The notes beneath the pieces are model-generated. The model was not told the origin of the DNA, searched no databases, and saw only the letters and a list, made by a program, of their open reading frames with translations. A stretch of DNA of 64,000 bases from Phycisphaerae bacterium RAS1 (GTDB taxonomy: Bacteria > Planctomycetota > Phycisphaerae > UBA1845 > Fen-1342), in contig SMLU01000001.1 of NCBI GenBank assembly GCA_007859745.1, forward strand, positions 1,550,001-1,614,000, in the 5' to 3' direction. A program made the translations under genes and the position numbers. Shown in pieces: positions 1 to 64,000 of the stretch (the first letter of the stretch is position 1; each line of letters starts with the position of its first letter).

Positions 1-190
1 TATAAAGCAAATATACGGTCTTATAATATGTAGGCTGGGAAAACCCTAGGCCGGTACTTTCAACACCGCTAGTTCGGCCCCGTCGGAATCGTCAGACGCT
101 TAAAGCAAACGTGGTGAGCGTTTTGTTGTGACGCGGGGGTGCCATGGGTGCCATGGAAGCCATGAGGGGCCATGCCGAGGTCAACCATGT
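1..190. other. Non-coding left end, no gene recognised
   Basis: The first 60 bases are clearly more AT-rich than the rest of the window. Around 139-175 there are short tandem-like copies of the word TGCCATGG. The reading frames present here carry no recognisable protein and have the Arg/Pro-rich composition of shadow frames in GC-rich DNA. I see no tRNA or structured RNA that I can support. Confidence 0.5.
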
Positions 191-279
191 CGAGCGAGCA
201 CGGGTCACGGAGTACCGTGACCCATGCCACCCACGCCACCTCATGCCACCCACCGTACTCCGTGACCCGTGCTCGCTCG
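191..279. repeat. REP-like hairpins on the distal side of the RAYT gene
   Basis: Bases 202-223 form a perfect palindrome: a 9-bp stem GGGTCACGG, loop AGTA, and the complementary arm. Bases 191-215 are repeated in perfect inverted orientation at 255-279 (25 bp). Bases 197-232 recur as a 36-bp direct copy at 961-996 on the other side of the transposase. This is the arrangement expected for repetitive extragenic palindromes served by a RAYT. Confidence 0.85.
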
Positions 280-329
280 ACGTGATTGACTTACGAACGT
301 CCCGCCTTCCGCACCTTGCCCTTGATCAC

Positions 330-923
330 TCATCGCCGTCGACGCGTAATCGTACCGGGCGTCGGCGTCGGAGGCGGGCCGTCCATTTCGAGGATTGTCG
401 GGCGGACGCCGGCGTACCAGCGGGCGCTCGACCATTCCCAGTCTTCGGGGATTCGACACAGGCCGCGGCGGACGGGGTTGGCGTGGATGTAGTCGATCGC
501 GGCCCAGACGGCGTCTTCGCGCAAGAGATTGCGGTCGTATCCGCCGCCGGCCTGCCAGAAGTGGTGCTCGACGCGGCCGTCGGGCCAGGTGACGCGCAGG
601 CGCTCGAGCCATTCGGGGTGGTACTCGCGGATGTGCGCGATGGCGCGACGCGACACGGCGAGCTTGACGGCCTTGCGGACGGCGCCGATATCGACGTCGG
701 CGGAGGTGGGCCACAGCAACAAGTGCACATGCTCGGGCATGATGACGTAGGCCCAGAGTTCCAGCGGGAATCGGCGGCGGGCCATTTGGAGGGCGTTGAG
801 AAACCACTGACGGGTGCGGTCGGCCCTGAGGAATGGGTAGCGGCGATAGCAACAAAACGTCAGCTCGTGGGCGTGGCCGGGCTCGTTCCATGTGCGGCGC
901 GTCTTGAATTTTCGCCAAGGCAT
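330..923 (-). CDS. REP-associated tyrosine transposase (RAYT, IS200-like Y1 HUH family)
   Basis: This is a 197-residue single-domain protein of the transposase IS200-like fold. The HUH metal motif is visible as EHVHLLL (H65 and H67), preceded by the typical MPEHVH context. Y129 in GGGYDRNLL is the probable nucleophile. The family signatures YIHANPVRRGL (about 145-155) and WEWSSARWY (about 162-170) follow. Such proteins cut and join single-stranded REP hairpins and usually have housekeeping-like vertical inheritance with no terminal inverted repeats. I chose the ATG at 923 because the upstream extension is unrelated Pro/His-rich sequence translated from near the repeat. The C-terminus is Arg-rich. 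Matching REP hairpins lie on both sides (191-279 and 961-996), so the gene and its substrate are both present. Confidence 0.92.
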   Translation of the reverse strand: MPWRKFKTRRTWNEPGHAHELTFCCYRRYPFLRADRTRQWFLNALQMARRRFPLELWAYVIMPEHVHLLLWPTSADVDIGAVRKAVKLAVSRRAIAHIREYHPEWLERLRVTWPDGRVEHHFWQAGGGYDRNLLREDAVWAAIDYIHANPVRRGLCRIPEDWEWSSARWYAGVRPTILEMDGPPPTPTPGTITRRRR

Positions 924-960
924 GATCGGAGAGTGTAGCGGGCGGGGATGCAGGGTGCGA

Positions 961-996
961 AGCACGGGTCACGGAGTACCGTGACCCATGCCACCC
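961..996 (+). repeat. REP-like hairpin, promoter side of the RAYT gene
   Basis: This is an exact 36-bp copy of 197-232, containing the same 22-nt palindrome with AGTA loop followed by CCATGCCACCC. It lies 38 bp upstream of the RAYT start, between it and the divergent lipoprotein gene at 1101. Confidence 0.85.
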
Positions 997-1100
997 GCCC
1001 GTCACCTGCGCTCATCGGCGGCGGGTGTTTGTCACCAGCCCGGGATCGCGCGGCGCGCCGGTAGTCGTTCGGACCGCCAGCCGCTAAAATATGATTCAGA

Positions 1101-2009
1101 ATGAAGTTAGCAGATCACTGCGACGCTGAAAACCGGCTTCGCTCGCTGGCGTCGCGCGAGTGGCTGGTTATCGCGATGCTCGCCGCGGCGTCGGCGGCCG
1201 GTGGATGTCAGGCGCCGTCCGGGCCGGCCGGGGGCAATGGCGCCCAGCCTCACGGCGCACAAGCGTCCCCGGCTTCGCTCCCGCAGGCATCGAAATCGCA
1301 CGAAGCGCTCGCCAAATTCGGCGGCGCCAGCGCGGTGGTGAGCGTGTTCTGCTTCGCCGCGCCGCGCTCGCAGCGCGACGGCCTGGCGCGCATCTGGAGC
1401 TACCTCCGCGAAGACTGGCTCGACGCGGAGACGGCCGCCCGCCTGCGGCGAAACGGCATCCGCACCGCCCTGGGCCGCGAAGACTACTGGGACGCCGTCC
1501 GGCAGATTCTCGACGGCATCGAAGACCGCCGCGTTTTTCAGCACGACGCGGTGCGGCTTCCGCCGAACTATCCGCTGGCGCTGGAGCTGGACAGCGGACC
1601 GCGCGACCAGACGCTCTTCTACGTCGCCGATGACGGCGTTCTGACCGGCGAAACCTGGGGCGAGAGCCGCAATGTGCTGCGGCTCGATTACCTGCTCGAT
1701 TTGCAGCGGCCGGGCGCGATCATCCTTGAAGTGGTCCCCGAGGTGCGCCGCCGGCAGGACGGCACGCGCTTTGTCCGGACCGACACGGGCGTTATGCTCG
1801 TGCCCAGGTACGACGGCCGGGCGTTTGCGGCGGCGTCCTTCGCGGCGCGGCTTGAGCCGGGCGACTTTCTGGTCGTCGCGCCCAGCGAGCAGTCCGACGT
1901 GTACGGCATCGTCGGCGGTGCGTTCCTGACCGAGGCGGTAGACGGCGAGCCGTTCGACTCGCTGGTGTTCGTTCGTACAGACTTGTCCGATGTCATCCGG
2001 CGACCCTGA
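1101..2009 (+). CDS. Putative lipoprotein of unknown function
   Basis: This 302-residue protein has a basic N-terminus, a hydrophobic stretch (about 22-33) and a lipobox ending at C36 (SAAGGC), so it is probably exported and lipid-anchored. I recognise no domain in the mature part, which is a mixed alpha/beta globular sequence with no repeats. A TATGAT hexamer lies at 1090-1095, only five bases before the ATG, which would give a leaderless message. The gene overlaps the following histidine kinase gene by 20 bases (ATG at 1990), suggesting translational coupling and perhaps a sensory or accessory role for that kinase. The function is unknown; the coding call rests on length, export signal and coupling. 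Confidence 0.75.
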   Translation: MKLADHCDAENRLRSLASREWLVIAMLAAASAAGGCQAPSGPAGGNGAQPHGAQASPASLPQASKSHEALAKFGGASAVVSVFCFAAPRSQRDGLARIWSYLREDWLDAETAARLRRNGIRTALGREDYWDAVRQILDGIEDRRVFQHDAVRLPPNYPLALELDSGPRDQTLFYVADDGVLTGETWGESRNVLRLDYLLDLQRPGAIILEVVPEVRRRQDGTRFVRTDTGVMLVPRYDGRAFAAASFAARLEPGDFLVVAPSEQSDVYGIVGGAFLTEAVDGEPFDSLVFVRTDLSDVIRRP

Positions 2010-3111
2010 CACACTGGCGCTCGCGCCCGGCCTGGATTCGGCCTACCTGGACGGCCTGTTCCAGGGCGGCGGTTTTGCCATCGTCGCGTGCGACGTGGAG
2101 GGGCGGATCGTCACTTCCAACGCGGCCGCCCGCCGGTTGCTGGGGCAGGAGGCGCTCGACAGCGGCCGGGCCGCCTGCGACCTGTTTCCCGAGAATGAAC
2201 GCGGGCGCGTGGCGCCGCTGGTGAGCCAGTGCGTCGCGACCATCGAGGCGATTGAGTTCCAGGTGCGCATCGGCGGCGGCGAAGCCGACCCGCTCGAATA
2301 CTCCGTGTGGATCACGCCCGTGCTGGAGCGCGACGGGACGATTCGCGGCGTGGCGCTCTGGTTCCGCGACATTACCACGCGCGTGCGCCTGGCGCGGCAG
2401 CTCGAAAAGCGCGGCCGGCTCGAATCGCTCGGCACGCTCGCCGGCGCCGTCGCCCATCACTACAACAACGCCCTTTGCTCCATCGCCACCAGCCTCGACT
2501 ACGCCACCAACATGAATACGCTCCCGGCGATGCGCAACGCGCTGCGCCGCACGGCTGACGCCCTGACGCGCGCCACCAACATCACCCAGCAGCTCCTGGC
2601 CTTCGCCCAGGCCGACCGCCGCAGCGCCGACCTGGCCGACGCCACCGAAACCGTGCTTTACTACTTCGACCAGCACGAGGCCCGGCTCAAAGCGCGGAAC
2701 ATCAGCTTGCTGTTTGACTGGCAGCTCACCGAAATCTGCCCTGTCCCGCGCGACAAGCTGCTCATCGTCATCGGCAACCTGGTCGACAACGCGGTGGACG
2801 CCATGGCCGGCGGCGGCACGCTGGATGTCTCGCTCAGCCGTCGCGACGAAAGCAGCCTGTGCCTTTCGATCACCGACAGCGGCGGCGGCATCCGGCCGAG
2901 CGACAAGGAGCACCTGTTCGAGCCGTTCTACACCACCAAGGGCGAGCTGGCGGCCGATTGCGGCACTGGACGAAACCCCGGGCTGGGGCTGGCCGTCGCG
3001 CACGGGCTGGTGGCGGAGATGCACGGCGAAATTTCGGCCGACAACGTGCCCGGCCGCGGCGCACGCTTCGACGTCGTGCTGCCGCTGAACCACCCGCCGG
3101 ACGATAAATAA
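1990..3111 (+). CDS. PAS-domain sensor histidine kinase, orphan
   Basis: This 373-residue protein has no clear transmembrane segment and is probably soluble. An N-terminal PAS domain spans about residues 20-130 (ending in FRDIT, the usual PAS/PAC exit). The HisKA-like dimerisation helix carries the H-box AGAVAHHYNN with H156 as the likely phospho-acceptor; the next residue is His where most relatives have Asp or Glu. The HATPase part shows the N box (NLVDNAVDAM), the G1 box DSGGGI and the G2 box GLGLAVAHGL. It resembles the NtrB-like kinases that end at the ATPase domain. No response regulator gene is adjacent, so its partner must lie elsewhere. It begins inside the upstream lipoprotein gene and is probably co-transcribed with it. 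Confidence 0.93.
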   Translation: MSSGDPDTLALAPGLDSAYLDGLFQGGGFAIVACDVEGRIVTSNAAARRLLGQEALDSGRAACDLFPENERGRVAPLVSQCVATIEAIEFQVRIGGGEADPLEYSVWITPVLERDGTIRGVALWFRDITTRVRLARQLEKRGRLESLGTLAGAVAHHYNNALCSIATSLDYATNMNTLPAMRNALRRTADALTRATNITQQLLAFAQADRRSADLADATETVLYYFDQHEARLKARNISLLFDWQLTEICPVPRDKLLIVIGNLVDNAVDAMAGGGTLDVSLSRRDESSLCLSITDSGGGIRPSDKEHLFEPFYTTKGELAADCGTGRNPGLGLAVAHGLVAEMHGEISADNVPGRGARFDVVLPLNHPPDDK

Positions 3112-3143
3112 GGGGGGTGCGGGCAGGAGAGACTGAGAGGAGT

Positions 3144-3219
3144 TGGGTGGGACGGGCGTCTCGCCCGTCCCGGCTGCATCAAGAACGGGCAAGATGCCCG
3201 TTCCACCCGGAAACCTCTC
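3144..3219. repeat. Dispersed hairpin repeat, GGGACGGGCGTCTCGCCCGT family
   Basis: Two arms of the type GGTGGGACGGGCGTCTCGCC and its complement surround a short centre. Related copies lie at 26903-27000 and 62887-62942, with a diverged one near 36605. When translated, the repeat gives the peptide GGTGVSPVP, which produces a false N-terminal extension of the following gmd gene. Confidence 0.8.
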
Positions 3220-3262
3220 AGGCTCGGACGCCCGTACTCCCCGACGGAGGAGTTGGTCGGAA

Positions 3263-4291
3263 ATGCCCAAGCGCGCCTTCATCACCGGTGTCACCGGCCA
3301 GGACGGCTCCTACCTCGCCGAGCTGCTGCTCTCCAAGGGCTACGAAGTCTTCGGCATGATTCGCCGCTCGTCCTCCTTCAACACCGACCGCATCGAGCAC
3401 CTTTACCGCGACCCGCACGACCCGCAGCGCCGGCTCAAGCTCGAATTCGGCGACCTGGCCGACGGCGGGGCGCTCTCGCGCCTGCTGAATGAGATCGAGC
3501 CGGACGAGGTCTACAACCTCGGCGCCCAGAGCCACGTCCGCGTCAGCTTCGACCAGCCGGTTTACACCGTCGACGTCGACGCGCTGGGCACGCTGCGCGT
3601 GCTTGAAGCCGTGCGACAGATGAAACGCCCGGCCCGCCTCTACCAGGCCTCGTCCAGTGAAATGTATGGCGCCGTCCCGCCACCGCAGAACGAGCAGACG
3701 CCCTTCCACCCGCGCTCGCCCTACGGCTGCGCCAAGGTCTACGCCTACTGGCAGACGGTGAACTACCGCGAGGCGTACGGGCTGTTCGCCTGCAACGGCG
3801 TGCTGTTCAATCACGAGTCGCCCCGCCGCGGCGAGACGTTCGTCACGCGGAAAATCACGCGGGCGGCGACGCGGATCAAGCTCGGGTTGCAGGACAAGCT
3901 CTACCTCGGCAATCTGAACGCGCGGCGCGACTGGGGTTTTGCCGGCGACTACGTCGATGCGATGTGGCGCATGCTGCAGCAGGACACGCCGGAAGATTAT
4001 GTCATCGCGACCGGCGAGACCTATAGCGTGCAGCAGTTTGCGGACGAGGTTTTCAACCACCTGAACCTCGATTCGCGCGAGTTCATTGAGATCGACCCGC
4101 GCTACTTTCGCCCGGCGGAGGTTGACGTGCTGCTGGGCGACTCGACCAAGGCCCGCCGGCAACTCGGATGGACGCCGAAAGTCGCCTTCAAGGAACTCGC
4201 GCGGATGATGACGGAGCACGATCTCCTTCTGGCGAAGGAAGAACGGATTCTCGCGGAGGCGAAAAACGCGCCGCTGAGACAGATACGCTAG
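3263..4291 (+). CDS. gmd: GDP-mannose 4,6-dehydratase
   Basis: This enzyme converts GDP-mannose to GDP-4-dehydro-6-deoxy-mannose, the entry to GDP-fucose, GDP-rhamnose and related sugars for surface glycans. The 342-residue product matches the family length. It has the Rossmann NADP site [15 protein letters not shown] at residues 9-23 and the family region [15 protein letters not shown]. The catalytic segment SSSEMYG is followed by the YxxxK pair in SPYGCAKVY, and the substrate loop [18 protein letters not shown] is present. I chose the ATG at 3263, preceded by GGAGGAG at 3247-3253, because the upstream 40 codons are translated repeat. It forms a pathway pair with the guanylyltransferase at 4481. 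No GDP-fucose synthase or reductase follows, so the final sugar is not defined here. Confidence 0.97.
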
Positions 4292-4298
4292 ACGACCG

Positions 4299-4394
4299 TA
4301 CGCGATTTCGCGCCATCGTCGGAACGCGAAGCGCGAGCGAGCGCAGGTCGCGGTGGGCGCTCGCTTACGCTTCGCGTTCTGAAATGTCGAGCCA
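4299..4394. repeat. Dispersed hairpin repeat, GAACGCGAAGCG family, copy 1
   Basis: Arms at 4322-4344 and 4357-4379 are inverted copies of GAACGCGAAGCGCGAGCGAG plus three bases, with one mismatch. The flanks (GCGATTTCGCGCCA before, TGAAATGT after) are shared with the copy at 45894-45990, so the repeated unit is about 95 bp, larger than the stem. It fills the gap between gmd and the guanylyltransferase. Confidence 0.85.
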
Positions 4395-4480
4395 ACTCGC
4401 GCAGACTGGTTTGGCGTGGCTCTGATGTTGCGCGTTGCGGCCGATTGCGACCGGCCCCGCACCGCGCCTAGAGTTCCCGC

Positions 4481-5551
4481 ATGCGTCACGCAGTCATCAT
4501 GGCCGGCGGCTCGGGTACGCGGCTCTGGCCGCTGTCGCGGCGGATGCGCCCCAAACAGCTCATGCGGCTCTTCGACGGCGCGTCGCTGCTGGAGCTGTCG
4601 CGCCGCCGGCTCACGGGCATCTTCGAACCGCACAATATCTGGGTGATCACGTCGGCCGCGTATCTCGATCTCGTCGCCGCGGCGCTGCCTGATCTGCCGC
4701 GCGAGAACCTGATCGGCGAGCCGATGGGCCGCGACACGGCCAACGCCATCGGCCTGGCGGCGCACGTGCTGGCGCGGCGCGACGCCGGCGCCACCATGGC
4801 CGTTTTCACCGCCGACCATCTCATCAGCCCGCAGGAGTCTTTCGCCGCCGCCATCCGCGCCGGGCTGGACGCGGCCGAGAAATTCCCGACCAGCCTGATC
4901 ACCTTCGGCGTCACGCCCGACAGCCCGCACACCGGCTATGGCTACGTTCGCCGCGGCGAGCCGACCGCGCCGCACACGTTTCGCGCGGCCGAGTTCAGGG
5001 AGAAGCCCACCCGCGACGTGGCCGAGGCGTATCTGAAATCCGGCGAGTACTACTGGAACAGCGGCATGTTCTGCTGGACCTCGGCAGCGATCCTGGCGGA
5101 GCTTCAGCGGCAGCTTCCCGAGAACGACCGCGATCTGGCGGCGCTGGCGGCCGACTGGCCGCGCCTCGCCGGCACGCGCGAATGCGGCGAGCGCTTCGGA
5201 AAGCTGCGAAAAATATCGATCGACTACGGCGTGATGGAAAAAGCCGCCAGCGTGATGGTGGTCGAAATGAACTGCCGCTGGCTGGATCTCGGCTCGTGGA
5301 CGGCGATCGCGAAGACGCGCCTACCCGACGCGGCCGGAAACGTCGTCGTGGCGCCCCGGGCCGTCACGCACGAATCGTCGGGGACGACGGTCGTGAGCGA
5401 GACAGATCACCTGGTGGTGGCCCTGGGCGTCCGCGATCTGATTATCATTCACAGTGATGACGCCACGCTCGTCTGCCACCGGGACCATGAGCAGCAGATC
5501 AAAGACCTGGCCGAGCTTCGCCGCACGCGCTTCGCCGAGCAGTACGAGTAG
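4481..5551 (+). CDS. manC: Mannose-1-phosphate guanylyltransferase (GDP-mannose synthesis)
   Basis: This enzyme makes GDP-mannose from mannose-1-phosphate and GTP, supplying the adjacent Gmd. The 356-residue protein starts with the nucleotidyltransferase signature MAGGSGTRLWPLSR followed by PKQLMRLF. Further family features are the Asp in VFTADHLI, the FREKP loop (FVEKP equivalent) and YYWNSGMFCW. It is the short form without the C-terminal phosphomannose isomerase domain of bifunctional AlgA/ManC proteins. The TAG stop at 5549-5551 lies inside a dispersed hairpin repeat (5548-5570), so the last codons abut mobile-looking DNA. No clear ribosome site precedes the ATG, and the short leader after a weak -10-like hexamer suggests a near-leaderless message. 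Confidence 0.95.
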   Translation: MRHAVIMAGGSGTRLWPLSRRMRPKQLMRLFDGASLLELSRRRLTGIFEPHNIWVITSAAYLDLVAAALPDLPRENLIGEPMGRDTANAIGLAAHVLARRDAGATMAVFTADHLISPQESFAAAIRAGLDAAEKFPTSLITFGVTPDSPHTGYGYVRRGEPTAPHTFRAAEFREKPTRDVAEAYLKSGEYYWNSGMFCWTSAAILAELQRQLPENDRDLAALAADWPRLAGTRECGERFGKLRKISIDYGVMEKAASVMVVEMNCRWLDLGSWTAIAKTRLPDAAGNVVVAPRAVTHESSGTTVVSETDHLVVALGVRDLIIIHSDDATLVCHRDHEQQIKDLAELRRTRFAEQYE

Positions 5552-5670
5552 GGTCCGCTGTGCGGACCACAATGTGGGTAGGGTCCGCTGTGCGTACCCC
5601 GCCCGTGCGGCGATTCTCAGAGTAACCACGTCGCGAGTCCTTGATCCGTGGTCCGCGCAGCGGACCCTAC
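5548..5670. repeat. Dispersed hairpin repeat, GTAGGGTCCGC family
   Basis: The left arm 5548-5570 (GTAGGGTCCGCTGTGCGGAC plus three bases) is nearly complementary to the right arm at 5648-5670. A second direct half-copy begins near 5578. The left arm supplies the manC stop codon and the right arm ends two bases before the next start codon at 5673. Confidence 0.8.
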
Positions 5671-5672
5671 TC

Positions 5673-6872
5673 ATGCTCATGCTCGCCATTCGACTGTTCC
5701 TCATCGGAGCTGTCGCCGCAATCGCCGGTGCCCAACCCGCCTCGCAATCCTCGACCGCCGCCGCGCCGCCTGACGGTTATTTCCTGCGCGTCACAAGCGC
5801 GTCGGTCAACGTCCGCTCGCGCGCCGATCGCAACAGCGTCGCCGTCACGCGCGTCGCGCGCGACAGCGTTCTGATCGGCGACGGCGAGGAGTTCGGCTGG
5901 CACCGCGTCCGCCCGCCCGCCGGTGCGTTCTGCTACGTCGCGTCGCAGTTCGTGCTCGACCAGGGCGACGGCGTGGGCCTGGTCAGCGTGCAGAGCGGCG
6001 CGCTGCGCGCGCGAGTCGGCAGCACGATTGCGAGCGTTGATCCGGCGCACGGCGAAGTGCAGGCGTTGCTCCCCAGCGGCTCGTTCGTCCGCATCGTCGG
6101 GCGCGACGGAGAATGGCTGCGAATTGAACCGCCGGAGTCCGTGCGCGTGTTCGTCGCCGCCGACTTTGTCGAGCGGATCGACGCCCAGGTCGCCGCTCGG
6201 CTGCGGCCGGCTGCCGGCGGCGGCGCGGCCGGCGACCCGGCGAGCTCCGCCCCCGCGGGCGAGCTGCCCGAGCCGCCCGACCTTTCCGGCGAGTGGGGCC
6301 GGAAACTGGCGGCGATTGAATCGCAGATCGCGAGCGAGTCGGCGCGAGACCCGCTCGACGCCGACTGGGCGCGCCTCGCTGAACCGCTGAAACCGATCGC
6401 CGCGCAGCGCGAGGAGCCGCGCGTCGCACTGCTCGCGGCCCGTTGGGTCGAGCGGCTTGCGCAGCGCCGGTCCGATCAGGCGGTCCTGCGCGAGGCGCGG
6501 CAGATTACTGAAAAAGAGTCGCGGGCCGCCGCCCAGTTTGAGCGCGAAATCGGCGCCATCGGCCGGGCGCGCGAGCCGGAAACGTCGCAGCCGGCCTTTG
6601 CCGCCCGCGGCATTCTCCTGCCCAGTTTCGTCGTGGTGGGCGACCAGCGGCGGCAGTTCAAGCTTCAGGATCCTTTCACGCTTCGCGTCGCAGCCTACGT
6701 CGACTTTCCGCCCGAGGCCGGGATCGACCCGGAGCAGTACCAGGGTCAGCTCGTCGGCGTGCAGGGACACGTGCAGCGCGACGCCGGCCTCGGCGCGGAC
6801 CGCGTCCGCGTGTCGCATCTGACCCCGCTTCGGCCCGGCCCGGCCTCGCAACCCTCTCGCCAGCCGCGCTGA
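5673..6872 (+). CDS. Secreted protein with SH3-like domain
   Basis: This 399-residue protein has a signal peptide (hydrophobic residues about 4-20, probable cleavage after AIAGA). Residues about 35-95 look like a bacterial SH3 (SH3b) domain with the VNVRSRAD motif typical of cell-wall-binding modules. A second, weaker SH3-like unit may follow at about 100-165. The middle is Ala/Pro/Glu-rich and probably helical, and the C-terminal part is beta-rich (about 300-385). The role is likely in the periplasm or envelope; no catalytic motif is visible. I chose the ATG at 5673 because upstream codons come from the repeat; an ATG six bases later is also possible. Confidence 0.78.
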   Translation: MLMLAIRLFLIGAVAAIAGAQPASQSSTAAAPPDGYFLRVTSASVNVRSRADRNSVAVTRVARDSVLIGDGEEFGWHRVRPPAGAFCYVASQFVLDQGDGVGLVSVQSGALRARVGSTIASVDPAHGEVQALLPSGSFVRIVGRDGEWLRIEPPESVRVFVAADFVERIDAQVAARLRPAAGGGAAGDPASSAPAGELPEPPDLSGEWGRKLAAIESQIASESARDPLDADWARLAEPLKPIAAQREEPRVALLAARWVERLAQRRSDQAVLREARQITEKESRAAAQFEREIGAIGRAREPETSQPAFAARGILLPSFVVVGDQRRQFKLQDPFTLRVAAYVDFPPEAGIDPEQYQGQLVGVQGHVQRDAGLGADRVRVSHLTPLRPGPASQPSRQPR

Positions 6873-6930
6873 AGCCGACTACAATTCTCCCGGCGCGAAG
6901 CGTCTGACCTGCTATTCGAGGACTACGACG

Positions 6931-7143
6931 ATGAAGACCTGGTGGAAGCGCGGTCGGAAATGGACCCTGTATGTCGGCCTGGGCCTGGGCGCGACCATGC
7001 CTCAGACCAGTTGCGGACTGAACGACCGCGAGCTCTCGCAGATCTACCAATCGGTCCTGACGACCGGCCTGACGACGCTCGTGACCGCGTTCGCCCAGAA
7101 CTTCGCGGCGACGGTCGCGGGAAACAACGCTAACACCAACTGA
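6931..7143 (+). CDS. Small hypothetical protein, possibly a lipoprotein
   Basis: This 70-residue product has a basic start, a hydrophobic segment around residues 12-24 and a single Cys at about 28 in QTSCGLN, which could be a relaxed lipobox. The rest is Asn/Thr/Ala-rich. A GAGGA ribosome site precedes the ATG at good spacing, and TACAAT at 6880-6885 could be a -10 element. It lies between an SH3 protein and a CsgG-like lipoprotein in the same direction. I do not recognise a family; the coding call rests on the export-like N-terminus and ribosome site. Confidence 0.55.
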   Translation: MKTWWKRGRKWTLYVGLGLGATMPQTSCGLNDRELSQIYQSVLTTGLTTLVTAFAQNFAATVAGNNANTN

Positions 7144-7159
7144 CCGCGCGGGTCTAACG

Positions 7160-8284
7160 GTGATGATGAAGTCGCCTGGCCGATCCCCGCTGCCGCCGCG
7201 CGCCCTGTCGGCCATCCTGCTCGCCGCGCTACTGCCCTTCAGCGGCTGCGGCGAGGGCAAGCGCCGGGCCGAAGTCACCCAGTTTCCGGCCTGGGATTTC
7301 CAGGAGTACCCCCGCATCCTGGTCGTGCCGATCAAGGCGGCCGACAAAAACGCGCGCGCCGCGGCGGAGCGCGCCACCGGCGTGCTGGTCGATCAGTTGG
7401 CGGCCAGCGGGGCGTTCGAAGTGCTCTCCGCCGCCGAGCGCGCCGCGATTCTCAAGGAACAGGACCTGTCGCGGCTCGAGGACGTGGCCGACGCCGACAC
7501 GGCCATCCCGGCCGGGAAAATCAAGACCGCTCAGGCGCTCGTCGTCGGCCAGATCACCACATGGCAGACTGACGTGCAGCAGCAGCAGCAGCAGGTGCCG
7601 CGGTACGCACGCGCCCGCAACGGCCGCATCGTGCGCGACGCCCGCACGCATCAGCCCGTCGTCACGGGATACGATGTGTATGTCTCCGTGCGGCACGTCG
7701 CCCGCGTCGCCGGCTCGCTGCAGGTCATCGACACGGCCACGGGCAAGGTGCTGCTCTCGCATAGCGTGGCGCCGATCGAGCTCGAGGACCACGGCCGCGG
7801 TGGTCCGCCGTCGCAATCGCCTCAGGATCTGGCCCTGCAGGCGACGCTGGAGATGGCGACCGAGTTCGCCAAGCGCGTCGCGCCGCAGCGGATCGCGGTC
7901 AAGCTGAGCGGCAAGAATCTGTTCGTCGCGACCGAATACTACGAAGGCCGCTACGAGGACACGAAGAAACTCCCCGCGTCGCTCTCGAATTTCCTGCTGG
8001 TGGTCTCCAACCTGCCGCGCGAGTGCGACCGCAACGACTTCCGCGTCGAGATCACCGCCGTCGACGGGCGCGAGACCCTGTTCCAGGAGCAATTCACGTG
8101 GTCCCATAGCTGGGGCGTGCGCGGGCGGGCCTGCGAAGTGCCGATTTCCGTGCTGGAAGCCAGTGGCGCGACGGCATTCAGCGCCAAGCTCTACAGCGCC
8201 GGCGACGACGCGCCGATTCTCAAGACGGAATTCCGCCTCGAAGTGCCCAAGGGCGCCAAACGCAAATCGAAGGAAGAGGCGTAG
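7160..8284 (+). CDS. CsgG-like lipoprotein
   Basis: This 374-residue protein has a lipoprotein signal with lipobox FSGC (C30). The region at about residues 45-130 (ILVVPIKAADKNARAAAERA, then VLVDQLAASGAFEVLSAAERAAILKEQ) resembles the CsgG/TolB-N-like fold found in curli secretion and LpoB-like lipoproteins. There, a nucleotide-binding-like domain senses or assembles outer-membrane partners. A Gln run (about 138-143) and a Lys-rich C-terminus are present. No curli genes are nearby, so the specific role is unknown. The start could be GTG 7160, ATG 7163 or ATG 7166. Confidence 0.75.
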   Translation: MMMKSPGRSPLPPRALSAILLAALLPFSGCGEGKRRAEVTQFPAWDFQEYPRILVVPIKAADKNARAAAERATGVLVDQLAASGAFEVLSAAERAAILKEQDLSRLEDVADADTAIPAGKIKTAQALVVGQITTWQTDVQQQQQQVPRYARARNGRIVRDARTHQPVVTGYDVYVSVRHVARVAGSLQVIDTATGKVLLSHSVAPIELEDHGRGGPPSQSPQDLALQATLEMATEFAKRVAPQRIAVKLSGKNLFVATEYYEGRYEDTKKLPASLSNFLLVVSNLPRECDRNDFRVEITAVDGRETLFQEQFTWSHSWGVRGRACEVPISVLEASGATAFSAKLYSAGDDAPILKTEFRLEVPKGAKRKSKEEA

Positions 8285-8373
8285 TTCTCCCGCCGTGAGC
8301 GCGTCCGGCGGATGACGCTTCAATAGTGGAGCGCCGCCGATGGCGGCCTCGAACAGCGAAAGCGAGGTGGGCG

Positions 8374-10380
8374 ATGAGTTGCATTTCGGCTTTTCTTCGT
8401 TTGCGCGATGCGCTCGTACTTCTCGCGCTGGCGGCCTTAGCGCTGCCAGCGGGCATGGGCGGCTGCGCTCCCGGTACAGATCTGTTTAGCGCCGCGGGCG
8501 CGCTCAACGAGGACACGGCCGCCGCCCCGGACCAGGCCGGCCCGCGCGACATCCAGCAGGATCAGAATGACGCGCAAAACGTCGACCTGGCCCGCGAAGT
8601 CGAGGAAGCCGACATCGTCAAGCTCGAAGAGGGCTTCTTCTACATCGCTAATCCCTACCGCGGCCTGCGGATCATCGACGCCACCAACGCCGACTCACCG
8701 GTGCTCGCCGGCGGCGTGGCGGTTGGGGGGCGCGGCGTCGAGCTGTTCCTGCGCGACAACCGCGTCTTTCTCTTCACCGCGGCGGATTTCTACAACTGCG
8801 CCGGCCGGCCGGTCGGATTCGTCGAAGGCGAGTTCGACGCGCTGCTCACGCCCGACTACAACGGCAGCCGGCTGTGGGTCATCGACGTCACCGACAAGAC
8901 GACGCCGACGATCGAGGAGCAGTTCGACTTTCCGGGCTTCGTAAAGGCGACGCGCCGCGTGGGCGACGTCATCTATGCCGTCGGAAACGCCGTCCCTGGC
9001 TTTGACGACAATCAGAACGACAACGCCGACAACAGCAACGACAACGGCGGCGATAACACAAACGACAACGCGGACAACACGAACGCCAACGACAACAACG
9101 CGAATTCGAACGACAACGGCGCCGACAACGCGAACGCCAATGACAACGCCGGCGAAAACTCGGCAGACGATCCGGTCGTGTTCGAGCCGATCGACCCGGC
9201 GCTGGCCACTTCCGTCTTCGTGACCTCGATCAGCATCGCCGACCTGGCCGACATCCACGCGGTCGAGACCGACTCCTTCGACGGCAATTCGCTCGACGTG
9301 CAGGTCGGCGAGAACGCGCTGTATGTGCTGGGCGACGATGCGGCCGACTTCGGCAACACGCTGGTCTCGTATGTCGATATCAGCGATCCCGCCGGCCAGA
9401 TCATGCGCCGCGACCAGTTCCGCGTGCCCGGCACAGTCCGCAACCGCTTCTTCGCGGACGAGTTCGAGGGCGTCTTCCGCATCGTGACCGAGGCCTTCAA
9501 CGAGTTCGATTTCCTGACCGCGGTCGCGCTCTACACCTACGACGTCAGCAATCCCGACCAGGTCACGCGCCTGGCCAAGCTGCCGATCGTCGCCAACGAG
9601 AGCCTGCGCGCGGTGCGCTTCGACGGCCCGCGCGGCTACGCCGTCACCTTCCAGCAGATTGACCCGCTGTTCGTGCTCGACCTGGCCGACCCGGCGGCGC
9701 CGAAGGTGAGCGGCAGCCTGGAGGTCCCCGGCTACAGCACGCACATCGTCCCCATGGGCGACCGCCTGGTCGCCGTCGGCTTCGACAACACCGAGGGTGT
9801 TCGGCCCGCCGTCGCACTCTATGACGTTTCCGATCCCGCCGCGCCGACGCAGCTCTCGCGCATCATCGTCGGGGACGCCTGGACCGGCAGCACGTCTTCC
9901 GAGGCGACCGTGGACGAAAAGGCGCTGCAGGTGCTCGAAGACGCCAAGCTCATCCTGCTGCCCTTCTCGACCACCGATTTCGAGACCGGCGGTTACGTCG
10001 ATTCGCTGCAGCTCATCGATCTCGGCGCCGATGAGCTGAAGGCGCTGGGCACTGTCAGCCATCGCGGACTGGTCCGCCGCTCCGGCCTGATCGACGGCCG
10101 GCTCTGGGTGCTCTCCGACATCGCCTTCCAGACGGTGGACATCGGCGATCCGGCGGCGGCCGCGACGCTGAAGGAGATCGAGATCATCAGCGAGCAGGAT
10201 CTGCTCGACGCCGGCCTTCAGAACTGCGTCGATTCTGCCCGCTTCCGCGGGTTTCCGGTCGAGTTCTTCGGGTTTGGGTTCTTCGGCGACGACGTGGTTT
10301 TCGGCGACACGTGCTGGCCGTTCTCGATCGCGCTGCCGGGGCTGAGCCTGGTTGGGATGTGGGTGGCCAAGAGGAAGTAG
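8374..10380 (+). CDS. Secreted beta-propeller lipoprotein with Asn/Asp-rich linker
   Basis: This 668-residue protein starts at an ATG preceded by GAGGTGGG. Its lipobox ends at C31 (AGMGGC). The segment EVEEADIVKLEEGFFYIAN matches the entry to the bacterial beta-propeller family PF09826, and repeated blades of the form LWVIDVTDKTTPT, LYTYDVSNPDQVT and LFVLDLADPAAPK follow. Between blades, at about residues 210-265, there is a low-complexity run made almost only of Asn, Asp, Ala and Gly (NDN units). The C-terminus ends in a short hydrophobic stretch and a basic tail, resembling a sorting or membrane-anchor segment. It is probably an envelope protein; the ligand is unknown. A hairpin repeat lies immediately after its stop codon. 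Confidence 0.85.
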   Translation: MSCISAFLRLRDALVLLALAALALPAGMGGCAPGTDLFSAAGALNEDTAAAPDQAGPRDIQQDQNDAQNVDLAREVEEADIVKLEEGFFYIANPYRGLRIIDATNADSPVLAGGVAVGGRGVELFLRDNRVFLFTAADFYNCAGRPVGFVEGEFDALLTPDYNGSRLWVIDVTDKTTPTIEEQFDFPGFVKATRRVGDVIYAVGNAVPGFDDNQNDNADNSNDNGGDNTNDNADNTNANDNNANSNDNGADNANANDNAGENSADDPVVFEPIDPALATSVFVTSISIADLADIHAVETDSFDGNSLDVQVGENALYVLGDDAADFGNTLVSYVDISDPAGQIMRRDQFRVPGTVRNRFFADEFEGVFRIVTEAFNEFDFLTAVALYTYDVSNPDQVTRLAKLPIVANESLRAVRFDGPRGYAVTFQQIDPLFVLDLADPAAPKVSGSLEVPGYSTHIVPMGDRLVAVGFDNTEGVRPAVALYDVSDPAAPTQLSRIIVGDAWTGSTSSEATVDEKALQVLEDAKLILLPFSTTDFETGGYVDSLQLIDLGADELKALGTVSHRGLVRRSGLIDGRLWVLSDIAFQTVDIGDPAAAATLKEIEIISEQDLLDAGLQNCVDSARFRGFPVEFFGFGFFGDDVVFGDTCWPFSIALPGLSLVGMWVAKRK

Positions 10381-10387
10381 CGAGTTC

Positions 10388-10470
10388 AGAGTAGCGAGTA
10401 GCGAGTTGAAGACGGGCCGCCTCTCGCGCGGTCTTCGTCTTCAACTCGCTACTCGCTACTCGCTACTCTT
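10388..10470. repeat. Inverted repeat of GAGTAGC units between convergent genes
   Basis: The arm 10389-10414 is perfectly complementary to 10436-10461, both built from tandem GAGTAGC or its complement. The repeat lies between the beta-propeller gene and the convergent carA, so it could act as a two-way terminator. The carA stop codon (10449-10451) is inside it. Confidence 0.8.
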
Positions 10471-11594
10471 AACTCGTCCCCCCCCATCATCTCGCGGAAT
10501 TCCCCAAACAAATACGCCGCGTCGTGCGGACCCGGGGCCGCTTCCGGATGGTACTGCACCGCAAACAGCGGCAGCTCGCGATGGCGGAAGCCCTCGACCG
10601 TCTGGTCATACAGATTCTGGTGCGTCAGCTCCAGCCCCACCCTCGCCATGCTCTGCGGCGAGACCGCGAAGCCGTGATTCTGCGATGTGATCTCGACCCG
10701 CCCGGTCCGCATGTTCCGCACCGGGTGATTGCAACCGTGATGGCCGAAGCGCAGCTTGTACGTCTCGGCCCCCAGCGCCAGCGCCAGAAGCTGGTGCCCC
10801 AGGCAGATTCCAAAAATCGGCGTGTCGCGCGACAGGTCGCGAATCGTCTCCTGCACGTACGTCACCGGCTGCGGATCGCCCGGACCGTTGCTCAGGAAAA
10901 CCCCGTCCGGCTTCATCTCGCGAATCGCCTCCGCCGGCGTCGTGGGCGGCACGACCGTCACGCGGCAGCCGATGTGCACCAGGTTTCGCAGGATATTCCG
11001 CTTCATCCCGCAGTCGATCGCCACCACGTGCCTGTCAATCGGACGCGGCGGCGCCGCGGGCGCCAGGTCGCCTTCGAAGCCGCGCTCCCACGCGACCGTC
11101 TTGCCGGTCGCGACTCGCCGGACCAGGTCCAGCCCCGCCATCGACGGCAGCCCCCGCGCCATTTCCAGCAGCGTCTCGTCCGATTCATCGCGCGTCGAAA
11201 TTACGCCGTTGATCGCCCCTTCCACCCGCAGCCGCAGTGTCAGCTCGCGCGTGTTCACGCCGCTGATGCCGGGGATGCCGCACGCCTTCAACCACGCGTC
11301 GAGCGTTCGGCGGCTGCGGTAGTTGGACGCAACCGGCGACAGCTCGCGGATCGCGAAACCCTCGATCAGCGGGCGGTCCGATTCGTCGTCCTCGTCATTG
11401 ACGCCGTAGTTGCCCTGCTGCACGGCCGTCATGCAGACGATCTGTCCGCAGTACGAAGGATCGGTGATGATTTCCTGGTAGCCGCTGTGGGCGGTGTTGA
11501 AGACCACCTCGCCGCCGCGCGTGGCGGCGGCGCCGAAAGCCTGGCCGTGAAAGACGGATCCGTCAGCAAGAACCAGTCGGGCTGCTTGGGACAA
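10449..11594 (-). CDS. carA: Carbamoyl-phosphate synthase small subunit
   Basis: This subunit is the glutamine amidotransferase that supplies ammonia to CarB for arginine and pyrimidine synthesis. The 381-residue product has the family N-terminal domain (GYQEIITDPSY, ISGVNTRELT) and a class I amidotransferase domain with the nucleophile elbow FGICLGHQLL. The partner His and Glu are in AVQYHPEAAPGP. It starts with TTG at 11594, supported by GGAGGAG in good register (11601-11607). No carB is in the window. The last eight residues (ELRVASSE) and the stop are read from the intergenic repeat, so the natural C-terminus has been replaced or extended by repeat sequence. Confidence 0.97.
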   Translation of the reverse strand: MSQAARLVLADGSVFHGQAFGAAATRGGEVVFNTAHSGYQEIITDPSYCGQIVCMTAVQQGNYGVNDEDDESDRPLIEGFAIRELSPVASNYRSRRTLDAWLKACGIPGISGVNTRELTLRLRVEGAINGVISTRDESDETLLEMARGLPSMAGLDLVRRVATGKTVAWERGFEGDLAPAAPPRPIDRHVVAIDCGMKRNILRNLVHIGCRVTVVPPTTPAEAIREMKPDGVFLSNGPGDPQPVTYVQETIRDLSRDTPIFGICLGHQLLALALGAETYKLRFGHHGCNHPVRNMRTGRVEITSQNHGFAVSPQSMARVGLELTHQNLYDQTVEGFRHRELPLFAVQYHPEAAPGPHDAAYLFGEFREMMGGDELRVASSE

Positions 11595-11744
11595 ACGGCT
11601 CCTCCGTGGTTACGGCCATGATAACGGGGAACCGGAGCGTCGGCAGCGGCCGAGCGGCGCGCTTCATGGGGAGCATCGGCGTCTCGCCGGTGCGTACCGG
11701 CCGGCCGCCCCTGCCATGCGAAAGCGAGGGTAACAAACGATCGA

Positions 11745-11800
11745 TCAGCCACCGGAGAGCAGGGCGACGAAGGGGTTGATGTCGAGGTGGATGCGCGCCA
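11745..11800 (-). pseudogene. Orphan dockerin-like C-terminal tail
   Basis: Read on the minus strand, this stretch encodes LDINPFVALLSGG and a stop, the same ending as the kinase gene at 12597 and the cytochrome gene at 30583. The DNA from CCGGAGAGCAGGGCGACGAA onward matches 12602-12640 for about 37 bases. No upstream gene body belongs to it, so it looks like the remnant of a deleted dockerin-tailed gene or a partial duplication. Confidence 0.65.
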
Positions 11801-11883
11801 CGGGAGATACAGGTTTCAGTATGGCCGCCCTTGTGGGTAGAATTGGTGCAGGAGCGTCAAGGCGCACGGTTGGAGATTCTCGA

Positions 11884-12114
11884 ATGTCACGACAAATCCT
11901 GCTTGATGTCGAGCTTCCAGCCGATCTGGATCAGCTTCGGTTGCCGCATGCGCTCGACCGTCGGCTCCAGGCGCTTCTCGATCGGCAGGATCAGGGGGAC
12001 GAGATGTCCGACGCCGAGCGATCTGAGGCCGAGGGTCTGGTCAACCTGGCGGAGTTCCTTTCGCTGCTGCGCCTGCGCATCGAGAACTCTGACAGAAAAG
12101 GCCGCGCGAACTGA
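11884..12114 (+). CDS. Small protein paired with HNH nuclease, antitoxin-like
   Basis: This 76-residue, Leu-rich and highly charged protein (MSRQILLDVELPADLDQLRL at the start) is predicted to be helical. I recognise the general type as the small partner that precedes HNH endonuclease genes in cyanobacteria and planctomycetes; this is from memory of the family, not a search. The ATG at 11884 follows GGAG at 11872-11875. Its TGA overlaps the ATG of the HNH gene (ATGA at 12111-12114 region), so the two are translationally coupled. It could be an antitoxin-like or DNA-binding partner, which is inference from size and layout. Confidence 0.7.
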   Translation: MSRQILLDVELPADLDQLRLPHALDRRLQALLDRQDQGDEMSDAERSEAEGLVNLAEFLSLLRLRIENSDRKGRAN

Positions 12115-12544
12115 TGCGTTCCGTTCCGGCGGAAATCCGGCGACAGGTCGTTGAACGAGCGGGCAATCGCTGCGAGTACTGCGGACTCTCCCAAGCCGGA
12201 CAGGAAGCGACCTTCCACATCGACCACATCGTCCCTTCGCGCGCTGCCGGAACGGACGAGTCTGACAACCTCGCACTCGCCTGTGTGTCGTGCTCGCTGC
12301 GGAAAGGGGCAAGGCAAACGGCGGTCGATTCTGCATCCGGGGAACCGGCCAGCTGTTCAATCCGCGCGACGACGCGTGGCGCGAGCACTTCCGTTGGAAC
12401 GGCGTGCTCGTCGCCGGCCTGACGCCGGTGGGCCGCGCCACGATCAGCGCCCTGCGCCTCAATCGTCCGCTGATCGTGGCGATTCGAAGCGAAGAAGCAG
12501 ACTTGGGTCGCCATCCGCCTCCCCCGTCGATTCGGGAGAGCTGA
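12114..12544 (+). pseudogene. HNH endonuclease gene with a frameshift
   Basis: The first frame begins MRSVPAEIRRQVVERAGNRC and contains the zinc/HNH core: CEYC, then HIDHIVPSRAAG, the Asn in ESDNLALAC, and CVSCSLRKG. Family members continue with a conserved tail of the form LFNPRxDxWxEHFRWxG...LTPxGRATxxALxxNRP. That tail is present but in another frame, from about 12350 to the stop at 12544 (QLFNPRDDAWREHFRWNG). A single missing base near 12340-12352, plausibly in the GGGG run, would rejoin the halves into one protein of about 143 residues. If the shift is real, the catalytic part is intact but the conserved C-terminus is lost. It may instead be a sequencing error. Confidence 0.82.
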
Positions 12545-12596
12545 ACGCAGCCCTGTCGGCGGGTCGCGGCTGCCGGCGACCTGCCGCGCCGGTTTT

Positions 12597-15500
12597 TCAG
12601 CCGCCGGAGAGCAGGGCGACGAAGGGGTTGATGTCGAGGACATCGACGTTGCCGTCGTCGTTGATGTCGCCGTTGGCGATGTTGCAGCTCGAGTGCTGGT
12701 TCATGTACTCGGCTGGGTCGGACAGGGCCAGGACGAAGGGGTTGATGTCGAGCACGTTCACGGTGCCGTCGCAGTTCATGTCGCCCAGCACAAAGGCGGT
12801 GTACGTGAGGCCGCCGAGATACGTCTCGCTGGAGCCGTAGCTCGTCCCATCGCCGAACCAGACTTGGTTCGGTGGGTAGCTCGTGGGTGACCCGACCGCC
12901 AGCGACGCGATCGGCGTCGTGTCGATCAAGAGCACGCCCGTGCCGCCGGTAACGGCAAACTGGTACGCATGCTGGCCCATGGTATTGAACGGGGTGAATG
13001 GCGTGCCGGTCCAATTCTGTGTATTTCCGACGAAGACGCCGCTGGAACTGATGCCGATGACGAACCAGCGCTGCTGAGCGTCGACGACGCCGAAAGCGTA
13101 GCCGGTGCTGTTGATCCCGTTGTAGGTCGATGAAACAACGTCGAGCTGCATATCGAGCGAGAATCCGAGGTCGAAGTCGATGGGGACGGAGACGTTGTCC
13201 CAGTTTTGGCCCCCGGAGTATGCCGTCGGCCCCTGGTGCAGCGCGCCACCCACGACCGCGGGCTCGGGCGATGACCCCGGCGGGTTGTCGTGACGCGTCC
13301 AGCCCTGGGCCTCCGGTAGGGTTCCCAGGTTGGGTGCGTAGCTGAACGTCCCACCGGGGCTCATGGACGCGAGCGCCGCCGACAGCGCGCAAGCGGCCAG
13401 CGCCGCGCGCACCCGACTGCGAACCCGAGATTCGAGACCGACGGCGGCCTGCAGCCAACGCGCCGGCGCCGCCGACCGCGGCGCGAGCCACACGGCGGTC
13501 AGGGCATCCTTGGCAAACGCCGGGTACGCCTGAAGTGCGCTCCAGAAAGACATGTCCGAAACCTCCATTCGCCGAGCCAGAACACTGAGGGAGACCATCT
13601 CCCTCGTCTCAAGAGATGGAGAGGAATCGGACGCCGAAAGCGCCGCGGATTGGGCCGAAAACCGCGTACCGGCGTCAGGATGCAGCCACGGGCGCCACCC
13701 CCGGGGCGCGGCGTCGCGCCTCGGTCGAAGCCCCGCAGTGGCGACAGAGCCGCTGCGCGAGCGTGCCGCGCCGTCCTCGAGCGCGGCTGCGGCCACGTAC
13801 TCGCGCAGAAGGACGACGAACGAGCGCGGATCGGTCGACGCCTCGTCGAGCGCGCCACGTATGACCTGCCGCCGCTCCCGACACGACAGGCTTGCCCACC
13901 ACCGATCCATCGCCCCGGTGAATTCCATGTGAACCCTGCGATTCTGTACGTCTTTGCTGCGTATGACGGCGGCGTATTGCCGCACCGCCTTCGCATGTTC
14001 GCCGCGCGCCGCGAAGAACCGGGCGTAGTCAACCTGCGCGACAACTGACCCGTGTCCGGGTGATAGCAGCCATTCGAACTTCCGGCGCGCCAGGTCATCC
14101 TGGCCCGTCGCCGCCAACTGGCGGGCCTCGATCCGTTCCAGCCCGTCCATTCCCGGCAAACGGCTCATCCCCCGGGCTTGCGCAATCAGCCGCCCAGCCT
14201 TATCAAAGTCGCCGCACTGGAGCGCCGCATCCGCCAGCGCGGTCGTCAGGAACCCCACATGCGGAAAGACCTCGTTCGCCGCCCGCAGCCGCGGATAGGC
14301 CCGCGCGGGCTGGTCCAAGAGGAGGAACGCCTGCCCGATAGCGGCGTCGACGAGCGCGTCGGCGTCGCAGTGGCGGTCAAGCTGCGCCCACGCGGCGATC
14401 GCCGTCTGGAGATCGAGCAGCAGGTACGCCAGCAGTCCCAGATCGCGCAGCTCGTCGGCCGACCGCTCGTCGAGTCGCAGCTCGGCCGCCGGCGCGTGCG
14501 TGCCCGTTGCGAGCAGGCGCCGGGAGTACTCGCGACAGCACGGTCGCACCGAGGCCTCGGCTACGGATTCGGGCCGGTCAACGTGCGCGGACTGCATCGA
14601 ATCCGGGCTGCGCCGCGCCGCCGCCACTGTCTCGTACGCCAGGCGGACGACGTCGCGTTCGCACCGGATCGCGTCGTTCCAGGGCCGCAGCCGCAGCGCC
14701 CGCGCGTAGGCGCCCAGCGCTTCGTCGAGCCCCTCGAGCGCCACGGCGCGGACATCCGGTGCATGGACGCTCTGGTCATAGAAGAACAGCGCGTTGAAGA
14801 GCTGGGTCTGCTGGTGTGGATCGAGCAGCGCCAGCCGCGCCTCGCGCGTGTGCTGCGCCACCCAGCGCGGGACCCAGAAGAAGTACACGACCAGAAGGAG
14901 AGAAAGCGCCACCGCCCCGCCGGCCCCCAGCAGCAGCCCGACCAACGAGGCACGGTTGCGGCGGGCGAGCTTGATCGTGCGCGTCAGCAAGCTGGCGGGC
15001 CGGGCGCGGATCGGCTGGAGGTTGAGCAGCCGTTCGAGATCGTCGGCCAGCTCGGCGGCGGACGGGTAGCGGCGCTGTGGGTCCGCGTCGATCGCCTTGC
15101 TGATGATGGTGTCCAGATCAAGCGGCACGCGGTTGTTCAGCTTGCGCAGCGGCGTGATGCGGCCGGATTCGACCTGGCGCAGGATGGCGTCGGGCGTCGA
15201 GGCGCTGAAAGGCAGGCGACGGGCCAGGGCGTGGTAGAGCGTCACGCCCAGCGCGTACACGTCGCTGCGCGCGTCGAGCTTGTCGCTCTCGCCGCGAAGC
15301 TGCTCGGGGGCCGCGTACGCCGGCGTTCCGGCGAAACTGCCGGGCTGCGTCAGCGTTGCGTCGGTGTCACGCACCAGGCCGAAATCCGACAGCAGCGGCG
15401 TGCCGTCGCGGCGGATCAGGATGTTGCCGGGCTTCACGTCGCGATGCAGCAGGCCGGCGGCGTGGACGGCGGCCAGGGCGCGGGCGATGGCGACGCCGAG

Positions 15501-16160
15501 ACGGCAGATGAATGCGGTCGGAGAGGGATCAAGGGGAAAAAAGGGATCAAGGGATCTAGGGATAAAGGGATCAAGGGCGCGCTGGCCGACATCCTCGCTT
15601 GATCCCTTGATCCCTTGATCCCTCGATCCCTTCTTCTCCCGATCTCTCGATCCCTTCGTTCCCGATCCTTGTTCGACGATCCACTGCGCCAGCGTGCAGC
15701 CGTCGACCCACTCCATCGCGTACGCCAGCAGGCCGTCCTGCTGCACCACGTCGTGAATCGCGACGACGTTGGCGTGCCGCACCCTCGCGATGGCCCGCGC
15801 TTCGCTCAGGAAACGCTCGCGGGCGCGGGGCGAGAGGGCGGCCGCGTCGGGCAGCACCTTGAGCGCGACCGGACGGTCGCCCAGCCGCTCCTGCTGGGCG
15901 AGGTAGACGCAGCCCATGCCGCCGCGGCCGAGTTCGGAGAGGATGCGATAGCCGCGGATGTGCGGCCACGAGCGGCGCGGGCTGAGCGTGATCTGCTCGG
16001 CAAGCTGCAGGAGTTCGTCGAGCTGGCTGCGCAAATGCGGGCGGGCGGCGAGCAGTTCGTCGAGGCGCGGAGACTGTCCCTCTTCGAACGCCGCAACGAT
16101 TCGATCGAATGCGGCGTCGAGGTATTGCTCATCAGTCAGCTTGGCCTGCGGCTGCGTCAT
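12597..16160 (-). CDS. Ser/Thr protein kinase fused to TPR-like region, lectin-like domain and dockerin-like repeats
   Basis: This 1187-residue protein starts at ATG 16160 after GGAGG. The kinase core includes GRGGMGCVY (about 78-86), Lys 101, HRDVKPGN (about 239-246), DFG (about 259) and APE. A transmembrane helix spans about 405-430. A TPR-like helical region of about 440 residues follows. The last part, from about 905, is beta-rich and lectin-like, and it ends in two dockerin-like repeats (GDMNCDGTVNVLDINPFVLA and GDINDDGNVDVLDINPFVAL). Between kinase subdomains V and VI, residues about 165-213 are an in-frame translation of a GATCCCTT repeat. At 13553 an internal ATG has a good GGAGG site, followed by a signal-like stretch (RAALAACALSAALASM). 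The C-terminal part may therefore have been, or still be, a separate secreted protein. The ECF sigma gene at 16320 lies upstream on the same strand. Confidence 0.85.
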   Translation of the reverse strand: MTQPQAKLTDEQYLDAAFDRIVAAFEEGQSPRLDELLAARPHLRSQLDELLQLAEQITLSPRRSWPHIRGYRILSELGRGGMGCVYLAQQERLGDRPVALKVLPDAAALSPRARERFLSEARAIARVRHANVVAIHDVVQQDGLLAYAMEWVDGCTLAQWIVEQGSGTKGSRDREKKGSRDQGIKGSSEDVGQRALDPFIPRSLDPFFPLDPSPTAFICRLGVAIARALAAVHAAGLLHRDVKPGNILIRRDGTPLLSDFGLVRDTDATLTQPGSFAGTPAYAAPEQLRGESDKLDARSDVYALGVTLYHALARRLPFSASTPDAILRQVESGRITPLRKLNNRVPLDLDTIISKAIDADPQRRYPSAAELADDLERLLNLQPIRARPASLLTRTIKLARRNRASLVGLLLGAGGAVALSLLLVVYFFWVPRWVAQHTREARLALLDPHQQTQLFNALFFYDQSVHAPDVRAVALEGLDEALGAYARALRLRPWNDAIRCERDVVRLAYETVAAARRSPDSMQSAHVDRPESVAEASVRPCCREYSRRLLATGTHAPAAELRLDERSADELRDLGLLAYLLLDLQTAIAAWAQLDRHCDADALVDAAIGQAFLLLDQPARAYPRLRAANEVFPHVGFLTTALADAALQCGDFDKAGRLIAQARGMSRLPGMDGLERIEARQLAATGQDDLARRKFEWLLSPGHGSVVAQVDYARFFAARGEHAKAVRQYAAVIRSKDVQNRRVHMEFTGAMDRWWASLSCRERRQVIRGALDEASTDPRSFVVLLREYVAAAALEDGAARSRSGSVATAGLRPRRDAAPRGWRPWLHPDAGTRFSAQSAALSASDSSPSLETREMVSLSVLARRMEVSDMSFWSALQAYPAFAKDALTAVWLAPRSAAPARWLQAAVGLESRVRSRVRAALAACALSAALASMSPGGTFSYAPNLGTLPEAQGWTRHDNPPGSSPEPAVVGGALHQGPTAYSGGQNWDNVSVPIDFDLGFSLDMQLDVVSSTYNGINSTGYAFGVVDAQQRWFVIGISSSGVFVGNTQNWTGTPFTPFNTMGQHAYQFAVTGGTGVLLIDTTPIASLAVGSPTSYPPNQVWFGDGTSYGSSETYLGGLTYTAFVLGDMNCDGTVNVLDINPFVLALSDPAEYMNQHSSCNIANGDINDDGNVDVLDINPFVALLSGG
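15525..15668. repeat. GATCCCTT repeat expanded inside the kinase coding sequence
   Basis: The plus strand shows several AGGGATCAAGGG units (15525-15576), then a 21-bp spacer, then CTTGATCCC units (15598-15668). Together they can form a long hairpin. The block is a multiple of three and stays open, inserting about 48 residues (KGSRDQGIKGS and DPFIPRSLDP type) in the kinase domain. The same unit occurs between genes at 57737-57786. Confidence 0.88.
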
Positions 16161-16218
16161 CGACCTCCGGCAGGCTGGGCATCGCCCACCACTTGCGGCG
16201 CGCGGCGCCGACGCGCGG

Positions 16219-16322
16219 GTGTAGGGTAGGCCGTGCCCACCTTCGCAACGCACGACAACCAACGCCACCGGCGACTGGTGGGCACGGCCCACCCTACGGA
16301 TCGGTGGGCGATGCCCACCCTA
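16219..16322. repeat. Dispersed hairpin repeat, GTAGGGTGGGCATCGCCCACC family
   Basis: Inverted copies of GGTGGGCACGGCCCACCCTA and of GGTGGGCGATGCCCACCCTA type lie between the sigma factor and kinase genes. They add a false N-terminal extension to the kinase frame. The last arm directly abuts the sigma gene stop codon. Confidence 0.75.
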
Positions 16323-17012
16323 CGGAGAGGATTTCGGTCCGTCGCGGAGCGCGTCGCCAGGTGCGTCCGCTGAAGCCGCCCGCGAGAGAGTCTCCGACCG
16401 CTCGCGCCACTCGGCGGCAAGCCGCTCACGGTACAGCGCCGCCGCCTTGCGGAACCGATGTCGCACGGCGGCCTCGCCGATCTGTAAGCGCTCCGCAGTT
16501 TCCTCAACCGAAAGCTGCTCCAGCAGCCGCAGCCGCAGAACCTCGCCCAGCTCCGGCGGAAGCGAATCGACCGCGGCGCGAATGGCGGCGGCCTGCTCGC
16601 GGTAGATCGCGACGCGGCTGGGTGTCGTCGTTCCGGCGGGTTCGAGCGGCCCGGCGGTGCTTTGGCCGGGCGGGCGCAGGTCGGCCAGGCCGACCGGTGT
16701 GCGTCCGTTGCCGCGCTTGGCGGCGGAAGCGGCTTCGGACAGATCGCGGATTCGGTTGTCGATGATGCTGAGCAGCCAGTTGCGAAAGCTCTTGACGCCG
16801 CGCCACTCGCAAGCGGCCCGGTCGCGCCAGGCGTGGAGCAGGGCTTCCTGGAAGACGTCTTCGGGCGTCAGGCTGCGGCGCAGGGCGGTGCTCATGCGCG
16901 AATCGATCACCACCAGCAGCGCCGCCGGGCCGACCGCGTCGATCAGCTGATCCCAGACCTGCGGCGAGTCGGACGTGAGCGGGTTGTCGGTCGAGCGGAA
17001 CATGTGCACCAT
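16320..17012 (-). CDS. ECF-family RNA polymerase sigma factor
   Basis: This 230-residue protein has sigma region 2 at about residues 25-95 (DVFQEALLHAWR, then FRNWLLSIIDNRIRD). Region 4 spans about 145-205 (LPPELGEVLRLRLLEQLSVE, then TAERLQIGEAAVRHRFRKA as the helix-turn-helix). It belongs to the planctomycete-type ECF factors encoded next to Ser/Thr kinases, which are thought to control or be controlled by the kinase. The kinase gene begins 160 bases downstream on the same strand, with a hairpin repeat between. The start could also be the ATG three codons in (17003). No anti-sigma gene is visible. Confidence 0.92.
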   Translation of the reverse strand: MVHMFRSTDNPLTSDSPQVWDQLIDAVGPAALLVVIDSRMSTALRRSLTPEDVFQEALLHAWRDRAACEWRGVKSFRNWLLSIIDNRIRDLSEAASAAKRGNGRTPVGLADLRPPGQSTAGPLEPAGTTTPSRVAIYREQAAAIRAAVDSLPPELGEVLRLRLLEQLSVEETAERLQIGEAAVRHRFRKAAALYRERLAAEWRERSETLSRAASADAPGDALRDGPKSSP

Positions 17013-17145
17013 GCGTCGCCAGCGCGCCGGGCGTCGCGGCCCGACGCGTAAAACCAGTATAATCCGCCGGAGGCGGCTTCGGTCCGGATTTCGCCACGCG
17101 GTTCAACCGCCGGCAGTGGGTGCGAATGGCTGATAAGGAAGGCGG

Positions 17146-17400
17146 GCCGTAGCGTCGGCCCTCAGTGGCGCACGCCGAAACTCCGCGGCTTCTTGCACTC
17201 GCCGTCGGCCACAGTGGGCCGGCGCTACAGGTTCTTAGCAACGCGCCAGACCGTCCCAGACCAACCAGACCGCTCCTCGTGCTGTCCGATACTGGCGAGT
17301 GCCGCCCGGCCCGGCTAGAATTCCCGAAATTCAGACCGGGCCGTCGGTGCGTCGGACCCCTGCGTCCGACGGTGTTTTTTCACCGTCGGGGCGTGGTCAA
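17146..17400. repeat. Hairpin-rich leader upstream of the acyl cluster
   Basis: The 470-base gap 17013-17481 holds no gene I can support. It contains a diverged inverted repeat of GTAGCGTCGGCCCTCAGTGG type (17146-17231). It also holds two overlapping stems: GTCGGAC with GTCCGAC (17351-17370), and a perfect 9-bp stem CCGACGGTG with a T6 loop (17366-17389). The two share CCGAC, so they cannot form together. Related CGTCGGAC repeats lie at 40498-40522. Confidence 0.6.
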
Positions 17401-17481
17401 GCGCAGCGATGCGTCGATACGGACGCCCCGGACCGGGACTTACGTTCGTTTGACGATTGGCCGCCCGACGAGAGGCACGGC

Positions 17482-17985
17482 GTGAAGTTCATCCTGGTCG
17501 ACCGCATCACGGAACTCGAACCCGGTCGGCGGATCGTCGCTCATAAAGCCCTCTCGCTGGCGGAGGAGTACCTCGCGGACCATTTTCCGCGGTTTCCGGT
17601 GCTGCCGGGCGTGCTGATGCTGGAGGCCATGGTGCAGTCGGCGGCGTGGCTGGTGCGGGCGTCGCTGGACTTTGCCCCGAGCCTGATCGTGCTGCGCGAG
17701 GCCCGCAACGTGACGTACAAGAGCTTTGTCGCTCCCGGGCAGATTCTGACGATCGAGGCCGCCTGCAAGGAAATGAACGGCGAGATGAGCGTCTTTTCCG
17801 CCCGTGGGCACGTCGGTCCGCGCGAGATGCTCAAGGGCCAGATCACGCTGCGGCACCTGAATCTTACGGACACCGACCCGGCCTACGCGGAAAACGACGC
17901 GCGGCTGCGGGCGCGGATGCGAAACCTGTTCGACCTGCTCTACAAGACCAGCCCGGTCGGCGCGACCGCGGCGAGTGGAAGCTGA
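17482..17985 (+). CDS. 3-hydroxyacyl-ACP dehydratase family protein (FabZ-like), first copy
   Basis: This 167-residue hot-dog-fold protein would dehydrate 3-hydroxyacyl-ACP in chain elongation. The catalytic signature DHFPRFPVLPGVLMLEAM contains the His and the Glu expected for FabZ/FabA enzymes. I start it at GTG 17482, preceded by GAGAGG, because the preceding codons are hairpin leader sequence. It heads a tight same-strand cluster: acyl carrier protein 26 bases downstream, a second dehydratase, then two ketosynthases. Charged C-terminal residues after about 130 extend beyond a minimal FabZ. Whether it acts in primary fatty acid synthesis or a dedicated pathway cannot be read from the sequence; the dead ketosynthase nearby favours the latter. 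Confidence 0.88.
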   Translation: MKFILVDRITELEPGRRIVAHKALSLAEEYLADHFPRFPVLPGVLMLEAMVQSAAWLVRASLDFAPSLIVLREARNVTYKSFVAPGQILTIEAACKEMNGEMSVFSARGHVGPREMLKGQITLRHLNLTDTDPAYAENDARLRARMRNLFDLLYKTSPVGATAASGS

Positions 17986-18010
17986 ATCGCGCGTTTGGAG
18001 GAAGGCTGAT

Positions 18011-18400
18011 ATGCCCACGCTGTCCAGGGAGGAGATTTTCGACAAGGTTCGCCAGACGCTCGTCGACGCCCTCAGCGTCGAAGAAGACGAGGTTACGGAA
18101 GCCGCCTCGCTCACCGGCGACCTGGGGGCCGAGTCGATCGACTTTCTCGACATCGTCTTTCGGCTGGAAAAGGCCTTCGGCATCAAGATCCCGCAGGAGG
18201 AGCTGATGCCGCGCGAGGTGCTGAGCAATCCCGCCTACGTCAGCGGCGGCAAGCTCAACGCCGACGGGCTGGCGGCCTTGCGCAAGGCGATGCCGCACGC
18301 CGACCTCTCCAGCTTCGAGAAAGACCCGACTATCGACAAGATGTCGGATGTTTTTACGGTTGGGACGATCGTGCGCTTCGTGCAGGCGAAGCTGGGCTGA
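18011..18400 (+). CDS. Acyl carrier protein, extended form
   Basis: This 129-residue protein is longer than the usual 75-85 residues. The attachment Ser is in GAESIDFLDI (about residue 39), matching the DSLD-type motif for 4-phosphopantetheine. Helix II and III sequences (FRLEKAFGIKIPQEELMPRE) are typical of ACPs. An insertion of roughly 35 residues (LSNPAYVSGGKLNADGLAAL and following) precedes the final helix (TVGTIVRFVQAKLG). GGAGG at 17998-18002 supports the ATG. It should carry the acyl chain between the adjacent dehydratases and ketosynthases. A perfect 26-bp inverted repeat begins right after its TGA. Confidence 0.92.
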   Translation: MPTLSREEIFDKVRQTLVDALSVEEDEVTEAASLTGDLGAESIDFLDIVFRLEKAFGIKIPQEELMPREVLSNPAYVSGGKLNADGLAALRKAMPHADLSSFEKDPTIDKMSDVFTVGTIVRFVQAKLG

Positions 18401-18483
18401 TGTAGCCCGGCCGCCCTCGGCCGGGAATCGATCTTCGCGAGCGGGCGACTCGAGCTATCCCGGCCGAGGGCGGCCGGGCTACA
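18401..18483. repeat. Perfect 26-bp inverted repeat, TGTAGCCCGGCCGCC family
   Basis: Bases 18401-18426 (TGTAGCCCGGCCGCCCTCGG plus six bases) are exactly complementary to 18458-18483, with a 31-base centre. It sits between the acyl carrier protein and the second dehydratase, directly after a stop codon, and could act as an RNA stabiliser or partial terminator within the operon. A related sequence occurs near 40525-40550. Confidence 0.85.
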
Positions 18484-18496
18484 CTGAGGATTGGTC

Positions 18497-18985
18497 GTGC
18501 GGTGGATCTGGATCGATCGCTTTGAGCAGTTTGAACCCGGCAAGCGGGCCGTCTCGGTCAAGAACGTGACGCTCGCCGAGGATCACCTGCACGATCACTT
18601 TCCGGATTACCCGGTCATGCCCGCCAGCCTGATGATCGAAGGCATGGCCCAGACCGCCGGCATCCTGGTGGGCGAGGCGCGGCAGTTCGCGGAGAAAGTG
18701 ATCCTCGCCAAGGTGAAGCAGGCGACCTTCTTATCGCTGGTGCGCCCCGGCGAGCAGATTCGCTACGAAGCGACCATTGAGCACCTGACCGATTCGGCCG
18801 CCTCCACGCTCGGCCGCATCACCAGCGGCGATCAGCAGGTCGGCCAGGTTGACCTGGTGTTCTCGCACATCGATCAGAACATGAGCGGCCTGGAATTCCC
18901 CGAAGAGAATTTCGTCTTTACCGAAGAATTCATGTCGCTGCTGAAGATGTACCGCGGCGACGGGGCGAGCAGGGTGAAGCTGTGA
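18497..18985 (+). CDS. 3-hydroxyacyl-ACP dehydratase family protein (FabA/FabZ-like), second copy
   Basis: This 162-residue hot-dog-fold protein carries HDHFPDYPVMPASLMIEGMAQ, so the catalytic His is kept. Glu sits one helical position along from the usual place (IEGM for LEAM), as in FabA-like branches. It starts at GTG 18497 after GAGG (TTG 18491 is also possible). Its stop overlaps the start of the next ketosynthase by four bases (18982-18985), showing translational coupling. Two different dehydratases beside one ACP suggest a heterodimeric dehydratase or two chain lengths, as in polyene-type systems. This is inference from gene content. Confidence 0.86.
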   Translation: MRWIWIDRFEQFEPGKRAVSVKNVTLAEDHLHDHFPDYPVMPASLMIEGMAQTAGILVGEARQFAEKVILAKVKQATFLSLVRPGEQIRYEATIEHLTDSAASTLGRITSGDQQVGQVDLVFSHIDQNMSGLEFPEENFVFTEEFMSLLKMYRGDGASRVKL

Positions 18986-20322
18986 GCGAACGACGCGTCG
19001 TCATCACCGGGCTGGGACCAGTCACGCCCATCGGCGTCGGGGCCGAGGCCTTCTGGAACGCGCTGATCGAAGGCAAGAGCGGTGTCCGCCGCCTGCAGGC
19101 GTTCGATCCATCGCGCTTTGATTCGCAGATCGGCGGGGAGATCGACGGCGTGAGCGGGAATGACTACGTTCCCAAGGGCTATCGCAAGGCGTCGAAGATC
19201 ATGGCCCGCGACATCGTGCTGGCCGTGGCCGCCGCCCATCGCGCCGCCGCCGATGCCGGCCTGCGAACCAAGTGCCTGCTCGAGCGTGGCGACGTGCAGC
19301 CGCCCAGCAACATCGACAGCGCGCGCTTCGGGGCCAACATCGGCGCCGGCCTGATCTGCGCCGACTTGCCGGAACTGGCCGAGGCGCTGGCCAGCGCCTC
19401 GCCCGAGGGCAAGTTCAGCATCGCCAGGTGGGGCACGGAGGGGATGAACAACCTGACGCCGCTCTGGCTGCTGAAGTTCCTGCCCAACATGCTCGCCTGC
19501 CACGTGACGATCGTTCACGACGCGCAGGGGCCGAGCAACACCATCACCTGCGGCGAGGCCAGCAGCCACCTGGCGATCGGCGAGGCCTTCCGCGCGATTC
19601 AGCGCGGCGTGGCGGACGTCTGCATCTGCGGCGGGGCCGAGAGCAAGGACAACCCGATGGCGCTGATGCGCCAGTCGCTGGGCAAGCGCCTCAGCACTCG
19701 CAACGACGCGCCGCAGGCGGCCTGCCGCCCGTTCGGGAAGGACCGCGACGGCACGGTGATTTCCGAAGGCGGCGGGCTGGTGATCCTCGAAGAGCTGGAG
19801 CACGCCAGGGCCCGCGGGGTGCGCATCTACGCCGAGCTGGTCGGCTTCGGCGCCAGCAACGATGCCGTCGCCCCGGCCCAGCCGGCCGCGCCGTCGCCGG
19901 ACGGCCGCGGCACGCTGCTGGCGGCCCGCAAGGCGCTGAAAGACGCCGGCATTGCGGCGGGTCAACTCGATCTCGTGTCGGCGTTCGCGTGCGGATTGAA
20001 GCGGCACGACGCTTCCGAGGCGGCGGCGTTGCGGACGCTCCTGGGCGACCGCGCGGCGACGACGCCGACGCTGGCGATCAAGGGCGGCATTGGCAACAAC
20101 GGCGCCGGCAGCGGCGCGATCGACTTCATTGCCACTGTGCTGGCGATGCACAACGCGACCGTCCCGCCGACGGTGAACGGCGAGCTCGCGGATCCGGGAT
20201 TCGGGCTGAAGATTGTGAGCGGCAAGCCGGTGGATGCGAAGGTGGAGCACGCGCTGTCGCTGGCGTATGCGCTGATCGGCGGTCAGAACGCGGCGCTGGT
20301 CATCCGGAAATACAGGAATTGA
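18982..20322 (+). CDS. Ketosynthase-like protein lacking the catalytic triad (chain length factor-like)
   Basis: This 446-residue protein has the full thiolase-like KAS II fold by length and motifs (VVITGLGPVTPIG at the start, FGKDRDGTVISEGGG in the middle). Aligned by eye to the neighbouring ketosynthase through the shared AIGEA segment, the nucleophile Cys position is Glu 192 (TCGEASSHLAIGEA); Cys 190 is two residues off. The first catalytic His is Phe 335 (SAFACG for SAHGTG). The second is Asn 372 (GGIGNNG for SMMGHLV), while Lys 367 remains. This is the state of KS-beta or chain length factor subunits, which pair with an active KS-alpha. It is coupled to the upstream dehydratase by a 4-base overlap. 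Confidence 0.88.
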   Translation: MSERRVVITGLGPVTPIGVGAEAFWNALIEGKSGVRRLQAFDPSRFDSQIGGEIDGVSGNDYVPKGYRKASKIMARDIVLAVAAAHRAAADAGLRTKCLLERGDVQPPSNIDSARFGANIGAGLICADLPELAEALASASPEGKFSIARWGTEGMNNLTPLWLLKFLPNMLACHVTIVHDAQGPSNTITCGEASSHLAIGEAFRAIQRGVADVCICGGAESKDNPMALMRQSLGKRLSTRNDAPQAACRPFGKDRDGTVISEGGGLVILEELEHARARGVRIYAELVGFGASNDAVAPAQPAAPSPDGRGTLLAARKALKDAGIAAGQLDLVSAFACGLKRHDASEAAALRTLLGDRAATTPTLAIKGGIGNNGAGSGAIDFIATVLAMHNATVPPTVNGELADPGFGLKIVSGKPVDAKVEHALSLAYALIGGQNAALVIRKYRN

Positions 20323-20349
20323 ACCACGGAGTCACGGAGACACGGAGAA
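20323..20349 (+). repeat. Left 27-bp terminal inverted repeat of the GxxExxY cassette
   Basis: The sequence ACCACGGAGTCACGGAGACA plus CGGAGAA begins on the base after the ketosynthase stop codon. It is the inverted counterpart of 20900-20926 with a single mismatch. Confidence 0.9.
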
Positions 20350-20423
20350 ATGCGATTGAGAGTCTCGTTTTCGCGAGGCGCTCCCCGCGTCGGGTCGTTC
20401 ATTCAGCGTGTTTGGCGTAAATC

Positions 20424-20855
20424 ATGGGCGAGCAGGATACGATTCACCGGCCCGCGTTCTCGCCTGAACGAATTGCGCGCCCGCCGTTGGACGATGCGCT
20501 GACAGAGCGCGTGATTGGCGCTGCGATCGAGGTGCATCGGCACCTTGGGCCTGGACTGCTGGAGAGCGCCTACGAAGAGTGCCTGTGCTGGGAGCTGAAA
20601 GAGCGCGGAATCGCGCTCGCACGGCAGGCGCCGCTGCCGGTGATCTACAAGGGCGTGCGGCTTGATGTTGGATATCGAATCGACGTGTTCGTTGAAGAAG
20701 CGCTCATCGTCGAGGTCAAGGCTGTCGAAGTGCTCATGCCCGTTCATGACGCTCAACTCCTGACCTACATGAAGCTGAAGGGCGTCAAGAAGGGCCTGTT
20801 GTTGAACTTCCATGTCGCCCTATTACGCGACGGTATCCGGCGAAGGTTGCTGTGA
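20424..20855 (+). CDS. GxxExxY protein
   Basis: This 143-residue protein carries the family signature GLLESAYEE (about residues 48-56). A region resembling the PD-(D/E)xK nuclease core ([20 protein letters not shown]) gives Asp, Glu and Lys in the right order. The function of the family is not established. In other genomes these genes are commonly bounded by CCACGGAGACACGGAG-type repeats; here 27-bp inverted copies lie at 20323-20349 and 20900-20926. The cassette of about 600 bp interrupts the otherwise contiguous acyl cluster between the two ketosynthase genes, so it looks acquired. No transposase is encoded in it. Confidence 0.93.
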
Positions 20856-20899
20856 CGCGAGCGTGGAAGAGGTGATTGCAATGAGTTTCTATTCCTGTC

Positions 20900-20926
20900 T
20901 TCTCCGTGTCTCCGTGTCTCCGTGGT
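20900..20926 (-). repeat. Right 27-bp terminal inverted repeat of the GxxExxY cassette
   Basis: TTCTCCGTGTCTCCGTGTCT plus CCGTGGT mirrors 20323-20349. It ends 22 bases before the likely start of the next ketosynthase, so insertion may have replaced that gene's original leader. Confidence 0.9.
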
Positions 20927-20948
20927 TGTTTTCCGCATGGGTGACCCG

Positions 20949-22244
20949 ATGAGCAACCGTCGCGTCGTCATCACCGGCATGGGCTGGGTCACGCCCCTCG
21001 GCTTCGAGATCGACTCCGTCTGGCAGCGGCTCCTTCGTGGCGAGAGCGGCGTCGCGCCGACGTCGATCTTCGACGCCCGCACCTACCCCACGCAGTTCTC
21101 CGCCGAGGTGAAGGGCTTCGACCTGCAGAACTTCATCGGCCCCGACATCCAGCATCACAAGGCCGCCTGCCGCAATACGCGCTTCGCGCTCGCGGCCGCA
21201 ACCATGGCCTGGAAATCCGCCGGGCTGAACGGCCGCAACGGCATTCCGCCGGAGATGATCGGCGTTTATCTCGGCGGGGGCGAAGGGCCGATCGATTTTG
21301 AGAATTTCGTCGAAGCCGCTGTGGCAGGCTGGAGCGCCGCCGATCGGCAGCTCAACGCCGTGAAATGGGCCGAAGTCGCCTACGAGCGGCTCGACGCGAC
21401 GCGTGAGTTCGAACAGGACCCCAATTGTGCCGCCGGCCACCTCGCCTTCCGCTTCAACGCCCAGGGGCCGAATTTCAACACGCTCACCGCCTGCGCCGCC
21501 AGCACGCAAGCCATCGGCGAAGCCTCCGCCATGATCCGCCGCGGCGACGCCGACATCATGATCTCCGGTGGGGCGCACAGCATGATTCACCCGCTGGGCG
21601 TGACGGGCTTCAACCGCCTGACGGCGCTCTCCACACGAAACGACTCGTGTCTGACCGCGTCGCGGCCGTTCGACCGCACGCGCGACGGCTTCGTGCTCGG
21701 CGAGGGCGCCGGCATTCTGATTCTCGAAGAGTTCGAATCCGCCCGCCGCCGCAATGCGAAAATCCTGTGTGAGGTGGTCGGCTACGGCTCGACCGCCGAC
21801 GCCTTTCGCGTTACCGACATCCACGAGACCGGCCGCGGGGCGATCGCTGCGATGCGGGCGGCACTCACCGACGCCGGCGTGAAGCCCGAGCAGATCAACT
21901 ACATCTCCGCCCACGGCACGGGCACGGAAGAAAACGACAAGCTCGAATCGCTCGCCATCCGCTCCGTTTTCGGCGACTTCGCGAAGAAGGTCCCCATCAG
22001 CAGCATCAAGAGCATGATGGGCCATCTCGTCGCCGCCGCCGGTGCGGTCGAGCTGATTACCTGCGTGCTGGCCCTGCGCGACGGCGTCATCCCGCCGACG
22101 GCCAATTACCGCGAGCCGGACCCGAATTGCGACTTGGACTACGTGCCCAACGAGCCGCGAAAAGGCGATGTGCAAGTCGCGCTGTCCAACAGCTTCGGCT
22201 TCGGCGGGCAAAACGACACGCTGATCGTGCGCAAATTCGCGTAG
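20949..22244 (+). CDS. Beta-ketoacyl-ACP synthase, FabF-like, catalytically complete
   Basis: This 431-residue KAS II-type condensing enzyme would extend acyl-ACP with malonyl-ACP. The catalytic residues are all present: Cys 182 (LTACAAST), His 322 (SAHGTGTEEND), Lys 354 and His 359 (IKSMMGHLVAAAG). The glycine-rich C-terminal GFGGQND is typical. I prefer ATG 20949 (MSNRRVVITGMG); ATG 20937 is possible and GTG 20922 lies in the inserted repeat. It is the likely active KS-alpha partner of the triad-less protein at 18982. No ketoreductase, enoyl reductase or malonyl transferase is adjacent, so those would come from primary metabolism. Confidence 0.95.
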   Translation: MSNRRVVITGMGWVTPLGFEIDSVWQRLLRGESGVAPTSIFDARTYPTQFSAEVKGFDLQNFIGPDIQHHKAACRNTRFALAAATMAWKSAGLNGRNGIPPEMIGVYLGGGEGPIDFENFVEAAVAGWSAADRQLNAVKWAEVAYERLDATREFEQDPNCAAGHLAFRFNAQGPNFNTLTACAASTQAIGEASAMIRRGDADIMISGGAHSMIHPLGVTGFNRLTALSTRNDSCLTASRPFDRTRDGFVLGEGAGILILEEFESARRRNAKILCEVVGYGSTADAFRVTDIHETGRGAIAAMRAALTDAGVKPEQINYISAHGTGTEENDKLESLAIRSVFGDFAKKVPISSIKSMMGHLVAAAGAVELITCVLALRDGVIPPTANYREPDPNCDLDYVPNEPRKGDVQVALSNSFGFGGQNDTLIVRKFA

Positions 22245-22290
22245 CGTCCCGAGGGCCGATTCGTTGCACCGGATCGGCCCGCGGCTACTG

Positions 22291-22319
22291 CTGACACGCG
22301 CGCAACAACGACCTACAAT
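22291..22319 (+). promoter_or_regulatory. Predicted sigma-70-type promoter
   Basis: CTGACA at 22291-22296 and TACAAT at 22314-22319 are separated by 17 bases, 35 bases before the start codon at 22354. Both hexamers differ from consensus at one or two positions. This is a sequence match only. Confidence 0.6.
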
Positions 22320-22353
22320 ATTCTGACGAGCACGACCGCGTCGAGGATTCGGC

Positions 22354-22787
22354 ATGGCGCTGACGGACGACGAGTTCGCTGCCATTCTGGCAGATCAGTC
22401 CAAACGAATCGTCGAGGACATTGTCTGGTCAGCCGATGAAGATCATTCGCCCGCGGTCGAATTCCGAGCCGCCATCAAGTGCGAGAGCGGGGCACCGTTA
22501 TTCGTCCGTGGCAGCTACAACGAGCTCGCGCGAACGCTCACCTACGCAATGATCTCGAAAACGGACGGGCGAATATACGCGCTCGACATGGGAAAAGAGC
22601 ACGACAACCCCACAAGCACCGTTGGAGCGAGAAATTCAGGGACAAGCAAGCCTACGTACCAACAGATATCACCGCTGCACAGGATGATCCCGTCACCGTG
22701 TGGAACCAGTTTTGCAAAGAGGCGAATATCAGGCACGATGGGCAGCTTCACGGCCCCGCTCCGCTTCAGGGAGACTTGTTCGCATGA
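22354..22787 (+). pseudogene. Small hypothetical protein preceding DUF1828, frameshifted
   Basis: The first frame reads MALTDDEFAAILADQSKRIV to about 22610 (ending ALDMGKEHDNP). The conserved continuation HKHRWSEKFRDKQAYVPTDI then appears in another frame and ends at 22787. One missing base in the CCCC run near 22607-22612 would restore a single protein of about 144 residues. I believe it belongs to a small DUF family (DUF6978-like) that precedes DUF1828 genes, but I am unsure of the number. Its stop overlaps the next start (ATGA at 22784-22787). A good promoter lies upstream. The layout is toxin-antitoxin-like, without direct evidence for that role. Confidence 0.7.
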
Positions 22788-23562
22788 ATCCCCTCGGCGC
22801 CTGCAACCATCTTGTGACGGGTTTGGGGCTGCTGTTTCAGTGTTCGCCCCACGGAGAGTACGAACGTGTTCGTACGCCCTACCTATATCCGGACGGCGAC
22901 AACATCTATCTTTTTGCAAGCGCCAAGGCGGTGTTGTTCTCCTCTCAGACTTGGGCGAAACGACGCGATGGCTGCGGATGCAGACGATCTCGCAACAACG
23001 AACACCGAAACAACGGGCACTGATTGAGGATGTCTGCCTCACGCATGGTGTCGAGTTTTACAAAGGCATGCTCGTAGCTCGATGCCGATCCGATGGTGAA
23101 TTCGCGGCCGTCGCAACAAGAGTCGCGCAGGCAGCCCTTCGCGTAGCGGATCTCTGGTTCACGTTTCGTGCGCGGTCGGTTCAGTCGGTTGCCGATGACG
23201 TTGCAGATTTTCTGACTGATCGCCAACTTAGGTTCGAGCGAAATGAAAAGCTAGTCGGGCGCTCTGGAAAGATCTGGTCGCCTGATTTCCACGTGAGGGC
23301 GATACAGCGCAGCTCGCTCGTGTACGTGCTCAGCACGGGTAGCACGGCCGCGGCACGCGCGATTGTCAACCAAGTTCACACCGCTTGGTTTGATCTGAAC
23401 CACCTGGTTAGCGGCCCAGAAGCATTCAGTTTCATCTCGCTGTTCGATGACTCGTTGGATGTCTGGACCGACGAGGATTTTCGACTTGCCGAACAACTTT
23501 CGACCGTGGCGCGATGGTCGACACCAGATGCGCTTGTTTCGGTGCTCGCGAGCGCAGCATAA
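22784..23562 (+). pseudogene. DUF1828-type protein, frameshifted
   Basis: The N-terminal part MNPLGACNHLVTGLGLLFQC to YLYPDGDNIYLF is read from 22784 to about 22918. The rest, from RQGGVVLLSDLGETTRWLRM to LASAA at 23562, lies in another frame. A single base missing in the TTTTT run at about 22912-22916 would join them into a protein of about 259 residues. The segments LSDLGETTRWLR, LIEDVCLTHGVEFYKGML and YVLSTGSTAAARAI are typical of DUF1828 proteins, whose function is unknown. Both genes of this pair carry a one-base deletion at a homopolymer, so sequencing error is as likely as decay. Confidence 0.75.
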
Positions 23563-23610
23563 CCCGGTGCTTCCGATCGGAATCAGACCGCGCGACGCCG
23601 CCCGAATTGC

Positions 23611-24657
23611 ATGAAAATCGACCTCCATACGCACATCCTTCCCGAAACCTGGCCAGACCTCGCCGAGCGCTACGGCTACCCCGGCTTCGTCCGCCTCGTC
23701 CACCACGCCCCCTGCCGGGCGAAGATGATGATCGGCGACCAGTGCTTCCGCGAAATCGAGGACGACTGCTGGAACCCCACCCGCCGGCTCGAAGATTGCG
23801 CGAAAACCGGCGTGGCGGTACAGGTGCTCTCGACCGTTCCGGTGATGTTCAGCTACTGGGCCAAGCCCGCCGACGCGCTCGACCTCTCGAGGTTGCTCAA
23901 CGACCACATCGCCGGTGTCGTCGCTCAGCAGCCGACGCGATTCTTTGGCCTCGGCACAATCCCGATGCAGGATCCCGACCTGGCGATCCGCGAACTGGAG
24001 CGCTGTGTGCGCGAGCTGCACATGCCCGGCGTCCAGATCGGCACACACGTCGAGGGCGTTAACCTGGGTGAGCCGCGCCTCTTTCCGATATTCGAGGCCG
24101 CCGAAAAACTCGGTGCAGCTGTTTTCGTGCACCCCTGGGACATGCTCGCCAAGCCGCGCATGGAAAAATACTGGCTCCGTTGGCTGGTCGGCATGCCCAC
24201 CGAGACCTGCCTGGCGATCTGCTCGATGATCTTCGCCGGCGTTTTCGAGCGGCTGCCGAGGCTGCGCGTCTGCTTCGCTCACGGCGGCGGGTCATTTCCG
24301 GGCACGATCGGCCGCATCCAGCACGGCTTTGAAGCACGGCCCGATCTGTGCGCCGTTGATAACAAGATCGCCCCGGCCGATTATCTCGCGCAGCCTGACA
24401 GACGCCCGGCCCGCTTCTACGTCGATTCGCTCACGCACGACGCCGACGCCCTGCGAATGCTGGTCCGACTTTTTTCCGCCAATCGCGTCGCTCTCGGGTC
24501 CGATTACCCGTTCCCACTCGGTGAAGACCATCCGGGCAAGCTCGTGGAGTCGATGCACGACTTGACCGACGTGCAGCGCCGGCGGATTCTCGCCGAGACT
24601 GCGCTGGAGTTCCTGGCGCGCGGCGATCTGCGGCGCCCGCTTGCCGCGGGCGCATAG
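23611..24657 (+). CDS. Aminocarboxymuconate-semialdehyde decarboxylase (ACMSD)-like amidohydrolase
   Basis: The predicted reaction is decarboxylation of 2-amino-3-carboxymuconate semialdehyde, a kynurenine or nitrobenzoate pathway branch. The 348-residue protein follows the ACMSD pattern closely throughout. It has MKIDLHTHILPETWPDLAER at the start (metal ligands H6 and H8), LSTVPVMFSYWAKP, GLGTIPMQ and PGVQIGTHV. It also has H174 in FVHPWDM, FAHGGGSFP with a His ligand, and GSDYPFPLGE with the metal-binding Asp. From memory, these blocks match the animal and Pseudomonas enzymes almost segment by segment. No other tryptophan or kynurenine pathway gene is nearby, so its physiological substrate here is uncertain. 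Confidence 0.93.
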   Translation: MKIDLHTHILPETWPDLAERYGYPGFVRLVHHAPCRAKMMIGDQCFREIEDDCWNPTRRLEDCAKTGVAVQVLSTVPVMFSYWAKPADALDLSRLLNDHIAGVVAQQPTRFFGLGTIPMQDPDLAIRELERCVRELHMPGVQIGTHVEGVNLGEPRLFPIFEAAEKLGAAVFVHPWDMLAKPRMEKYWLRWLVGMPTETCLAICSMIFAGVFERLPRLRVCFAHGGGSFPGTIGRIQHGFEARPDLCAVDNKIAPADYLAQPDRRPARFYVDSLTHDADALRMLVRLFSANRVALGSDYPFPLGEDHPGKLVESMHDLTDVQRRRILAETALEFLARGDLRRPLAAGA

Positions 24658-24751
24658 CTGGGCAGCGATCCGGCGAAGGTACCACCTGATTTCGAACTGT
24701 GCTCGCGGGCAAGTAACATCGGATAACAACGGCGGGTCTCGCAAACTCATC

Positions 24752-24779
24752 TTGACGCCCGCAACCGGTCTGCTATGAT
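24752..24779 (+). promoter_or_regulatory. Strong predicted sigma-70-type promoter with extended -10
   Basis: TTGACG at 24752-24757 and TATGAT at 24774-24779 are 16 bases apart. The -10 is preceded by TGC (TGCTATGAT), an extended -10. It points at the Cys-rich secreted protein gene at 24885; the transcript leader would contain the 8-bp tandem repeat at 24814-24867. Confidence 0.7.
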
Positions 24780-24813
24780 TCTTCTTGAACTGGCGGCGAT
24801 GGGCTGGCGGGCA

Positions 24814-24867
24814 ATCCGCCCATCCGCCCATCCGCCCATCCGCCCATCCGCCCATCCGCCCATCCGC
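24814..24867 (+). repeat. 8-bp tandem repeat ATCCGCCC, six copies plus a partial
   Basis: Six perfect ATCCGCCC units run from 24814 to 24861, followed by ATCCGC. The array lies between a strong promoter and the AAGGAG ribosome site (24873-24878) of the next gene. Copy number in such arrays often varies between strains, which would change leader length here. Confidence 0.92.
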
Positions 24868-24884
24868 AATCTAAGGAGAACGGC

Positions 24885-25280
24885 ATGTCAGTTCGGATCG
24901 CTGGGCTTCTCATCGCATGCTTCTTGCTGCCGGCGGCAGCAATGGGTCAGAATCCGGGTGAAGACGAGTGTTGGGATGTGTACGACATCACAGAAAGTGC
25001 GTGCGCGGGGTGCCAGAGCAACGCCTGCGGTTTCTGCATCGCGGACCAATGCCAGGGAGCGACGGCGTACATCAGCTGCCGGAAGAAGCGGGTCGCGGTT
25101 CCGGGCACCACGTACCGCACAATTGGACAGTCGTACTTCTACTGCTGGTGGTCGTATCCCTGCATACCGGACATCGTCGGACAATGTACGTACTGCGTTC
25201 CGGACTGGGAGCATCCGACGTCGAGCGAATCTCAGGCAAAGGTCGTCGGAGGATTGTTGCCCTGCATCATACTGCCGTAG
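24885..25280 (+). CDS. Small secreted cysteine-rich protein
   Basis: This 131-residue protein has a clear signal peptide (IAGLLIACFLLPAAAMG, cleavage near residue 22). The mature part has 12 Cys in about 110 residues, many spaced like CAGCQSNACGFC and CTYC, suggesting disulfides or metal binding outside the cytoplasm. The AAGGAG ribosome site and ATG are well placed. I recognise no family. It is followed 62 bases later by another secreted protein gene on the same strand, possibly an operon. Expression could be tuned by the 8-bp tandem repeat in its leader. Confidence 0.8.
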   Translation: MSVRIAGLLIACFLLPAAAMGQNPGEDECWDVYDITESACAGCQSNACGFCIADQCQGATAYISCRKKRVAVPGTTYRTIGQSYFYCWWSYPCIPDIVGQCTYCVPDWEHPTSSESQAKVVGGLLPCIILP

Positions 25281-25342
25281 ACAGTGTTTGAGCGCACGCG
25301 CCGTTCGCCAACCTCAATTGCGCGGCGCTTCTGGAGGAGGCC

Positions 25343-26710
25343 ATGCGCGCGACCCGCGTTCTGACAACCGCCGTCGTCCTGCTCAGCGGTCACCCACAAT
25401 CGTTCGCGGATGACCGGCCCGCCGCGCTTATCGCCATGCAACAGGCACGCGAAGCGATCGTCACAGCAGTGATTGACGTATCGTTGTTGCGATCGCATCG
25501 GGGGCAGCGCGACGAGCGCGATCAATGGCGTCTCGCCGGGGCGGACTACGCGATCTTCGGGCGACGGGACTTCGAGCAGGGCGGACCGCTGCTTTCGTTG
25601 TACACCGATGGACGCGCCTTTCGCCATTTCGAGCGCAGTATTGAAGCCGACGTACGCTTGCACGGTCCCGACTCGCCGCGCCTTCATGACCCGCGCTGCG
25701 TGGGCCTGTCGCCCGGATATCCGACGCGGCCGCTCGGCGAATACGCGTGCGACCCGGCATTTCTAAGAGGCGAAAATGTCCTATTCGAAGAGTCCGTCGA
25801 AAATGGGCGGCACGTCGTAACCTGCAAACGTGAGGCCGGCACGACCCGATTCTGGATTGACCCGGAGAAAGGCTGGAACCCAGTTCGCGTCGCGGCATAC
25901 TCGGCGGACGGAGCGCCGGGTCCGGAAAGTAGGTCGACACTCGAGCGATATGGCGACACCTGGTATCCCAGGCTAGTGGAAATCTACTCTCCGACGTACA
26001 AGGCGGGCGCGAACCCGTTCGAGACGATCCAAGTCGAAGCTGCGCAGCTTAATCACCCGGATCATCCCACGCGACTGACTCCGGAAACCATCGGAATCGA
26101 TGCGGGAATCGTCATCCGGACCGTGGACAACCAGAGTCTCGAGTCGGGCGGTCCCCCATTGTACTGGGACGGCGAGCAGCTCATCTCGGGCGAGGAGTTT
26201 CGGGCACGTGTCAGCTCAGGTGAGCTGCGCCTCGGCCCGAAGTACCTGGATCTCCAGGAGCAGTTGCTTCTGCAGCAGCCGGGTTCAGGCGGTCGAGTGG
26301 ACGCCCTTCGCCGTATGCAGTGGGCTCGCGACGCCGGCGCCGGCTCGCCAAAGACATTCTCCTCCGTTTGGGAGAACTACACGCGCCGTTTCATCGCCAA
26401 GTACTCGCTCGACGAATCCCAGTCCAAGCGCGCGATGGACATCCTCAAATCCTGCCAGGAGCAGGCCGCAACATACCTGAATCGCCAGAGGCAGGCTCTT
26501 TCCGCGCACGAACGGGAGATCGACGAGGCCATCGCGCTCGGCAGCGCGCCTGGCGCTGCACGCCTGAAGGAGCTGCGCGCCAACGGCGCTGCCCTGATGA
26601 AACCTATCGACGACATTTTCAACGAATCGCTCAAGCCGCGGCTGGAAAAACTGCCGACGCGCGCCCAGCGCAACGCCGCCAGCGTGCCGGCGCGGGGCCA
26701 TGGAAAATAG
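25343..26710 (+). CDS. Secreted hypothetical protein
   Basis: This 455-residue protein has an N-terminal signal peptide (probable cleavage after QSFAD). GGAGGAGG lies directly before the ATG. Residues about 45-270 are beta-rich and resemble outer-membrane lipoprotein-sorting-like folds in pattern only (FWIDPEKGWNPVRVAAY). Residues about 330-440 are helical and charged, with coiled-coil tendency (SLDESQSKRAMDILKSCQEQ and following). It has no catalytic motif that I recognise. Similar two-part secreted proteins are frequent in planctomycetes, but I cannot name a family. Confidence 0.75.
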   Translation: MRATRVLTTAVVLLSGHPQSFADDRPAALIAMQQAREAIVTAVIDVSLLRSHRGQRDERDQWRLAGADYAIFGRRDFEQGGPLLSLYTDGRAFRHFERSIEADVRLHGPDSPRLHDPRCVGLSPGYPTRPLGEYACDPAFLRGENVLFEESVENGRHVVTCKREAGTTRFWIDPEKGWNPVRVAAYSADGAPGPESRSTLERYGDTWYPRLVEIYSPTYKAGANPFETIQVEAAQLNHPDHPTRLTPETIGIDAGIVIRTVDNQSLESGGPPLYWDGEQLISGEEFRARVSSGELRLGPKYLDLQEQLLLQQPGSGGRVDALRRMQWARDAGAGSPKTFSSVWENYTRRFIAKYSLDESQSKRAMDILKSCQEQAATYLNRQRQALSAHEREIDEAIALGSAPGAARLKELRANGAALMKPIDDIFNESLKPRLEKLPTRAQRNAASVPARGHGK

Positions 26711-27040
26711 TGTCGCCCGGCGGGCGTCGCATCCGTATTTCGGGCCGGAATCGCGGGCGAGCACAGCGCGGCCGAATACTCGCGGAGTCGGCGCTGGAAT
26801 TCCTCGGGCGCGCGTAACCGCCGCGCGCCGCTGGCGCGATCTGATCGTGGGGAGCATCGGCGTCCGGCCGGTGCGGCGGCCCAGCGGAACGCGAAGCGAT
26901 CGGGTGGGACGGGCGAGAGAGCCTGTGATGTTTTTCGGGTGGAGCGGGCAGCCTGCCCGCTTCGGAGACCGCGGGGACGGGCGAGACGCCCGTCCCACCC
27001 AGCGGCGCATCGGCGGCGGGCTTGCGGATAGACTCTCGAA
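26711..27040. repeat. Intergenic region with dispersed hairpin repeats
   Basis: No gene is supported. It contains GGGGAGCATCGGCGTCCGGC (near 26849; related sequences near 11668 and, inverted, near 44490). It also holds a large copy of the GGGACGGGCG family at 26903-27000, with outer arms GGTGGGACGGGCGAGA and its complement around an inner AGCGGGCAGCCTGCCCGCT hairpin. Confidence 0.75.
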
Positions 27041-28822
27041 ATGCAACTCAACACGCTCGATTGGACCGTCGTCGCACTCAGTCTGGTCGTCACGTTCCTG
27101 CCGGTGCTCTTCTACGCGCGCCGCTCGGCGCGCGGCGTTGACGAATTCTTCGCGTCGGGCCGGGCCGCGCCGTGGTGGCTGATCGGCACGTCCATGGTCG
27201 CCACGACCTTCAGCACCGACACGCCCAACCTCGTGACCAACTTCGTCCGCGTCGACGGCGTCGCCAAGAACTGGAGCTGGTGGGCCTTTCTGCTCACCGG
27301 CATGACGACCGTGTTCTTCTACGCCCGGCTGTGGCGGCGCAGCGGCATTCTGACCGACCTGGAGTTCTACGAGCTGCGCTACGCCGGCAAGTCCGCCGCG
27401 TTTCTGCGCGGCTTTCGCGCGGTTTATCTCGGGTTGGTTTTCAACTGCATCATCATGGCCACGGTTACGCTGGCGGCGATCAAAATCGCCAATGTCATGC
27501 TCGGCTGGCCGGCCGAGCGGACGGTCGTCGTCTGCGCCGCCATCTGCATCATTTTCGGGAGCATCTCCGGCCTCTGGGGCGTGCTCACCACCGATCTGCT
27601 CCAGTTCGTGCTCGCGATGATCGGCGTCATCGCGGCGGCGTATTACGCGCTGGCCCATCCGGCGGTCGGCGGTTTGTCCGGCCTGGTGACGAAGGTCCCG
27701 CCCGACACGTTGCGCATGCTGCCGGATTTCGACGACATCGAAGGAGCCATCTCCATTTTCTGGGTGCCGATCCTGATTCAGTGGTGGTCAGTCTGGTACC
27801 CGGGCGCCGAGCCGGGCGGCGGCAGCTACATCGCGCAGCGCATGCTGGCCGCCCGCAGCGAGCGCGACGCGGTGGCCGGCACGCTCTGGTTCAACCTGGC
27901 GCATTATGCGATCCGCCCCTGGCCGTGGATCATCGTCGCGCTGGCGTCGATGATCGTGTTTCCGACGCTCGACGACATCAAGCGGCAGCTTCCGCACGTG
28001 GATCCCGGACTGATCGGCCACGACCTGGCCTATCCGGCGATGCTGACGCTCCTGCCGCACGGGCTGCTGGGCTTGCTGGTGGCGTCGCTTCTGGCGGCCT
28101 ACGTCTCGACCATGACGACGCACATGAACTGGGGCACGTCCTACCTGGTGATGGACTTTTACCGGCGGTTTCTGAACCCGCGCTCGAGCGGGCGGCAGGA
28201 CGTGTGGCTGGGGCGGATTGTCAGCGCGCTGCTGGTGGCGCTCTCGTGCTGGCTATCGCTCTATCTTTCGACGGCCAAGCAGGGATTCGAGCTGCTGCTC
28301 TCCATCGGCGCGGGGACTGGGCTGATTTACCTGGTCCGCTGGTACTGGTGGCGCGTCAATCCCTGGAGCGAGATGGCGGCGATGGGCGCGTCGCTGGGGG
28401 CGTCGGCGTGGTTTTTCTCCATCAATGCTCGCGGATTTCAGTTGCCCGGCGATCTTGCGCTGATCGGCACGGTGATGATCGCGACAATTGCCTGGGTCGT
28501 CGTGACGTTTGTCACCCCGCGCGTGCCGCGCGACACGTTGATCGCCTTCTGCCGCCGGGTGCGGCCGGCAGGGCCGGGCTGGGCGAAAATCCGTCGCGAG
28601 GCGGGCGTGAACGCGGCGACGGATCACCTGGGGCTGGCGCTGCTTAGCTCGCTGCTGGGCTGCGCGTTCATCTACGCGGCGCTGTTTGGCACGGGGAAAT
28701 TCCTGTACGGCGACGTGTCGCGAGGACTGATCGCGATGGCGGTTTTCATCGGTAGCGGACTGGGGTTGTGGTTGCTCATGCGTTCGATCTGGCGGGCGCC
28801 GGCGGCGCAGTCCGAAGCGTGA
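27041..28822 (+). CDS. Sodium/solute symporter family (SSF) transporter
   Basis: This 593-residue inner-membrane protein has about 13 hydrophobic segments. Family hallmarks include the first helix WTVVALSLVVTFLPVLFYAR, DEFFASGRAAPWWLIGTSMV and ATTFSTDTPN. The helix-8 region SLLAAYVSTMTTHMNWGTSY contains the Ser/Thr residues that usually bind sodium. The substrate cannot be read; relatives transport sugars, amino acids or carboxylates. It is the first gene after a long repeat region and is followed by an MCE protein on the same strand after 87 bases. No substrate-specific enzyme genes are adjacent. Confidence 0.93.
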   Translation: MQLNTLDWTVVALSLVVTFLPVLFYARRSARGVDEFFASGRAAPWWLIGTSMVATTFSTDTPNLVTNFVRVDGVAKNWSWWAFLLTGMTTVFFYARLWRRSGILTDLEFYELRYAGKSAAFLRGFRAVYLGLVFNCIIMATVTLAAIKIANVMLGWPAERTVVVCAAICIIFGSISGLWGVLTTDLLQFVLAMIGVIAAAYYALAHPAVGGLSGLVTKVPPDTLRMLPDFDDIEGAISIFWVPILIQWWSVWYPGAEPGGGSYIAQRMLAARSERDAVAGTLWFNLAHYAIRPWPWIIVALASMIVFPTLDDIKRQLPHVDPGLIGHDLAYPAMLTLLPHGLLGLLVASLLAAYVSTMTTHMNWGTSYLVMDFYRRFLNPRSSGRQDVWLGRIVSALLVALSCWLSLYLSTAKQGFELLLSIGAGTGLIYLVRWYWWRVNPWSEMAAMGASLGASAWFFSINARGFQLPGDLALIGTVMIATIAWVVVTFVTPRVPRDTLIAFCRRVRPAGPGWAKIRREAGVNAATDHLGLALLSSLLGCAFIYAALFGTGKFLYGDVSRGLIAMAVFIGSGLGLWLLMRSIWRAPAAQSEA

Positions 28823-28909
28823 GTCGTGGGGAGCGTTGGCGCTACTTTCCTCAACCGGGCCGATTAGTCAAGATTCGCCATCTGGACGCCTCAACCAAGG
28901 AGCCTCACC

Positions 28910-29983
28910 ATGCCGGAGTCCCGCCGCAACACACTCGTCGGCCTTTTCGTTCTCGTCGGCGTGGTCGCCCTGGGAACGATGATCGTCGTCTCGAAAGGCG
29001 TCCCGATGTGGCTGGGCGGCGGACAAACCTACCCGCTCCTGGTTCAGTTCCCCAACGCCGCGGGCATCCGCCCGGGCAACCAGGTCAACGTGCGCGGCGT
29101 GCAGGTCGGCCGCGTCGTGCGGCTGAAGCTGGCTGATGCGACACGCCTCGACGCGGAATTCAACGTCATCGTTGAACTGGCCATCAACCACGACATCAAG
29201 ATTCCCGATGGCAGCACCGCCCGCGCCACTGAGCCGGTCCTCGGCCAGGGCCGCCCGCCGATCGAGATCGTCGCCGGGCCGTCCGGCAGCGCGCCGCTGT
29301 CGGCGGGCGCGACGATCAGCGGCTCGGTCCGCACGGCGGTCGAGTCGTTCTTCCCGCGCGAGGTGGTGACCACCTTCACCGACACAGCCAGCCAGATCAA
29401 GGAAACCGCCGCGGCGTTGACGCCGGTGCTGGTCGACGCCCACGACCTGATGCAGAAGCGCTCGCCGGGGGACGTGGACCGCGCGGGCGGCCCGCAGGGC
29501 AATCTCTCGTCGGCGATGGCCCGGCTCGATTCATCGGCCAGGCATTTCAACGAGGTGCTGGGCGACCCGGCGGTGAAAAGCCAGTTGCGCGAGTCGATCG
29601 CGAATTTTCAGAAGATCACCGAGGACGGCAAGGCGGCGGTGGCCGACATCCGCGCCGCCGCCGGCGACGCGAAGGAATTCGTCTCGGACGCAAAGGGGTT
29701 CGTGAGCAAGGCGACGACCACGGTAGACAACATCGGCGCCCGCGTGGACACGGTGAGCGACGGGCTGATGAGCAGCCTGCACAAGACCGATCGGTTTCTC
29801 GATCAACTCAGCGATATCGCCGAGCCGATCGCGAAGGGCGAGGGGAGCATCGGGCAGATGGTGCACGACAACACGTTTTACGAGGCGCTGGTGTTCACGC
29901 TGCGGAAGGCGAGCGAGTCGCTGGAGGAGTTCCGCGTGCTCGTGAAGGATTGGCAGAAGGGGAAGGTCCGGGTGGCGTTCTGA
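28910..29983 (+). CDS. MCE-domain (MlaD-like) lipid-binding protein
   Basis: This 357-residue protein has an N-terminal signal anchor (TLVGLFVLVGVVALGTMIVV). The MCE domain spans about residues 38-115 (LLVQFPNAAGIRPGNQVNVR and VGRVVRLKL). A long helical tail follows, typical of proteins that form hexameric lipid channels between membranes. It would serve as the periplasmic part of an Mla-like phospholipid ABC transporter. The permease (MlaE) and ATPase (MlaF) genes are not adjacent, so it must partner with components elsewhere. AAGGAG lies before the ATG at good spacing. Confidence 0.9.
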   Translation: MPESRRNTLVGLFVLVGVVALGTMIVVSKGVPMWLGGGQTYPLLVQFPNAAGIRPGNQVNVRGVQVGRVVRLKLADATRLDAEFNVIVELAINHDIKIPDGSTARATEPVLGQGRPPIEIVAGPSGSAPLSAGATISGSVRTAVESFFPREVVTTFTDTASQIKETAAALTPVLVDAHDLMQKRSPGDVDRAGGPQGNLSSAMARLDSSARHFNEVLGDPAVKSQLRESIANFQKITEDGKAAVADIRAAAGDAKEFVSDAKGFVSKATTTVDNIGARVDTVSDGLMSSLHKTDRFLDQLSDIAEPIAKGEGSIGQMVHDNTFYEALVFTLRKASESLEEFRVLVKDWQKGKVRVAF

Positions 29984-29999
29984 GGCGCCGGTCGGGGAG

Positions 30000-30446
30000 C
30001 TACGCCGTCTCGAAATCCGCCCCGAGTTTTTCCCGGTTTGCGAAGCCGAGGTGCAGCTCGTGCCAGTGAGAAACCGCCGGCTCGCCCCGGCGCCAGCAGA
30101 GCCAGACCTTCCGGCCCTGGTGCAGCGCCGGAAAATCGACCAGCCCGCCCGACCAGTCTTTCAGCACGCAGCCGACGTCGGTCAGCTCTTCGTGCAGCCG
30201 ATTGAGCCGGTCGACCAGCGCGTCGATTCGCCGGTGAACCACGGTGACGGCTTCCTCGCCGCTTTCCGCTGCCAGCAGCGCGTCGCGCTCCCCCCGGGCG
30301 GCCATCAGGGCACTGTGCCCGGCGACAAGGTCCTCCACAATCGGGCGAATGTATGCCAGGGCGCGATTGGCAGTGGCCGGCGTGAACAGAATCTCGGTTC
30401 GCCCCCGCGATCCCCGCGTCCCGGCCGTGGTCTTGTCTCTTGGCAT
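30000..30446 (-). CDS. DUF2203 family protein
   Basis: This 148-residue soluble protein matches the DUF2203 pattern: FTPATANRALAYIRPIVEDL at the start, a helical middle, then GCVLKDWSGGLVDFPAL and VWLCWRRGEPAVSHWHELH near the end. The function of the family is unknown. The basic N-terminus (MPRDKTTAGTRGSRGRTE) extends a little beyond the usual start. It is convergent with the MCE gene (17 bases between stop codons). Confidence 0.87.
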   Translation of the reverse strand: MPRDKTTAGTRGSRGRTEILFTPATANRALAYIRPIVEDLVAGHSALMAARGERDALLAAESGEEAVTVVHRRIDALVDRLNRLHEELTDVGCVLKDWSGGLVDFPALHQGRKVWLCWRRGEPAVSHWHELHLGFANREKLGADFETA

Positions 30447-30582
30447 CCTGGTTCAGCTCTTTCCGGCGGGCCTCATGGCTAGTAAAGCGTAGCCCGCAAT
30501 AACGCGCGGGTCAATCCACGTGCGGCGTTTCCGCCGCGGATTCGTGCGAGAATCGCGCCTGGCGTCCACAAGTCGAGCCGCA

Positions 30583-32760
30583 TCATCCACCGGACAGCAG
30601 CGCCACAAACGGGTTGATATCCAGCACGTTCACCTGGTCGTCCGCGTTGATGTCGCCGTTGTTCACATCGCAACCGGGGTACGTGGCGGCGTAGAGCACG
30701 GGATCGCTGATCGCCAGCACAAACGCGTTGATATCGAGAATATTCGTCTGGCCATCGCAATTCATGTCGCCCGGCAGCGTCGAGACACCCAGAATCCCGG
30801 CGCTCTCCATCAGTTCCGGCGGGCACTTGTCATTGGCATTCCACAGGTTCCAGAGGTACTCGCCCGGGCTGCCCGGGCCGCCCTCGGCGTAGAGGAACTC
30901 GACGTAGTCCTTGGTCGTGGTCTGGTAGTAGAGCTTCACCTCCGCCCGCACCGCGCCGACCGGAATCGCGTACAGCGTCACGTCCCAGTTCTGGCCGTCC
31001 GGATACGAGTAGCCGACCACTCCCGCGCCGACGGCGCTGTAGGCGGCGTTGGTGAAACCCAGGGGTGGGATGCGGTTGTCCTTGAGCCACAGATCGCTGA
31101 CGGCGAAGCGGAAATGCGAATAGGCCGGCAGGCCGATCAGTTTCGCGGTCGCCGGCGAAACCACGGCCTCCGCCTCGTACACCTTGAGCTGCTTGTCTTC
31201 CGCCAGAACAGCCGTCAGCGGGTCATACGCGCCGGACTGGCCCACGAGCTGATCCGTGGCGTCAAAGAACGTCACATTGATCCACATGCGGCGGCCGTCC
31301 GGATAGCCGGTCGGCAGCTTGTGCCCGGTCTTATTCGTGATGCGCACGCGGATGTCGCCGCCGACGCGCGTCACGTCCATTTCGGCGGCGTGCTGGAGCA
31401 TGTAGCGGGCGCGGTCGACGCCGGCGTTGATCGCCGTCGGATCGACCAGGGGATCGACCTGGTCGATCAGCCCGAGCACCCACGTGTTTCCGCCGCTGAA
31501 ATCGTGCAGCGGCAGGTCGTTGCGCAGCGGCACGTTCATCGACGCGCAGCCGCGCCCGGTCACGGCCCGCATGTGGCAGTCCTGGCAGCTCGCGACGTAC
31601 TCGCGATTGCCGCCGAACTCCGGCGCGTACACGCCCATCGGCGAATTAAATGCGCTGTACAGCCATTCGCTGAAGGTGCGCTGCTCGGACATCATCTGGT
31701 GCGGCCCGACGCCCGGCGGGGCCTGGTCCAGGGCGTTCAGCGTGATGGAGCCGTCCGGGTTCCGCGTGAAGGCCGGGTTGCTCACGTCGTGGCACGTGCC
31801 GCACTGGTTCGACTCGCGGTGGAACGGCGAGTAGAGGAACGGATGCGGAGGCAGGGCGTCGCTGAACGGCCCGCGGCGGCGCGTGTTGTCGGGGTCGACC
31901 ACGTACATGGCGTTGCCGAATGCACTCGGCACGTCGTCCAGCGCCGCGAGAATGTCCACGTCTTCGATCGGGCTTTCGCCCGCCTGATAGAACGGATCGA
32001 CCATGCGATGGCAGAGATCGCAACTGATGCCCGTCAAATCCTGAGGCAGAAGCTGCGAGCCGTCGGTCGGGTTGGAGCGGCCGGCGATCCAGCCGGCGTT
32101 CATGTGGCAGCGCAGGCACAGGTCGCCCGATTCCGGCGCGTAGCGATTCGTCAGGTCGAACGCCGCCCGGAAGAGCGGGTCGATCGACGCGTGCGCCATC
32201 ATGCTGCCCTGCCAGTTGAAGCCCGGCTCGACGGCGGCGTTGTAGTAGCCGTGACAAAAGACGCAGTCGTCCGGCGAATTCGGCGGGAGGACGTCGTTGG
32301 GCTGCGTGCCGGGCAGGTCGAAGTCGCGCAGGGTAGTGCTCACCAGGCCGCTCGCGCCTGAGGCGACGCTGAAGAAGGCGTCGCAGTAGTCATGGCCCGG
32401 GTTGCCGAAGCCGTCGTACGCGATGACCCACACGCGCGCCTGGGCGGTCGGACGGTTGGGCACGAACCAGGTCGCCTGCGAATCCGGGAACACGCCCAGC
32501 GCCACCGGCGAGTAGTTGGCGCCGCCGTCGAAAGAGACGAGCACGTCCGCGCCGGCGATGTAGCCGCTCGGATCACTCGCAGTCCAGGTGACGACGACCG
32601 GATTGCCGCTGGTCAGCGTTTCGCCGCCATTGGGGTAGGTGATCGTCACGGTCGGGCCGCCGCCAATCCCGCCGAACGCTGCGGCGGTCAGCGCGAGATT
32701 GCACAGGACCGCGACATACGACGCTGGAATTCTCAAAGGGCCGGGCCGCGCACGCTTCAT
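30583..32760 (-). CDS. Secreted pentaheme cytochrome c with dockerin-like C-terminus
   Basis: This 725-residue protein starts at ATG 32760 with GAGGAG upstream. A signal peptide is followed by an Ig-like domain (TVTITYPNGGETLTSGNPVV). Five CxxCH heme motifs then appear at about residues 166, 215, 247, 320 and 392 (CVFCH, CLRCH, CDLCH, CGTCH, CQDCH). A beta-rich domain precedes the C-terminal pair of dockerin-like repeats (GDMNCDGQTNILDINAFVLA and GDINADDQVNVLDINPFVAL). It is presumably a periplasmic or surface electron carrier or oxidoreductase; cytochrome c554-type proteins are a possible relation. A paralogue with the same layout lies at the right end of the window. The dockerin-like tail is probably a calcium-binding sorting or anchoring signal rather than a cellulosome element. 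Confidence 0.93.
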   Translation of the reverse strand: MKRARPGPLRIPASYVAVLCNLALTAAAFGGIGGGPTVTITYPNGGETLTSGNPVVVTWTASDPSGYIAGADVLVSFDGGANYSPVALGVFPDSQATWFVPNRPTAQARVWVIAYDGFGNPGHDYCDAFFSVASGASGLVSTTLRDFDLPGTQPNDVLPPNSPDDCVFCHGYYNAAVEPGFNWQGSMMAHASIDPLFRAAFDLTNRYAPESGDLCLRCHMNAGWIAGRSNPTDGSQLLPQDLTGISCDLCHRMVDPFYQAGESPIEDVDILAALDDVPSAFGNAMYVVDPDNTRRRGPFSDALPPHPFLYSPFHRESNQCGTCHDVSNPAFTRNPDGSITLNALDQAPPGVGPHQMMSEQRTFSEWLYSAFNSPMGVYAPEFGGNREYVASCQDCHMRAVTGRGCASMNVPLRNDLPLHDFSGGNTWVLGLIDQVDPLVDPTAINAGVDRARYMLQHAAEMDVTRVGGDIRVRITNKTGHKLPTGYPDGRRMWINVTFFDATDQLVGQSGAYDPLTAVLAEDKQLKVYEAEAVVSPATAKLIGLPAYSHFRFAVSDLWLKDNRIPPLGFTNAAYSAVGAGVVGYSYPDGQNWDVTLYAIPVGAVRAEVKLYYQTTTKDYVEFLYAEGGPGSPGEYLWNLWNANDKCPPELMESAGILGVSTLPGDMNCDGQTNILDINAFVLAISDPVLYAATYPGCDVNNGDINADDQVNVLDINPFVALLSGG

Positions 32761-32897
32761 GGTCAGAGCGCTCCTCGTCTGGGAAAAACAGGCGGAATTC
32801 GGCGGCAACGCGCGGGACCGTCAGGCAATCGCGAGCGGAGCGACGGCAATGAATGGCGCCCTTCGCCGGAAAAGGGCGCTTCCCAGCAGCGTCGTCT

Positions 32898-32927
32898 ATT
32901 GTACATCTCGTGCCGTCGGTTCTCCAA
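32898..32927 (-). promoter_or_regulatory. Predicted promoter for the cytochrome gene
   Basis: On the minus strand, TTGGAG (32927-32922) and TACAAT (32903-32898) are 18 bases apart, about 138 bases upstream of the cytochrome start. The rest of 32761-33095 holds no gene I can support. Confidence 0.5.
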
Positions 32928-33095
32928 TCGGAATGGCGACGGTGTTGCGGAAGGCTGCGCTGAAACATCGGCCGCGCGCCGGGCCCCGCGCGGTTGGCTT
33001 TCGTCCAATAACCAGCGCGTGCATCACGCTCTTGCTTTGGCGCGGGTACATCGGCGTCCCGCCGGCGCGCATCCAGTCCGCGGCCCTGGGCCGAT

Positions 33096-33236
33096 TTCCG
33101 AACCCGCCGCGCCAAGCGGCGGGTTGATGATCGTGGGCGATCGGCGTCGCACGTGCCGGAGACGTCAACCCGCCGCTTGGCGCGGCGGGTTCGGACAGAA
33201 ATGCCCGGCGAGCCTGCCAAAGTCCATGGTCACACC
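33096..33236. repeat. Composite dispersed repeat, GAACCCGCCGCGCC family, copy 1
   Basis: Inverted arms CGAACCCGCCGCGCCAAGCG (33099 onward) and its counterpart ending near 33192 enclose a variable centre. The outer part GACAGAAATGCCCGGCGAGC with TGCCAAAGTCCATGGTCACA is also found, in opposite orientation, at 43091-43147 and in diverged form at 47881-47937. The repeated unit is therefore about 140-150 bp. Confidence 0.8.
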
Positions 33237-33417
33237 CACCCCACGTGTCAGAAATTGTGCGTTCGCGTCTTTAGCTGCGCGGGGTTAGCATGCTGGGCTT
33301 GTTCCGGCGATAGGATTAGCCCGGAAAGTGCCGCCGCGATGATCGCCTGCATGTGCCGGTGGTAATCGCTGGAGCCAGCCAGGACGCGCACGGCGCGGTG
33401 AGAAGGAGAACCAACGC

Positions 33418-35331
33418 ATGCTCAGAGTGAAATCCCGTATCGGAGCGTGGCTGCTGATGCTGGGCGGCCTCGCGATTGCTTCGCCGGCGCGGGGCGGCGT
33501 CGCCGAGGATTTTCCGCTGTCGAAAGCCATCCCGGCGGACGCCTGCTTCGCGGTCCATACGCGCGACCACGCCGGACAGGAGTTCCTGAACAAGCAGTTC
33601 GCACGCCTGTGGGAGGCGCTCGAGAACGAGCACCTGGAAAAGGACGTGAAGCGCCTCTTTAAGTCGATGGCCGAAGAGAACGGCAGCACGGCCGAGGAGT
33701 TTGACGCCCATTGGCAGCAGATCAACGACCTGCTGACCGCGGTGGAGTGGGGATCGCTGGCGGAAAAAGAATACGCGATGGGCATGCGAATCGGCGTTCC
33801 GCCGGAGTTCGTCGCGCTCATGCGCAGCCCGGCCGACAAGGTGAAGGGGAACTTCGACGGGCTGTCGGGCATTCTGAAGACGCTGGTCAGCCTGGCGCCC
33901 GAGGGCGTCATGACGCTGACGAGCGAGGGCGACGGCGAGAGCGTGGTGCACAAGCTCGCTTTCTCGGGCGCGCCCTTCCCGCTGGGCTTCATGCTCTCGC
34001 GGCAGAAGGACGTGATCGCCATCGGCTTCGGCTCGGGGATGCCGGAACAGTCCCTGGCGCTTCTGACCGGGAAAACCGGTGAAGCGCTGGTCGCGTCCGA
34101 GCGTTTTCAAAACGCGTTCAAGAAGCTGCCGCCGGCCAAGGACAGCGCCGTCTTCGTCGACGTGGACCGCATGTTCAAGCAGATTCGCGCGACGTTTGAG
34201 CAGGCCATGCAGATGAGCGGCGAGGAGATTGATCCGAAGATCAAGGCCTTCCCCGGCAAGGTGCTCGACACTCTGGCGATGTGGGACTACGTCGCGGTCG
34301 TCAAGTCGACCGAGGGCATGAAGACGACCGAAGAGTCGGCCTGCATCATGAAGGAGAACGCCAAGAGCCTGCCGTTCTACAAGTCGCTCTACGGCAATGG
34401 CACGCTCAAGGATCCGCTCAAGTTCGTTCCGCAGACGGCGCAGGACGTCACCGCCAACAGCGGCGTCGATCTGATGGCGACCTACGCGGCGCTGCTGACG
34501 TTCATCAAGGAGGAAGTGCCCGACGGCGAGCGCGCCATGACCGAATGGGAGGACGCCAAGCAGCAGATTCCCTTCGACATCGAGAAGGACCTGCTGGCCT
34601 GGATCGGCGGCGGGTTCACGACGTTTACGCTGCCGGGCAAGAGCGCCTACAGCCCGCCCGACTGGGTGGTGATGCTGACGGTGAATGACGCCGCCAAGGC
34701 CAACGAGATGATTGACCGAGCTTTGGAGGCGGCCGCTCCATTCATGCAGCAGGGCAACGCCACGGTCGAAAAGGCTGAAATCGCCGGCGCCGAGAACTTC
34801 CGCACGCTCAATGTCCCGATGCTGATGATGATGCCCGGGATCGGCGCGCCGACCTTCGGCGTCCACGAGAAGTTTCTGTTCATCTCTTCCGGCCCCAAGC
34901 CGATCGCCGCCGCGCTGGCCGCGGCCAAGGGCGAGGCCCCGAACTTCAGCAAGAACGAGCGCTTCATGAAGGAAGGCCTGGCGCCGGACGCAAACGCGAC
35001 CGCCATGTCCTTCACCGACCTGACCAAGCTGGGCGAGCAGCTCTCGCAGCTCTTGCAGATGACGCAGCTCATTCAGCTCTTCGGCGGGCCGGAAATCGCC
35101 AAGGACCCGGCGGCCAAAACGGTGTTCTCGGTGGCCCGCAAACTGGGCAACGTGGTCAAGAAGCTCGACTTCTTCCAGTCGAGCTCGTCGGTGTCCACGT
35201 TCGACGGCAAGGTGAGCTACACCAAGAGCGTGACCAACTACCGCGAGCCGCCCGCTCCGAAGGCCGAAACGCCTAATAGCGAAAGCGCCAAGGAAGAGAA
35301 GCCCGAGGGTACGGGCGCCTCGAACAAGTAG
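33418..35331 (+). CDS. Secreted protein, DUF3352-like
   Basis: This 637-residue protein has a signal peptide (cleavage near PARGG) and a long beta/alpha body, with segments such as KAIPADACFAVHTRDHAGQE and FLFISSGPKPIAAALAAAKG. These resemble DUF3352-type planctomycete proteins, whose role is unknown. The C-terminal 35 residues are Pro/Glu/Ser/Lys-rich and probably disordered. AAGGAG precedes the ATG. A strong intrinsic terminator follows 25 bases after the stop. It is a single-gene transcription unit by appearance. Confidence 0.8.
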   Translation: MLRVKSRIGAWLLMLGGLAIASPARGGVAEDFPLSKAIPADACFAVHTRDHAGQEFLNKQFARLWEALENEHLEKDVKRLFKSMAEENGSTAEEFDAHWQQINDLLTAVEWGSLAEKEYAMGMRIGVPPEFVALMRSPADKVKGNFDGLSGILKTLVSLAPEGVMTLTSEGDGESVVHKLAFSGAPFPLGFMLSRQKDVIAIGFGSGMPEQSLALLTGKTGEALVASERFQNAFKKLPPAKDSAVFVDVDRMFKQIRATFEQAMQMSGEEIDPKIKAFPGKVLDTLAMWDYVAVVKSTEGMKTTEESACIMKENAKSLPFYKSLYGNGTLKDPLKFVPQTAQDVTANSGVDLMATYAALLTFIKEEVPDGERAMTEWEDAKQQIPFDIEKDLLAWIGGGFTTFTLPGKSAYSPPDWVVMLTVNDAAKANEMIDRALEAAAPFMQQGNATVEKAEIAGAENFRTLNVPMLMMMPGIGAPTFGVHEKFLFISSGPKPIAAALAAAKGEAPNFSKNERFMKEGLAPDANATAMSFTDLTKLGEQLSQLLQMTQLIQLFGGPEIAKDPAAKTVFSVARKLGNVVKKLDFFQSSSSVSTFDGKVSYTKSVTNYREPPAPKAETPNSESAKEEKPEGTGASNK

Positions 35332-35356
35332 CTTCGGCGGTAGTGATGGCAATGAT

Positions 35357-35393
35357 GCGGCGGGCGATCCTGTTGGAACGGATCGCCCGCCGC
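35357..35393 (+). terminator. Rho-independent terminator
   Basis: A perfect 14-bp stem GCGGCGGGCGATCC pairs with its complement across a 9-base loop and is followed by TTTCTCTT. It ends the DUF3352-like gene. Confidence 0.85.
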
Positions 35394-35520
35394 TTTCTCT
35401 TGTGCGCCGCCGCCCGCACGACAATCGGGGCCGGCCACTACTGACATAGCCCGGTCGCCGTTACAATTCCCGGCCTTGGAAATTGGCCCGCGCCACCCGA
35501 TTGAACGGGAGTTTGTGGAG

Positions 35521-36591
35521 ATGACCCATCCGGGACGCGCCCTGACGTTCCTGGTTTCGCTGCTTGCACTGGCGGCCGTGGCCGCCGCCCAGCAGCCGTC
35601 GGGCGCCCCGCTCGAAGCTCAGCGCGGCAAGCCCGCGTTGACGGCGGACGACGTCGCGGCGATCAAGACCTGGCTCAGCGAGCGGGTCGACGCGGTCGGG
35701 CAGGGCGACGCCGGCTCCGGCGAGGCCCTGACGCAGCTTCGCACGGCGTACGACGGCACGCCGGCGTTCAAGGAGGCCTTCGCCGCGGCGACGATCGAGG
35801 CGGTGCGCGGCAAGTACAAGTTGCTCAAGACCGACGGCGCGGCGCGGCTGCTGATCCTGGTCAGCACGCTGGGGGTCGCCGACGGCGGGTCGCTGCTGGC
35901 GGAGGCTCTGGCCGATGAACGCGCCGCGGCGCGTTTCAGCGCCGCGGCCGGACTGCGGACGCTGCGGCCGCGGCTGGCGCTGGCGGGAGGCGAGTATGTC
36001 AGCCGGGCGCTTCAGGCGCTGCGGGACGGCGGCAAAAAGGAGACCTCGCGCCGCACGCTGGAAATCATCTATCGCGCGATGAGCTATGCGGAACTTCCGT
36101 CGCCGCCTGACCCGAAGCCGCACGCCGCGGCGCTCCTGGACGTGCTCGAATCGCGGGCGGAACAGTACGCCAAGCTGGCGGTCTCGGCCGAGGGGGCGGA
36201 CGTGGTCGGTTTGGAGACCGCGGCTGCGCTGAAGGCGGGTTTTTCCGACGAGGAGAAGAAGCGGCTGGCGGTGGTGGCGGCGAAGATGCTCCGCTACGCC
36301 GTCTGGCGCTACGTCGCGGGCGACGCGCCGCTGTCGAAGGTGGGGGTGAAAGCGACGGCGGCGGACAATCCGCTGGTGGATGTCCGCAACGCGACGGAAC
36401 TGCTGATCGAGGAGGCCGAGAAGCGGCTGGTCGAGCTGACCGCGCCTTCGAACCCGATTCCGAACATCACCGAGCAGATGAAGAAATCCGCCGACACCAC
36501 GCAGATGAAGATTCAGATGGACGCATGGGCGACGCACTTGCAGCGGGCGCTGGGGATGGACTTCCGCGTGCCGGAGTCGGACGGCCGTTGA
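35521..36591 (+). CDS. Secreted hypothetical protein
   Basis: This 356-residue protein has a signal peptide (ALTFLVSLLALAAVAAAQQ). The mature protein is helical and charged with HEAT-like spacing in the first half (RAAARFSAAAGLRTLRPRLA). No catalytic motif is visible. TACAAT at 35462-35467 may be a -10 element with CTGACA 15 bases upstream, a short spacing. I start it at ATG 35521, 45 bases into the longest frame, to give a proper signal peptide. The function is unknown. Confidence 0.75.
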   Translation: MTHPGRALTFLVSLLALAAVAAAQQPSGAPLEAQRGKPALTADDVAAIKTWLSERVDAVGQGDAGSGEALTQLRTAYDGTPAFKEAFAAATIEAVRGKYKLLKTDGAARLLILVSTLGVADGGSLLAEALADERAAARFSAAAGLRTLRPRLALAGGEYVSRALQALRDGGKKETSRRTLEIIYRAMSYAELPSPPDPKPHAAALLDVLESRAEQYAKLAVSAEGADVVGLETAAALKAGFSDEEKKRLAVVAAKMLRYAVWRYVAGDAPLSKVGVKATAADNPLVDVRNATELLIEEAEKRLVELTAPSNPIPNITEQMKKSADTTQMKIQMDAWATHLQRALGMDFRVPESDGR

Positions 36592-36599
36592 GTGGTGGG

Positions 36600-36660
36600 G
36601 CCCGCATCGGCGTGGGGCGGGCGTGTCGCCCGTCCGTACCGTGTCAGTGACGGGCGAATG
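36600..36660. repeat. Diverged GGGCGGGCGTGTCGCCCGTCC hairpin
   Basis: A short hairpin of the GGGACGGGCG family lies between convergent genes (stops at 36591 and 36679). It may serve as a two-way terminator. Confidence 0.55.
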
Positions 36661-36678
36661 CCGGTTCCCCGAAAAAGC

Positions 36679-36948
36679 TCAGGCTTTCTTGCGTTTGTAG
36701 TAGTCCACGTTCTTTTCGATGAAGTGCCTCATGTCGGCCGGCAGGTCATCCTCGGGGAAAATCGCCTTCACGGGACACTCATCGACGCACAGGCCGCAGT
36801 CGATGCAGACTTCCGGCTCGATGTAGAGCATCTCCTCGATCTCAAAATCCGGCTCGTCCTTCCGCGGGTGGATGCAGTCCACCGGGCACACGTCGACGCA
36901 CGCCGTATCTTTCGTGCCGATGCAGGGCTGGACGATGTAGTGCGACAC
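36679..36948 (-). CDS. 7Fe ferredoxin ([3Fe-4S][4Fe-4S])
   Basis: This 89-residue electron carrier has Cys motifs matching the Thermus-type seven-iron ferredoxin. The first cluster comes from CIGTKDTACVDVCPVDC, where the second usual Cys is Thr, giving a [3Fe-4S] cluster. The second comes from CIDCGLCVDECP for a [4Fe-4S] cluster. The C-terminal FPEDDLPADMRHFIEKN is also typical. I start it at GTG 36948 (VSHYIVQPC), with GGAG five bases upstream. A longer upstream frame of Arg-rich codons is not credible. The redox partner is not adjacent. Confidence 0.93.
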   Translation of the reverse strand: MSHYIVQPCIGTKDTACVDVCPVDCIHPRKDEPDFEIEEMLYIEPEVCIDCGLCVDECPVKAIFPEDDLPADMRHFIEKNVDYYKRKKA

Positions 36949-37159
36949 GCGCTGCTCCGTGTTCAAGCCAGGTACCGATCGGGTGACAGTGGGGATTATA
37001 GAAACCGGGCCGACCCGGGCAAGGCGTGCCCGACAACGCTGCAGCGCCGGGTACTGGTCTGGTTTCAACGCAGGGTGCATGCAGGCGGCCTTTGCGTCGG
37101 CATGCCCACGCACAGGCCGGGGGCATGGCACCCAAAACGAACCAGCGCCCAGCGCCGGC

Positions 37160-38077
37160 TCAGAGCGCCGTCAACGCCTCCACCCGGCGCCGCTTGGCGG
37201 CGTTGGCGCGGTCGGCGATGCCGCAGAGCTGCAGGCGAACGATGTGCATCGGCCAGGTGCATTCGACGTTGGTTCGATGAAGCTGCAGCGGGTTCGTGCC
37301 GTGAACGCACGGATTCGAACAGGTCATGAACGCGCAGCGATAGCCGGCGTCGCGAATGCGCTGCGCCGCCTCGCGGCTGTAGGCAAACTCCTCGCCGCCG
37401 ACCCAGCAGAAGTGATCCACCGAGCTGCCGAGCCGCTGCTCCAGGTCGCGCTTGCAGGTGATGATTTCGTCGTCAAGCTGCGCGGGCGGCGTGGATGCGG
37501 TCAGGCGGTGATGCGTGCGCGTGTGGCAGCCGACGACGTGGCCGCGGCGAACGAGATCGCGAAGCTCATCCCAGCTCATTGCGACGCGCCCGGCGTCGGC
37601 GCTGTCGGCTGCGACACCGCGATTGGGCGGCCGGTCGCCGGACGGGCTGGGAACGATCGAATGGGCCGCCGCGTACGCTCGCTGCTGCTCGCGCGGCGTG
37701 TCGATGAACTCCAGCGGGACGAAATGCCAGCCGACGAAGCCGTACTCCTCCAGAAGAGGGGCGGCGACGTCGAAGTTCGTGCGCAGGCCGTCGTCGAACG
37801 AGATGATCAACCCGGGTTTGGGCTTGTTCCATTCGCCATGTTCGAGCAATCCGCGCAGATCGGCGTCGCTGGCGCCCACGAAATGGCGCGCGTACCAGGC
37901 GAGCTGGCGGCGGTAGTTGACGATCGAGGCGTGCGGCGTGTCGTGGCAGTTGATGACGCGGATGAAGCGCTTGCCCAGGCGGGATTTCTGGGCGGCAAAC
38001 ATCAGTCGGTCCGTCAGCGTCAAACTGACACCGAGGGCGAGTGACTGTTTGAGCAGGCTTCGAAGCCGCGCGACCAT
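37160..38077 (-). CDS. Polysaccharide deacetylase family protein
   Basis: This 305-residue NodB-fold carbohydrate esterase has motif 1, LIISFDDGLRTNF, giving the Asp pair, and motif 2, GCHTRTHHRL, giving the metal His residues (H-x3-H). It removes acetyl or similar acyl groups from glycans. There is no signal peptide, so it may act in the cytoplasm on a precursor. It is the last gene of a minus-strand run with the SGNH hydrolase, methyltransferase and carbamoyltransferase, which suggests glycan decoration. A dispersed repeat (38111-38251) separates it from the gene before. I chose ATG 38077 over the longer repeat-derived frame. Confidence 0.9.
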   Translation of the reverse strand: MVARLRSLLKQSLALGVSLTLTDRLMFAAQKSRLGKRFIRVINCHDTPHASIVNYRRQLAWYARHFVGASDADLRGLLEHGEWNKPKPGLIISFDDGLRTNFDVAAPLLEEYGFVGWHFVPLEFIDTPREQQRAYAAAHSIVPSPSGDRPPNRGVAADSADAGRVAMSWDELRDLVRRGHVVGCHTRTHHRLTASTPPAQLDDEIITCKRDLEQRLGSSVDHFCWVGGEEFAYSREAAQRIRDAGYRCAFMTCSNPCVHGTNPLQLHRTNVECTWPMHIVRLQLCGIADRANAAKRRRVEALTAL

Positions 38078-38110
38078 CGACTGCCTCAGCAGAGCACGTC
38101 GTGCGTCAGG

Positions 38111-38251
38111 TCCGAGCCGCGACCGTGAGGGAGCGGTTCTTGAAAGCCCTTCGGTCCGAGACGGGCACCCGACGCGAGCCCCACGCGCAAGCACACGGTT
38201 TCAGAAGAACCGCTCCCTTACGGTCGCGGCTCAGTTCGGTCGCGGCTCGGA
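38111..38251. repeat. Dispersed hairpin repeat, CCGAGCCGCGACCGTGAGGGAGCGG family, copy 1
   Basis: The left arm near 38111-38140 and the right arm near 38204-38232 are inverted copies of GAGCCGCGACCGTGAGGGAG plus CGGTTCT, with one mismatch. A second copy lies at 49055-49122. Confidence 0.8.
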
Positions 38252-38258
38252 CGAGCGT

Positions 38259-38618
38259 CTAGAACATCACGTACAGGAACGGCGAGACTTCCTCGTCGCG
38301 GTCTTCGACGAAGTAGACCGCCTGGGCGATTTCGGCCAGACCCGGCGCGAGCGGCGCCAGCTCGCTCCAGCCCTGGCTCTTCCAGAGCTGCGCGAGCGCG
38401 TCGCGGAAATCGCCGACCTGCGCCGTGCCGAAGACCTCGAAATCCGTCGGACTCATCGACGTCTTCTTGCGCTGTTCGTAGTAGGACGCGACGGCTGGCT
38501 CGGGCTCAAGCGGCATGACCGCGCGGCCCTGGGCGACCAGCTTCTCGGCCAGCGGCACGAGTTGCCGCGCGTGGAACTCATGAATCAGCGCGGTTGAATG
38601 GGCTTCAGTCGAGCTCAT
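38259..38618 (-). CDS. Small hypothetical protein coupled to carbamoyltransferase
   Basis: This 119-residue soluble protein (MSSTEAHSTALIHEFHARQL at the start) overlaps the carbamoyltransferase gene by 14 bases and is clearly co-translated. Contents are helical with a conserved-looking middle (KKTSMSPTDFEVFGTAQVGD). I recognise no named family. Its position suggests an accessory subunit or a chaperone for the carbamoyltransferase or a nearby step. Confidence 0.8.
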   Translation of the reverse strand: MSSTEAHSTALIHEFHARQLVPLAEKLVAQGRAVMPLEPEPAVASYYEQRKKTSMSPTDFEVFGTAQVGDFRDALAQLWKSQGWSELAPLAPGLAEIAQAVYFVEDRDEEVSPFLYVMF

Positions 38619-40452
38619 ATTCCTTCCTCCAATCATCGTCGTCCTTGAACGCCGGCTGGTTGTGCTTGTGCAGGATGTGGTCCTGAAGGACGAGCACGTC
38701 GATCTCCGTCCGCATGAAGCAGCGGTACGCGTCATGCACGGTGCAGACGATCGGCTCGCCGCGGACGTTGAACGACGTGTTCACCAGCACGCCGCAGCCG
38801 GTTTTCTCGCGGAACGCCGTCAGCACGCGGTGGAACTCCGGGTTGTCCTCGGGATGCACGGACTGGATGCGGGCGCTGTAGTCCACGTGCGTCACCGCGG
38901 GGATGTCCGAGCGAAGCTGGTTGACGACCGAGAGCATGTCGTCGTCGCCGGCATTGAACTTGCTCAGGTCGCCCTTCTTCCGGCGGCTTTCGCAGACCGG
39001 CGCGACCAGCAGCATGTAGGGGCTTTCGCGATCGATCTCAAAATACTCGCCGATGCGGTCATACAGCACCGCCGGAGCAAACGGGCGGAACGACTCGCGG
39101 TATTTGATCTTGAGGTTCATCACCGACTGCATCTGCGCATTGCGCGGGTCGCCGATGATCGAGCGCGCCCCCAGCGCCCGCGGGCCGAATTCCATGCGGC
39201 CGTGCAGGTAGCCGACGATTTTGCCGGCGGCGAGGAGTTCCGCGACGCGCTGCGCCCGCTCGCGGTCGTTGGAAACGTGCTCGGCGGGGCAGCCGTGGCG
39301 CTCGAGGAACGCCTTGACCTCATTCGTGCCGTAGGCCGGGCCGAGCAGGCTGCCTTTCTGCATGTCGCGGCCAGTGGGGTTCATCTTGCGCGGGACTTTG
39401 AAGTACGCGTGCGATGCGAGCAATGCAGCGCCCAGCGACCCGCCCGCGTCGCCGGCGGCGGGCTGAATCCAGATGTCGTCGAAGATCTTCTCGCGCAGGA
39501 GCTTGCCATTGGCGACGCAGTTGAGCGCCACGCCGCCGGCGAGCACGAGTTTGTCCGCCCCCGTCCGCCGCCGGACGTGCCGGCCCATCAGGATGACGAC
39601 CTCTTCGAGCACCTTCTGCACCGACGCGGCCAGGTTCATCTCGCGCCGCGTGATGCGCGACTCCGGTTCGCGCGGCGGGCCGTCGAAGAGCGAGTTGAAC
39701 AGCGGGTTGGTCATCACCACGCTGTCGATGTATCCGAAATACTCGGTGTTCAGCCGATAGGAGCCGTCCGGGCGGATGTCGATCAGGTTCTTTTTGATCT
39801 TGTCGTAGTAGATCGGCTCGCCGTAGGGCGCCAGGCCCATCAGCTTGTACTCGCCGGAATTCACCTTGAAGCCGCAGAAGTAGGTGATCGCGCTATACAG
39901 CAGGCCGAGCGAGTGCGGGTAGGTGATTTCTTCGAGCAAATCGACGCGGTCGCCGTCGCCGACGCCGATGGTCGTCGTGGCCCATTCGCCGACGCCGTCG
40001 AGCGTGATGATCGCGGCCCGCTTGAAGGGCGACGGGTAGAACGCCGACGCGGCGTGCGACATGTGGTGCTCGGTGAAAAGCAGCTTGCCGGCCTTGCCGA
40101 GCGTGCCGATGGCGCGGCGGACGTATTCGCCGACCCACATCTTGATGCCGAGGACAGAACGCGTGGCCTTTTCGAACTGATCGACGCCGGTGTTGCCGGC
40201 GGCGATCGTGTTCTTGAGGATGCGGTCCCAGGTCCAGAGGGGGTTGTCGTAGAAGACGATCGCGTCGAGGTCGGACGCCTCGACAAACGCCTCTTCCAGG
40301 CAGTAGTTGATCGCGTGCCGCGGGAAGCGCGGGTCGTGCTTCTTGCGGCTGAAGCGCTCTTCCTGCGCCGCGGCGATGATTTCGCCGTCGCGTACGATGG
40401 CGGCGGCGGAGTCGTGATAGAAAGCCGAGATGCCGAGGACTGTTGTGCTCAT
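38605..40452 (-). CDS. Carbamoyltransferase, NodU/CmcH family
   Basis: This 615-residue enzyme transfers a carbamoyl group from carbamoyl phosphate to a hydroxyl, usually on a sugar or small molecule. The N-terminal Kae1-like domain starts ILGISAFYHDSAAAI-like (VLGISAFYHDSAAAIV) with metal-binding His in TEHHMSHAASAF, and it has GEYKLMGLAPYG and LAGGVALNCVANGK. The C-terminal domain includes GRMEFGPRALGARSI and NTSFNVRGEPIV. I start at ATG 40452; the upstream codons are repeat sequence. Genes for a methyltransferase and an SGNH hydrolase lie just upstream and a deacetylase downstream, so the acceptor is probably an extracellular glycan. Confidence 0.96.
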   Translation of the reverse strand: MSTTVLGISAFYHDSAAAIVRDGEIIAAAQEERFSRKKHDPRFPRHAINYCLEEAFVEASDLDAIVFYDNPLWTWDRILKNTIAAGNTGVDQFEKATRSVLGIKMWVGEYVRRAIGTLGKAGKLLFTEHHMSHAASAFYPSPFKRAAIITLDGVGEWATTTIGVGDGDRVDLLEEITYPHSLGLLYSAITYFCGFKVNSGEYKLMGLAPYGEPIYYDKIKKNLIDIRPDGSYRLNTEYFGYIDSVVMTNPLFNSLFDGPPREPESRITRREMNLAASVQKVLEEVVILMGRHVRRRTGADKLVLAGGVALNCVANGKLLREKIFDDIWIQPAAGDAGGSLGAALLASHAYFKVPRKMNPTGRDMQKGSLLGPAYGTNEVKAFLERHGCPAEHVSNDRERAQRVAELLAAGKIVGYLHGRMEFGPRALGARSIIGDPRNAQMQSVMNLKIKYRESFRPFAPAVLYDRIGEYFEIDRESPYMLLVAPVCESRRKKGDLSKFNAGDDDMLSVVNQLRSDIPAVTHVDYSARIQSVHPEDNPEFHRVLTAFREKTGCGVLVNTSFNVRGEPIVCTVHDAYRCFMRTEIDVLVLQDHILHKHNQPAFKDDDDWRKEYELD

Positions 40453-40459
40453 AATCTCT

Positions 40460-40661
40460 GCCTGCTGTAGCGTCGGCCCTCTGTGGCCGACGGTTCGTAG
40501 CGTCGGACCTTCGCGTCCGACGGCGTGTAGCCCGGCCGCCATCGGCCGGTTCGTCGCTCATTCAACCGGGCTGCGGGCAGCTCGGCTCCGTTTTCACCGC
40601 GGATGGTCGTCGCCGCGGAATGGTGGGCGATGTCCACCCTACGTCTGCGCCCACGCCGGTT
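40460..40661. repeat. Cluster of three hairpin repeat families
   Basis: This gap holds GTAGCGTCGGCCCTCTGTGG (40468), GTAGCGTCGGACCTTCGCGT (40497), GTAGCCCGGCCGCCATCGGC (40527) and GGTGGGCGATGTCCACCCTA (40622). Each is a half or whole hairpin of a family seen elsewhere in the window. Several families landing in one gap suggests a tolerant insertion site. Confidence 0.75.
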
Positions 40662-41903
40662 TCAGGCCTCTTCCGTTCGCTGCTGCGCCGTCGGACTCGG
40701 AGGTCCGACGCTACGGCCGGCGCCGCGGCGCGGGTTTCTCATGCCGTGCAGCCAGCCACGGACGCCGTCGACCATTCGCGTGGCGAGCGGCCGTTCGATC
40801 TTTCGAATTCGCCCGCTTCCGGGACGAATCACCAGGAACCAGGATTCAAAATTCCGCACGCCGCACTCGATCTGGTAGTTGCGAAACGCGACCGACCAGA
40901 ACGCCTGCACGACGTGAACGTCGAAATCGAGCCGCGTCTCGGCTGCGGCCGTCCGAATTTCGCCTGCGAGAAGATCTTCGCCCGATTCGAGGATTGTAGT
41001 CGTCGCGAGCAGGATCGCGCGTCCCTCCGGCGTGAGCAGCGTCGGCAGGAGCCGCAGGAACCGGGCCTGAATCTCAACGCCCATGTGCCCGCCATAGGCG
41101 TCGAAATGCGTGTGCTTGCAGCGATCGGGCATGAGCATGAAGGGCATGTTCCACGTCACCAGGTCGAAGCGTCCGAAGCGGCCGGCGTGCTCGAACACGT
41201 CCGCCTGCTCGGCCCGCACGTGCGGCATTTGGTTCAGCTCGGCGTTGAGCCGGGTGACCTCGACGGCCCGCGGGTTGATGTCCAGCCCCAGCCCTTCCTC
41301 GCAATGCCGCGCGGCCGAAAGCAGCACGACGCCGGAGCCGGGGCCGACGTCCAGGCAGCGCTTCAGGCGGCCCTGCGGATGCGCGTCGATAAAATCCACG
41401 TGCAGCAGCGAGTCGGTGCCGGCGACGACGCGCCGCAACAGCAACGGCTTTTCGCCGTCGGCGATAAGCGTCAGCGGGCCGATCCCGTAAACGCGAAATC
41501 GCAGGAACTGCCCGCCGCTGTCCGCGCGAAACAGGTGGTTTTCTTCCCATCCGCGAAGCGTCGTCGCACCGATCAGGTCGGCCCACGTCTGCGGCAACAG
41601 CGTCTCGCCCAGCACGAACGCGCGGAACAGGTCTTGCGCGCGGCGCGGCGACAGGGCGCGATAGACGCCTGACAGCGCCGACGGCTCGAACACGGTGCAG
41701 CGGCCGCTCATGAATCGCGACAGCACGCGCCACTCGCGCCCCAGCGGCAGCCCGCCCAGCTTCGGCGGCGGCAGATGCTGCAGGCGGCTCAAATCGAGCC
41801 CGCGCAGCTCATCCAGAAACCGCCCGCGAAACGGCGGCCTCAGAAAACCGAGCCAGTCGTCGGCCTCGACGATGTACTCGCGAGTGTCGTCGGCCGGCGT
41901 CAT
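40662..41903 (-). CDS. SAM-dependent methyltransferase
   Basis: This 413-residue protein has an N-terminal region of about 165 residues without a clear family, then a class I methyltransferase fold. The SAM-binding motif I is CLDVGPGSGVVLLSAARHC, the acidic motif II is GLGLDINPRAVEVT, and motif IV is TWNMPFM, close to the NPPY/F type found in PrmC and HemK-like N-methyltransferases. The C-terminal 40 residues are basic and partly repeat-derived. It overlaps the SGNH hydrolase gene by four bases (ATGA), so they are co-translated. The acceptor is unknown; a glycan or glycolipid step fits the neighbours. Confidence 0.85.
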   Translation of the reverse strand: MTPADDTREYIVEADDWLGFLRPPFRGRFLDELRGLDLSRLQHLPPPKLGGLPLGREWRVLSRFMSGRCTVFEPSALSGVYRALSPRRAQDLFRAFVLGETLLPQTWADLIGATTLRGWEENHLFRADSGGQFLRFRVYGIGPLTLIADGEKPLLLRRVVAGTDSLLHVDFIDAHPQGRLKRCLDVGPGSGVVLLSAARHCEEGLGLDINPRAVEVTRLNAELNQMPHVRAEQADVFEHAGRFGRFDLVTWNMPFMLMPDRCKHTHFDAYGGHMGVEIQARFLRLLPTLLTPEGRAILLATTTILESGEDLLAGEIRTAAAETRLDFDVHVVQAFWSVAFRNYQIECGVRNFESWFLVIRPGSGRIRKIERPLATRMVDGVRGWLHGMRNPRRGAGRSVGPPSPTAQQRTEEA

Positions 41904-42919
41904 GAGGGGGGCGCTCCGCTCAATGCGGCGACGGCGCTGGCCGCCGGCAGCAGCCGTTCAATCGTCGGCGCCAGCGACGCCGCGAGGGCTGCGTGTCCGG
42001 CCGGCGTCGGATGAACGTCATTCTTGAACCGGAATCCGCGCCGCTCGGCGGCCGGGCGCTGCATCAGGTCCGGCAGCGGATCATGCAGTGTGCAGCCGAC
42101 CGCGGCCGCGAGTTCACTGAAGCGCGCCTGGTAGGGCCGCGCGTCGGCCGTGCCCTCGATGTACTGATGCAGCGGAATGGGCATCAGCACGACCGGCCTC
42201 TCGTGCGCGCGAATCCACTGCTCGAGGATGGCCCGCATCAGCAGCCAGGCCGGCGAGTCGGGCCGGTCGTAATCGGGCAGCGGCTGGTAGTGGCTCATTT
42301 TCTGCACGACTTCGCGCAGGCCCAGCGCGTTGACGACCTTCCGCAACGTTGCGAAGCGCCCGCCGCGATCGACGTGGGCGCCCTCGTCGGCCGCCATCGC
42401 CTCGGTCGGGATCGGGTCTTTTCTGACGGGCACGTTGCAGAGCGTCAGCCCCGCCGCGCTGCGTTCGTAGTAGGGCTTGGCGTAGCAAAGTTCGCGGCCC
42501 TGGTCATCGACGTAGACGCGATAGCGGGCGACGATGCGGCGGATGTTCTCGACCAGCACGGAGATCAGCAGCACGTCGTGCTCGATTCCGCCGGCCATTT
42601 CTCGATAGGCCAGGTACTGTTGATCGGTTCCGGTTCCGGGCAGGGCGAAGTTGTAGACTTCCAGGTTGGGGATCAGCGATTCCAGCACGTCGCTGTAGCG
42701 TTTTTCGTTGGATACGCCGTCGCCCGCGGAGAATGAATCGCCGAAGAGCAGCACGCGCCGGGCCGACGTCCGCGCGGGAGTGAAATCGCGGTTGCAGCGG
42801 AAGCCGGCGCTGTTGACGCGGACGAGGTATCCGCCGCTCTCGTGCTCGACGCGGGCTTTCAGGTTCGGGATGAACCGGTAGCCGATGGTCGGGTGGTATT
42901 CGAGAAGCTGGCGCGACAC
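41900..42919 (-). CDS. SGNH/GDSL-family hydrolase
   Basis: This 339-residue protein has block I LLFGDSFSAGDG (nucleophile Ser) and block V DVHPTPAGHAAL (catalytic Asp and His). The Gly and Asn of blocks II and III are plausibly in ALPGTGTDQQY and LVENIRRI. There is no signal peptide. Such proteins near carbamoyltransferases and methyltransferases are usually part of exopolysaccharide or glycan modification sets as acyl transferases or esterases. It is the first gene of the minus-strand group. Confidence 0.88.
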   Translation of the reverse strand: MSRQLLEYHPTIGYRFIPNLKARVEHESGGYLVRVNSAGFRCNRDFTPARTSARRVLLFGDSFSAGDGVSNEKRYSDVLESLIPNLEVYNFALPGTGTDQQYLAYREMAGGIEHDVLLISVLVENIRRIVARYRVYVDDQGRELCYAKPYYERSAAGLTLCNVPVRKDPIPTEAMAADEGAHVDRGGRFATLRKVVNALGLREVVQKMSHYQPLPDYDRPDSPAWLLMRAILEQWIRAHERPVVLMPIPLHQYIEGTADARPYQARFSELAAAVGCTLHDPLPDLMQRPAAERRGFRFKNDVHPTPAGHAALAASLAPTIERLLPAASAVAALSGAPPS

Positions 42920-43090
42920 AGTGGATCACCCTGTGAATGCGATTGACACAACAACAGCGTTGGTCGCTTAGAAGGTGTTCGAATTCGGCGGCGTTGTCGG
43001 TGGAATAATCAACCAGGCCCGGCTCTCTGGTTCCATTCTCGAATGGTGGGGGGCCGAAGTCAATCAAATTGCGGCGCCGCGGCGTGCGGA

Positions 43091-43247
43091 GTGTGACCAT
43101 CGATTTTGGCAGGCCGGCGGGCACGTCTGTTCGCGGGCATATCTGTCCGAACCCGCCGCGCCAAGCGGCGGGTCGACGTCCTCGGCCGTCATCGCACCGA
43201 TCGCTCCACGGTCGTCAACCCGTCGCTCGGCGCGGCGGGTTCCGAAA
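43091..43247. repeat. Composite dispersed repeat, GAACCCGCCGCGCC family, copy 2
   Basis: The unit starts GTGTGACCATCGATTTTGGC, continues to TCTGTCCGAACCCGCCGCGC (43142) and ends with the inverted arm near 43245. It shares both the flank and the hairpin with 33096-33236 (opposite orientation) and 47881-48065. The rest of 42920-43350 holds no gene I can support. Confidence 0.8.
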
Positions 43248-43352
43248 GACGGCGCGATCTCGGCGGCCGATAAAATCAATGTCCTTGTCTGTCCAAGAGC
43301 CACGTTTCAAACAAAAACGATTCCCGGCGACACACGTCGTCCGCCTCTCGGC

Positions 43353-43481
43353 TACCGCTACTTTCAGCAGCTCGACAACGCGCAGACCGCGCAAAAGATG
43401 AACCGCTCGGAGCAGGCGGTGAGGAGCCTGTGCGTCCGGGCGCTGATCCGGCTGCGGGAGATTCTGGCGGATGACTTGTAA
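43353..43481 (+). pseudogene. Remnant of an ECF sigma factor (region 4)
   Basis: About 42 codons ending at the TAA (43479-43481) encode YFQQLDNAQTAQKMNRSEQA and VRSLCVRALIRLREIL, which looks like sigma region 4 of an ECF factor. Regions 2 and the linker are missing; the dispersed repeat lies where they should be. It directly precedes a broken kinase gene, so a sigma/kinase pair has decayed here. Confidence 0.7.
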
Positions 43482-43534
43482 GCCCGGCGACGCGGCGCGC
43501 GCCCGAAGCGGCGCCGGCAGCGACGCTCGAGCAG

Positions 43535-44343
43535 GTGCTGGACCGCTACCTGCGCGAGGTGGCGGCGGGGGCGCGCCCGGATCAGGAAAGCTACCTGCGC
43601 GCCCATCCTGACCTGGCCGAGCCGCTGCGGGGCGTCTTCCGCACGCTGGAATTCGTCGAGGCCACCGGCCGCTGCCTGCATTCCGCGGACCTGGAGCGCG
43701 GCCGGACACTGGGGGATTTTCGAATCCTGCGGGAAATCGGGCGCGGCGGGATGGGAGTGGTCTACGAAGCCGTTCAGATTTCGCTCAAGCGGCACGTGGC
43801 GCTGAAAGTGCTGCCGGCCAGCGCCCTGTTGTCGGGCGGCGCCCCGGAGCGCTTCCGCCGCGAGGCCGCCACCGCCGCGCGGCTGCACCATACCAACATC
43901 GTGCCCGTGCACGCCTCCGGCGTCGAGGACGGCGTGGAGTACTACGCGATGCAGTACATCGAGGGCGGCTCGCTGGCGAGCCACCTCGAGTGGCTGCGGA
44001 AGAGCGCGGCGCCGCCGGGGCGGGATTACTTCGAATGCGTGGCCCGCTGGGGCATGCAGGCGGCCGAGGCGCTGGCCTACGCGCACGCCAACGGTGCGAT
44101 TCATCGCGATATCAAGCCGTCCAACCTTCTGCTCGATCGCCGGGGCCGCGCTGCACGGCGCACTTCGTCGCGGCACTGGTGCGGCTGGGGCGTGGCGAGC
44201 GCACCGCCGGCCGCGAGCACCTGCGGGCGTGCGTGGACACGGGCGTGTTTATTTACGTCGAGCACCGCCTGGCGCAGACGCTGCTGGCACGGGCTGAGGC
44301 CGACGAGCAGTGGCCGCACTGGATTGAAGCGCACCGCGAGTAG
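43535..44343 (+). pseudogene. Internally deleted Ser/Thr protein kinase gene
   Basis: The first part encodes a kinase N-lobe: GRGGMGVVYEAVQ, the Lys in VALKVLP, and the catalytic loop AIHRDIKPSNLLLDRRG (about residue 205). At about 44145 the kinase homology stops. DFG, APE and the rest of the C-lobe are absent. The remaining sequence, in another frame, reads HFVAALVRLGRGERTAGREH and on to WPHWIEAHRE with a stop at 44343. This looks like the C-terminal end of a TPR-type kinase. A large internal deletion that also changed frame explains this best. Confidence 0.78.
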
Positions 44344-44399
44344 AGAGCGTACGTTCGAATCGAAATAAGCGTGCGCGAGTCGGCGCCACAGCCTGCAGC

Positions 44400-44535
44400 G
44401 CGAAGCGCCGCCGAGCGCCCGCGGCGACTTGCGCTCGCTTGCGCTTCGCGTTCAGGCAGCGGCGCGGAATCGTGCACAGTCGCATAACCGCACCGGCGGG
44501 ACGCCGATGCTCCCCACGGCACGCGGATGCTCCGC
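44400..44535. repeat. Degenerate GAACGCGAAGCG hairpin and GGGACGCCGATGCTCC element
   Basis: A good right arm GCGCTCGCTTGCGCTTCGCG plus TTC (44431-44453) faces a decayed left arm near 44400. CACCGGCGGGACGCCGATGC (44488 onward) is an inverted relative of the element near 26849 and 33046. Confidence 0.65.
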
Positions 44536-44564
44536 GCGCGGCGCCGGCACTTACAATCCGCGCC

Positions 44565-45872
44565 ATGACAGCCGACGTGATGATCATTGGCGGCGGGGCG
44601 GCGGGGTTGGCCACCGCGATCTTCGCCGGTCGCGCGGCGGCGCCGACGCACGCCGGTCAGGCATCGCCGGCACGAATCGTCATACTGGACGGCGCGAAAT
44701 CGCTGGGGGCCAAGATCCTCGTCGCCGGCGGCGGACGCTGTAACGTGACGAACATGGTCGTCACGCCGCGGGATTTCGCTGGCGGAAGCCAGGCGGCGAT
44801 TCGCCGCGTACTGTCCGCGCTGTCGGTGGAGAAGACGGTCGCCTTCTTCCGTGAGATCGGCGTCGAGCTGTATGAGGACTATGACGGCAAGCTCTTTCCG
44901 ACGACCAACAAGGCACGCAGCGTGCTCGACGCGCTTCTGCGCGAGGCCGCTCGGGTCGGCGTCGATATTCGCACGGGTCATCGTGTCGTTGATGTGGAGC
45001 GCCGCGGCGATGGGTTCGTGGTTCTCTGCGAGCCGGCCGGCGGCGGGCGCAGCGAGCTGGCTGCTTCGGCGATCGTGTTGGCCACGGGCGGCCTTTCGTT
45101 GCCCAAAACGGGCAGCGACGGCGGCGGATACGCCCTGGCCCGCAAGCTCGGGCACTCGCTCGTGCCGACGACGCCGGCGCTCGATCCGCTGCTGCTGGAT
45201 GGCGCGTTTCATGCGTCGCTTTCGGGCGTGTCGCATCCGGCGGAAATGACGGTCGCGGCCGATGGAGAAAAGCCCGTGCGGCGGCGGGGATCGCTGCTGT
45301 GGACGCATTTCGGCGTCAGCGGTCCGCTGGCGCTCGACTGCTCACGTTACTGGAACCGCGCGAAGCTGGAGAACCGGCCGGTGAGCGTCCGGCTCAGCTT
45401 TCTGCCTGGGGAGACCTTCGAATCGGTCGAGAAGATGATGATCGCAGCCGCGGCGGACCGACCGAAGTCGACCGTGCAATCGCTTCTGGCCGGGCGGCTC
45501 CCGGGCCGCGTCGCGTCAGCGGTGGCGGCTGCGGTCGGCGTGGGCGAGCGCGTGCCGCTGGCGCACCTCTCGAAGCCGGGCCGGCGCTCGCTGATCCGCG
45601 CTCTGATTGAATTCGACCTGCCGGTGCGCGGCACGCGCGGCTACCGCTACGCCGAGGTCACGGCCGGCGGCGTGCCGCTGAGCGAGATCGAGCCGGCGAC
45701 GATGGAATCGCGCGTCTGCCCCGGGCTGTACCTGGTGGGCGAAATTCTCGACGTGGACGGCCGCATCGGTGGGTTCAATTTTCAATGGGCCTGGGCGAGC
45801 GGGTTCGCGGCGGGCGGGGCCGCTCTACGAAAGCGCGGCGGCATGGCGACGGCGTGCGACGCGGACCGGTGA
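44565..45872 (+). CDS. HI0933-family NAD(P)/FAD-dependent oxidoreductase
   Basis: This 435-residue flavoprotein has the FAD-binding motif IIGGGAAGLATAIFAGR at residues 7-23. The family-specific segment KSLGAKILVAGGGRCNVTN follows, and the C-terminal GEILDVDGRIGGFNFQWAWASG is characteristic. Related proteins include BaiN-type flavoproteins; the physiological substrate is mostly unknown. TACAAT at 44552-44557 is seven bases before the ATG, which would give a leaderless message. I chose ATG 44565 because the upstream 42 codons are repeat-derived. The neighbours do not suggest a pathway. Confidence 0.92.
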   Translation: MTADVMIIGGGAAGLATAIFAGRAAAPTHAGQASPARIVILDGAKSLGAKILVAGGGRCNVTNMVVTPRDFAGGSQAAIRRVLSALSVEKTVAFFREIGVELYEDYDGKLFPTTNKARSVLDALLREAARVGVDIRTGHRVVDVERRGDGFVVLCEPAGGGRSELAASAIVLATGGLSLPKTGSDGGGYALARKLGHSLVPTTPALDPLLLDGAFHASLSGVSHPAEMTVAADGEKPVRRRGSLLWTHFGVSGPLALDCSRYWNRAKLENRPVSVRLSFLPGETFESVEKMMIAAAADRPKSTVQSLLAGRLPGRVASAVAAAVGVGERVPLAHLSKPGRRSLIRALIEFDLPVRGTRGYRYAEVTAGGVPLSEIEPATMESRVCPGLYLVGEILDVDGRIGGFNFQWAWASGFAAGGAALRKRGGMATACDADR

Positions 45873-45893
45873 TGGTGCGCCCGCGAAACGACG

Positions 45894-45990
45894 GTGTGCG
45901 ATTTCGCGCCAACGTCAGAACGCGAAGCGCAAGCGAGCGCACCTCGCGGTGGGCGCTCGCTTGCGCTTCGCGTTCTGAAATGTGGCGCCG
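45894..45990. repeat. Dispersed hairpin repeat, GAACGCGAAGCG family, copy 2
   Basis: Arms 45917-45940 and 45953-45976 are a perfect 24-bp inverted repeat (AGAACGCGAAGCGCAAGCGA plus GCGC). The flanks match those of the copy at 4299-4394. It lies between convergent genes. Confidence 0.88.
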
Positions 45991-46012
45991 GCTTGGGCAC
46001 GCTGATTCAGGT

Positions 46013-47749
46013 TTAGGCCGTCGCTGCCGGCCCGATCTGGTCGCGGTTCGGGTGCACCATCACGCTCTCGCTCGGAGTCGAGAGCTCCAGGCGCGGCTTG
46101 CGCGGATCGAGCTTGGCCGTCACCCAGCCCTCGTTGATCATGACTTCCAGACATTGCATGGCGTGCTTCATCAGCACCGGAACGTGCTTCGCGGTCGCCT
46201 TGGCCTGAAACGTGTTCAGCAGCAACTGGTAGATGGCCGAAATGTCGGCAGACTGATCGAGGCAGCGCAGCAGCAGCTCGAACATGCCGGTGACGGCCAG
46301 CCGGTATTCACCACGGTGGTAGCAGCGGGCGCGGGTGATTTTTCCGTCGTGGTAAAGCGGGATCCAGCCTTCGGTGGCGCGGTTCAGATCGAGCTTCAGG
46401 ACGTTAAAGTCGCTGAGCTCCCACTTGGCCTCGCGCGCCGTGAAAAGCTGCATGATCTGCTTGGCGCCGGTCAGGTCGAACCCACCGATGCCCGCCTGGC
46501 CCACGACGTCGTTCGAGAATCCGCCCTGCGCCAGCCAGCGCCAGGCAGACGCCGGCGTCAGCTTCAGTCCGGCCTCTTGCGCAATGCTCTGGCAGTGTTC
46601 CTTCAGTTCCGTAAACTGCCCATTGGCCGCGTACCAGAAATCCGCGAAGCGGATGTGCTGCCGGACGCGTTTGCGCTGCCAGTAGTCATACTGATCCTTG
46701 AGCCAGGCGGGGTCGTGGCCGCCGCGGTTCAGCTCCAGGATCGTGTAAGCCAGCTCGCGCCCTCCGGTGTGTGTCAGCGTCAGCCCGGCCGACAGGATCG
46801 GGTCGGCAAAGCCCGCCGCCTCGCCGACCAGGAACCAGTTCTCGCCGTAGGCTCGCTCGGCCACGAACGACCAGTCCTTGGTGGAGCGCACGTGGCCGGT
46901 ACGGGTCGCGTTGCGCGTCAGGGCGGCGACGCGCTCTTCTCCACTGATCATCTGCTGATACAGCGCTTCGGGCGTTTTCCCGCTCTTTTTGTAGAACTCG
47001 CCGGGGCAAACGAACCCGATGCTGGTGCGCGTCGGTCCGAGCGGGATGAACCAGATCCAGCCGGCGGCCTGGCTCATGATCTGGATGCGCGTTCCGCCCA
47101 CGCCGATCCGCACGGCCCACTCCGCGTTCTCCCAGTAGTCCCAGAACGCGACGTTCAGCAGCGTGGTCGGCACCTCCGATCGCACACCCAGCGCCCGGCG
47201 GACGATGCCCGAGTAGCCGGACGCATCGATGTAGTAGCGGGCGGTGACCGTCTGTCCGTTCTCCAGAGTCAGGCCGGTGATCCGGTCGCCCTCGTGCTCA
47301 ATACGAGCAACCGGCGTCTCTTCGCGAACCTCGCAGCCTTTTTCCTCGGCGTGCTGAAGGAGAATCTGGTCGTAGATCGAGCGATCGACCTGAAACGCCG
47401 TCTGCTTTCGCTGGCCCTCGTAGCGGGCCGGGCGCGGCTCGTCGGCGAAGTCCTTCAGCGGCAGGAACTCGAAGTCCCACAATTCCGGGTTGCTGCCCCA
47501 GCGAAACGTGGCGCCGACCTTGATCGGAAAGTTGGCGGCTTCGACCTTGTCCCAGCAGCCCATTTCGTCCAGCACGACGCTGATGGGCGGAAGCTGGCTC
47601 TCGCCGATGTGGTCGCGCGGAAACTTCTCTTTCTCAAGAATCAGGATCCGCAGCGCGGGGTCGTACTTGCGCAGCAGGGTGCCGACGGTGGTTCCGCCCG
47701 GCCCGCCGCCGATAATGGCCACATCATAATGTCCGTTCGCCGCGGTCAT
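46013..47749 (-). CDS. Flavin-dependent halogenase-like FAD oxidoreductase
   Basis: This 578-residue protein has the FAD motif IIGGGPGGTTVG (about 12-23) and HIGESQLPP. K77 lies in FPIKVGATFRWG, and GEAAGFADPILSAG (about 315) is present. WIWFIP at residues 231-236 fits the WxWxIP signature of flavin-dependent halogenases, which separates them from monooxygenases. The 230-residue C-terminal region is helical and does not match the carrier-binding parts I know. It could halogenate a free or carrier-bound substrate, or be one of the halogenase-related geranylgeranyl-reductase-like enzymes. A flavin reductase is not adjacent. The start is ATG 47749. Confidence 0.85.
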   Translation of the reverse strand: MTAANGHYDVAIIGGGPGGTTVGTLLRKYDPALRILILEKEKFPRDHIGESQLPPISVVLDEMGCWDKVEAANFPIKVGATFRWGSNPELWDFEFLPLKDFADEPRPARYEGQRKQTAFQVDRSIYDQILLQHAEEKGCEVREETPVARIEHEGDRITGLTLENGQTVTARYYIDASGYSGIVRRALGVRSEVPTTLLNVAFWDYWENAEWAVRIGVGGTRIQIMSQAAGWIWFIPLGPTRTSIGFVCPGEFYKKSGKTPEALYQQMISGEERVAALTRNATRTGHVRSTKDWSFVAERAYGENWFLVGEAAGFADPILSAGLTLTHTGGRELAYTILELNRGGHDPAWLKDQYDYWQRKRVRQHIRFADFWYAANGQFTELKEHCQSIAQEAGLKLTPASAWRWLAQGGFSNDVVGQAGIGGFDLTGAKQIMQLFTAREAKWELSDFNVLKLDLNRATEGWIPLYHDGKITRARCYHRGEYRLAVTGMFELLLRCLDQSADISAIYQLLLNTFQAKATAKHVPVLMKHAMQCLEVMINEGWVTAKLDPRKPRLELSTPSESVMVHPNRDQIGPAATA

Positions 47750-47880
47750 GAACTCGCTCCCTGAATCGCCGGTTGTCCGATCATCGCGTGATGCGGATCA
47801 CGGCGCGACGGTCCACCCGGCAAGTATACGTCGCCACCGTTGCCGTCCGCCCTGATTCTGCCTGACATTTTCGAAGCAGA

Positions 47881-48065
47881 TGGGACCAGAGATTCTGGCA
47901 GGCGCGGCGGGCATACAGATTTGGCGGCATATCTGTCCGAACCCGCCGCGCCAAGCGGCGGGTTGACGTCCCCGGCCTGTGGGGCGCGGCTCGCTTCCGA
48001 TCGTCACCCCGCCGCTTGGCGCGGCGGGTTCGGAAAAACGCGGCGACGAACGCGGCGGGTTCGGA
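47881..48065. repeat. Composite dispersed repeat, GAACCCGCCGCGCC family, copy 3
   Basis: TCTGGCAGGCGCGGCGGGCA leads to ATCTGTCCGAACCCGCCGCG (47931) and the inverted arm ending near 48032. A further half-copy GCGGCGGGTTCGGAAA extends to about 48065. The rest of 47750-48226 holds no gene I can support. Confidence 0.8.
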
Positions 48066-48226
48066 AATACCGCCCGGCCGGCGGCGTCTGCAACAAGATT
48101 GGCCACACCCTTCGCAGCCGCGCGGCCGCGGTGGTTGCAGCACGCTTTCCCCCCGCCGCCGCGAGCATTATCATCCCCATCCCGCGCGGCCGGCCGGTTT
48201 TCAGGCGCGGGCGGGAAGCGACACCC

Positions 48227-49021
48227 ATGAAAATCCTCGTTCTGGTCAAGCAGGTTCCGGACTCCACAACGACCATCAAGATCCGCCCCGACGGCGAGGA
48301 CATCGAGCGCGCGGGCGTCAAGATGGTCGTCAACCCATTCGACGAATTCGCCATCGAGCAGGCCGTCCGCATGCGCGAGGCCGGCCTGCCGGTTGAGCAG
48401 ATCACTGTTCTCACTGTCGGTCCGGCGGGCGCGGCGGAGGCGATGCGAACGGCCCTGGCGATCGGGGCCGACGATGGCATCCACCTTCAGGATGCGGCGT
48501 TCGACAAGCTGGACGAATTGCAGACGGCGACGCTGATTGCAGCCGTAATCAAGCCGCGCGGCTACGACCTCATCCTGCGCGGCAAGCAGGAAATCGACCT
48601 CGACAGCGGCCAGCTCGGTCCGGCCCTGGCCGAGGCGCTCGACATTCCGCATGTCGGCGCGGTGACGCGGCTGGAGTTCAGCGACGGCGGCGCGCGATTC
48701 TCAGCCGGGCGGCGGATTGAGGGCGCGGAGGAATCGGTCGCCGGGGGGCTGCCGGCGCTGCTGACCATCGAGAAGGGGCTGGTGGAGTGCCGCTATCCGT
48801 CGCTGCCGAATCTGATGAAAGCCAAGAAAAAGCCGGTCGAGACGCTCAGCGCCGCCGCCGTGGAGGGCTTCGCGGATGCGGTCGGCGGCGTCGGCGGCAC
48901 GGAGATTCACAAGTACGAGTTGCCGCCGGCGCGGCCGCCGGGGAAGCTGATCAAGGCCGAGCCGGCCGACGCCGCGGCGCAGCTCGTCAAGCTGCTTCGC
49001 GAAGACGCGAAGGTGATCTAG
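48227..49021 (+). CDS. etfB: Electron transfer flavoprotein subunit beta
   Basis: This 264-residue subunit binds AMP and, with EtfA, passes electrons from acyl-CoA and related dehydrogenases to the quinone pool. The family segments MKILVLVKQVPDSTTTIKIR, NPFDEFAIEQAVRMRE, LRGKQEIDLDSGQLGPALAE (with the usual DxDxGQ) and VECRYPSLPNLMKAKKKP are all present. ATG 48227 is the family start; the longer frame upstream is the dispersed repeat. Unusually, etfA does not follow directly. A repeat and a small secreted protein gene (49191-49715) intervene. Confidence 0.96.
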   Translation: MKILVLVKQVPDSTTTIKIRPDGEDIERAGVKMVVNPFDEFAIEQAVRMREAGLPVEQITVLTVGPAGAAEAMRTALAIGADDGIHLQDAAFDKLDELQTATLIAAVIKPRGYDLILRGKQEIDLDSGQLGPALAEALDIPHVGAVTRLEFSDGGARFSAGRRIEGAEESVAGGLPALLTIEKGLVECRYPSLPNLMKAKKKPVETLSAAAVEGFADAVGGVGGTEIHKYELPPARPPGKLIKAEPADAAAQLVKLLREDAKVI

Positions 49022-49054
49022 TGCAGCCAGTCACGGTTGGCGCCGTCTCTCTGA

Positions 49055-49122
49055 ACCGAGCCGCGACCGTGAGGGAGCGGTTTGGGCGCGGGGAACCGCT
49101 CCCTACCATCGCGGCTCGGACC
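49055..49122. repeat. Dispersed hairpin repeat, CCGAGCCGCGACCGTGAGGGAGCGG family, copy 2
   Basis: The left arm ACCGAGCCGCGACCGTGAGG plus GAGCGGTT faces GGAACCGCTCCCTACCATCG plus CGGCTCGG with a 10-base loop. It separates etfB from the next gene. Confidence 0.8.
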
Positions 49123-49190
49123 ATGCGGAACGAACGATTGCCCGCGGTTTGGATAACGCGTACCACGGGCCGTGCAACACGGAGTCGAAC

Positions 49191-49715
49191 ATGAAACGCA
49201 AACTGACGATCATCGGCCTGCTGGCGCTGACGCCGCTTGCGTTCGCCGCCGGACTGTTTGTCGGCAAGCCGCGGACGGCGACCTATGAGAATCGCGAGCT
49301 CGGCTTTCGGATTACCGCGCCGGAGTTCAAGCCTTTTACGCTCGGCGTGGGCGGGACGATGGCGGTGCTGCTCGGCCCTGCCGAGCGCGGCGGCGCGCCG
49401 TCGGTAAGTGTCGTCATGCACTCGACGGACAATATCGACGAGCAGATCAAGGCGGCCCGCGAGAGTCTCGAGATGGGCGGAGCGAAGGTTCTGCGGGCCA
49501 ACAAGACGCGGGTCGGCGGGCGCGAGGCGTCCCTGATCGAGGCGGAGGGCACGATCGGGGGTGCGAAGAAGCACGCCCTGACGCTGTCGGTCTTTCGCGA
49601 AACGCACACGCTGATGGTGACTTGCAGCGCCGGCATCGAACAGTACGCCGAGTTAAAGGCAACGTTTGAAGCGTGCCTGGAGAGTCTGACGCTGGACGAC
49701 GCGCCCGGAAAGTAG
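49191..49715 (+). CDS. Small secreted protein between etfB and etfA
   Basis: This 174-residue protein has a signal peptide or anchor (LTIIGLLALTPLAFAAGLFV). The mature part is a single alpha/beta domain (YENRELGFRITAPEFKPFTL to FEACLESLTLDD), similar in pattern to PsbP/DcrB-like periplasmic proteins. The family assignment is tentative. It has no evident link to electron transfer flavoprotein function, and its position suggests an insertion within an ancestral etfBA operon. I start at ATG 49191; the upstream frame is not credible. Confidence 0.75.
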   Translation: MKRKLTIIGLLALTPLAFAAGLFVGKPRTATYENRELGFRITAPEFKPFTLGVGGTMAVLLGPAERGGAPSVSVVMHSTDNIDEQIKAARESLEMGGAKVLRANKTRVGGREASLIEAEGTIGGAKKHALTLSVFRETHTLMVTCSAGIEQYAELKATFEACLESLTLDDAPGK

Positions 49716-49809
49716 GGTCCGCCGTGCGCCCCATTTTTCCCCCGGACGACGGCGCCACCTGCCTGAAGCCGGACGATTGGTTCCGCACCGCGGACCCGAC
49801 GGAAATCGT

Positions 49810-50793
49810 ATGACAAACGACATCCTCATCTTCGCCGAACAACGCGACAACCGCCTCAACCCGGCCGCTGCGCAGCTCGTCACCCCCGCCCGCGCTCTCG
49901 CGCAGCAATCCGGCGGAAAGGTCGTCGCCGTCCTGATCGGCGACAAACTTGACGCCGCGGCGGAGGCGATCGACAAGGCCGGCGTCGACCGCCTCATCAC
50001 CCTCAGCGACCCGAAGCTGGCTCTGTACTCCGCGCTGCGCTATCGTTCGGCCCTCGCCGCGGCGATCCGCAAGGTTGATCCGCGCGTCGTGCTGCTGTCC
50101 GCGACATTCATGGGCCGCGACCTGGCGCCGCGCGTTGCGATGCGCGTCGGCGGGGCGCTGGCGACCGACGTGGTCGGGCTGAAACTGGGCGACAAGGGCC
50201 TCGACATCCGCCGTCCGCTCTACAACGGCAAGGCCTTCTGTCACGTCACCTTTCCCGCCGATCGCGTCGCCATCGCCTCGGTGCGCCTGAACACGTTCGC
50301 CCCGGCATCCGGCGGAGGCGCAGTCCGCGAATCGCTGGCTTATGAGCCGGCCGCCGGCGACGAGCGCATCAGCGTCAAAGAGATCGTCCGCACCGGCGGC
50401 GAGGTGAAGGACGTGACCGAGGCCGACATCATCGTTTCCGGCGGCCGCTCGCTGAAGAGCGAGGAGAATTTCAACGCGACGATCTACCCGCTCGCCCGCG
50501 AGCTGGACGCGGCGGTCGGCGCGTCGCGGGCCGCGTGCGACGCCGGCTACCAGCCGCATACGCGCCAGGTCGGCCTGACCGGCAAGACCGTCACGCCCAA
50601 GCTCTATTTCGCCTGCGGCGTGAGCGGCGCGATCCAACATCTGGCCGGCATGCGCGGCAGCAAGGTGATCGTCGCGATCAACACCGATCCCGAAGCGCCG
50701 ATGATGAAGATTGCGGACTACGCCGTGCTGGGCGATCTTTTCAAGGTTGTCCCGGCGCTGACGGAAGAAGTGCGAAAGCTGAAAGCGCAGTAG
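49810..50793 (+). CDS. etfA: Electron transfer flavoprotein subunit alpha
   Basis: This 327-residue subunit binds FAD. The C-terminal FAD domain shows GLTGKTVTPKLYFACGVSGA, IQHLAGMRGSKVIVAINTDP and PMMKIADYAVLGDLFKVVPA, the classic family signature. ATG 49810 gives MTNDILIFAEQRDNRLNPAA, a normal start. It is followed after six bases by a TldD/PmbA gene. The homologue of the electron acceptor (ETF:quinone oxidoreductase) is not in the window. Confidence 0.96.
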   Translation: MTNDILIFAEQRDNRLNPAAAQLVTPARALAQQSGGKVVAVLIGDKLDAAAEAIDKAGVDRLITLSDPKLALYSALRYRSALAAAIRKVDPRVVLLSATFMGRDLAPRVAMRVGGALATDVVGLKLGDKGLDIRRPLYNGKAFCHVTFPADRVAIASVRLNTFAPASGGGAVRESLAYEPAAGDERISVKEIVRTGGEVKDVTEADIIVSGGRSLKSEENFNATIYPLARELDAAVGASRAACDAGYQPHTRQVGLTGKTVTPKLYFACGVSGAIQHLAGMRGSKVIVAINTDPEAPMMKIADYAVLGDLFKVVPALTEEVRKLKAQ

Positions 50794-50799
50794 CACATC

Positions 50800-52191
50800 A
50801 TGAGTACTGAACTCGTCACTCGAGACCACTTTCGCGCCCTGGCTGATCGCGCGCTGGAGATCGCCTCGGCCGACGACGTGGCCATCTCCCTCTCCGATCG
50901 CGGCGGCGGCACGACGCGCTTCGCCAACAATCAGATCACGCAGAACGTCGACACCCGCCGCCAATCGATCTCGATCGCCGTCGCCTACGAAAACCGCCGC
51001 GGCAGCGCCAGCACCACCGATGTCTCTGAGGAAGGCGTGCGCGACGCCGTCGAGCGCGCCCAGCAGGTCGCGCGGGTCAGCCCGCCCGACCCGGAGTACA
51101 TGCCGCCGCTCCCGCCGCAAACCTATCCGGTGCTCGCATCGCTGCGGGCCGAGACGGTCGACGCCGGCCCGCCGCGGCGGCTGGCCGACGCCCGCGAAGC
51201 GATTATTCAGTGCCAGGGCGCGGGCATGTCCGCCGCCGGAATTGTCGAGACCGGCGTCGAAGCCGCCGGCGTCGCCAATGACAAGGGACTCTTCGCGTAC
51301 GAGCAGCGCAGCGACGCGCGCTTCAGCGTCACCGCGACCGCCGAAGACTCGACCGGCTGGGTCAGCAGCGCCAGCCGCAGCGTCGACGATCTGGGTGTGG
51401 CCGATCGAACGCGCGTCGCGATCGAAAAAGCGCAGCGCTCCGCCCGGCCGGTCGAGCTGCCGGCGGGCAAATACACGGTCATCCTCGAGCCGGCCGCGGT
51501 GGCGGGCCTGGTGAACAGCCTGCTTTTTTCGCTGAACGCCAAGTCGTATTACCGTGGAACCAGCGCCATGGCCGGCAAGCTCGGCCAGCGGATCATCGAC
51601 GCGCGCGTCAGCTTCCAGAACCGCCCGGACCATCCGCAGCTCATGGGCGACGGATTCAACTCGGGCGGCCTGCCGACCAACTACCACACGTGGATCGAGC
51701 GCGGCGTGCTCACGCGGCTCAGCTACGACCGCTTCACCGCCAAGGAGCACGGCGTCGAGCCGAGCTACTCGCCGGACGCGGTCCTCATGACCGCCACGCC
51801 GGCGGTCGCGAGCGCTGCGAGCGGGGATGCCGCGCCCGGCGCTGCGGCAGCGCCCGGCGCCGCGGCTGATCGCGCCCTTGCGACCGTGGACGATCTGCTT
51901 CGCGGCGTAAGCCGGGGGATCCTCGTCACGAATTTCTGGTACATCCGCCCGGTGAACCCAGCCGACATGACGCTCACCGGCATGACCCGGGATGGGACGT
52001 TTCTGGTTGAGAATGGCGAAATCACCGGCGGGGTATTCAACTTCCGCTGGCACGACAGCCCGCTGCGCGTGCTGAACGCGATCGAGGCCTACACGCAGCC
52101 GATGGACGCAACCTCGCAGGAAAGCGACAAGAAGCTGCTCCCGGCCCTGCGCGTCGCGAATTTCAATTTCAGCAGCGTGACGCGCTTCTGA
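50800..52191 (+). CDS. TldD/PmbA family protein (TldE-like)
   Basis: This 463-residue member of the U62 family has the pattern of the non-catalytic-type subunit. The N-terminal domain is followed by YRGTSAMAGKLGQRIIDARV, GDGFNSGGLPTNYHTWIERG and the C-terminal LRGVSRGILVTNFWYIRPVN, TGMTRDGTFLVENGEI. The HExxxH zinc motif of TldD is not seen, so it corresponds to TldE/PmbA, which needs a TldD partner to process peptides. No tldD is adjacent. An Ala/Pro-rich insert (ASGDAAPGAAAAPGAAAD) lies at about residue 343. It starts six bases after etfA and is likely co-transcribed. Confidence 0.9.
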   Translation: MSTELVTRDHFRALADRALEIASADDVAISLSDRGGGTTRFANNQITQNVDTRRQSISIAVAYENRRGSASTTDVSEEGVRDAVERAQQVARVSPPDPEYMPPLPPQTYPVLASLRAETVDAGPPRRLADAREAIIQCQGAGMSAAGIVETGVEAAGVANDKGLFAYEQRSDARFSVTATAEDSTGWVSSASRSVDDLGVADRTRVAIEKAQRSARPVELPAGKYTVILEPAAVAGLVNSLLFSLNAKSYYRGTSAMAGKLGQRIIDARVSFQNRPDHPQLMGDGFNSGGLPTNYHTWIERGVLTRLSYDRFTAKEHGVEPSYSPDAVLMTATPAVASAASGDAAPGAAAAPGAAADRALATVDDLLRGVSRGILVTNFWYIRPVNPADMTLTGMTRDGTFLVENGEITGGVFNFRWHDSPLRVLNAIEAYTQPMDATSQESDKKLLPALRVANFNFSSVTRF

Positions 52192-52211
52192 CCCCTGCCG
52201 CGGTCATCTGT

Positions 52212-52302
52212 CTGAACGCGAAGCGCAAGCGAGCGCGACGGCCAGTGCGCCTCCATTGACAAAAGAGTTCGCTCGCGGCGCTCGCTTGCGCTTCGCGTTC
52301 TG
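52212..52302. repeat. Dispersed hairpin repeat, GAACGCGAAGCG family, copy 3
   Basis: Arms 52214-52236 and 52278-52300 are perfect 23-bp inverted copies of GAACGCGAAGCGCAAGCGAG plus CGC, with a 41-base centre unlike the other copies. It lies between the TldE-like gene and queA. Confidence 0.88.
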
Positions 52303-52331
52303 ATCGCCACACGCGCGCCGGCCGAGTTCTC

Positions 52332-53402
52332 ATGCACCTTCGCGACCTGCACTACGACCTGCCGCCGGAGCTGATCGCCCAGCAGCCGCTCGAGCCGCGC
52401 GACGCCTCGCGCCTGCTCGTCGTGCATCGCGCCTCCGGCCGCCTGGAGCATCGCCGTTTCCGCGACGTCGCCGAGTTTCTCCGCCCCGGCGACTGCCTCG
52501 TTCTGAACAACACGCGCGTCATCCCGGCGCGCTTCTTTGCCCGCAGAGCCAGCGGCGGACGCGTCGAAGGGCTCTTTCTCAGAAAGTCCGAAGGCGACGG
52601 CTGGCGTGCGCTGCTTAAGCCCGCCGCGCGCATTCGCGTTGGCGAGTCACTCGTGGCCGAGGGCGCCGATGTTCGTCTTCGCGTCGTGGAGCGTCACGAC
52701 CGAGGTGAATTTGCCCTGACTAACGATCCGCCCGCCGACCCGATCGCGCTGCTCGCCGAGATCGGCCGCACCCCGCTGCCGCCCTACATCCGTCGTGACC
52801 ATTCGCAACGCGCCGGCGTCGACTCGGCCGAGCGGGCGGACGCGCAGCGCTACCAGACGGTCTACGCCAGCGCCCCCGGCGCGGTCGCCGCCCCGACTGC
52901 CGGGCTGCATTTCACGCCCGAGCTGCTCGCGACGCTCGCCGCCGGCGGCGTGAAGACGGCCGAGATCACGCTGCACGTCGGCCTGGGCACGTTCGCGCCG
53001 ATCGAGGTTGAGGACCTCTCGCAGCATCGCCTGCACAGCGAATATTTCGAGGCCTCGCCCGGCGCTCTGTCGGCCCTGCACGCGGCCCGCGGCGGCGGCG
53101 GGAGAATCGTCGCCGTCGGGACCACCTCATGCCGCACGCTCGAAACGCTGGCGCGCCGCGGCGACCCGCCGCCGGGCGCGCCGCGGGAGCCGCTCGGCGG
53201 CTGGACCGACCTGTTCATCCGGCCGCCCTTCGAATTCCGCCTGGTCGAAGTGCTGCTGACGAATTTCCATCTTCCAGGCAGCTCGCTCGTCGCGCTCGTG
53301 ATGGCCTTCGCCGGCGAGTCGCTCATCCGCCAAGCCTACCAGGCGGCGATCGCCGAGCGGTATCGGTTCTACAGTTATGGCGACGCGATGCTGGTTGTGT
53401 AG
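52332..53402 (+). CDS. queA: S-adenosylmethionine:tRNA ribosyltransferase-isomerase
   Basis: This enzyme adds the epoxy-cyclopentanediol precursor to 7-aminomethyl-deazaguanine in tRNA during queuosine synthesis. The 356-residue product has the family blocks YDLPPELIAQQPLEPRDASR, LVLNNTRVIPARFFA, IGRTPLPPYIRR, RYQTVYASAPGAVAAPTAGL, LHVGLGTFAPI and LLTNFHLPGSSLVALVMAFA. Length matches the family. No other queuosine gene is next to it. A structured inverted-repeat element follows. Confidence 0.97.
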   Translation: MHLRDLHYDLPPELIAQQPLEPRDASRLLVVHRASGRLEHRRFRDVAEFLRPGDCLVLNNTRVIPARFFARRASGGRVEGLFLRKSEGDGWRALLKPAARIRVGESLVAEGADVRLRVVERHDRGEFALTNDPPADPIALLAEIGRTPLPPYIRRDHSQRAGVDSAERADAQRYQTVYASAPGAVAAPTAGLHFTPELLATLAAGGVKTAEITLHVGLGTFAPIEVEDLSQHRLHSEYFEASPGALSALHAARGGGGRIVAVGTTSCRTLETLARRGDPPPGAPREPLGGWTDLFIRPPFEFRLVEVLLTNFHLPGSSLVALVMAFAGESLIRQAYQAAIAERYRFYSYGDAMLVV

Positions 53403-53411
53403 GAAGCCGCG

Positions 53412-53613
53412 GAGCGGCGATAGAATAAAGCCCACGGCGTAAGCCGTGGGAACGCGGGCGGGAACCTCCGTATCCTCAGAAAACCCGGCCCCGCAGGGCC
53501 GAACTAAGCGACGGGCGCGGCAGGCGCCCCGGTTGTTTCCCCCTCCGGGGCTGCGTTGCGTCGCGGGCCGATGTCCCAAGGCTTTCGCCGGGGGCTTTAC
53601 TCTATCGCCCCTC
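53412..53613. repeat. Long inverted-repeat element between queA and kinase genes
   Basis: The 39-base arms 53412-53450 (GAGCGGCGATAGAATAAAGC and following) and 53575-53613 are inverted copies with about seven mismatches. Inside are further hairpins (CCCACGGCGTAAGCCGTGGG, CGGCCCCGCAGGGCCG). The unit resembles a MITE-like or structured RNA element about 200 bp long, in the gap between convergent genes. Confidence 0.75.
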
Positions 53614-53689
53614 ACGGAGCTGAGAACGCCGCCGCCGTTTGTGTTGTGCACGTTGCCGGGTGTGTCACGCACCCACGCGCGACTTTGCG

Positions 53690-56455
53690 TCACTTCGCCT
53701 CATCAAGCTCGGCGCGGATGGCCTTGTACTTCTCCAGCTCCTCCGGCCGGTTCCATGCCTCGTACAGCTTGATGATCCGCTCCAGCGTGTCGCGCGTGCC
53801 GCGGTGCTTGTCGCCGCGGGTCTTTCTCAGGATTGGGAACGCCTCCACCAGCAGCGCCTCGGCTTCCTCGTACTTCTCCAGCGCCGTCAGGCACATCCCC
53901 AGGTTGCTGGCCGTGAGCGCCACCCGCCCGTCGCCCGGCGGAAGCGTCTTGTGCCGGAGGTCCAGCGCCTCGCGGAGCAGCGGCTCGCCCTCGGCTGCTT
54001 TTCCGATATAGCTCAGCGACGCTCCCCAGCCGGAGAGCGACTCGGCCAGTTGAATCTCGCCCGGCGTCTTCACGCGGCGGATTTCGCTCGCCTGGCGATA
54101 AAGCTCGGCCGCCTCGGCATACTTGCCGGTGTTGTAGTAGACCAGCGCCAGGTTGGCGGCGGCCGCCGCGGTCTCGATGTGCTCGTCGCCGCGGGCCTTG
54201 CGGATGATCCGCAGGGCGTTGCTGTAGCACTCGCCGGCCTGGGCCAGGTCACCGCGGATGCGGACGATCGACCCGACCGTGTTCCAGATCTCCGCGGTGT
54301 CCGGATGGTCTTCGCCGAGCTTCTCGCGCGCGATCTGCAGCGCCTCGCGCGCCAGCGGTTCGGCCTCGTCGAACTTCTGTTTCTGGTACAGGAGGACCGC
54401 AAGTCCTTCGATTGCATCGGCCAGGAGCGATTGCTCGTTTTCCAGCGGCATCCCAGGATCGGGTTTCCGCTCGCGAAGGTAAGCCAGCGATTCGCGCAGC
54501 AGAGGTTCCGCCGCGGCCAGGTCGCCCTTGTACTGGAGGACGACTCCCAGGCAGTGGATATCCCAGGCGACGGTCTGGCTCTCCTCTCCGCGCGTCTTGC
54601 GGTGAATTTTCAGCGCCTCGCGCGTGAGGATTTCGGACTCGTCCCAACGCCCCAGCGCGCCCAGGGCCGAAGCGAGCGACGACGCCGCGTCGGCCAGCAG
54701 GTCGGCCGTCTCCTCGCTCGCGACGCTCTTGTGGTAGTCGTACTGCTCGCGCAGCAGCGACAGGGCGCGCTCATAATCGCCCAGGCTCGAGTAGGTCTGG
54801 CCCAGCGTGCCGACCACCGCCGCCCGGATATCCGGCTGGGATTCGAGCTCGGCCAGGACGATGCCGCCGAAGTTGTTGAGCAGTTCCCGAACGGTCGGGT
54901 CCTTACCGCGCGAGACGCGCGGGTCGGCCCCCTGGAAGATGCGCCGCAGCACGCGGTTGATCTGCTTGGCCTTCGTCGCCTCGTGCTCGGCCTGCTCGCG
55001 CGCGGCCACGGCCTGCGCGGTCGCCTGGCGGGCGCGGTCCGCTTCCTCGACAGCCTTGTCGGTCGCCTTGCGGGCCGCGTCGCTCTGGTCGCGGGCGATG
55101 CGGGCGTTCGTCTCCGAACGGTTGTAGAGAATCGCCAGCCAGACGCTCGACACCAGCGCGAGCACGACCAGCAGCGCCCCGGCCGCCGTGAGTTGGCGAT
55201 AGCGCCGCAGCGTCTTCTGCAGCACGTACCAGTTGCTGTCGCGCTTGGCCTCGATCGGCAGGCCGGCCAGGTAGCGCCGCAGGTCGGCCCCCAGTTCCGC
55301 CGCCGACTGGTAGCGGCGGGTCTTGTTCTTCTCCAGCGCCTTGAAGACGATTGTCTCCACCTCGCCCTTGAAGAGGCGGCTGAACGTGCCCAGGCGCGTC
55401 GGCGGCTCGGCCTGAATGACGCGCACCGCGTCGGCGACCGAGCGGTTCGACAGGTCGTGCGGGAGCTTGCCGGTGAGAAGCTGGTAGAGAATCACGCCCA
55501 GCGCGTACACGTCGCTGCGCGTGTCGATTTCCGCCGGATCGCCGGAGACCTGCTCCGGGCTCATGTAAGGCAGCGTGCCGACGAGCTGCCCCACTCCGGT
55601 TTGAACGGTCGTGATCTGGAGATCCGAGTCGGTCGCGCGGGCGACGCCGAAATCCAGAATCTTCGGCTGCCCAACGTGCGCCAGCGAAGCGTCGCGCGAT
55701 CCCAGCGTCGAATCGACGCCCGAGGCGGCGCCGGCTCGATGGGTTTCGGCGATCCCGGTGGCTTCCAGAGGCTCCTCCGGCGTCACCAGGATGTTGCTGG
55801 GTTTCAGGTCACGGTGGATCACGCCGCGCTGATGGGCGTGCTGCACGGCGTCGCAGACGCGCGCCAGGAGCGCCAGGCGCTGCCGCGTATCCAGCGGCGG
55901 CGTGGCGCGGTTGGCGTGCTCCAGGAGCGTCTCGCCGCGGATGAGTTCCATCGCCAGGAACATCTGCGGCCCGCGGGGCGTGTCGGCGGCGCCGGCTTCG
56001 AAAATCTGGGCGATGCCGGGATGCTGGAGCCGTCCGAGCACCTGCGCTTCCTGCTCGAAGCGTCGCAGCAGGGCCGGCGACGCGAGTTCCGGGCGGATCA
56101 CTTTGATAGCGACGGTCCGCCGCGGCGACTGCTGCTCCGCTTCATAGACGGCGCCCATGCCGCCGGCGCCGATTTTGCGGAGGATGCGGTAGGTGCCGAT
56201 CTGGGCCGGCATGTCGTCGGTGGCGGCGGCGTCGGTCGCCAGCGCCCGGGCCAGCAGGGCGGCCCCGCCGCCGGCGGCGTCGGTGCGAAAGGGGCCGCGG
56301 CCCTTGGCGTCATGGGCGAGCAGGTTCTCGACTTCGCTGCGAAGGGTCGCATCGTTGGGACATTCCTGGTCGAGAAAACGAGCACGCTCTTCGCCCGCCA
56401 GCCGGCAGGCCTGCTGAAAAAGCTCCATCACCCGTGAGAAACGGTCAGCGGACAT
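53690..56455 (-). CDS. Ser/Thr protein kinase with TPR repeats
   Basis: This 921-residue membrane kinase has the PknB-type core: GAGGMGAVYEA (about 96-106), Lys 118 in VAIKV, HRDLKPSNIL (about 217-226), DFG and SPEQ. About 40 extra residues (TPEEPLEATGIAETHRAGAA and following) lie between the catalytic loop and DFG, longer than usual. A transmembrane helix (LTAAGALLVVLALVSSVWLA) at about 410-430 is followed by a charged coiled coil (DQSDAARKATDKAVEEADRA) and about ten TPR-like repeats to the end. It lies 60 bases downstream of an ECF sigma gene on the same strand, the standard planctomycete pairing. Confidence 0.95.
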   Translation of the reverse strand: MSADRFSRVMELFQQACRLAGEERARFLDQECPNDATLRSEVENLLAHDAKGRGPFRTDAAGGGAALLARALATDAAATDDMPAQIGTYRILRKIGAGGMGAVYEAEQQSPRRTVAIKVIRPELASPALLRRFEQEAQVLGRLQHPGIAQIFEAGAADTPRGPQMFLAMELIRGETLLEHANRATPPLDTRQRLALLARVCDAVQHAHQRGVIHRDLKPSNILVTPEEPLEATGIAETHRAGAASGVDSTLGSRDASLAHVGQPKILDFGVARATDSDLQITTVQTGVGQLVGTLPYMSPEQVSGDPAEIDTRSDVYALGVILYQLLTGKLPHDLSNRSVADAVRVIQAEPPTRLGTFSRLFKGEVETIVFKALEKNKTRRYQSAAELGADLRRYLAGLPIEAKRDSNWYVLQKTLRRYRQLTAAGALLVVLALVSSVWLAILYNRSETNARIARDQSDAARKATDKAVEEADRARQATAQAVAAREQAEHEATKAKQINRVLRRIFQGADPRVSRGKDPTVRELLNNFGGIVLAELESQPDIRAAVVGTLGQTYSSLGDYERALSLLREQYDYHKSVASEETADLLADAASSLASALGALGRWDESEILTREALKIHRKTRGEESQTVAWDIHCLGVVLQYKGDLAAAEPLLRESLAYLRERKPDPGMPLENEQSLLADAIEGLAVLLYQKQKFDEAEPLAREALQIAREKLGEDHPDTAEIWNTVGSIVRIRGDLAQAGECYSNALRIIRKARGDEHIETAAAAANLALVYYNTGKYAEAAELYRQASEIRRVKTPGEIQLAESLSGWGASLSYIGKAAEGEPLLREALDLRHKTLPPGDGRVALTASNLGMCLTALEKYEEAEALLVEAFPILRKTRGDKHRGTRDTLERIIKLYEAWNRPEELEKYKAIRAELDEAK

Positions 56456-56515
56456 GCGGCCTCAAATCAACGCGATGCGCGCCCGCCATTCCGTCGCACA
56501 CGCCGTTCATTCCGG

Positions 56516-57118
56516 CTACCTGCTCAATTCCGCGCTCAGCCAGGCCCGCGCGGCGCGCCACTCGCTCTCGATGGTCGTCTTGGACATGCCCAGGACGTCG
56601 GCGATCTCGTCCACCGTGAGACCGCCGAAGAAACGCAATTCCACGACGCGGTGCTTTCGCGCGTCGAGCTGCCCCAGGCGCGTCAGCGCTTCGTCCAGCG
56701 CGACCACGTCGATATTCTCGCCGTCGCTGGGCGCGCTGATCGTCTCCACGGCGACCTTGTCCCAGTCTCCGCCGCGCTTGGCCGCTTTCTTGCGCCGCGC
56801 ATGATCCGTCAGAATCTGGCGCATGGCGGTGGCGGCGATCGCGAAGAAGTGCGCCCGGTCGTTCCACGCGGCGCTGGTCGCGTCGATCATGCGAACGAAC
56901 GCCTCGTGCACCAGCGCCGTGGGTTGGAGCGTGTGGTCGGACCGCTGCCGGCGAAAAAAACCGCCGGCCAGCGCGCGAAGCTCATCGTAAACCAGCGGCA
57001 ACAGCTTCTCCGCGGCGGCCGGATCGCCGCCGCGAATCGCTGCAAGGACTGCTGTGGCTTCATGCGAAACGGGCATATGAACGCTGGCGTCGTCGGCCTC
57101 ACTCTGCGTCGAACTCAT
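56516..57118 (-). CDS. ECF sigma factor of the planctomycete/verrucomicrobial type
   Basis: This 200-residue protein closely matches the TIGR02999-type sigma factors. Region 2 is LPLVYDELRALAGGFFRRQR, then QPTALVHEAFVRMI and HFFAIAATAMRQILTDHARR. Region 4 is VVELRFFGGLTVDEIADVLG, then MSKTTIESEWRAARAWL. It is encoded directly upstream of a TPR kinase and probably acts with it. No anti-sigma factor is seen; this group is thought to be controlled by the kinase. Confidence 0.96.
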   Translation of the reverse strand: MSSTQSEADDASVHMPVSHEATAVLAAIRGGDPAAAEKLLPLVYDELRALAGGFFRRQRSDHTLQPTALVHEAFVRMIDATSAAWNDRAHFFAIAATAMRQILTDHARRKKAAKRGGDWDKVAVETISAPSDGENIDVVALDEALTRLGQLDARKHRVVELRFFGGLTVDEIADVLGMSKTTIESEWRAARAWLSAELSR

Positions 57119-57158
57119 CCATGGTACCGCTCAGAATCGGACGCACGCAATCCGCGGA

Positions 57159-57686
57159 TCACCACGGGTCTTCTTCATCGTCGCCGGTTGGCTTCTTCCT
57201 CGGCTGGCTGGTCGGCGCAGATTTCAGGGCCGCCGCCGCGCAGTGCGGGCAGGCGTCGGCGGCGCCCGGGGCCGTCGCATACCAGTGGCGGCAGGCGCCG
57301 CACAGCCTGGCGCGATAGACCGTCTTCTTCGCGCATTTCTCGCACGGAAGCGGCCAGCCCGTGAAGTCCATTGCTTGTTGTGTGGAGTAGGCGTACCGGC
57401 AGGCGGGTTCGATGCAGGCGACGTAAAGCGTCGCCCAGGGGGTCGCTTTTTCCCACGCCTTTCCGCCGCCCGGAATGCTCAGGCCGCCGATGAGCCAGCG
57501 CGCCGTCAGCAGGACGGCGGCGCCAACGATGATCCAGACGGCGATGCGAAAGAGCGGCGAGTGGAAGATGGCGGTGGGCTCGCGGGCGATCTCGGCGCGC
57601 CACGCGCGATAGGTTTCGGGCACTTCGGCGAGTTGCTGGCGAAGCGTGTTGGGCAGGTCGACAAGCTTTCGGTCGCGGTCGGACAT
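57159..57686 (-). CDS. Membrane protein with zinc-ribbon-like Cys motifs
   Basis: This 175-residue protein has a soluble N-terminus (about 45 residues), one transmembrane helix (FRIAVWIIVGAAVLLTARWL) and a C-terminal region with Cys pairs. The pairs CIEPAC, CEKC, CGAC and CPHC suggest one or two zinc ribbons. The tail (KKPTGDDEEDPW) is charged. I recognise no named family. It lies between the sigma gene and alaS on the minus strand. Confidence 0.75.
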   Translation of the reverse strand: MSDRDRKLVDLPNTLRQQLAEVPETYRAWRAEIAREPTAIFHSPLFRIAVWIIVGAAVLLTARWLIGGLSIPGGGKAWEKATPWATLYVACIEPACRYAYSTQQAMDFTGWPLPCEKCAKKTVYRARLCGACRHWYATAPGAADACPHCAAAALKSAPTSQPRKKPTGDDEEDPW

Positions 57687-57736
57687 CTCAAGCGATTGTA
57701 GGATCGCGCAGTCACGGGATCGAGCGATGAACGCCC

Positions 57737-57786
57737 CTCGATCCCTCGATCCCTTGATCTCTTGATCCCTTGATCCCTTGATCCCT
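57737..57786. repeat. GATCCCTT tandem repeat, intergenic copy
   Basis: Six or seven imperfect units of CTTGATCCC/CTCGATCCC run here, downstream of alaS. The same unit fills part of the kinase gene at 15525-15668. Confidence 0.85.
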
Positions 57787-57801
57787 GTTTCCCTGTTCCG
57801 C

Positions 57802-60684
57802 CTACGACGCTCTCAGCTTCTCTTCAATCCACGTCCGTCCGGCCGCGAGGACGTCGCTGATCTTGTGCGGGTTCTTGCCGCCGGCCTGCGCCATCGTCGC
57901 CGGGCCGCCGCCGCCGCCCTCAATCATCGGCGCCACCGCCTTGACCAGGTCCCCGGCCCGCAGGCCGCGCTTGTTCAGGTCGTCGCTCATCGCCGCCAGC
58001 AGCGTCGCCCGCCCATCGGCGGTGCGAATGGCGAAGAGGATCGCCGCCGACCCGCACTTGGCCTTCACCAGGTCCGCGCCGCGCTTGAGCTGCTCGGCGG
58101 GCACGTCCGGCATTTCGCCGACCACGACCGACGTCGATCCGACCTGAAGAGCGTCCGACAACAGCTCGAACACGCGCTCGTTCACCAGCCCGGTCGCTCC
58201 GGCTGACGCCGCTTTCTTCTCTTTCTTCATCATCTCCTGCAGCTCGCCCATCTGGTCGCGCAGGCGGAAGCGGTCGCGCAGCGGAATGACCGCGTTCGTG
58301 AGCGACGTCTGCAGCTCGGACAGCCCGGCCGCGAGCTGGTCGCGCGGGCCGCCGCGAATCTGGTCCGCCCGCCGCAGGAGCATTCGCCCCATCTGCACGG
58401 CTTCATCGGCCGCGTCGCCGCTCACGCCCACCACGCGCCGCACGCCCTTGGCCACGCCCTCTTCCGAAATCAGGACGAATCGGCCGATGTGGCTGGTCGA
58501 GGGAACGTGCGTCCCGCCGCAGAACTCGATCGAGACGCCGGACCATTCCGGGTTCTCGGGGTTGTGCAGCAGCAGATCGACCGGCTTGCCGATCGAGACG
58601 ACGCGCACCGGGTCGGGATATTTCTCGCCGAAGACGGCCCGCACGCCCAGAAGCTTCTGGGCCTGCGCCAGAGGAACTTCCTTGGCGTAAACCTGGAGGC
58701 TCTTCTCGACCTGCTCGTTGGTGAGCGACTCGATCTTTTCGATGTCTTCAGCCGCGACCGGCTTGTTGTGTGAGAAATCAAAGCGCGTCTTTTCAGAATC
58801 CACCAGCGAGCCGCGCTGGTTCACGCCGTCGCCCAGCGTCTCGCGCAGGGCCCAGTTCAGCACGTGCGTGGCGGTGTGGTTGCGCATGACGCGATGCCGC
58901 GTTTCGTGCTGCACGACGCCCTCGGCCAGCACGGTTCGTCCGGGCCGCCCGCCGCGGGTGCGCGGCCCTTCGGCGGCGCCCAGCGCCGCGATTTCGCCGG
59001 AGGCGACGCGGCCGTAGTGCACGTAGGCGTCGCCGCTCCTGCGCGTCGCCTCGACGAGGAATTCCCAGTCGCCGTCGCGCCCGCGGACGACGCCCACGTC
59101 GCCGACCTGTCCGCCCATTTCGGCGTAGAAGGGCGTCTCGTCGAGGATCAGCGCGCCCTCGTCGCCGCTGCGCAGGCCGTCGTAGTGCCAGCCTTCCGAC
59201 CAGCGGGCGCTGAGCACGACGCGGGCCTCGTGCGTCAGCTCGTGATAGCCGACAAACTTGGTCCGCAGCGTCGCGGTATCGGTGAAAGGCGACTGCTCAA
59301 ACCAGCGCTCGGCGCTCTTGCCGCCGGCGCGGGCCCGCTCGCGCGCCTCGTCCATCAGCCGCTCATACTCGCCGATGTCGACCTGCAGCCCTTTTTCCTG
59401 GGCCATGATCTGCGTCAGGTCGATCGGGAAGCCAAACGTGTCATGCAGCCGAAAGGCGTCCAACCCCTGAATCTCGCCGCGGTGATCGCGGCGCGCGTGG
59501 GCCGCGGCTTCTTCGAACAGCGCCAGGCCGCGCTCGAGCGTGCGCCCGAACGACTCCTCCTCGTCGCGCAGCACCTCGGCCACGCGGCCCGGGTCCTGCG
59601 TCAGTTCCGGGAACGCCGCCCCCATGGTCTGAACCACCGCCGGCACGAGTCGATGCACGAACGGCTCATGCATGTTCAGATATTGCCAGCCATAACGCAC
59701 CGCCCGCCGCAGAATCCGCCGCAGGACGTAGCCGCGGCCCTCCTTGTCGGGCAGCGCCCCGTCCGTGAGCGCGAAAGTCAGCGTGCGAGCGTGATCGGCT
59801 ACGACGCGATACGCCACGTCGATGAGCGTCTGTGTCCGGTCGCCGTTGTCGCTCTCCAGCAGTCCGGTGTAGGCCGGGGCGCGGGTCACTTCGCGAACGG
59901 CCTGAAAGAGCGGCGCGAACACGTCCGTGTCATAGTTGCTGCGTTTGCCTTGCAGAACGGCGGTGACGCGCTCGAAGCCCATGCCCGTGTCGACGTGCTT
60001 GGAGGGCAGAATCGTCAACTTGCCGCCCGGAACGCGGTTGAACTGAATGAAAACCAGGTTCCAGATTTCGATGACGCGCGGATCGCCGCCGTTGACCAGC
60101 GCCGCGCCGCTCTTGTCAGGCGTCAGGTCGATGTGGATTTCGCTGCACGGCCCGCACGGCCCCGTGTCGCCCATCTCCCAGAAGTTGTCCTTCTTGTTGC
60201 CGGGGTGAATGTGCGACCGGTCAATGTCCGTCACGCTCGCCCAAAGCTGCTTGGCTTCCAGGTCCGGCTCAAGCCCCTCATCGGCGTCGCCCTGAAAGTA
60301 GGTCGCGTGCAGCCGCGAGCCGTCAATGCCCCAAACCTTCGTCAGCAATGTCCAGGCCCACTCGATCGCCTCCTTCTTGAAGTAGTCGCCGAAGGACCAG
60401 TTGCCGAGCATCTCGAAGAACGTGTGGTGATACGTGTCGTGGCCGACGTCGTCGAGGTCATTGTGTTTGCCCCCGGCGCGGATGCACTTCTGCGTGTTGG
60501 CGGCTCGCCGATAGTCGCGCTCGCCCGCCCCCAGAAACACGTCCTTGAACTGGTTCATCCCGGCGTTGGTGAAGAGCAGCGTCGGGTCGTCCAGAGGCAC
60601 GACCGGCGAACTGGGGACGAAGCGGTGCCCGCGCTCGACGAAAAAGTCGATGAATTCCTGCCGAATCTGGGAAGCCGATCGCAT
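57802..60684 (-). CDS. alaS: Alanine--tRNA ligase
   Basis: This 960-residue enzyme charges tRNA-Ala. The class II catalytic domain begins RSASQIRQEFIDFFVERGHR, with LFTNAGMNQFKDVFLG and the AANTQKCIRAGGKHNDLDDV segment. The editing domain has the zinc-binding motifs HTATHVL and CGGTHV, and the C-terminal Ala-rich domain ends with GGGPATMAQAGGK, typical of the C-Ala region. It is slightly longer than the Escherichia coli enzyme. The gene is single, with a repeat array downstream and a hairpin repeat region upstream. Confidence 0.98.
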   Translation of the reverse strand: MRSASQIRQEFIDFFVERGHRFVPSSPVVPLDDPTLLFTNAGMNQFKDVFLGAGERDYRRAANTQKCIRAGGKHNDLDDVGHDTYHHTFFEMLGNWSFGDYFKKEAIEWAWTLLTKVWGIDGSRLHATYFQGDADEGLEPDLEAKQLWASVTDIDRSHIHPGNKKDNFWEMGDTGPCGPCSEIHIDLTPDKSGAALVNGGDPRVIEIWNLVFIQFNRVPGGKLTILPSKHVDTGMGFERVTAVLQGKRSNYDTDVFAPLFQAVREVTRAPAYTGLLESDNGDRTQTLIDVAYRVVADHARTLTFALTDGALPDKEGRGYVLRRILRRAVRYGWQYLNMHEPFVHRLVPAVVQTMGAAFPELTQDPGRVAEVLRDEEESFGRTLERGLALFEEAAAHARRDHRGEIQGLDAFRLHDTFGFPIDLTQIMAQEKGLQVDIGEYERLMDEARERARAGGKSAERWFEQSPFTDTATLRTKFVGYHELTHEARVVLSARWSEGWHYDGLRSGDEGALILDETPFYAEMGGQVGDVGVVRGRDGDWEFLVEATRRSGDAYVHYGRVASGEIAALGAAEGPRTRGGRPGRTVLAEGVVQHETRHRVMRNHTATHVLNWALRETLGDGVNQRGSLVDSEKTRFDFSHNKPVAAEDIEKIESLTNEQVEKSLQVYAKEVPLAQAQKLLGVRAVFGEKYPDPVRVVSIGKPVDLLLHNPENPEWSGVSIEFCGGTHVPSTSHIGRFVLISEEGVAKGVRRVVGVSGDAADEAVQMGRMLLRRADQIRGGPRDQLAAGLSELQTSLTNAVIPLRDRFRLRDQMGELQEMMKKEKKAASAGATGLVNERVFELLSDALQVGSTSVVVGEMPDVPAEQLKRGADLVKAKCGSAAILFAIRTADGRATLLAAMSDDLNKRGLRAGDLVKAVAPMIEGGGGGPATMAQAGGKNPHKISDVLAAGRTWIEEKLRAS

Positions 60685-60979
60685 CCGAAACGTCCCTTCG
60701 ATCTAGCCGGCCGCCCGGCGGCACTCCCTTCGCCTGACGTGCGTCCGACACCCGCGGTAAAGGTGAATCTTACGCCGCATGTCGAGAAAAAGCGAAGTGA
60801 CCGACCGCGCCGATAGTCAGGGGGGGGTGCGTGACAGTGTTGGTGGGGTCGCAATCCGAGCCCCAAGCGCGAGCGCGCGGGTGTTTGCGCCAGTGTCACC
60901 CAACCCTGAGAATGCCCGCGCGCTTGCGCTTGGGGCTCGGTTCCCAGTGGGTCACCGCCAAGACCGTCACGCGCCCCCA
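60685..60979. repeat. Intergenic region with a 26-bp inverted repeat
   Basis: Arms 60856-60881 (CCGAGCCCCAAGCGCGAGCG plus CGCGGG) and 60915-60940 are complementary with one mismatch. GTGACAGTG- and CACTG/GTCAC-type words lie around them. This is a different family from the GAACGCGAAGCG repeat. No gene is supported. Confidence 0.75.
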
Positions 60980-61900
60980 TCAGGGTCCGGGCGCACTTGA
61001 CGGCCGGCGCGCCTCAATCCAGCCGCGCCACGCGGCCGCGGCCGCGTCGCGCTGGGCCGGCGTCGCGCGCTCCGGGTCCAGGCCGGTCAGGCGAGCCAGC
61101 GCTGCGGCGGCGCGGTCGCTCAGCGTGTGCGTGGTCGGCGCGGAGGACGGCTGCGAGTCCGGCGGGCCGGCGTCGCCCGGCAGCGCCAAGCCGCCGGGCA
61201 GCGTGACGCCGGACGCAAACAGCCGATCCAGGCGCTGCTGCGACCGTGCCGGCGTGGCGCACAGCCGATCGTCCGCCAGCAGGATGAGCAGCGCCGGCCC
61301 GCAGGCGCGGTCGCGGATGCCGTCCAGCGCGTCGATCAGCGCGGCGCGTGCGGGCGGCTCGGCAGACAGATGCGCGAGCCGCTCCAGCGCCGCGATCGCG
61401 CCCGGCGTTCCCAGTCGTTCCAGCGCGACGCACGCCGCGCTTCCGGAACGCCAATCGGCCGAGGCGTACATCGACTCCAGCCGCGGGATGATTGACGCAT
61501 CGCCGCGCATCGCCAGCCCCAGCGCGGCCAGCTCGCGGACGGCGTCGTCGTGGTCCGACAGCAGCGTCAGCAGCCGCTCGCGGGCCGCGGCGGTTTTCTG
61601 ATGCTGAAGCACGATCGCCGCGAGCTGGCGCGACTCGCTCGATGCGCTGCGGAGCAGGCGGTCGATCCCCCAGGCGGCGTCGTCGCCGGCGTTGCAGAGC
61701 GCGGTGACGTAGCGGGCGCGCTGTGCGGCATCCGGCGCGCGTTCGATCATCTCCGCCCAGTAGCGCGCCCGGATCGGTCCGCGAAAAAAAAGCGCAGCGC
61801 CGCAGACCAGCAGGGTGGCGATAATCAGACACGCGCCGACCGAAAGGCGGCGCGCCGGCCGGACGGCCGTGGATTTCGGCGGGAGCGACATGCGCATCAT
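60980..61900 (-). CDS. Membrane-anchored HEAT-repeat protein
   Basis: This 306-residue protein has an N-terminal signal anchor (SVGACLIIATLLVCGAALFF). HEAT-like helical repeats follow, of the form ESRQLAAIVLQHQKTAAARE, DAVRELAALGLAMRGDASII and GSAACVALERLGTPGAIAAL. The C-terminal end (DPERATPAQRDAAAAAWRGW) is Ala-rich. It probably scaffolds protein interactions outside the cytoplasm. I recognise no specific family. Confidence 0.78.
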   Translation of the reverse strand: MMRMSLPPKSTAVRPARRLSVGACLIIATLLVCGAALFFRGPIRARYWAEMIERAPDAAQRARYVTALCNAGDDAAWGIDRLLRSASSESRQLAAIVLQHQKTAAARERLLTLLSDHDDAVRELAALGLAMRGDASIIPRLESMYASADWRSGSAACVALERLGTPGAIAALERLAHLSAEPPARAALIDALDGIRDRACGPALLILLADDRLCATPARSQQRLDRLFASGVTLPGGLALPGDAGPPDSQPSSAPTTHTLSDRAAAALARLTGLDPERATPAQRDAAAAAWRGWIEARRPSSAPGP

Positions 61901-61992
61901 GCTACGCGAGCGGCGGAGCGTCTCATAAGGCCGTCGATCCCGCGCGGAAGCGGAAGCGCGCGTTTCTGCGCTCGCATCGCGGTCGGGCGAAA

Positions 61993-62001
61993 TGCTATGA
62001 T
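61993..62001 (+). promoter_or_regulatory. Extended -10 element
   Basis: TGCTATGAT, identical to the extended -10 at 24771-24779, lies 37 bases before the ATG at 62038. No good -35 is visible. Confidence 0.45.
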
Positions 62002-62037
62002 GCAGCCGTCGGCGTCGTCCTCCACGGGTCTTCTCGC

Positions 62038-62859
62038 ATGCGTTGTCATCCGTTCGATTTGCTGCTGGAAATGGAGTCGGAGTACATCCGCCTCGACTGC
62101 GCGGCGCTGCACCTGGCGCGCGACGTGTATCCGCAGCTCAACCTGGACGCCTATCTCGCGCGACTGGACGAAATGGCCGCCGCCGTCGCCCGCCGCCGGC
62201 CGGGGCTGTCGGCGACGCTGCGCTACGAGGCCCTGCGCGACGTGCTGGTCGGGGAGTACCGCCTGACGGGCAATCAGAAGAACTACCACGACCCGCAAAA
62301 CAGCTACCTGAACCGTGTGATCGAGCGTCACCGCGGCATACCAATCACGCTGGCCGTCGTGTGGATCGAGGTCGGCCGGCGGTTGAAATGGCCCGTCTCC
62401 GGCGTGGCGTTTCCCGGGCACTTCCTGGTGCGGATCGACGACCCGGAGCGCTTCGTCATCTGCGACGCATTTCACGCCGGCCGCTCGATGTCCTACGACG
62501 ACTGCCGCGATGTGCTCGAAAAGCAGCTTGAAGGCAAGGTTGAGTTCTCGCAGACGTACCTGGCGCCGGTCGACACGCGCGCCATCCTGGCGCGCATGCT
62601 CAATAATCTTCACAAGATCTACCTGGGCCGCAACGACTTGCCGCGGCTGGCGAACGTTCTGCGGCGGTTGATCGCGGTCGAGCCGGAACAGGGCCGGCAC
62701 CTGCAGGACCTGGCGGCGGTCTGCTACCGGCTGGGAGATATCCGCGCGGCATACGGCTATCTGTCGCTGTATCTGCAGCGCTCGCCGGCCGCGGAGGATC
62801 ATGCGGTGGTGCGTCGCAGCCTGGAGCGGCTGGGCGCGGCGATCGCCGCGCGGAACTAG
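62038..62859 (+). CDS. SirB1/transglutaminase-like protein with TPR tail
   Basis: This 273-residue protein matches the SirB1 family: DPQNSYLNRVIERHRGIPIT, LAVVWIEVGRRL and GVAFPGHFLVRID. The transglutaminase-like core lacks a clear catalytic Cys (the Cys in FVICDAF is beyond the usual position), so it may be non-enzymatic. The C-terminal 80 residues (LNNLHKIYLGRNDLPRLANV to RAAYGYLSLYLQR) form a TPR pair, as is usual for the family. The role is unknown; some relatives act in stress or regulatory pathways. Confidence 0.88.
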   Translation: MRCHPFDLLLEMESEYIRLDCAALHLARDVYPQLNLDAYLARLDEMAAAVARRRPGLSATLRYEALRDVLVGEYRLTGNQKNYHDPQNSYLNRVIERHRGIPITLAVVWIEVGRRLKWPVSGVAFPGHFLVRIDDPERFVICDAFHAGRSMSYDDCRDVLEKQLEGKVEFSQTYLAPVDTRAILARMLNNLHKIYLGRNDLPRLANVLRRLIAVEPEQGRHLQDLAAVCYRLGDIRAAYGYLSLYLQRSPAAEDHAVVRRSLERLGAAIAARN

Positions 62860-62886
62860 CGTAGCCGATCAAGAATGGTGCATCAT

Positions 62887-62942
62887 GGGTGGGACGGGCG
62901 TCTCGCCCGTCGCGCGGGACGGGCGAGACGCCCGTCCCACCC
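62887..62942. repeat. Dispersed hairpin repeat, GGGACGGGCGTCTCGCCCGT family, intact copy
   Basis: Two near-perfect arms (GGGTGGGACGGGCGTCTCGC and its complement) around a CGCG centre make a strong hairpin between the convergent SirB1 gene and the cytochrome gene. It is likely to terminate both. Confidence 0.85.
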
Positions 62943-62962
62943 AACCCCATGGTCAGCCGCCG

Positions 62963-64000
62963 TCAGCCTCCCAGCGCCGCGATGAACGGGTTAATGTCCA
63001 GGACGTTCACCTCTCCGTCGTTGTTCAGGTCGCCTAGCGCGATGTTGCAGTTCGGGAAGGCCGCGGTGTAGGCGGCCGGATCGCCCAGCGCCAGCACGAA
63101 TGGATTGATGTCCAGAATGTTCAGCTCGCCGTCGCAGTTCATGTCGCCCAGGATCCACGAGATCAGGTCCAGCGCGGCAAGACGCATCAGCTCGGGTGGG
63201 CTCTTGCCGTTGTTGTTCCAGACGTCATACATGAACTGGCCGTTCAGGTCGGTCACGTTTTCGTCGCGCAGGAACTCGACGAGCTCCTTGCTCATGCTCT
63301 GGTAGTACAGCCGCACCTCGGCGTGCACCGTTCCGGCGGGAATCGTGTAATCCGTGTCGTCCCAGTACTGACCATCCGCATACGCCGCCCCGACGGGCGC
63401 CCCGCCGAAGTTCGCGAACGCCGCATTGTTGAAGCCGCGCGGCGGGATGCGGTTGTCCTTCCAGATCCTGTTGTTGAGCACAAAGTGGAACGACGGGCCT
63501 TCGGGTTCGCCGACCAGCGGCGCGGTGATGCTGTCGAGGCCCGGCTTGGTCTCGTAGACCTTCGCCGTGGGGTCTTCGGTCAGCACGCCCGTCGCCGCGT
63601 TGTAGGCCGCGGATTCGGCGATCAGCTCCATGGCTGCGTTGAAGAAGCGCACGTTGATCCAGATGCGCCGGCCCTCGGGGTAGCCGGTGGGCAGCTTGTG
63701 ACCGGTGTTGTTGGTCACGCTGACGTGCAACTGGTCGCCCTGCTGGAGCGCCAGCATGTCGGCCGCGTTCTGGAGCATGTACTGCGCCCGCGAGATGCCG
63801 ACCACGATGGCGTTGGCGTTGACCTCGTTCGGATAAAGCTCCGGCATGCGCGCCAGCATCCACGTGCTGCCGCCCGCCTGGTCGTGCGACGGCAGGTCAC
63901 TGCGCAGCGGCGTGCCGGCCAGGCTGCACCCGTAGCCGGTGATGGCCCGCATGTGGCAGTCCTGGCAGACGCGCACATACTCGCGGTTCCCGCCGAACGC
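62963..64000 (-). CDS. Multiheme cytochrome c with dockerin-like C-terminus, cut by the window edge
   Basis: The visible C-terminal 345 residues are a paralogue of the protein at 30583. They begin inside AFGGNREYVRVCQDCHMRAI (one CxxCH) and share KLPTGYPEGRRIWINV, KDNRIPPRGFNNAAF and YADGQYWD blocks. They end with GDMNCDGELNILDINPFVLA and GDLNNDGEVNVLDINPFIAA repeats. The first three-quarters of the heme domain lie beyond position 64000. It presumably starts in the next sequence with a signal peptide. It is a second member of a secreted dockerin-tailed cytochrome family in the same region, so the pair is not tandem but about 30 kb apart. Confidence 0.92.
   Translation of the reverse strand, partial: AFGGNREYVRVCQDCHMRAITGYGCSLAGTPLRSDLPSHDQAGGSTWMLARMPELYPNEVNANAIVVGISRAQYMLQNAADMLALQQGDQLHVSVTNNTGHKLPTGYPEGRRIWINVRFFNAAMELIAESAAYNAATGVLTEDPTAKVYETKPGLDSITAPLVGEPEGPSFHFVLNNRIWKDNRIPPRGFNNAAFANFGGAPVGAAYADGQYWDDTDYTIPAGTVHAEVRLYYQSMSKELVEFLRDENVTDLNGQFMYDVWNNNGKSPPELMRLAALDLISWILGDMNCDGELNILDINPFVLALGDPAAYTAAFPNCNIALGDLNNDGEVNVLDINPFIAALGG

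Follow-up and report, generated by a model that had tools for sequence, protein, structure and literature searches.

An in-frame octamer hairpin in a planctomycete kinase gene, probably an IVP-less relative of intervening-sequence elements

Within the window, the 64,000-nucleotide stretch of planctomycete DNA analyzed here, the gene for a protein kinase is interrupted by short tandem repeats followed by the same repeats in inverted orientation. The locus raises the question of what kind of element this is, how it came to lie inside a catalytic domain, and whether the kinase can work with it.

The kinase insert and its host protein

By direct reading and TRF, the octamer hairpin was placed at 15524–15670. 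It consists of a first arm of AGGGATCR-type units, one of them irregular, on the plus strand (15524–15573), a 26-bp spacer that forms the hairpin loop region (15574–15599), and a second arm of inverted, minus-strand YGATCCCT-type units (15600–15670) that pairs with the first, as judged from the sequence and the predicted fold. A preliminary description had located the array correctly, with slightly different ends (15525–15668). RNA from the gene strand folded at −93 kcal/mol, with a z-score of −8.5 relative to dinucleotide shuffles, and the insert thus has hairpin-forming inverted ends like those of IVP/IVS elements. The spacer, at 26 bp, contains no IVP gene. Rfam returned no match at the gathering score for the insert, only sub-threshold hairpin noise, and only rRNA and tRNA matches for six other loci. 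A near-repeat of GTGGGCACGGCCCACCCTAC type is located at 16277–16326, just upstream of the kinase gene.

The host gene, on the minus strand at 12597–16160 with its ATG at 16160, is an open reading frame of 1187 amino acids, encoding a Ser/Thr protein kinase with a TPR region (Pfam PF00069, 3e-38; TPR_19; orthologue alignment). Residues 164–213 correspond to the octamer array, and the host frame stays open through both the units and their inverted copies, as first described. Kinase orthologues from other planctomycete records and from genomes of the same family aligned across all catalytic motifs, and the glycine-rich loop, the ALKVL lysine and the HRDVKPGN, SDFG and APE motifs are intact. The insert falls in the αD–αE loop, which is 53 residues long here, 9–46 residues in the orthologues and 70 residues in one paralogue. 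The original estimate of about 48 extra residues was too high, because the orthologue loops already have 9–46 residues at this position, and for the same reason the premise that insertions of such length are rarely tolerated at this boundary finds no support in this kinase family. The octamers themselves occurred in none of the 13 kinase homologues, in agreement with the proposal that a dispersed repeat had moved into the gene with the reading frame preserved rather than being an insert common to all orthologues.

An AlphaFold2 model of the kinase, based on 14 sequences, had a mean pLDDT of 81.5. The core was modeled confidently, and pLDDT dropped below 50 at residues 108–147 of the modeled fragment, covering most of the insert, and at residues 204–214. 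The model suggests that the insert is a disordered loop between αD and αE and that the kinase should therefore still work; most likely, it is functional. The other possibility raised previously was that the kinase is in early decay, an incipient pseudogene in which the repeat expands without constraint. Within the insert and some portions of the C-terminal third, the ORF does have a low coding score, but with all motifs intact, the ORF open, the core well modeled and the same kind of insert present in essential enzymes (see below), we regard decay as very improbable. The C-terminal part of the ORF (12597–13450) resembles an exported protein, in which a signal-peptide-like stretch is followed by dockerin-like repeats, and may represent a fusion or a missed frame change.

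Dispersed and in-frame copies of the octamer

Exact dimers of the octamer with R at the degenerate position occur 78 times in the genome that contains the window, compared to none for a reversed-pattern control. They form approximately 33 arrays among the matches listed (28 stretches plus those in the window). The units vary, and the arrays are imperfect and often single-armed, but where two opposite arrays are adjacent, the G-rich arm comes first in all 17 cases. Non-coding copies are mostly found 7–46 bp beyond stop codons, several of them between convergent genes, although these distances are approximate, since the gene calls rest on a custom codon model. One such copy is a second array in the window, a single minus-strand arm detected by TRF and sequence reading at 57735–57786 (period 8, 93% match); an isolated unit occurs at 57715. 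A distance of 16 bp separates this array from the stop end of a 960-aa minus-strand gene (57802–60684). This is the intergenic copy noted previously at 57737–57786, which is real and slightly longer. Across 61 genomes, the octamer dimer was present in 12, with a patchy distribution that leaves out most relatives.

Two further repeats in the window have different units. A heptamer hairpin, (GAGTAGC)2...(GCTACTC)3, lies between convergent genes at 10389–10468 and has a unit like that in the arms of two IVP genes of the same genome (L119 and L120). A perfect array of another octamer, (ATCCGCCC) x 6.8, is found at 24814–24867; no inverted partner was seen.

In-frame palindromic insertions were found not only in the kinase but also in urocanase, ValRS, DnaE and ClpB, where the inserts were measured by alignment to solved homologue structures. 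Urocanase (L053) has 31 additional residues between residues 157 and 158 of 1x87, ValRS (L071) has about 29 residues where 1gax has 3, DnaE (L072) has 36 where 2hpi has 1, and ClpB (L068) has 55 where the E. coli protein has 19. The identities of ValRS, DnaE and the error-prone polymerase encoded by dnaE2 were named by NCBIfam. A second urocanase insert of 35 residues, at residue 274, coincides with a heptamer array (L053:3266–3294), and the urocanase gene (L053:2342–4276) consequently has two separate in-frame inserts, one octamer and one heptamer (AGGGAAC type). Such copies illustrate a way in which repeats can make essential proteins longer. We also looked for stop avoidance in the C-rich arm of the coding copies, where none of 3 units had T at the stop phase, compared to 9 of 15 at the other phases; these numbers are too small, and the argument partly circular, for this to be used.

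The position of the non-coding copies might suggest that the repeats function at gene 3' ends, where selection would maintain them past stop codons as G-quadruplexes or as terminator-like structures acting in both directions, with the coding copies incidental. The purine-first, pyrimidine-second order of the arms is terminator-like, and comparable repeats in Xanthomonas, located at a mean distance of 28 nt beyond the upstream ORF, are able to adopt G-quadruplex structures (PMC4692102). However, terminators would damage the genes for the kinase, ValRS, DnaE, ClpB and urocanase, in which copies nonetheless persist, and the family is patchy and absent from most relatives. We therefore consider a primary 3'-end function improbable.

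IVP genes with matching arms

In the same genome, an ORF that matches PF05635 and TIGR02436, the 23S rRNA IVP/four-helix-bundle family, lies between the two arrays of an octamer pair in dnaE2 (L065/L116). Proteins of this family are common. The kinase insert and this IVP gene thus have arms built from the same AGGGATCR unit, which supports a link between the insert and IVP elements. Neither the role of the octamer as the arms of an IVP element in dnaE2 nor the in-frame copies in essential enzymes had been part of the initial reading of the repeat.

The genome has six IVP genes, each of which, as judged by eye, lies between short inverted repeats whose unit differs from gene to gene. One of them (L118, C1:3065349–3065666) has GAAACTA-like heptamer arms and interrupts the 23S rRNA gene, as in a classical IVS. 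Two others (L119 and L120, C1:1927845–1929515), with GAGTAGC-like arms, apparently lie between ATP synthase genes, according to the flanking translations. Across the family, 59 of 74 IVP genes had inverted flanks scoring at least 34, compared to 2.9% of shuffled pairings; this score missed one of the six genes above (L121) and gave modest values for L118 and L119. The arm period was 7 or 8 in all 59 high-scoring genes, and the upstream arm was never pyrimidine-rich. Similar flanks were found in 11 plasmid records (nine cyanobacterial, one each from Gemmatirosa and Azospirillum) and 30 phylum-wide loci, with a median score of 41 versus 18 for the null. A correlation between arm unit and IVP similarity was significant (Mantel r 0.33, exceeded in 0 of 2000 permutations), but it is confounded by orthologous sites and was set aside as evidence.

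An IVP element occupies one dnaE2 position in 11 genera (L116/L231, L232–L238, L243–L245); these cases are not independent, because they probably descend from few insertions. The distance between the flanking motifs is 196–285 residues in the ten occupied sites measured, compared to 31 residues in genera where the site is empty. In all 11, the host dnaE2 frame is open through arms and IVP, and a different frame encodes the IVP. In its own frame, the IVP had a mean identity of 58%, versus 32% for the host frame, and values for third-position change were 0.56 versus 0.27–0.32, a sequence pattern indicating that the IVP gene is under selection in its own frame. The host-type frame was free of stops in 23 of 111 IVP genes, compared to 4.3 expected from synonymous shuffles, and the other overlapping frame was open in none of the 111, which makes the fixed relative frame of the overprinted IVPs partly compositional. 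Read-through was also seen in Eco57I-type and N6_N4 DNA methylase genes and at a second site in dnaE2, which is occupied in L148. At the main dnaE2 site, a selfish-looking gene has clearly been overprinted on a host gene that can still be read. IVP elements with an open host frame were observed in five DNA methylase genes (L132, L154, L202, L204 and L209), and three methylase elements lie between YYTP and DPACGSG-type motifs.

Four units were searched across the genomes for dimers. Dimers were enriched where the IVP arms carry the same unit for AGGGATCR (p = 0.012), GTGGGAAM (p = 0.004) and AGGGATTD (p = 0.017), although these p-values are generous, since the counts include the IVP arms and the genomes share kinship. 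Two of three tested units fit the resident IVPs in all predicted genomes. The third, GAAGCCAC, did so only in G011, its top genome, as predicted from the IVP arms there; the other two predicted genomes had only 1–2 dimers. Among six IVP-free genomes, dimers were found in one alone (G008), two of them, at a single place. The dnaE2 site of G008 contains a short GGGATCA array, in frame, and lacks an IVP gene, which is what a decayed copy would look like. Three genomes (G013, G009 and G025) had many copies of a unit for which no matching IVP was found.

These results bear on a purely local origin, in which 7–8 bp repeats expand by polymerase slippage, the inverted arm results from snap-back template switching, and the instability is all that IVP elements have in common with them. 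The variable, imperfect and often single-armed arrays would fit such a process, as would the difference in heptamer number between strains in the Coxiella IVS (PMC4990558). Slippage does not readily explain one exact unit at approximately 33 unrelated sites among the matches listed, with no control matches, nor a unit that differs by genome and tracks the resident IVP arms, nor an arm order of 17 to 0, and we consider it unlikely as the sole cause.

Our preferred interpretation is that the kinase insert is probably an IVP-less hairpin of the IVP/intervening-sequence kind, formed by two inverted arrays of one 8-bp unit. It looks like a stripped-down IVP element because its unit matches the arms flanking an IVP gene, and we term it a derivative rather than a full member because the 26-bp spacer has no such gene. 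In this genome, the IVP-carrying member with the AGGGATCR octamer is the one in dnaE2, other members use other 7- or 8-bp units, and short IVP-less copies are dispersed between genes, mostly just past stop codons, and in coding regions. In the mechanism we propose, a copy in a coding region would be retained only if its length and codon content leave the host frame without stops and the encoded peptide sits in a loop that tolerates it. The hairpins may spread as mobile DNA, presumably helped by the IVP protein, which is predicted to bind them in the form of RNA or single-stranded DNA. IVP genes with the same arms lie at orthologous sites, while matching hairpins are dispersed. Counting against mobile hairpins, the analysis revealed neither a transposition event nor a target-site duplication nor any polymorphism between strains, and to our knowledge the IVP has no known nuclease domain.

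Another system might instead act in trans on the hairpins, either a RAYT tyrosine transposase or a reverse transcriptase. A RAYT-like transposase region is indeed present in the same genome, inside the valS ORF (L071:3914–4925) and in frame with the host gene, flanked by its own inverted REP-like repeats of ~30–39 bp (CCGAGCCGCGACCGTGAGGGAGCGGTTCTT). The genome also has two RVT_1 genes, and the IVP shows distant similarity to Avd, a DGR protein. However, the RAYT arms, ~30 bp in length, are unrelated in sequence to the octamer, and there was no RVT_1 match in the array-rich genomes G003, G009, G013 and G025, some of which are incomplete. A reverse transcriptase was accordingly rejected as a universal driver, and mobilization by either system seems still less probable than a 3'-end function.

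Beyond the kinase, a tentative generalization is that IVP genes and 7–8 bp tandem-repeat hairpins could constitute one widespread dispersal system, similar to RAYT/REPIN but without a recognized transposase. IVP genes would reside at old conserved sites (23S rRNA, dnaE2 and DNA methylase genes), overprinted where the host frame runs open, while hairpins lacking an IVP would spread into the DNA between genes and into loops of essential proteins. Such a system would also have given rise to the dispersed heptamer arrays of Xanthomonas, Nostoc and other bacteria. We do not hold this as firmly as the interpretation of the kinase insert itself. It would make IVP-type elements a candidate cause of dispersed heptamer and octamer repeats in bacteria, and the consistent 7–8 bp inverted arrays with matching dispersed hairpins offer a testable role for the IVP proteins. 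No account of the octamer unit, nor any paper joining IVP, heptamer arrays and Rickettsia palindromic elements (RPEs), was found in the open-access literature, which does not prove novelty.

Comparison with known systems

The 23S rRNA IVSs are among the closest known systems. In the Coxiella IVS, terminal inverted repeats form a 28-bp stem, tandem heptamers precede the ORF of S23p, a protein whose function is not known, and the element is excised by RNase III (PMC4990558). The elements described here likewise form hairpins with inverted ends, the full-size members share the PF05635/TIGR02436 protein family, and one copy in the same genome sits in the 23S rRNA gene. Unlike these IVSs, the kinase copy lies in a protein gene rather than an rRNA gene, lacks an IVP gene and has arms that are 8-bp arrays, and excision by RNase III at this site would cut the mRNA.

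According to the accessible part of PMC4692102, Xanthomonas heptamers have a paired layout, prefer four units and lie near gene 3' ends, and Nostoc has similar arrays, few of them paired. The octamers resemble these GGGAATC and GGGGA(C/T)T arrays in being dispersed, short and G-rich, often with four units near gene 3' ends, and resemble the Xanthomonas heptamers in their many convergent inverted pairs. They differ in having an 8-bp unit, and only 7–11% of the copies in that study overlap ORFs. There, the arrays were interpreted as G-quadruplexes, and no link to IVP is drawn in the text available.

In-frame palindromes can also persist in genes as RPEs, which, in the portion of PMC10969869 available, are hairpins of ~100–150 bp found in frame in unrelated genes, including essential ones. 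The kinase insert may be tolerated in the same manner; it would work like an RPE rather than be one. RPEs do not consist of tandem 8-bp units, that portion mentions no association with IVP, and the host here is a planctomycete.

Finally, REPIN/RAYT systems likewise comprise dispersed, hairpin-forming pairs of inverted repeats, together with a small number of stationary genes that have the same repeat on either side (PMC3116915). In our case, the resident gene encodes an IVP rather than a tyrosine transposase, and the arms are tandem 7–8 bp arrays, while REPINs are mostly extragenic (PMC3116915). No RAYT gene flanked by the octamer was found in this genome, where the RAYT-like gene in valS has its unrelated arms. 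Stationary IVP genes accompanied by dispersed matching hairpins nevertheless follow the same logic as RAYTs and REPINs (PMC3116915).
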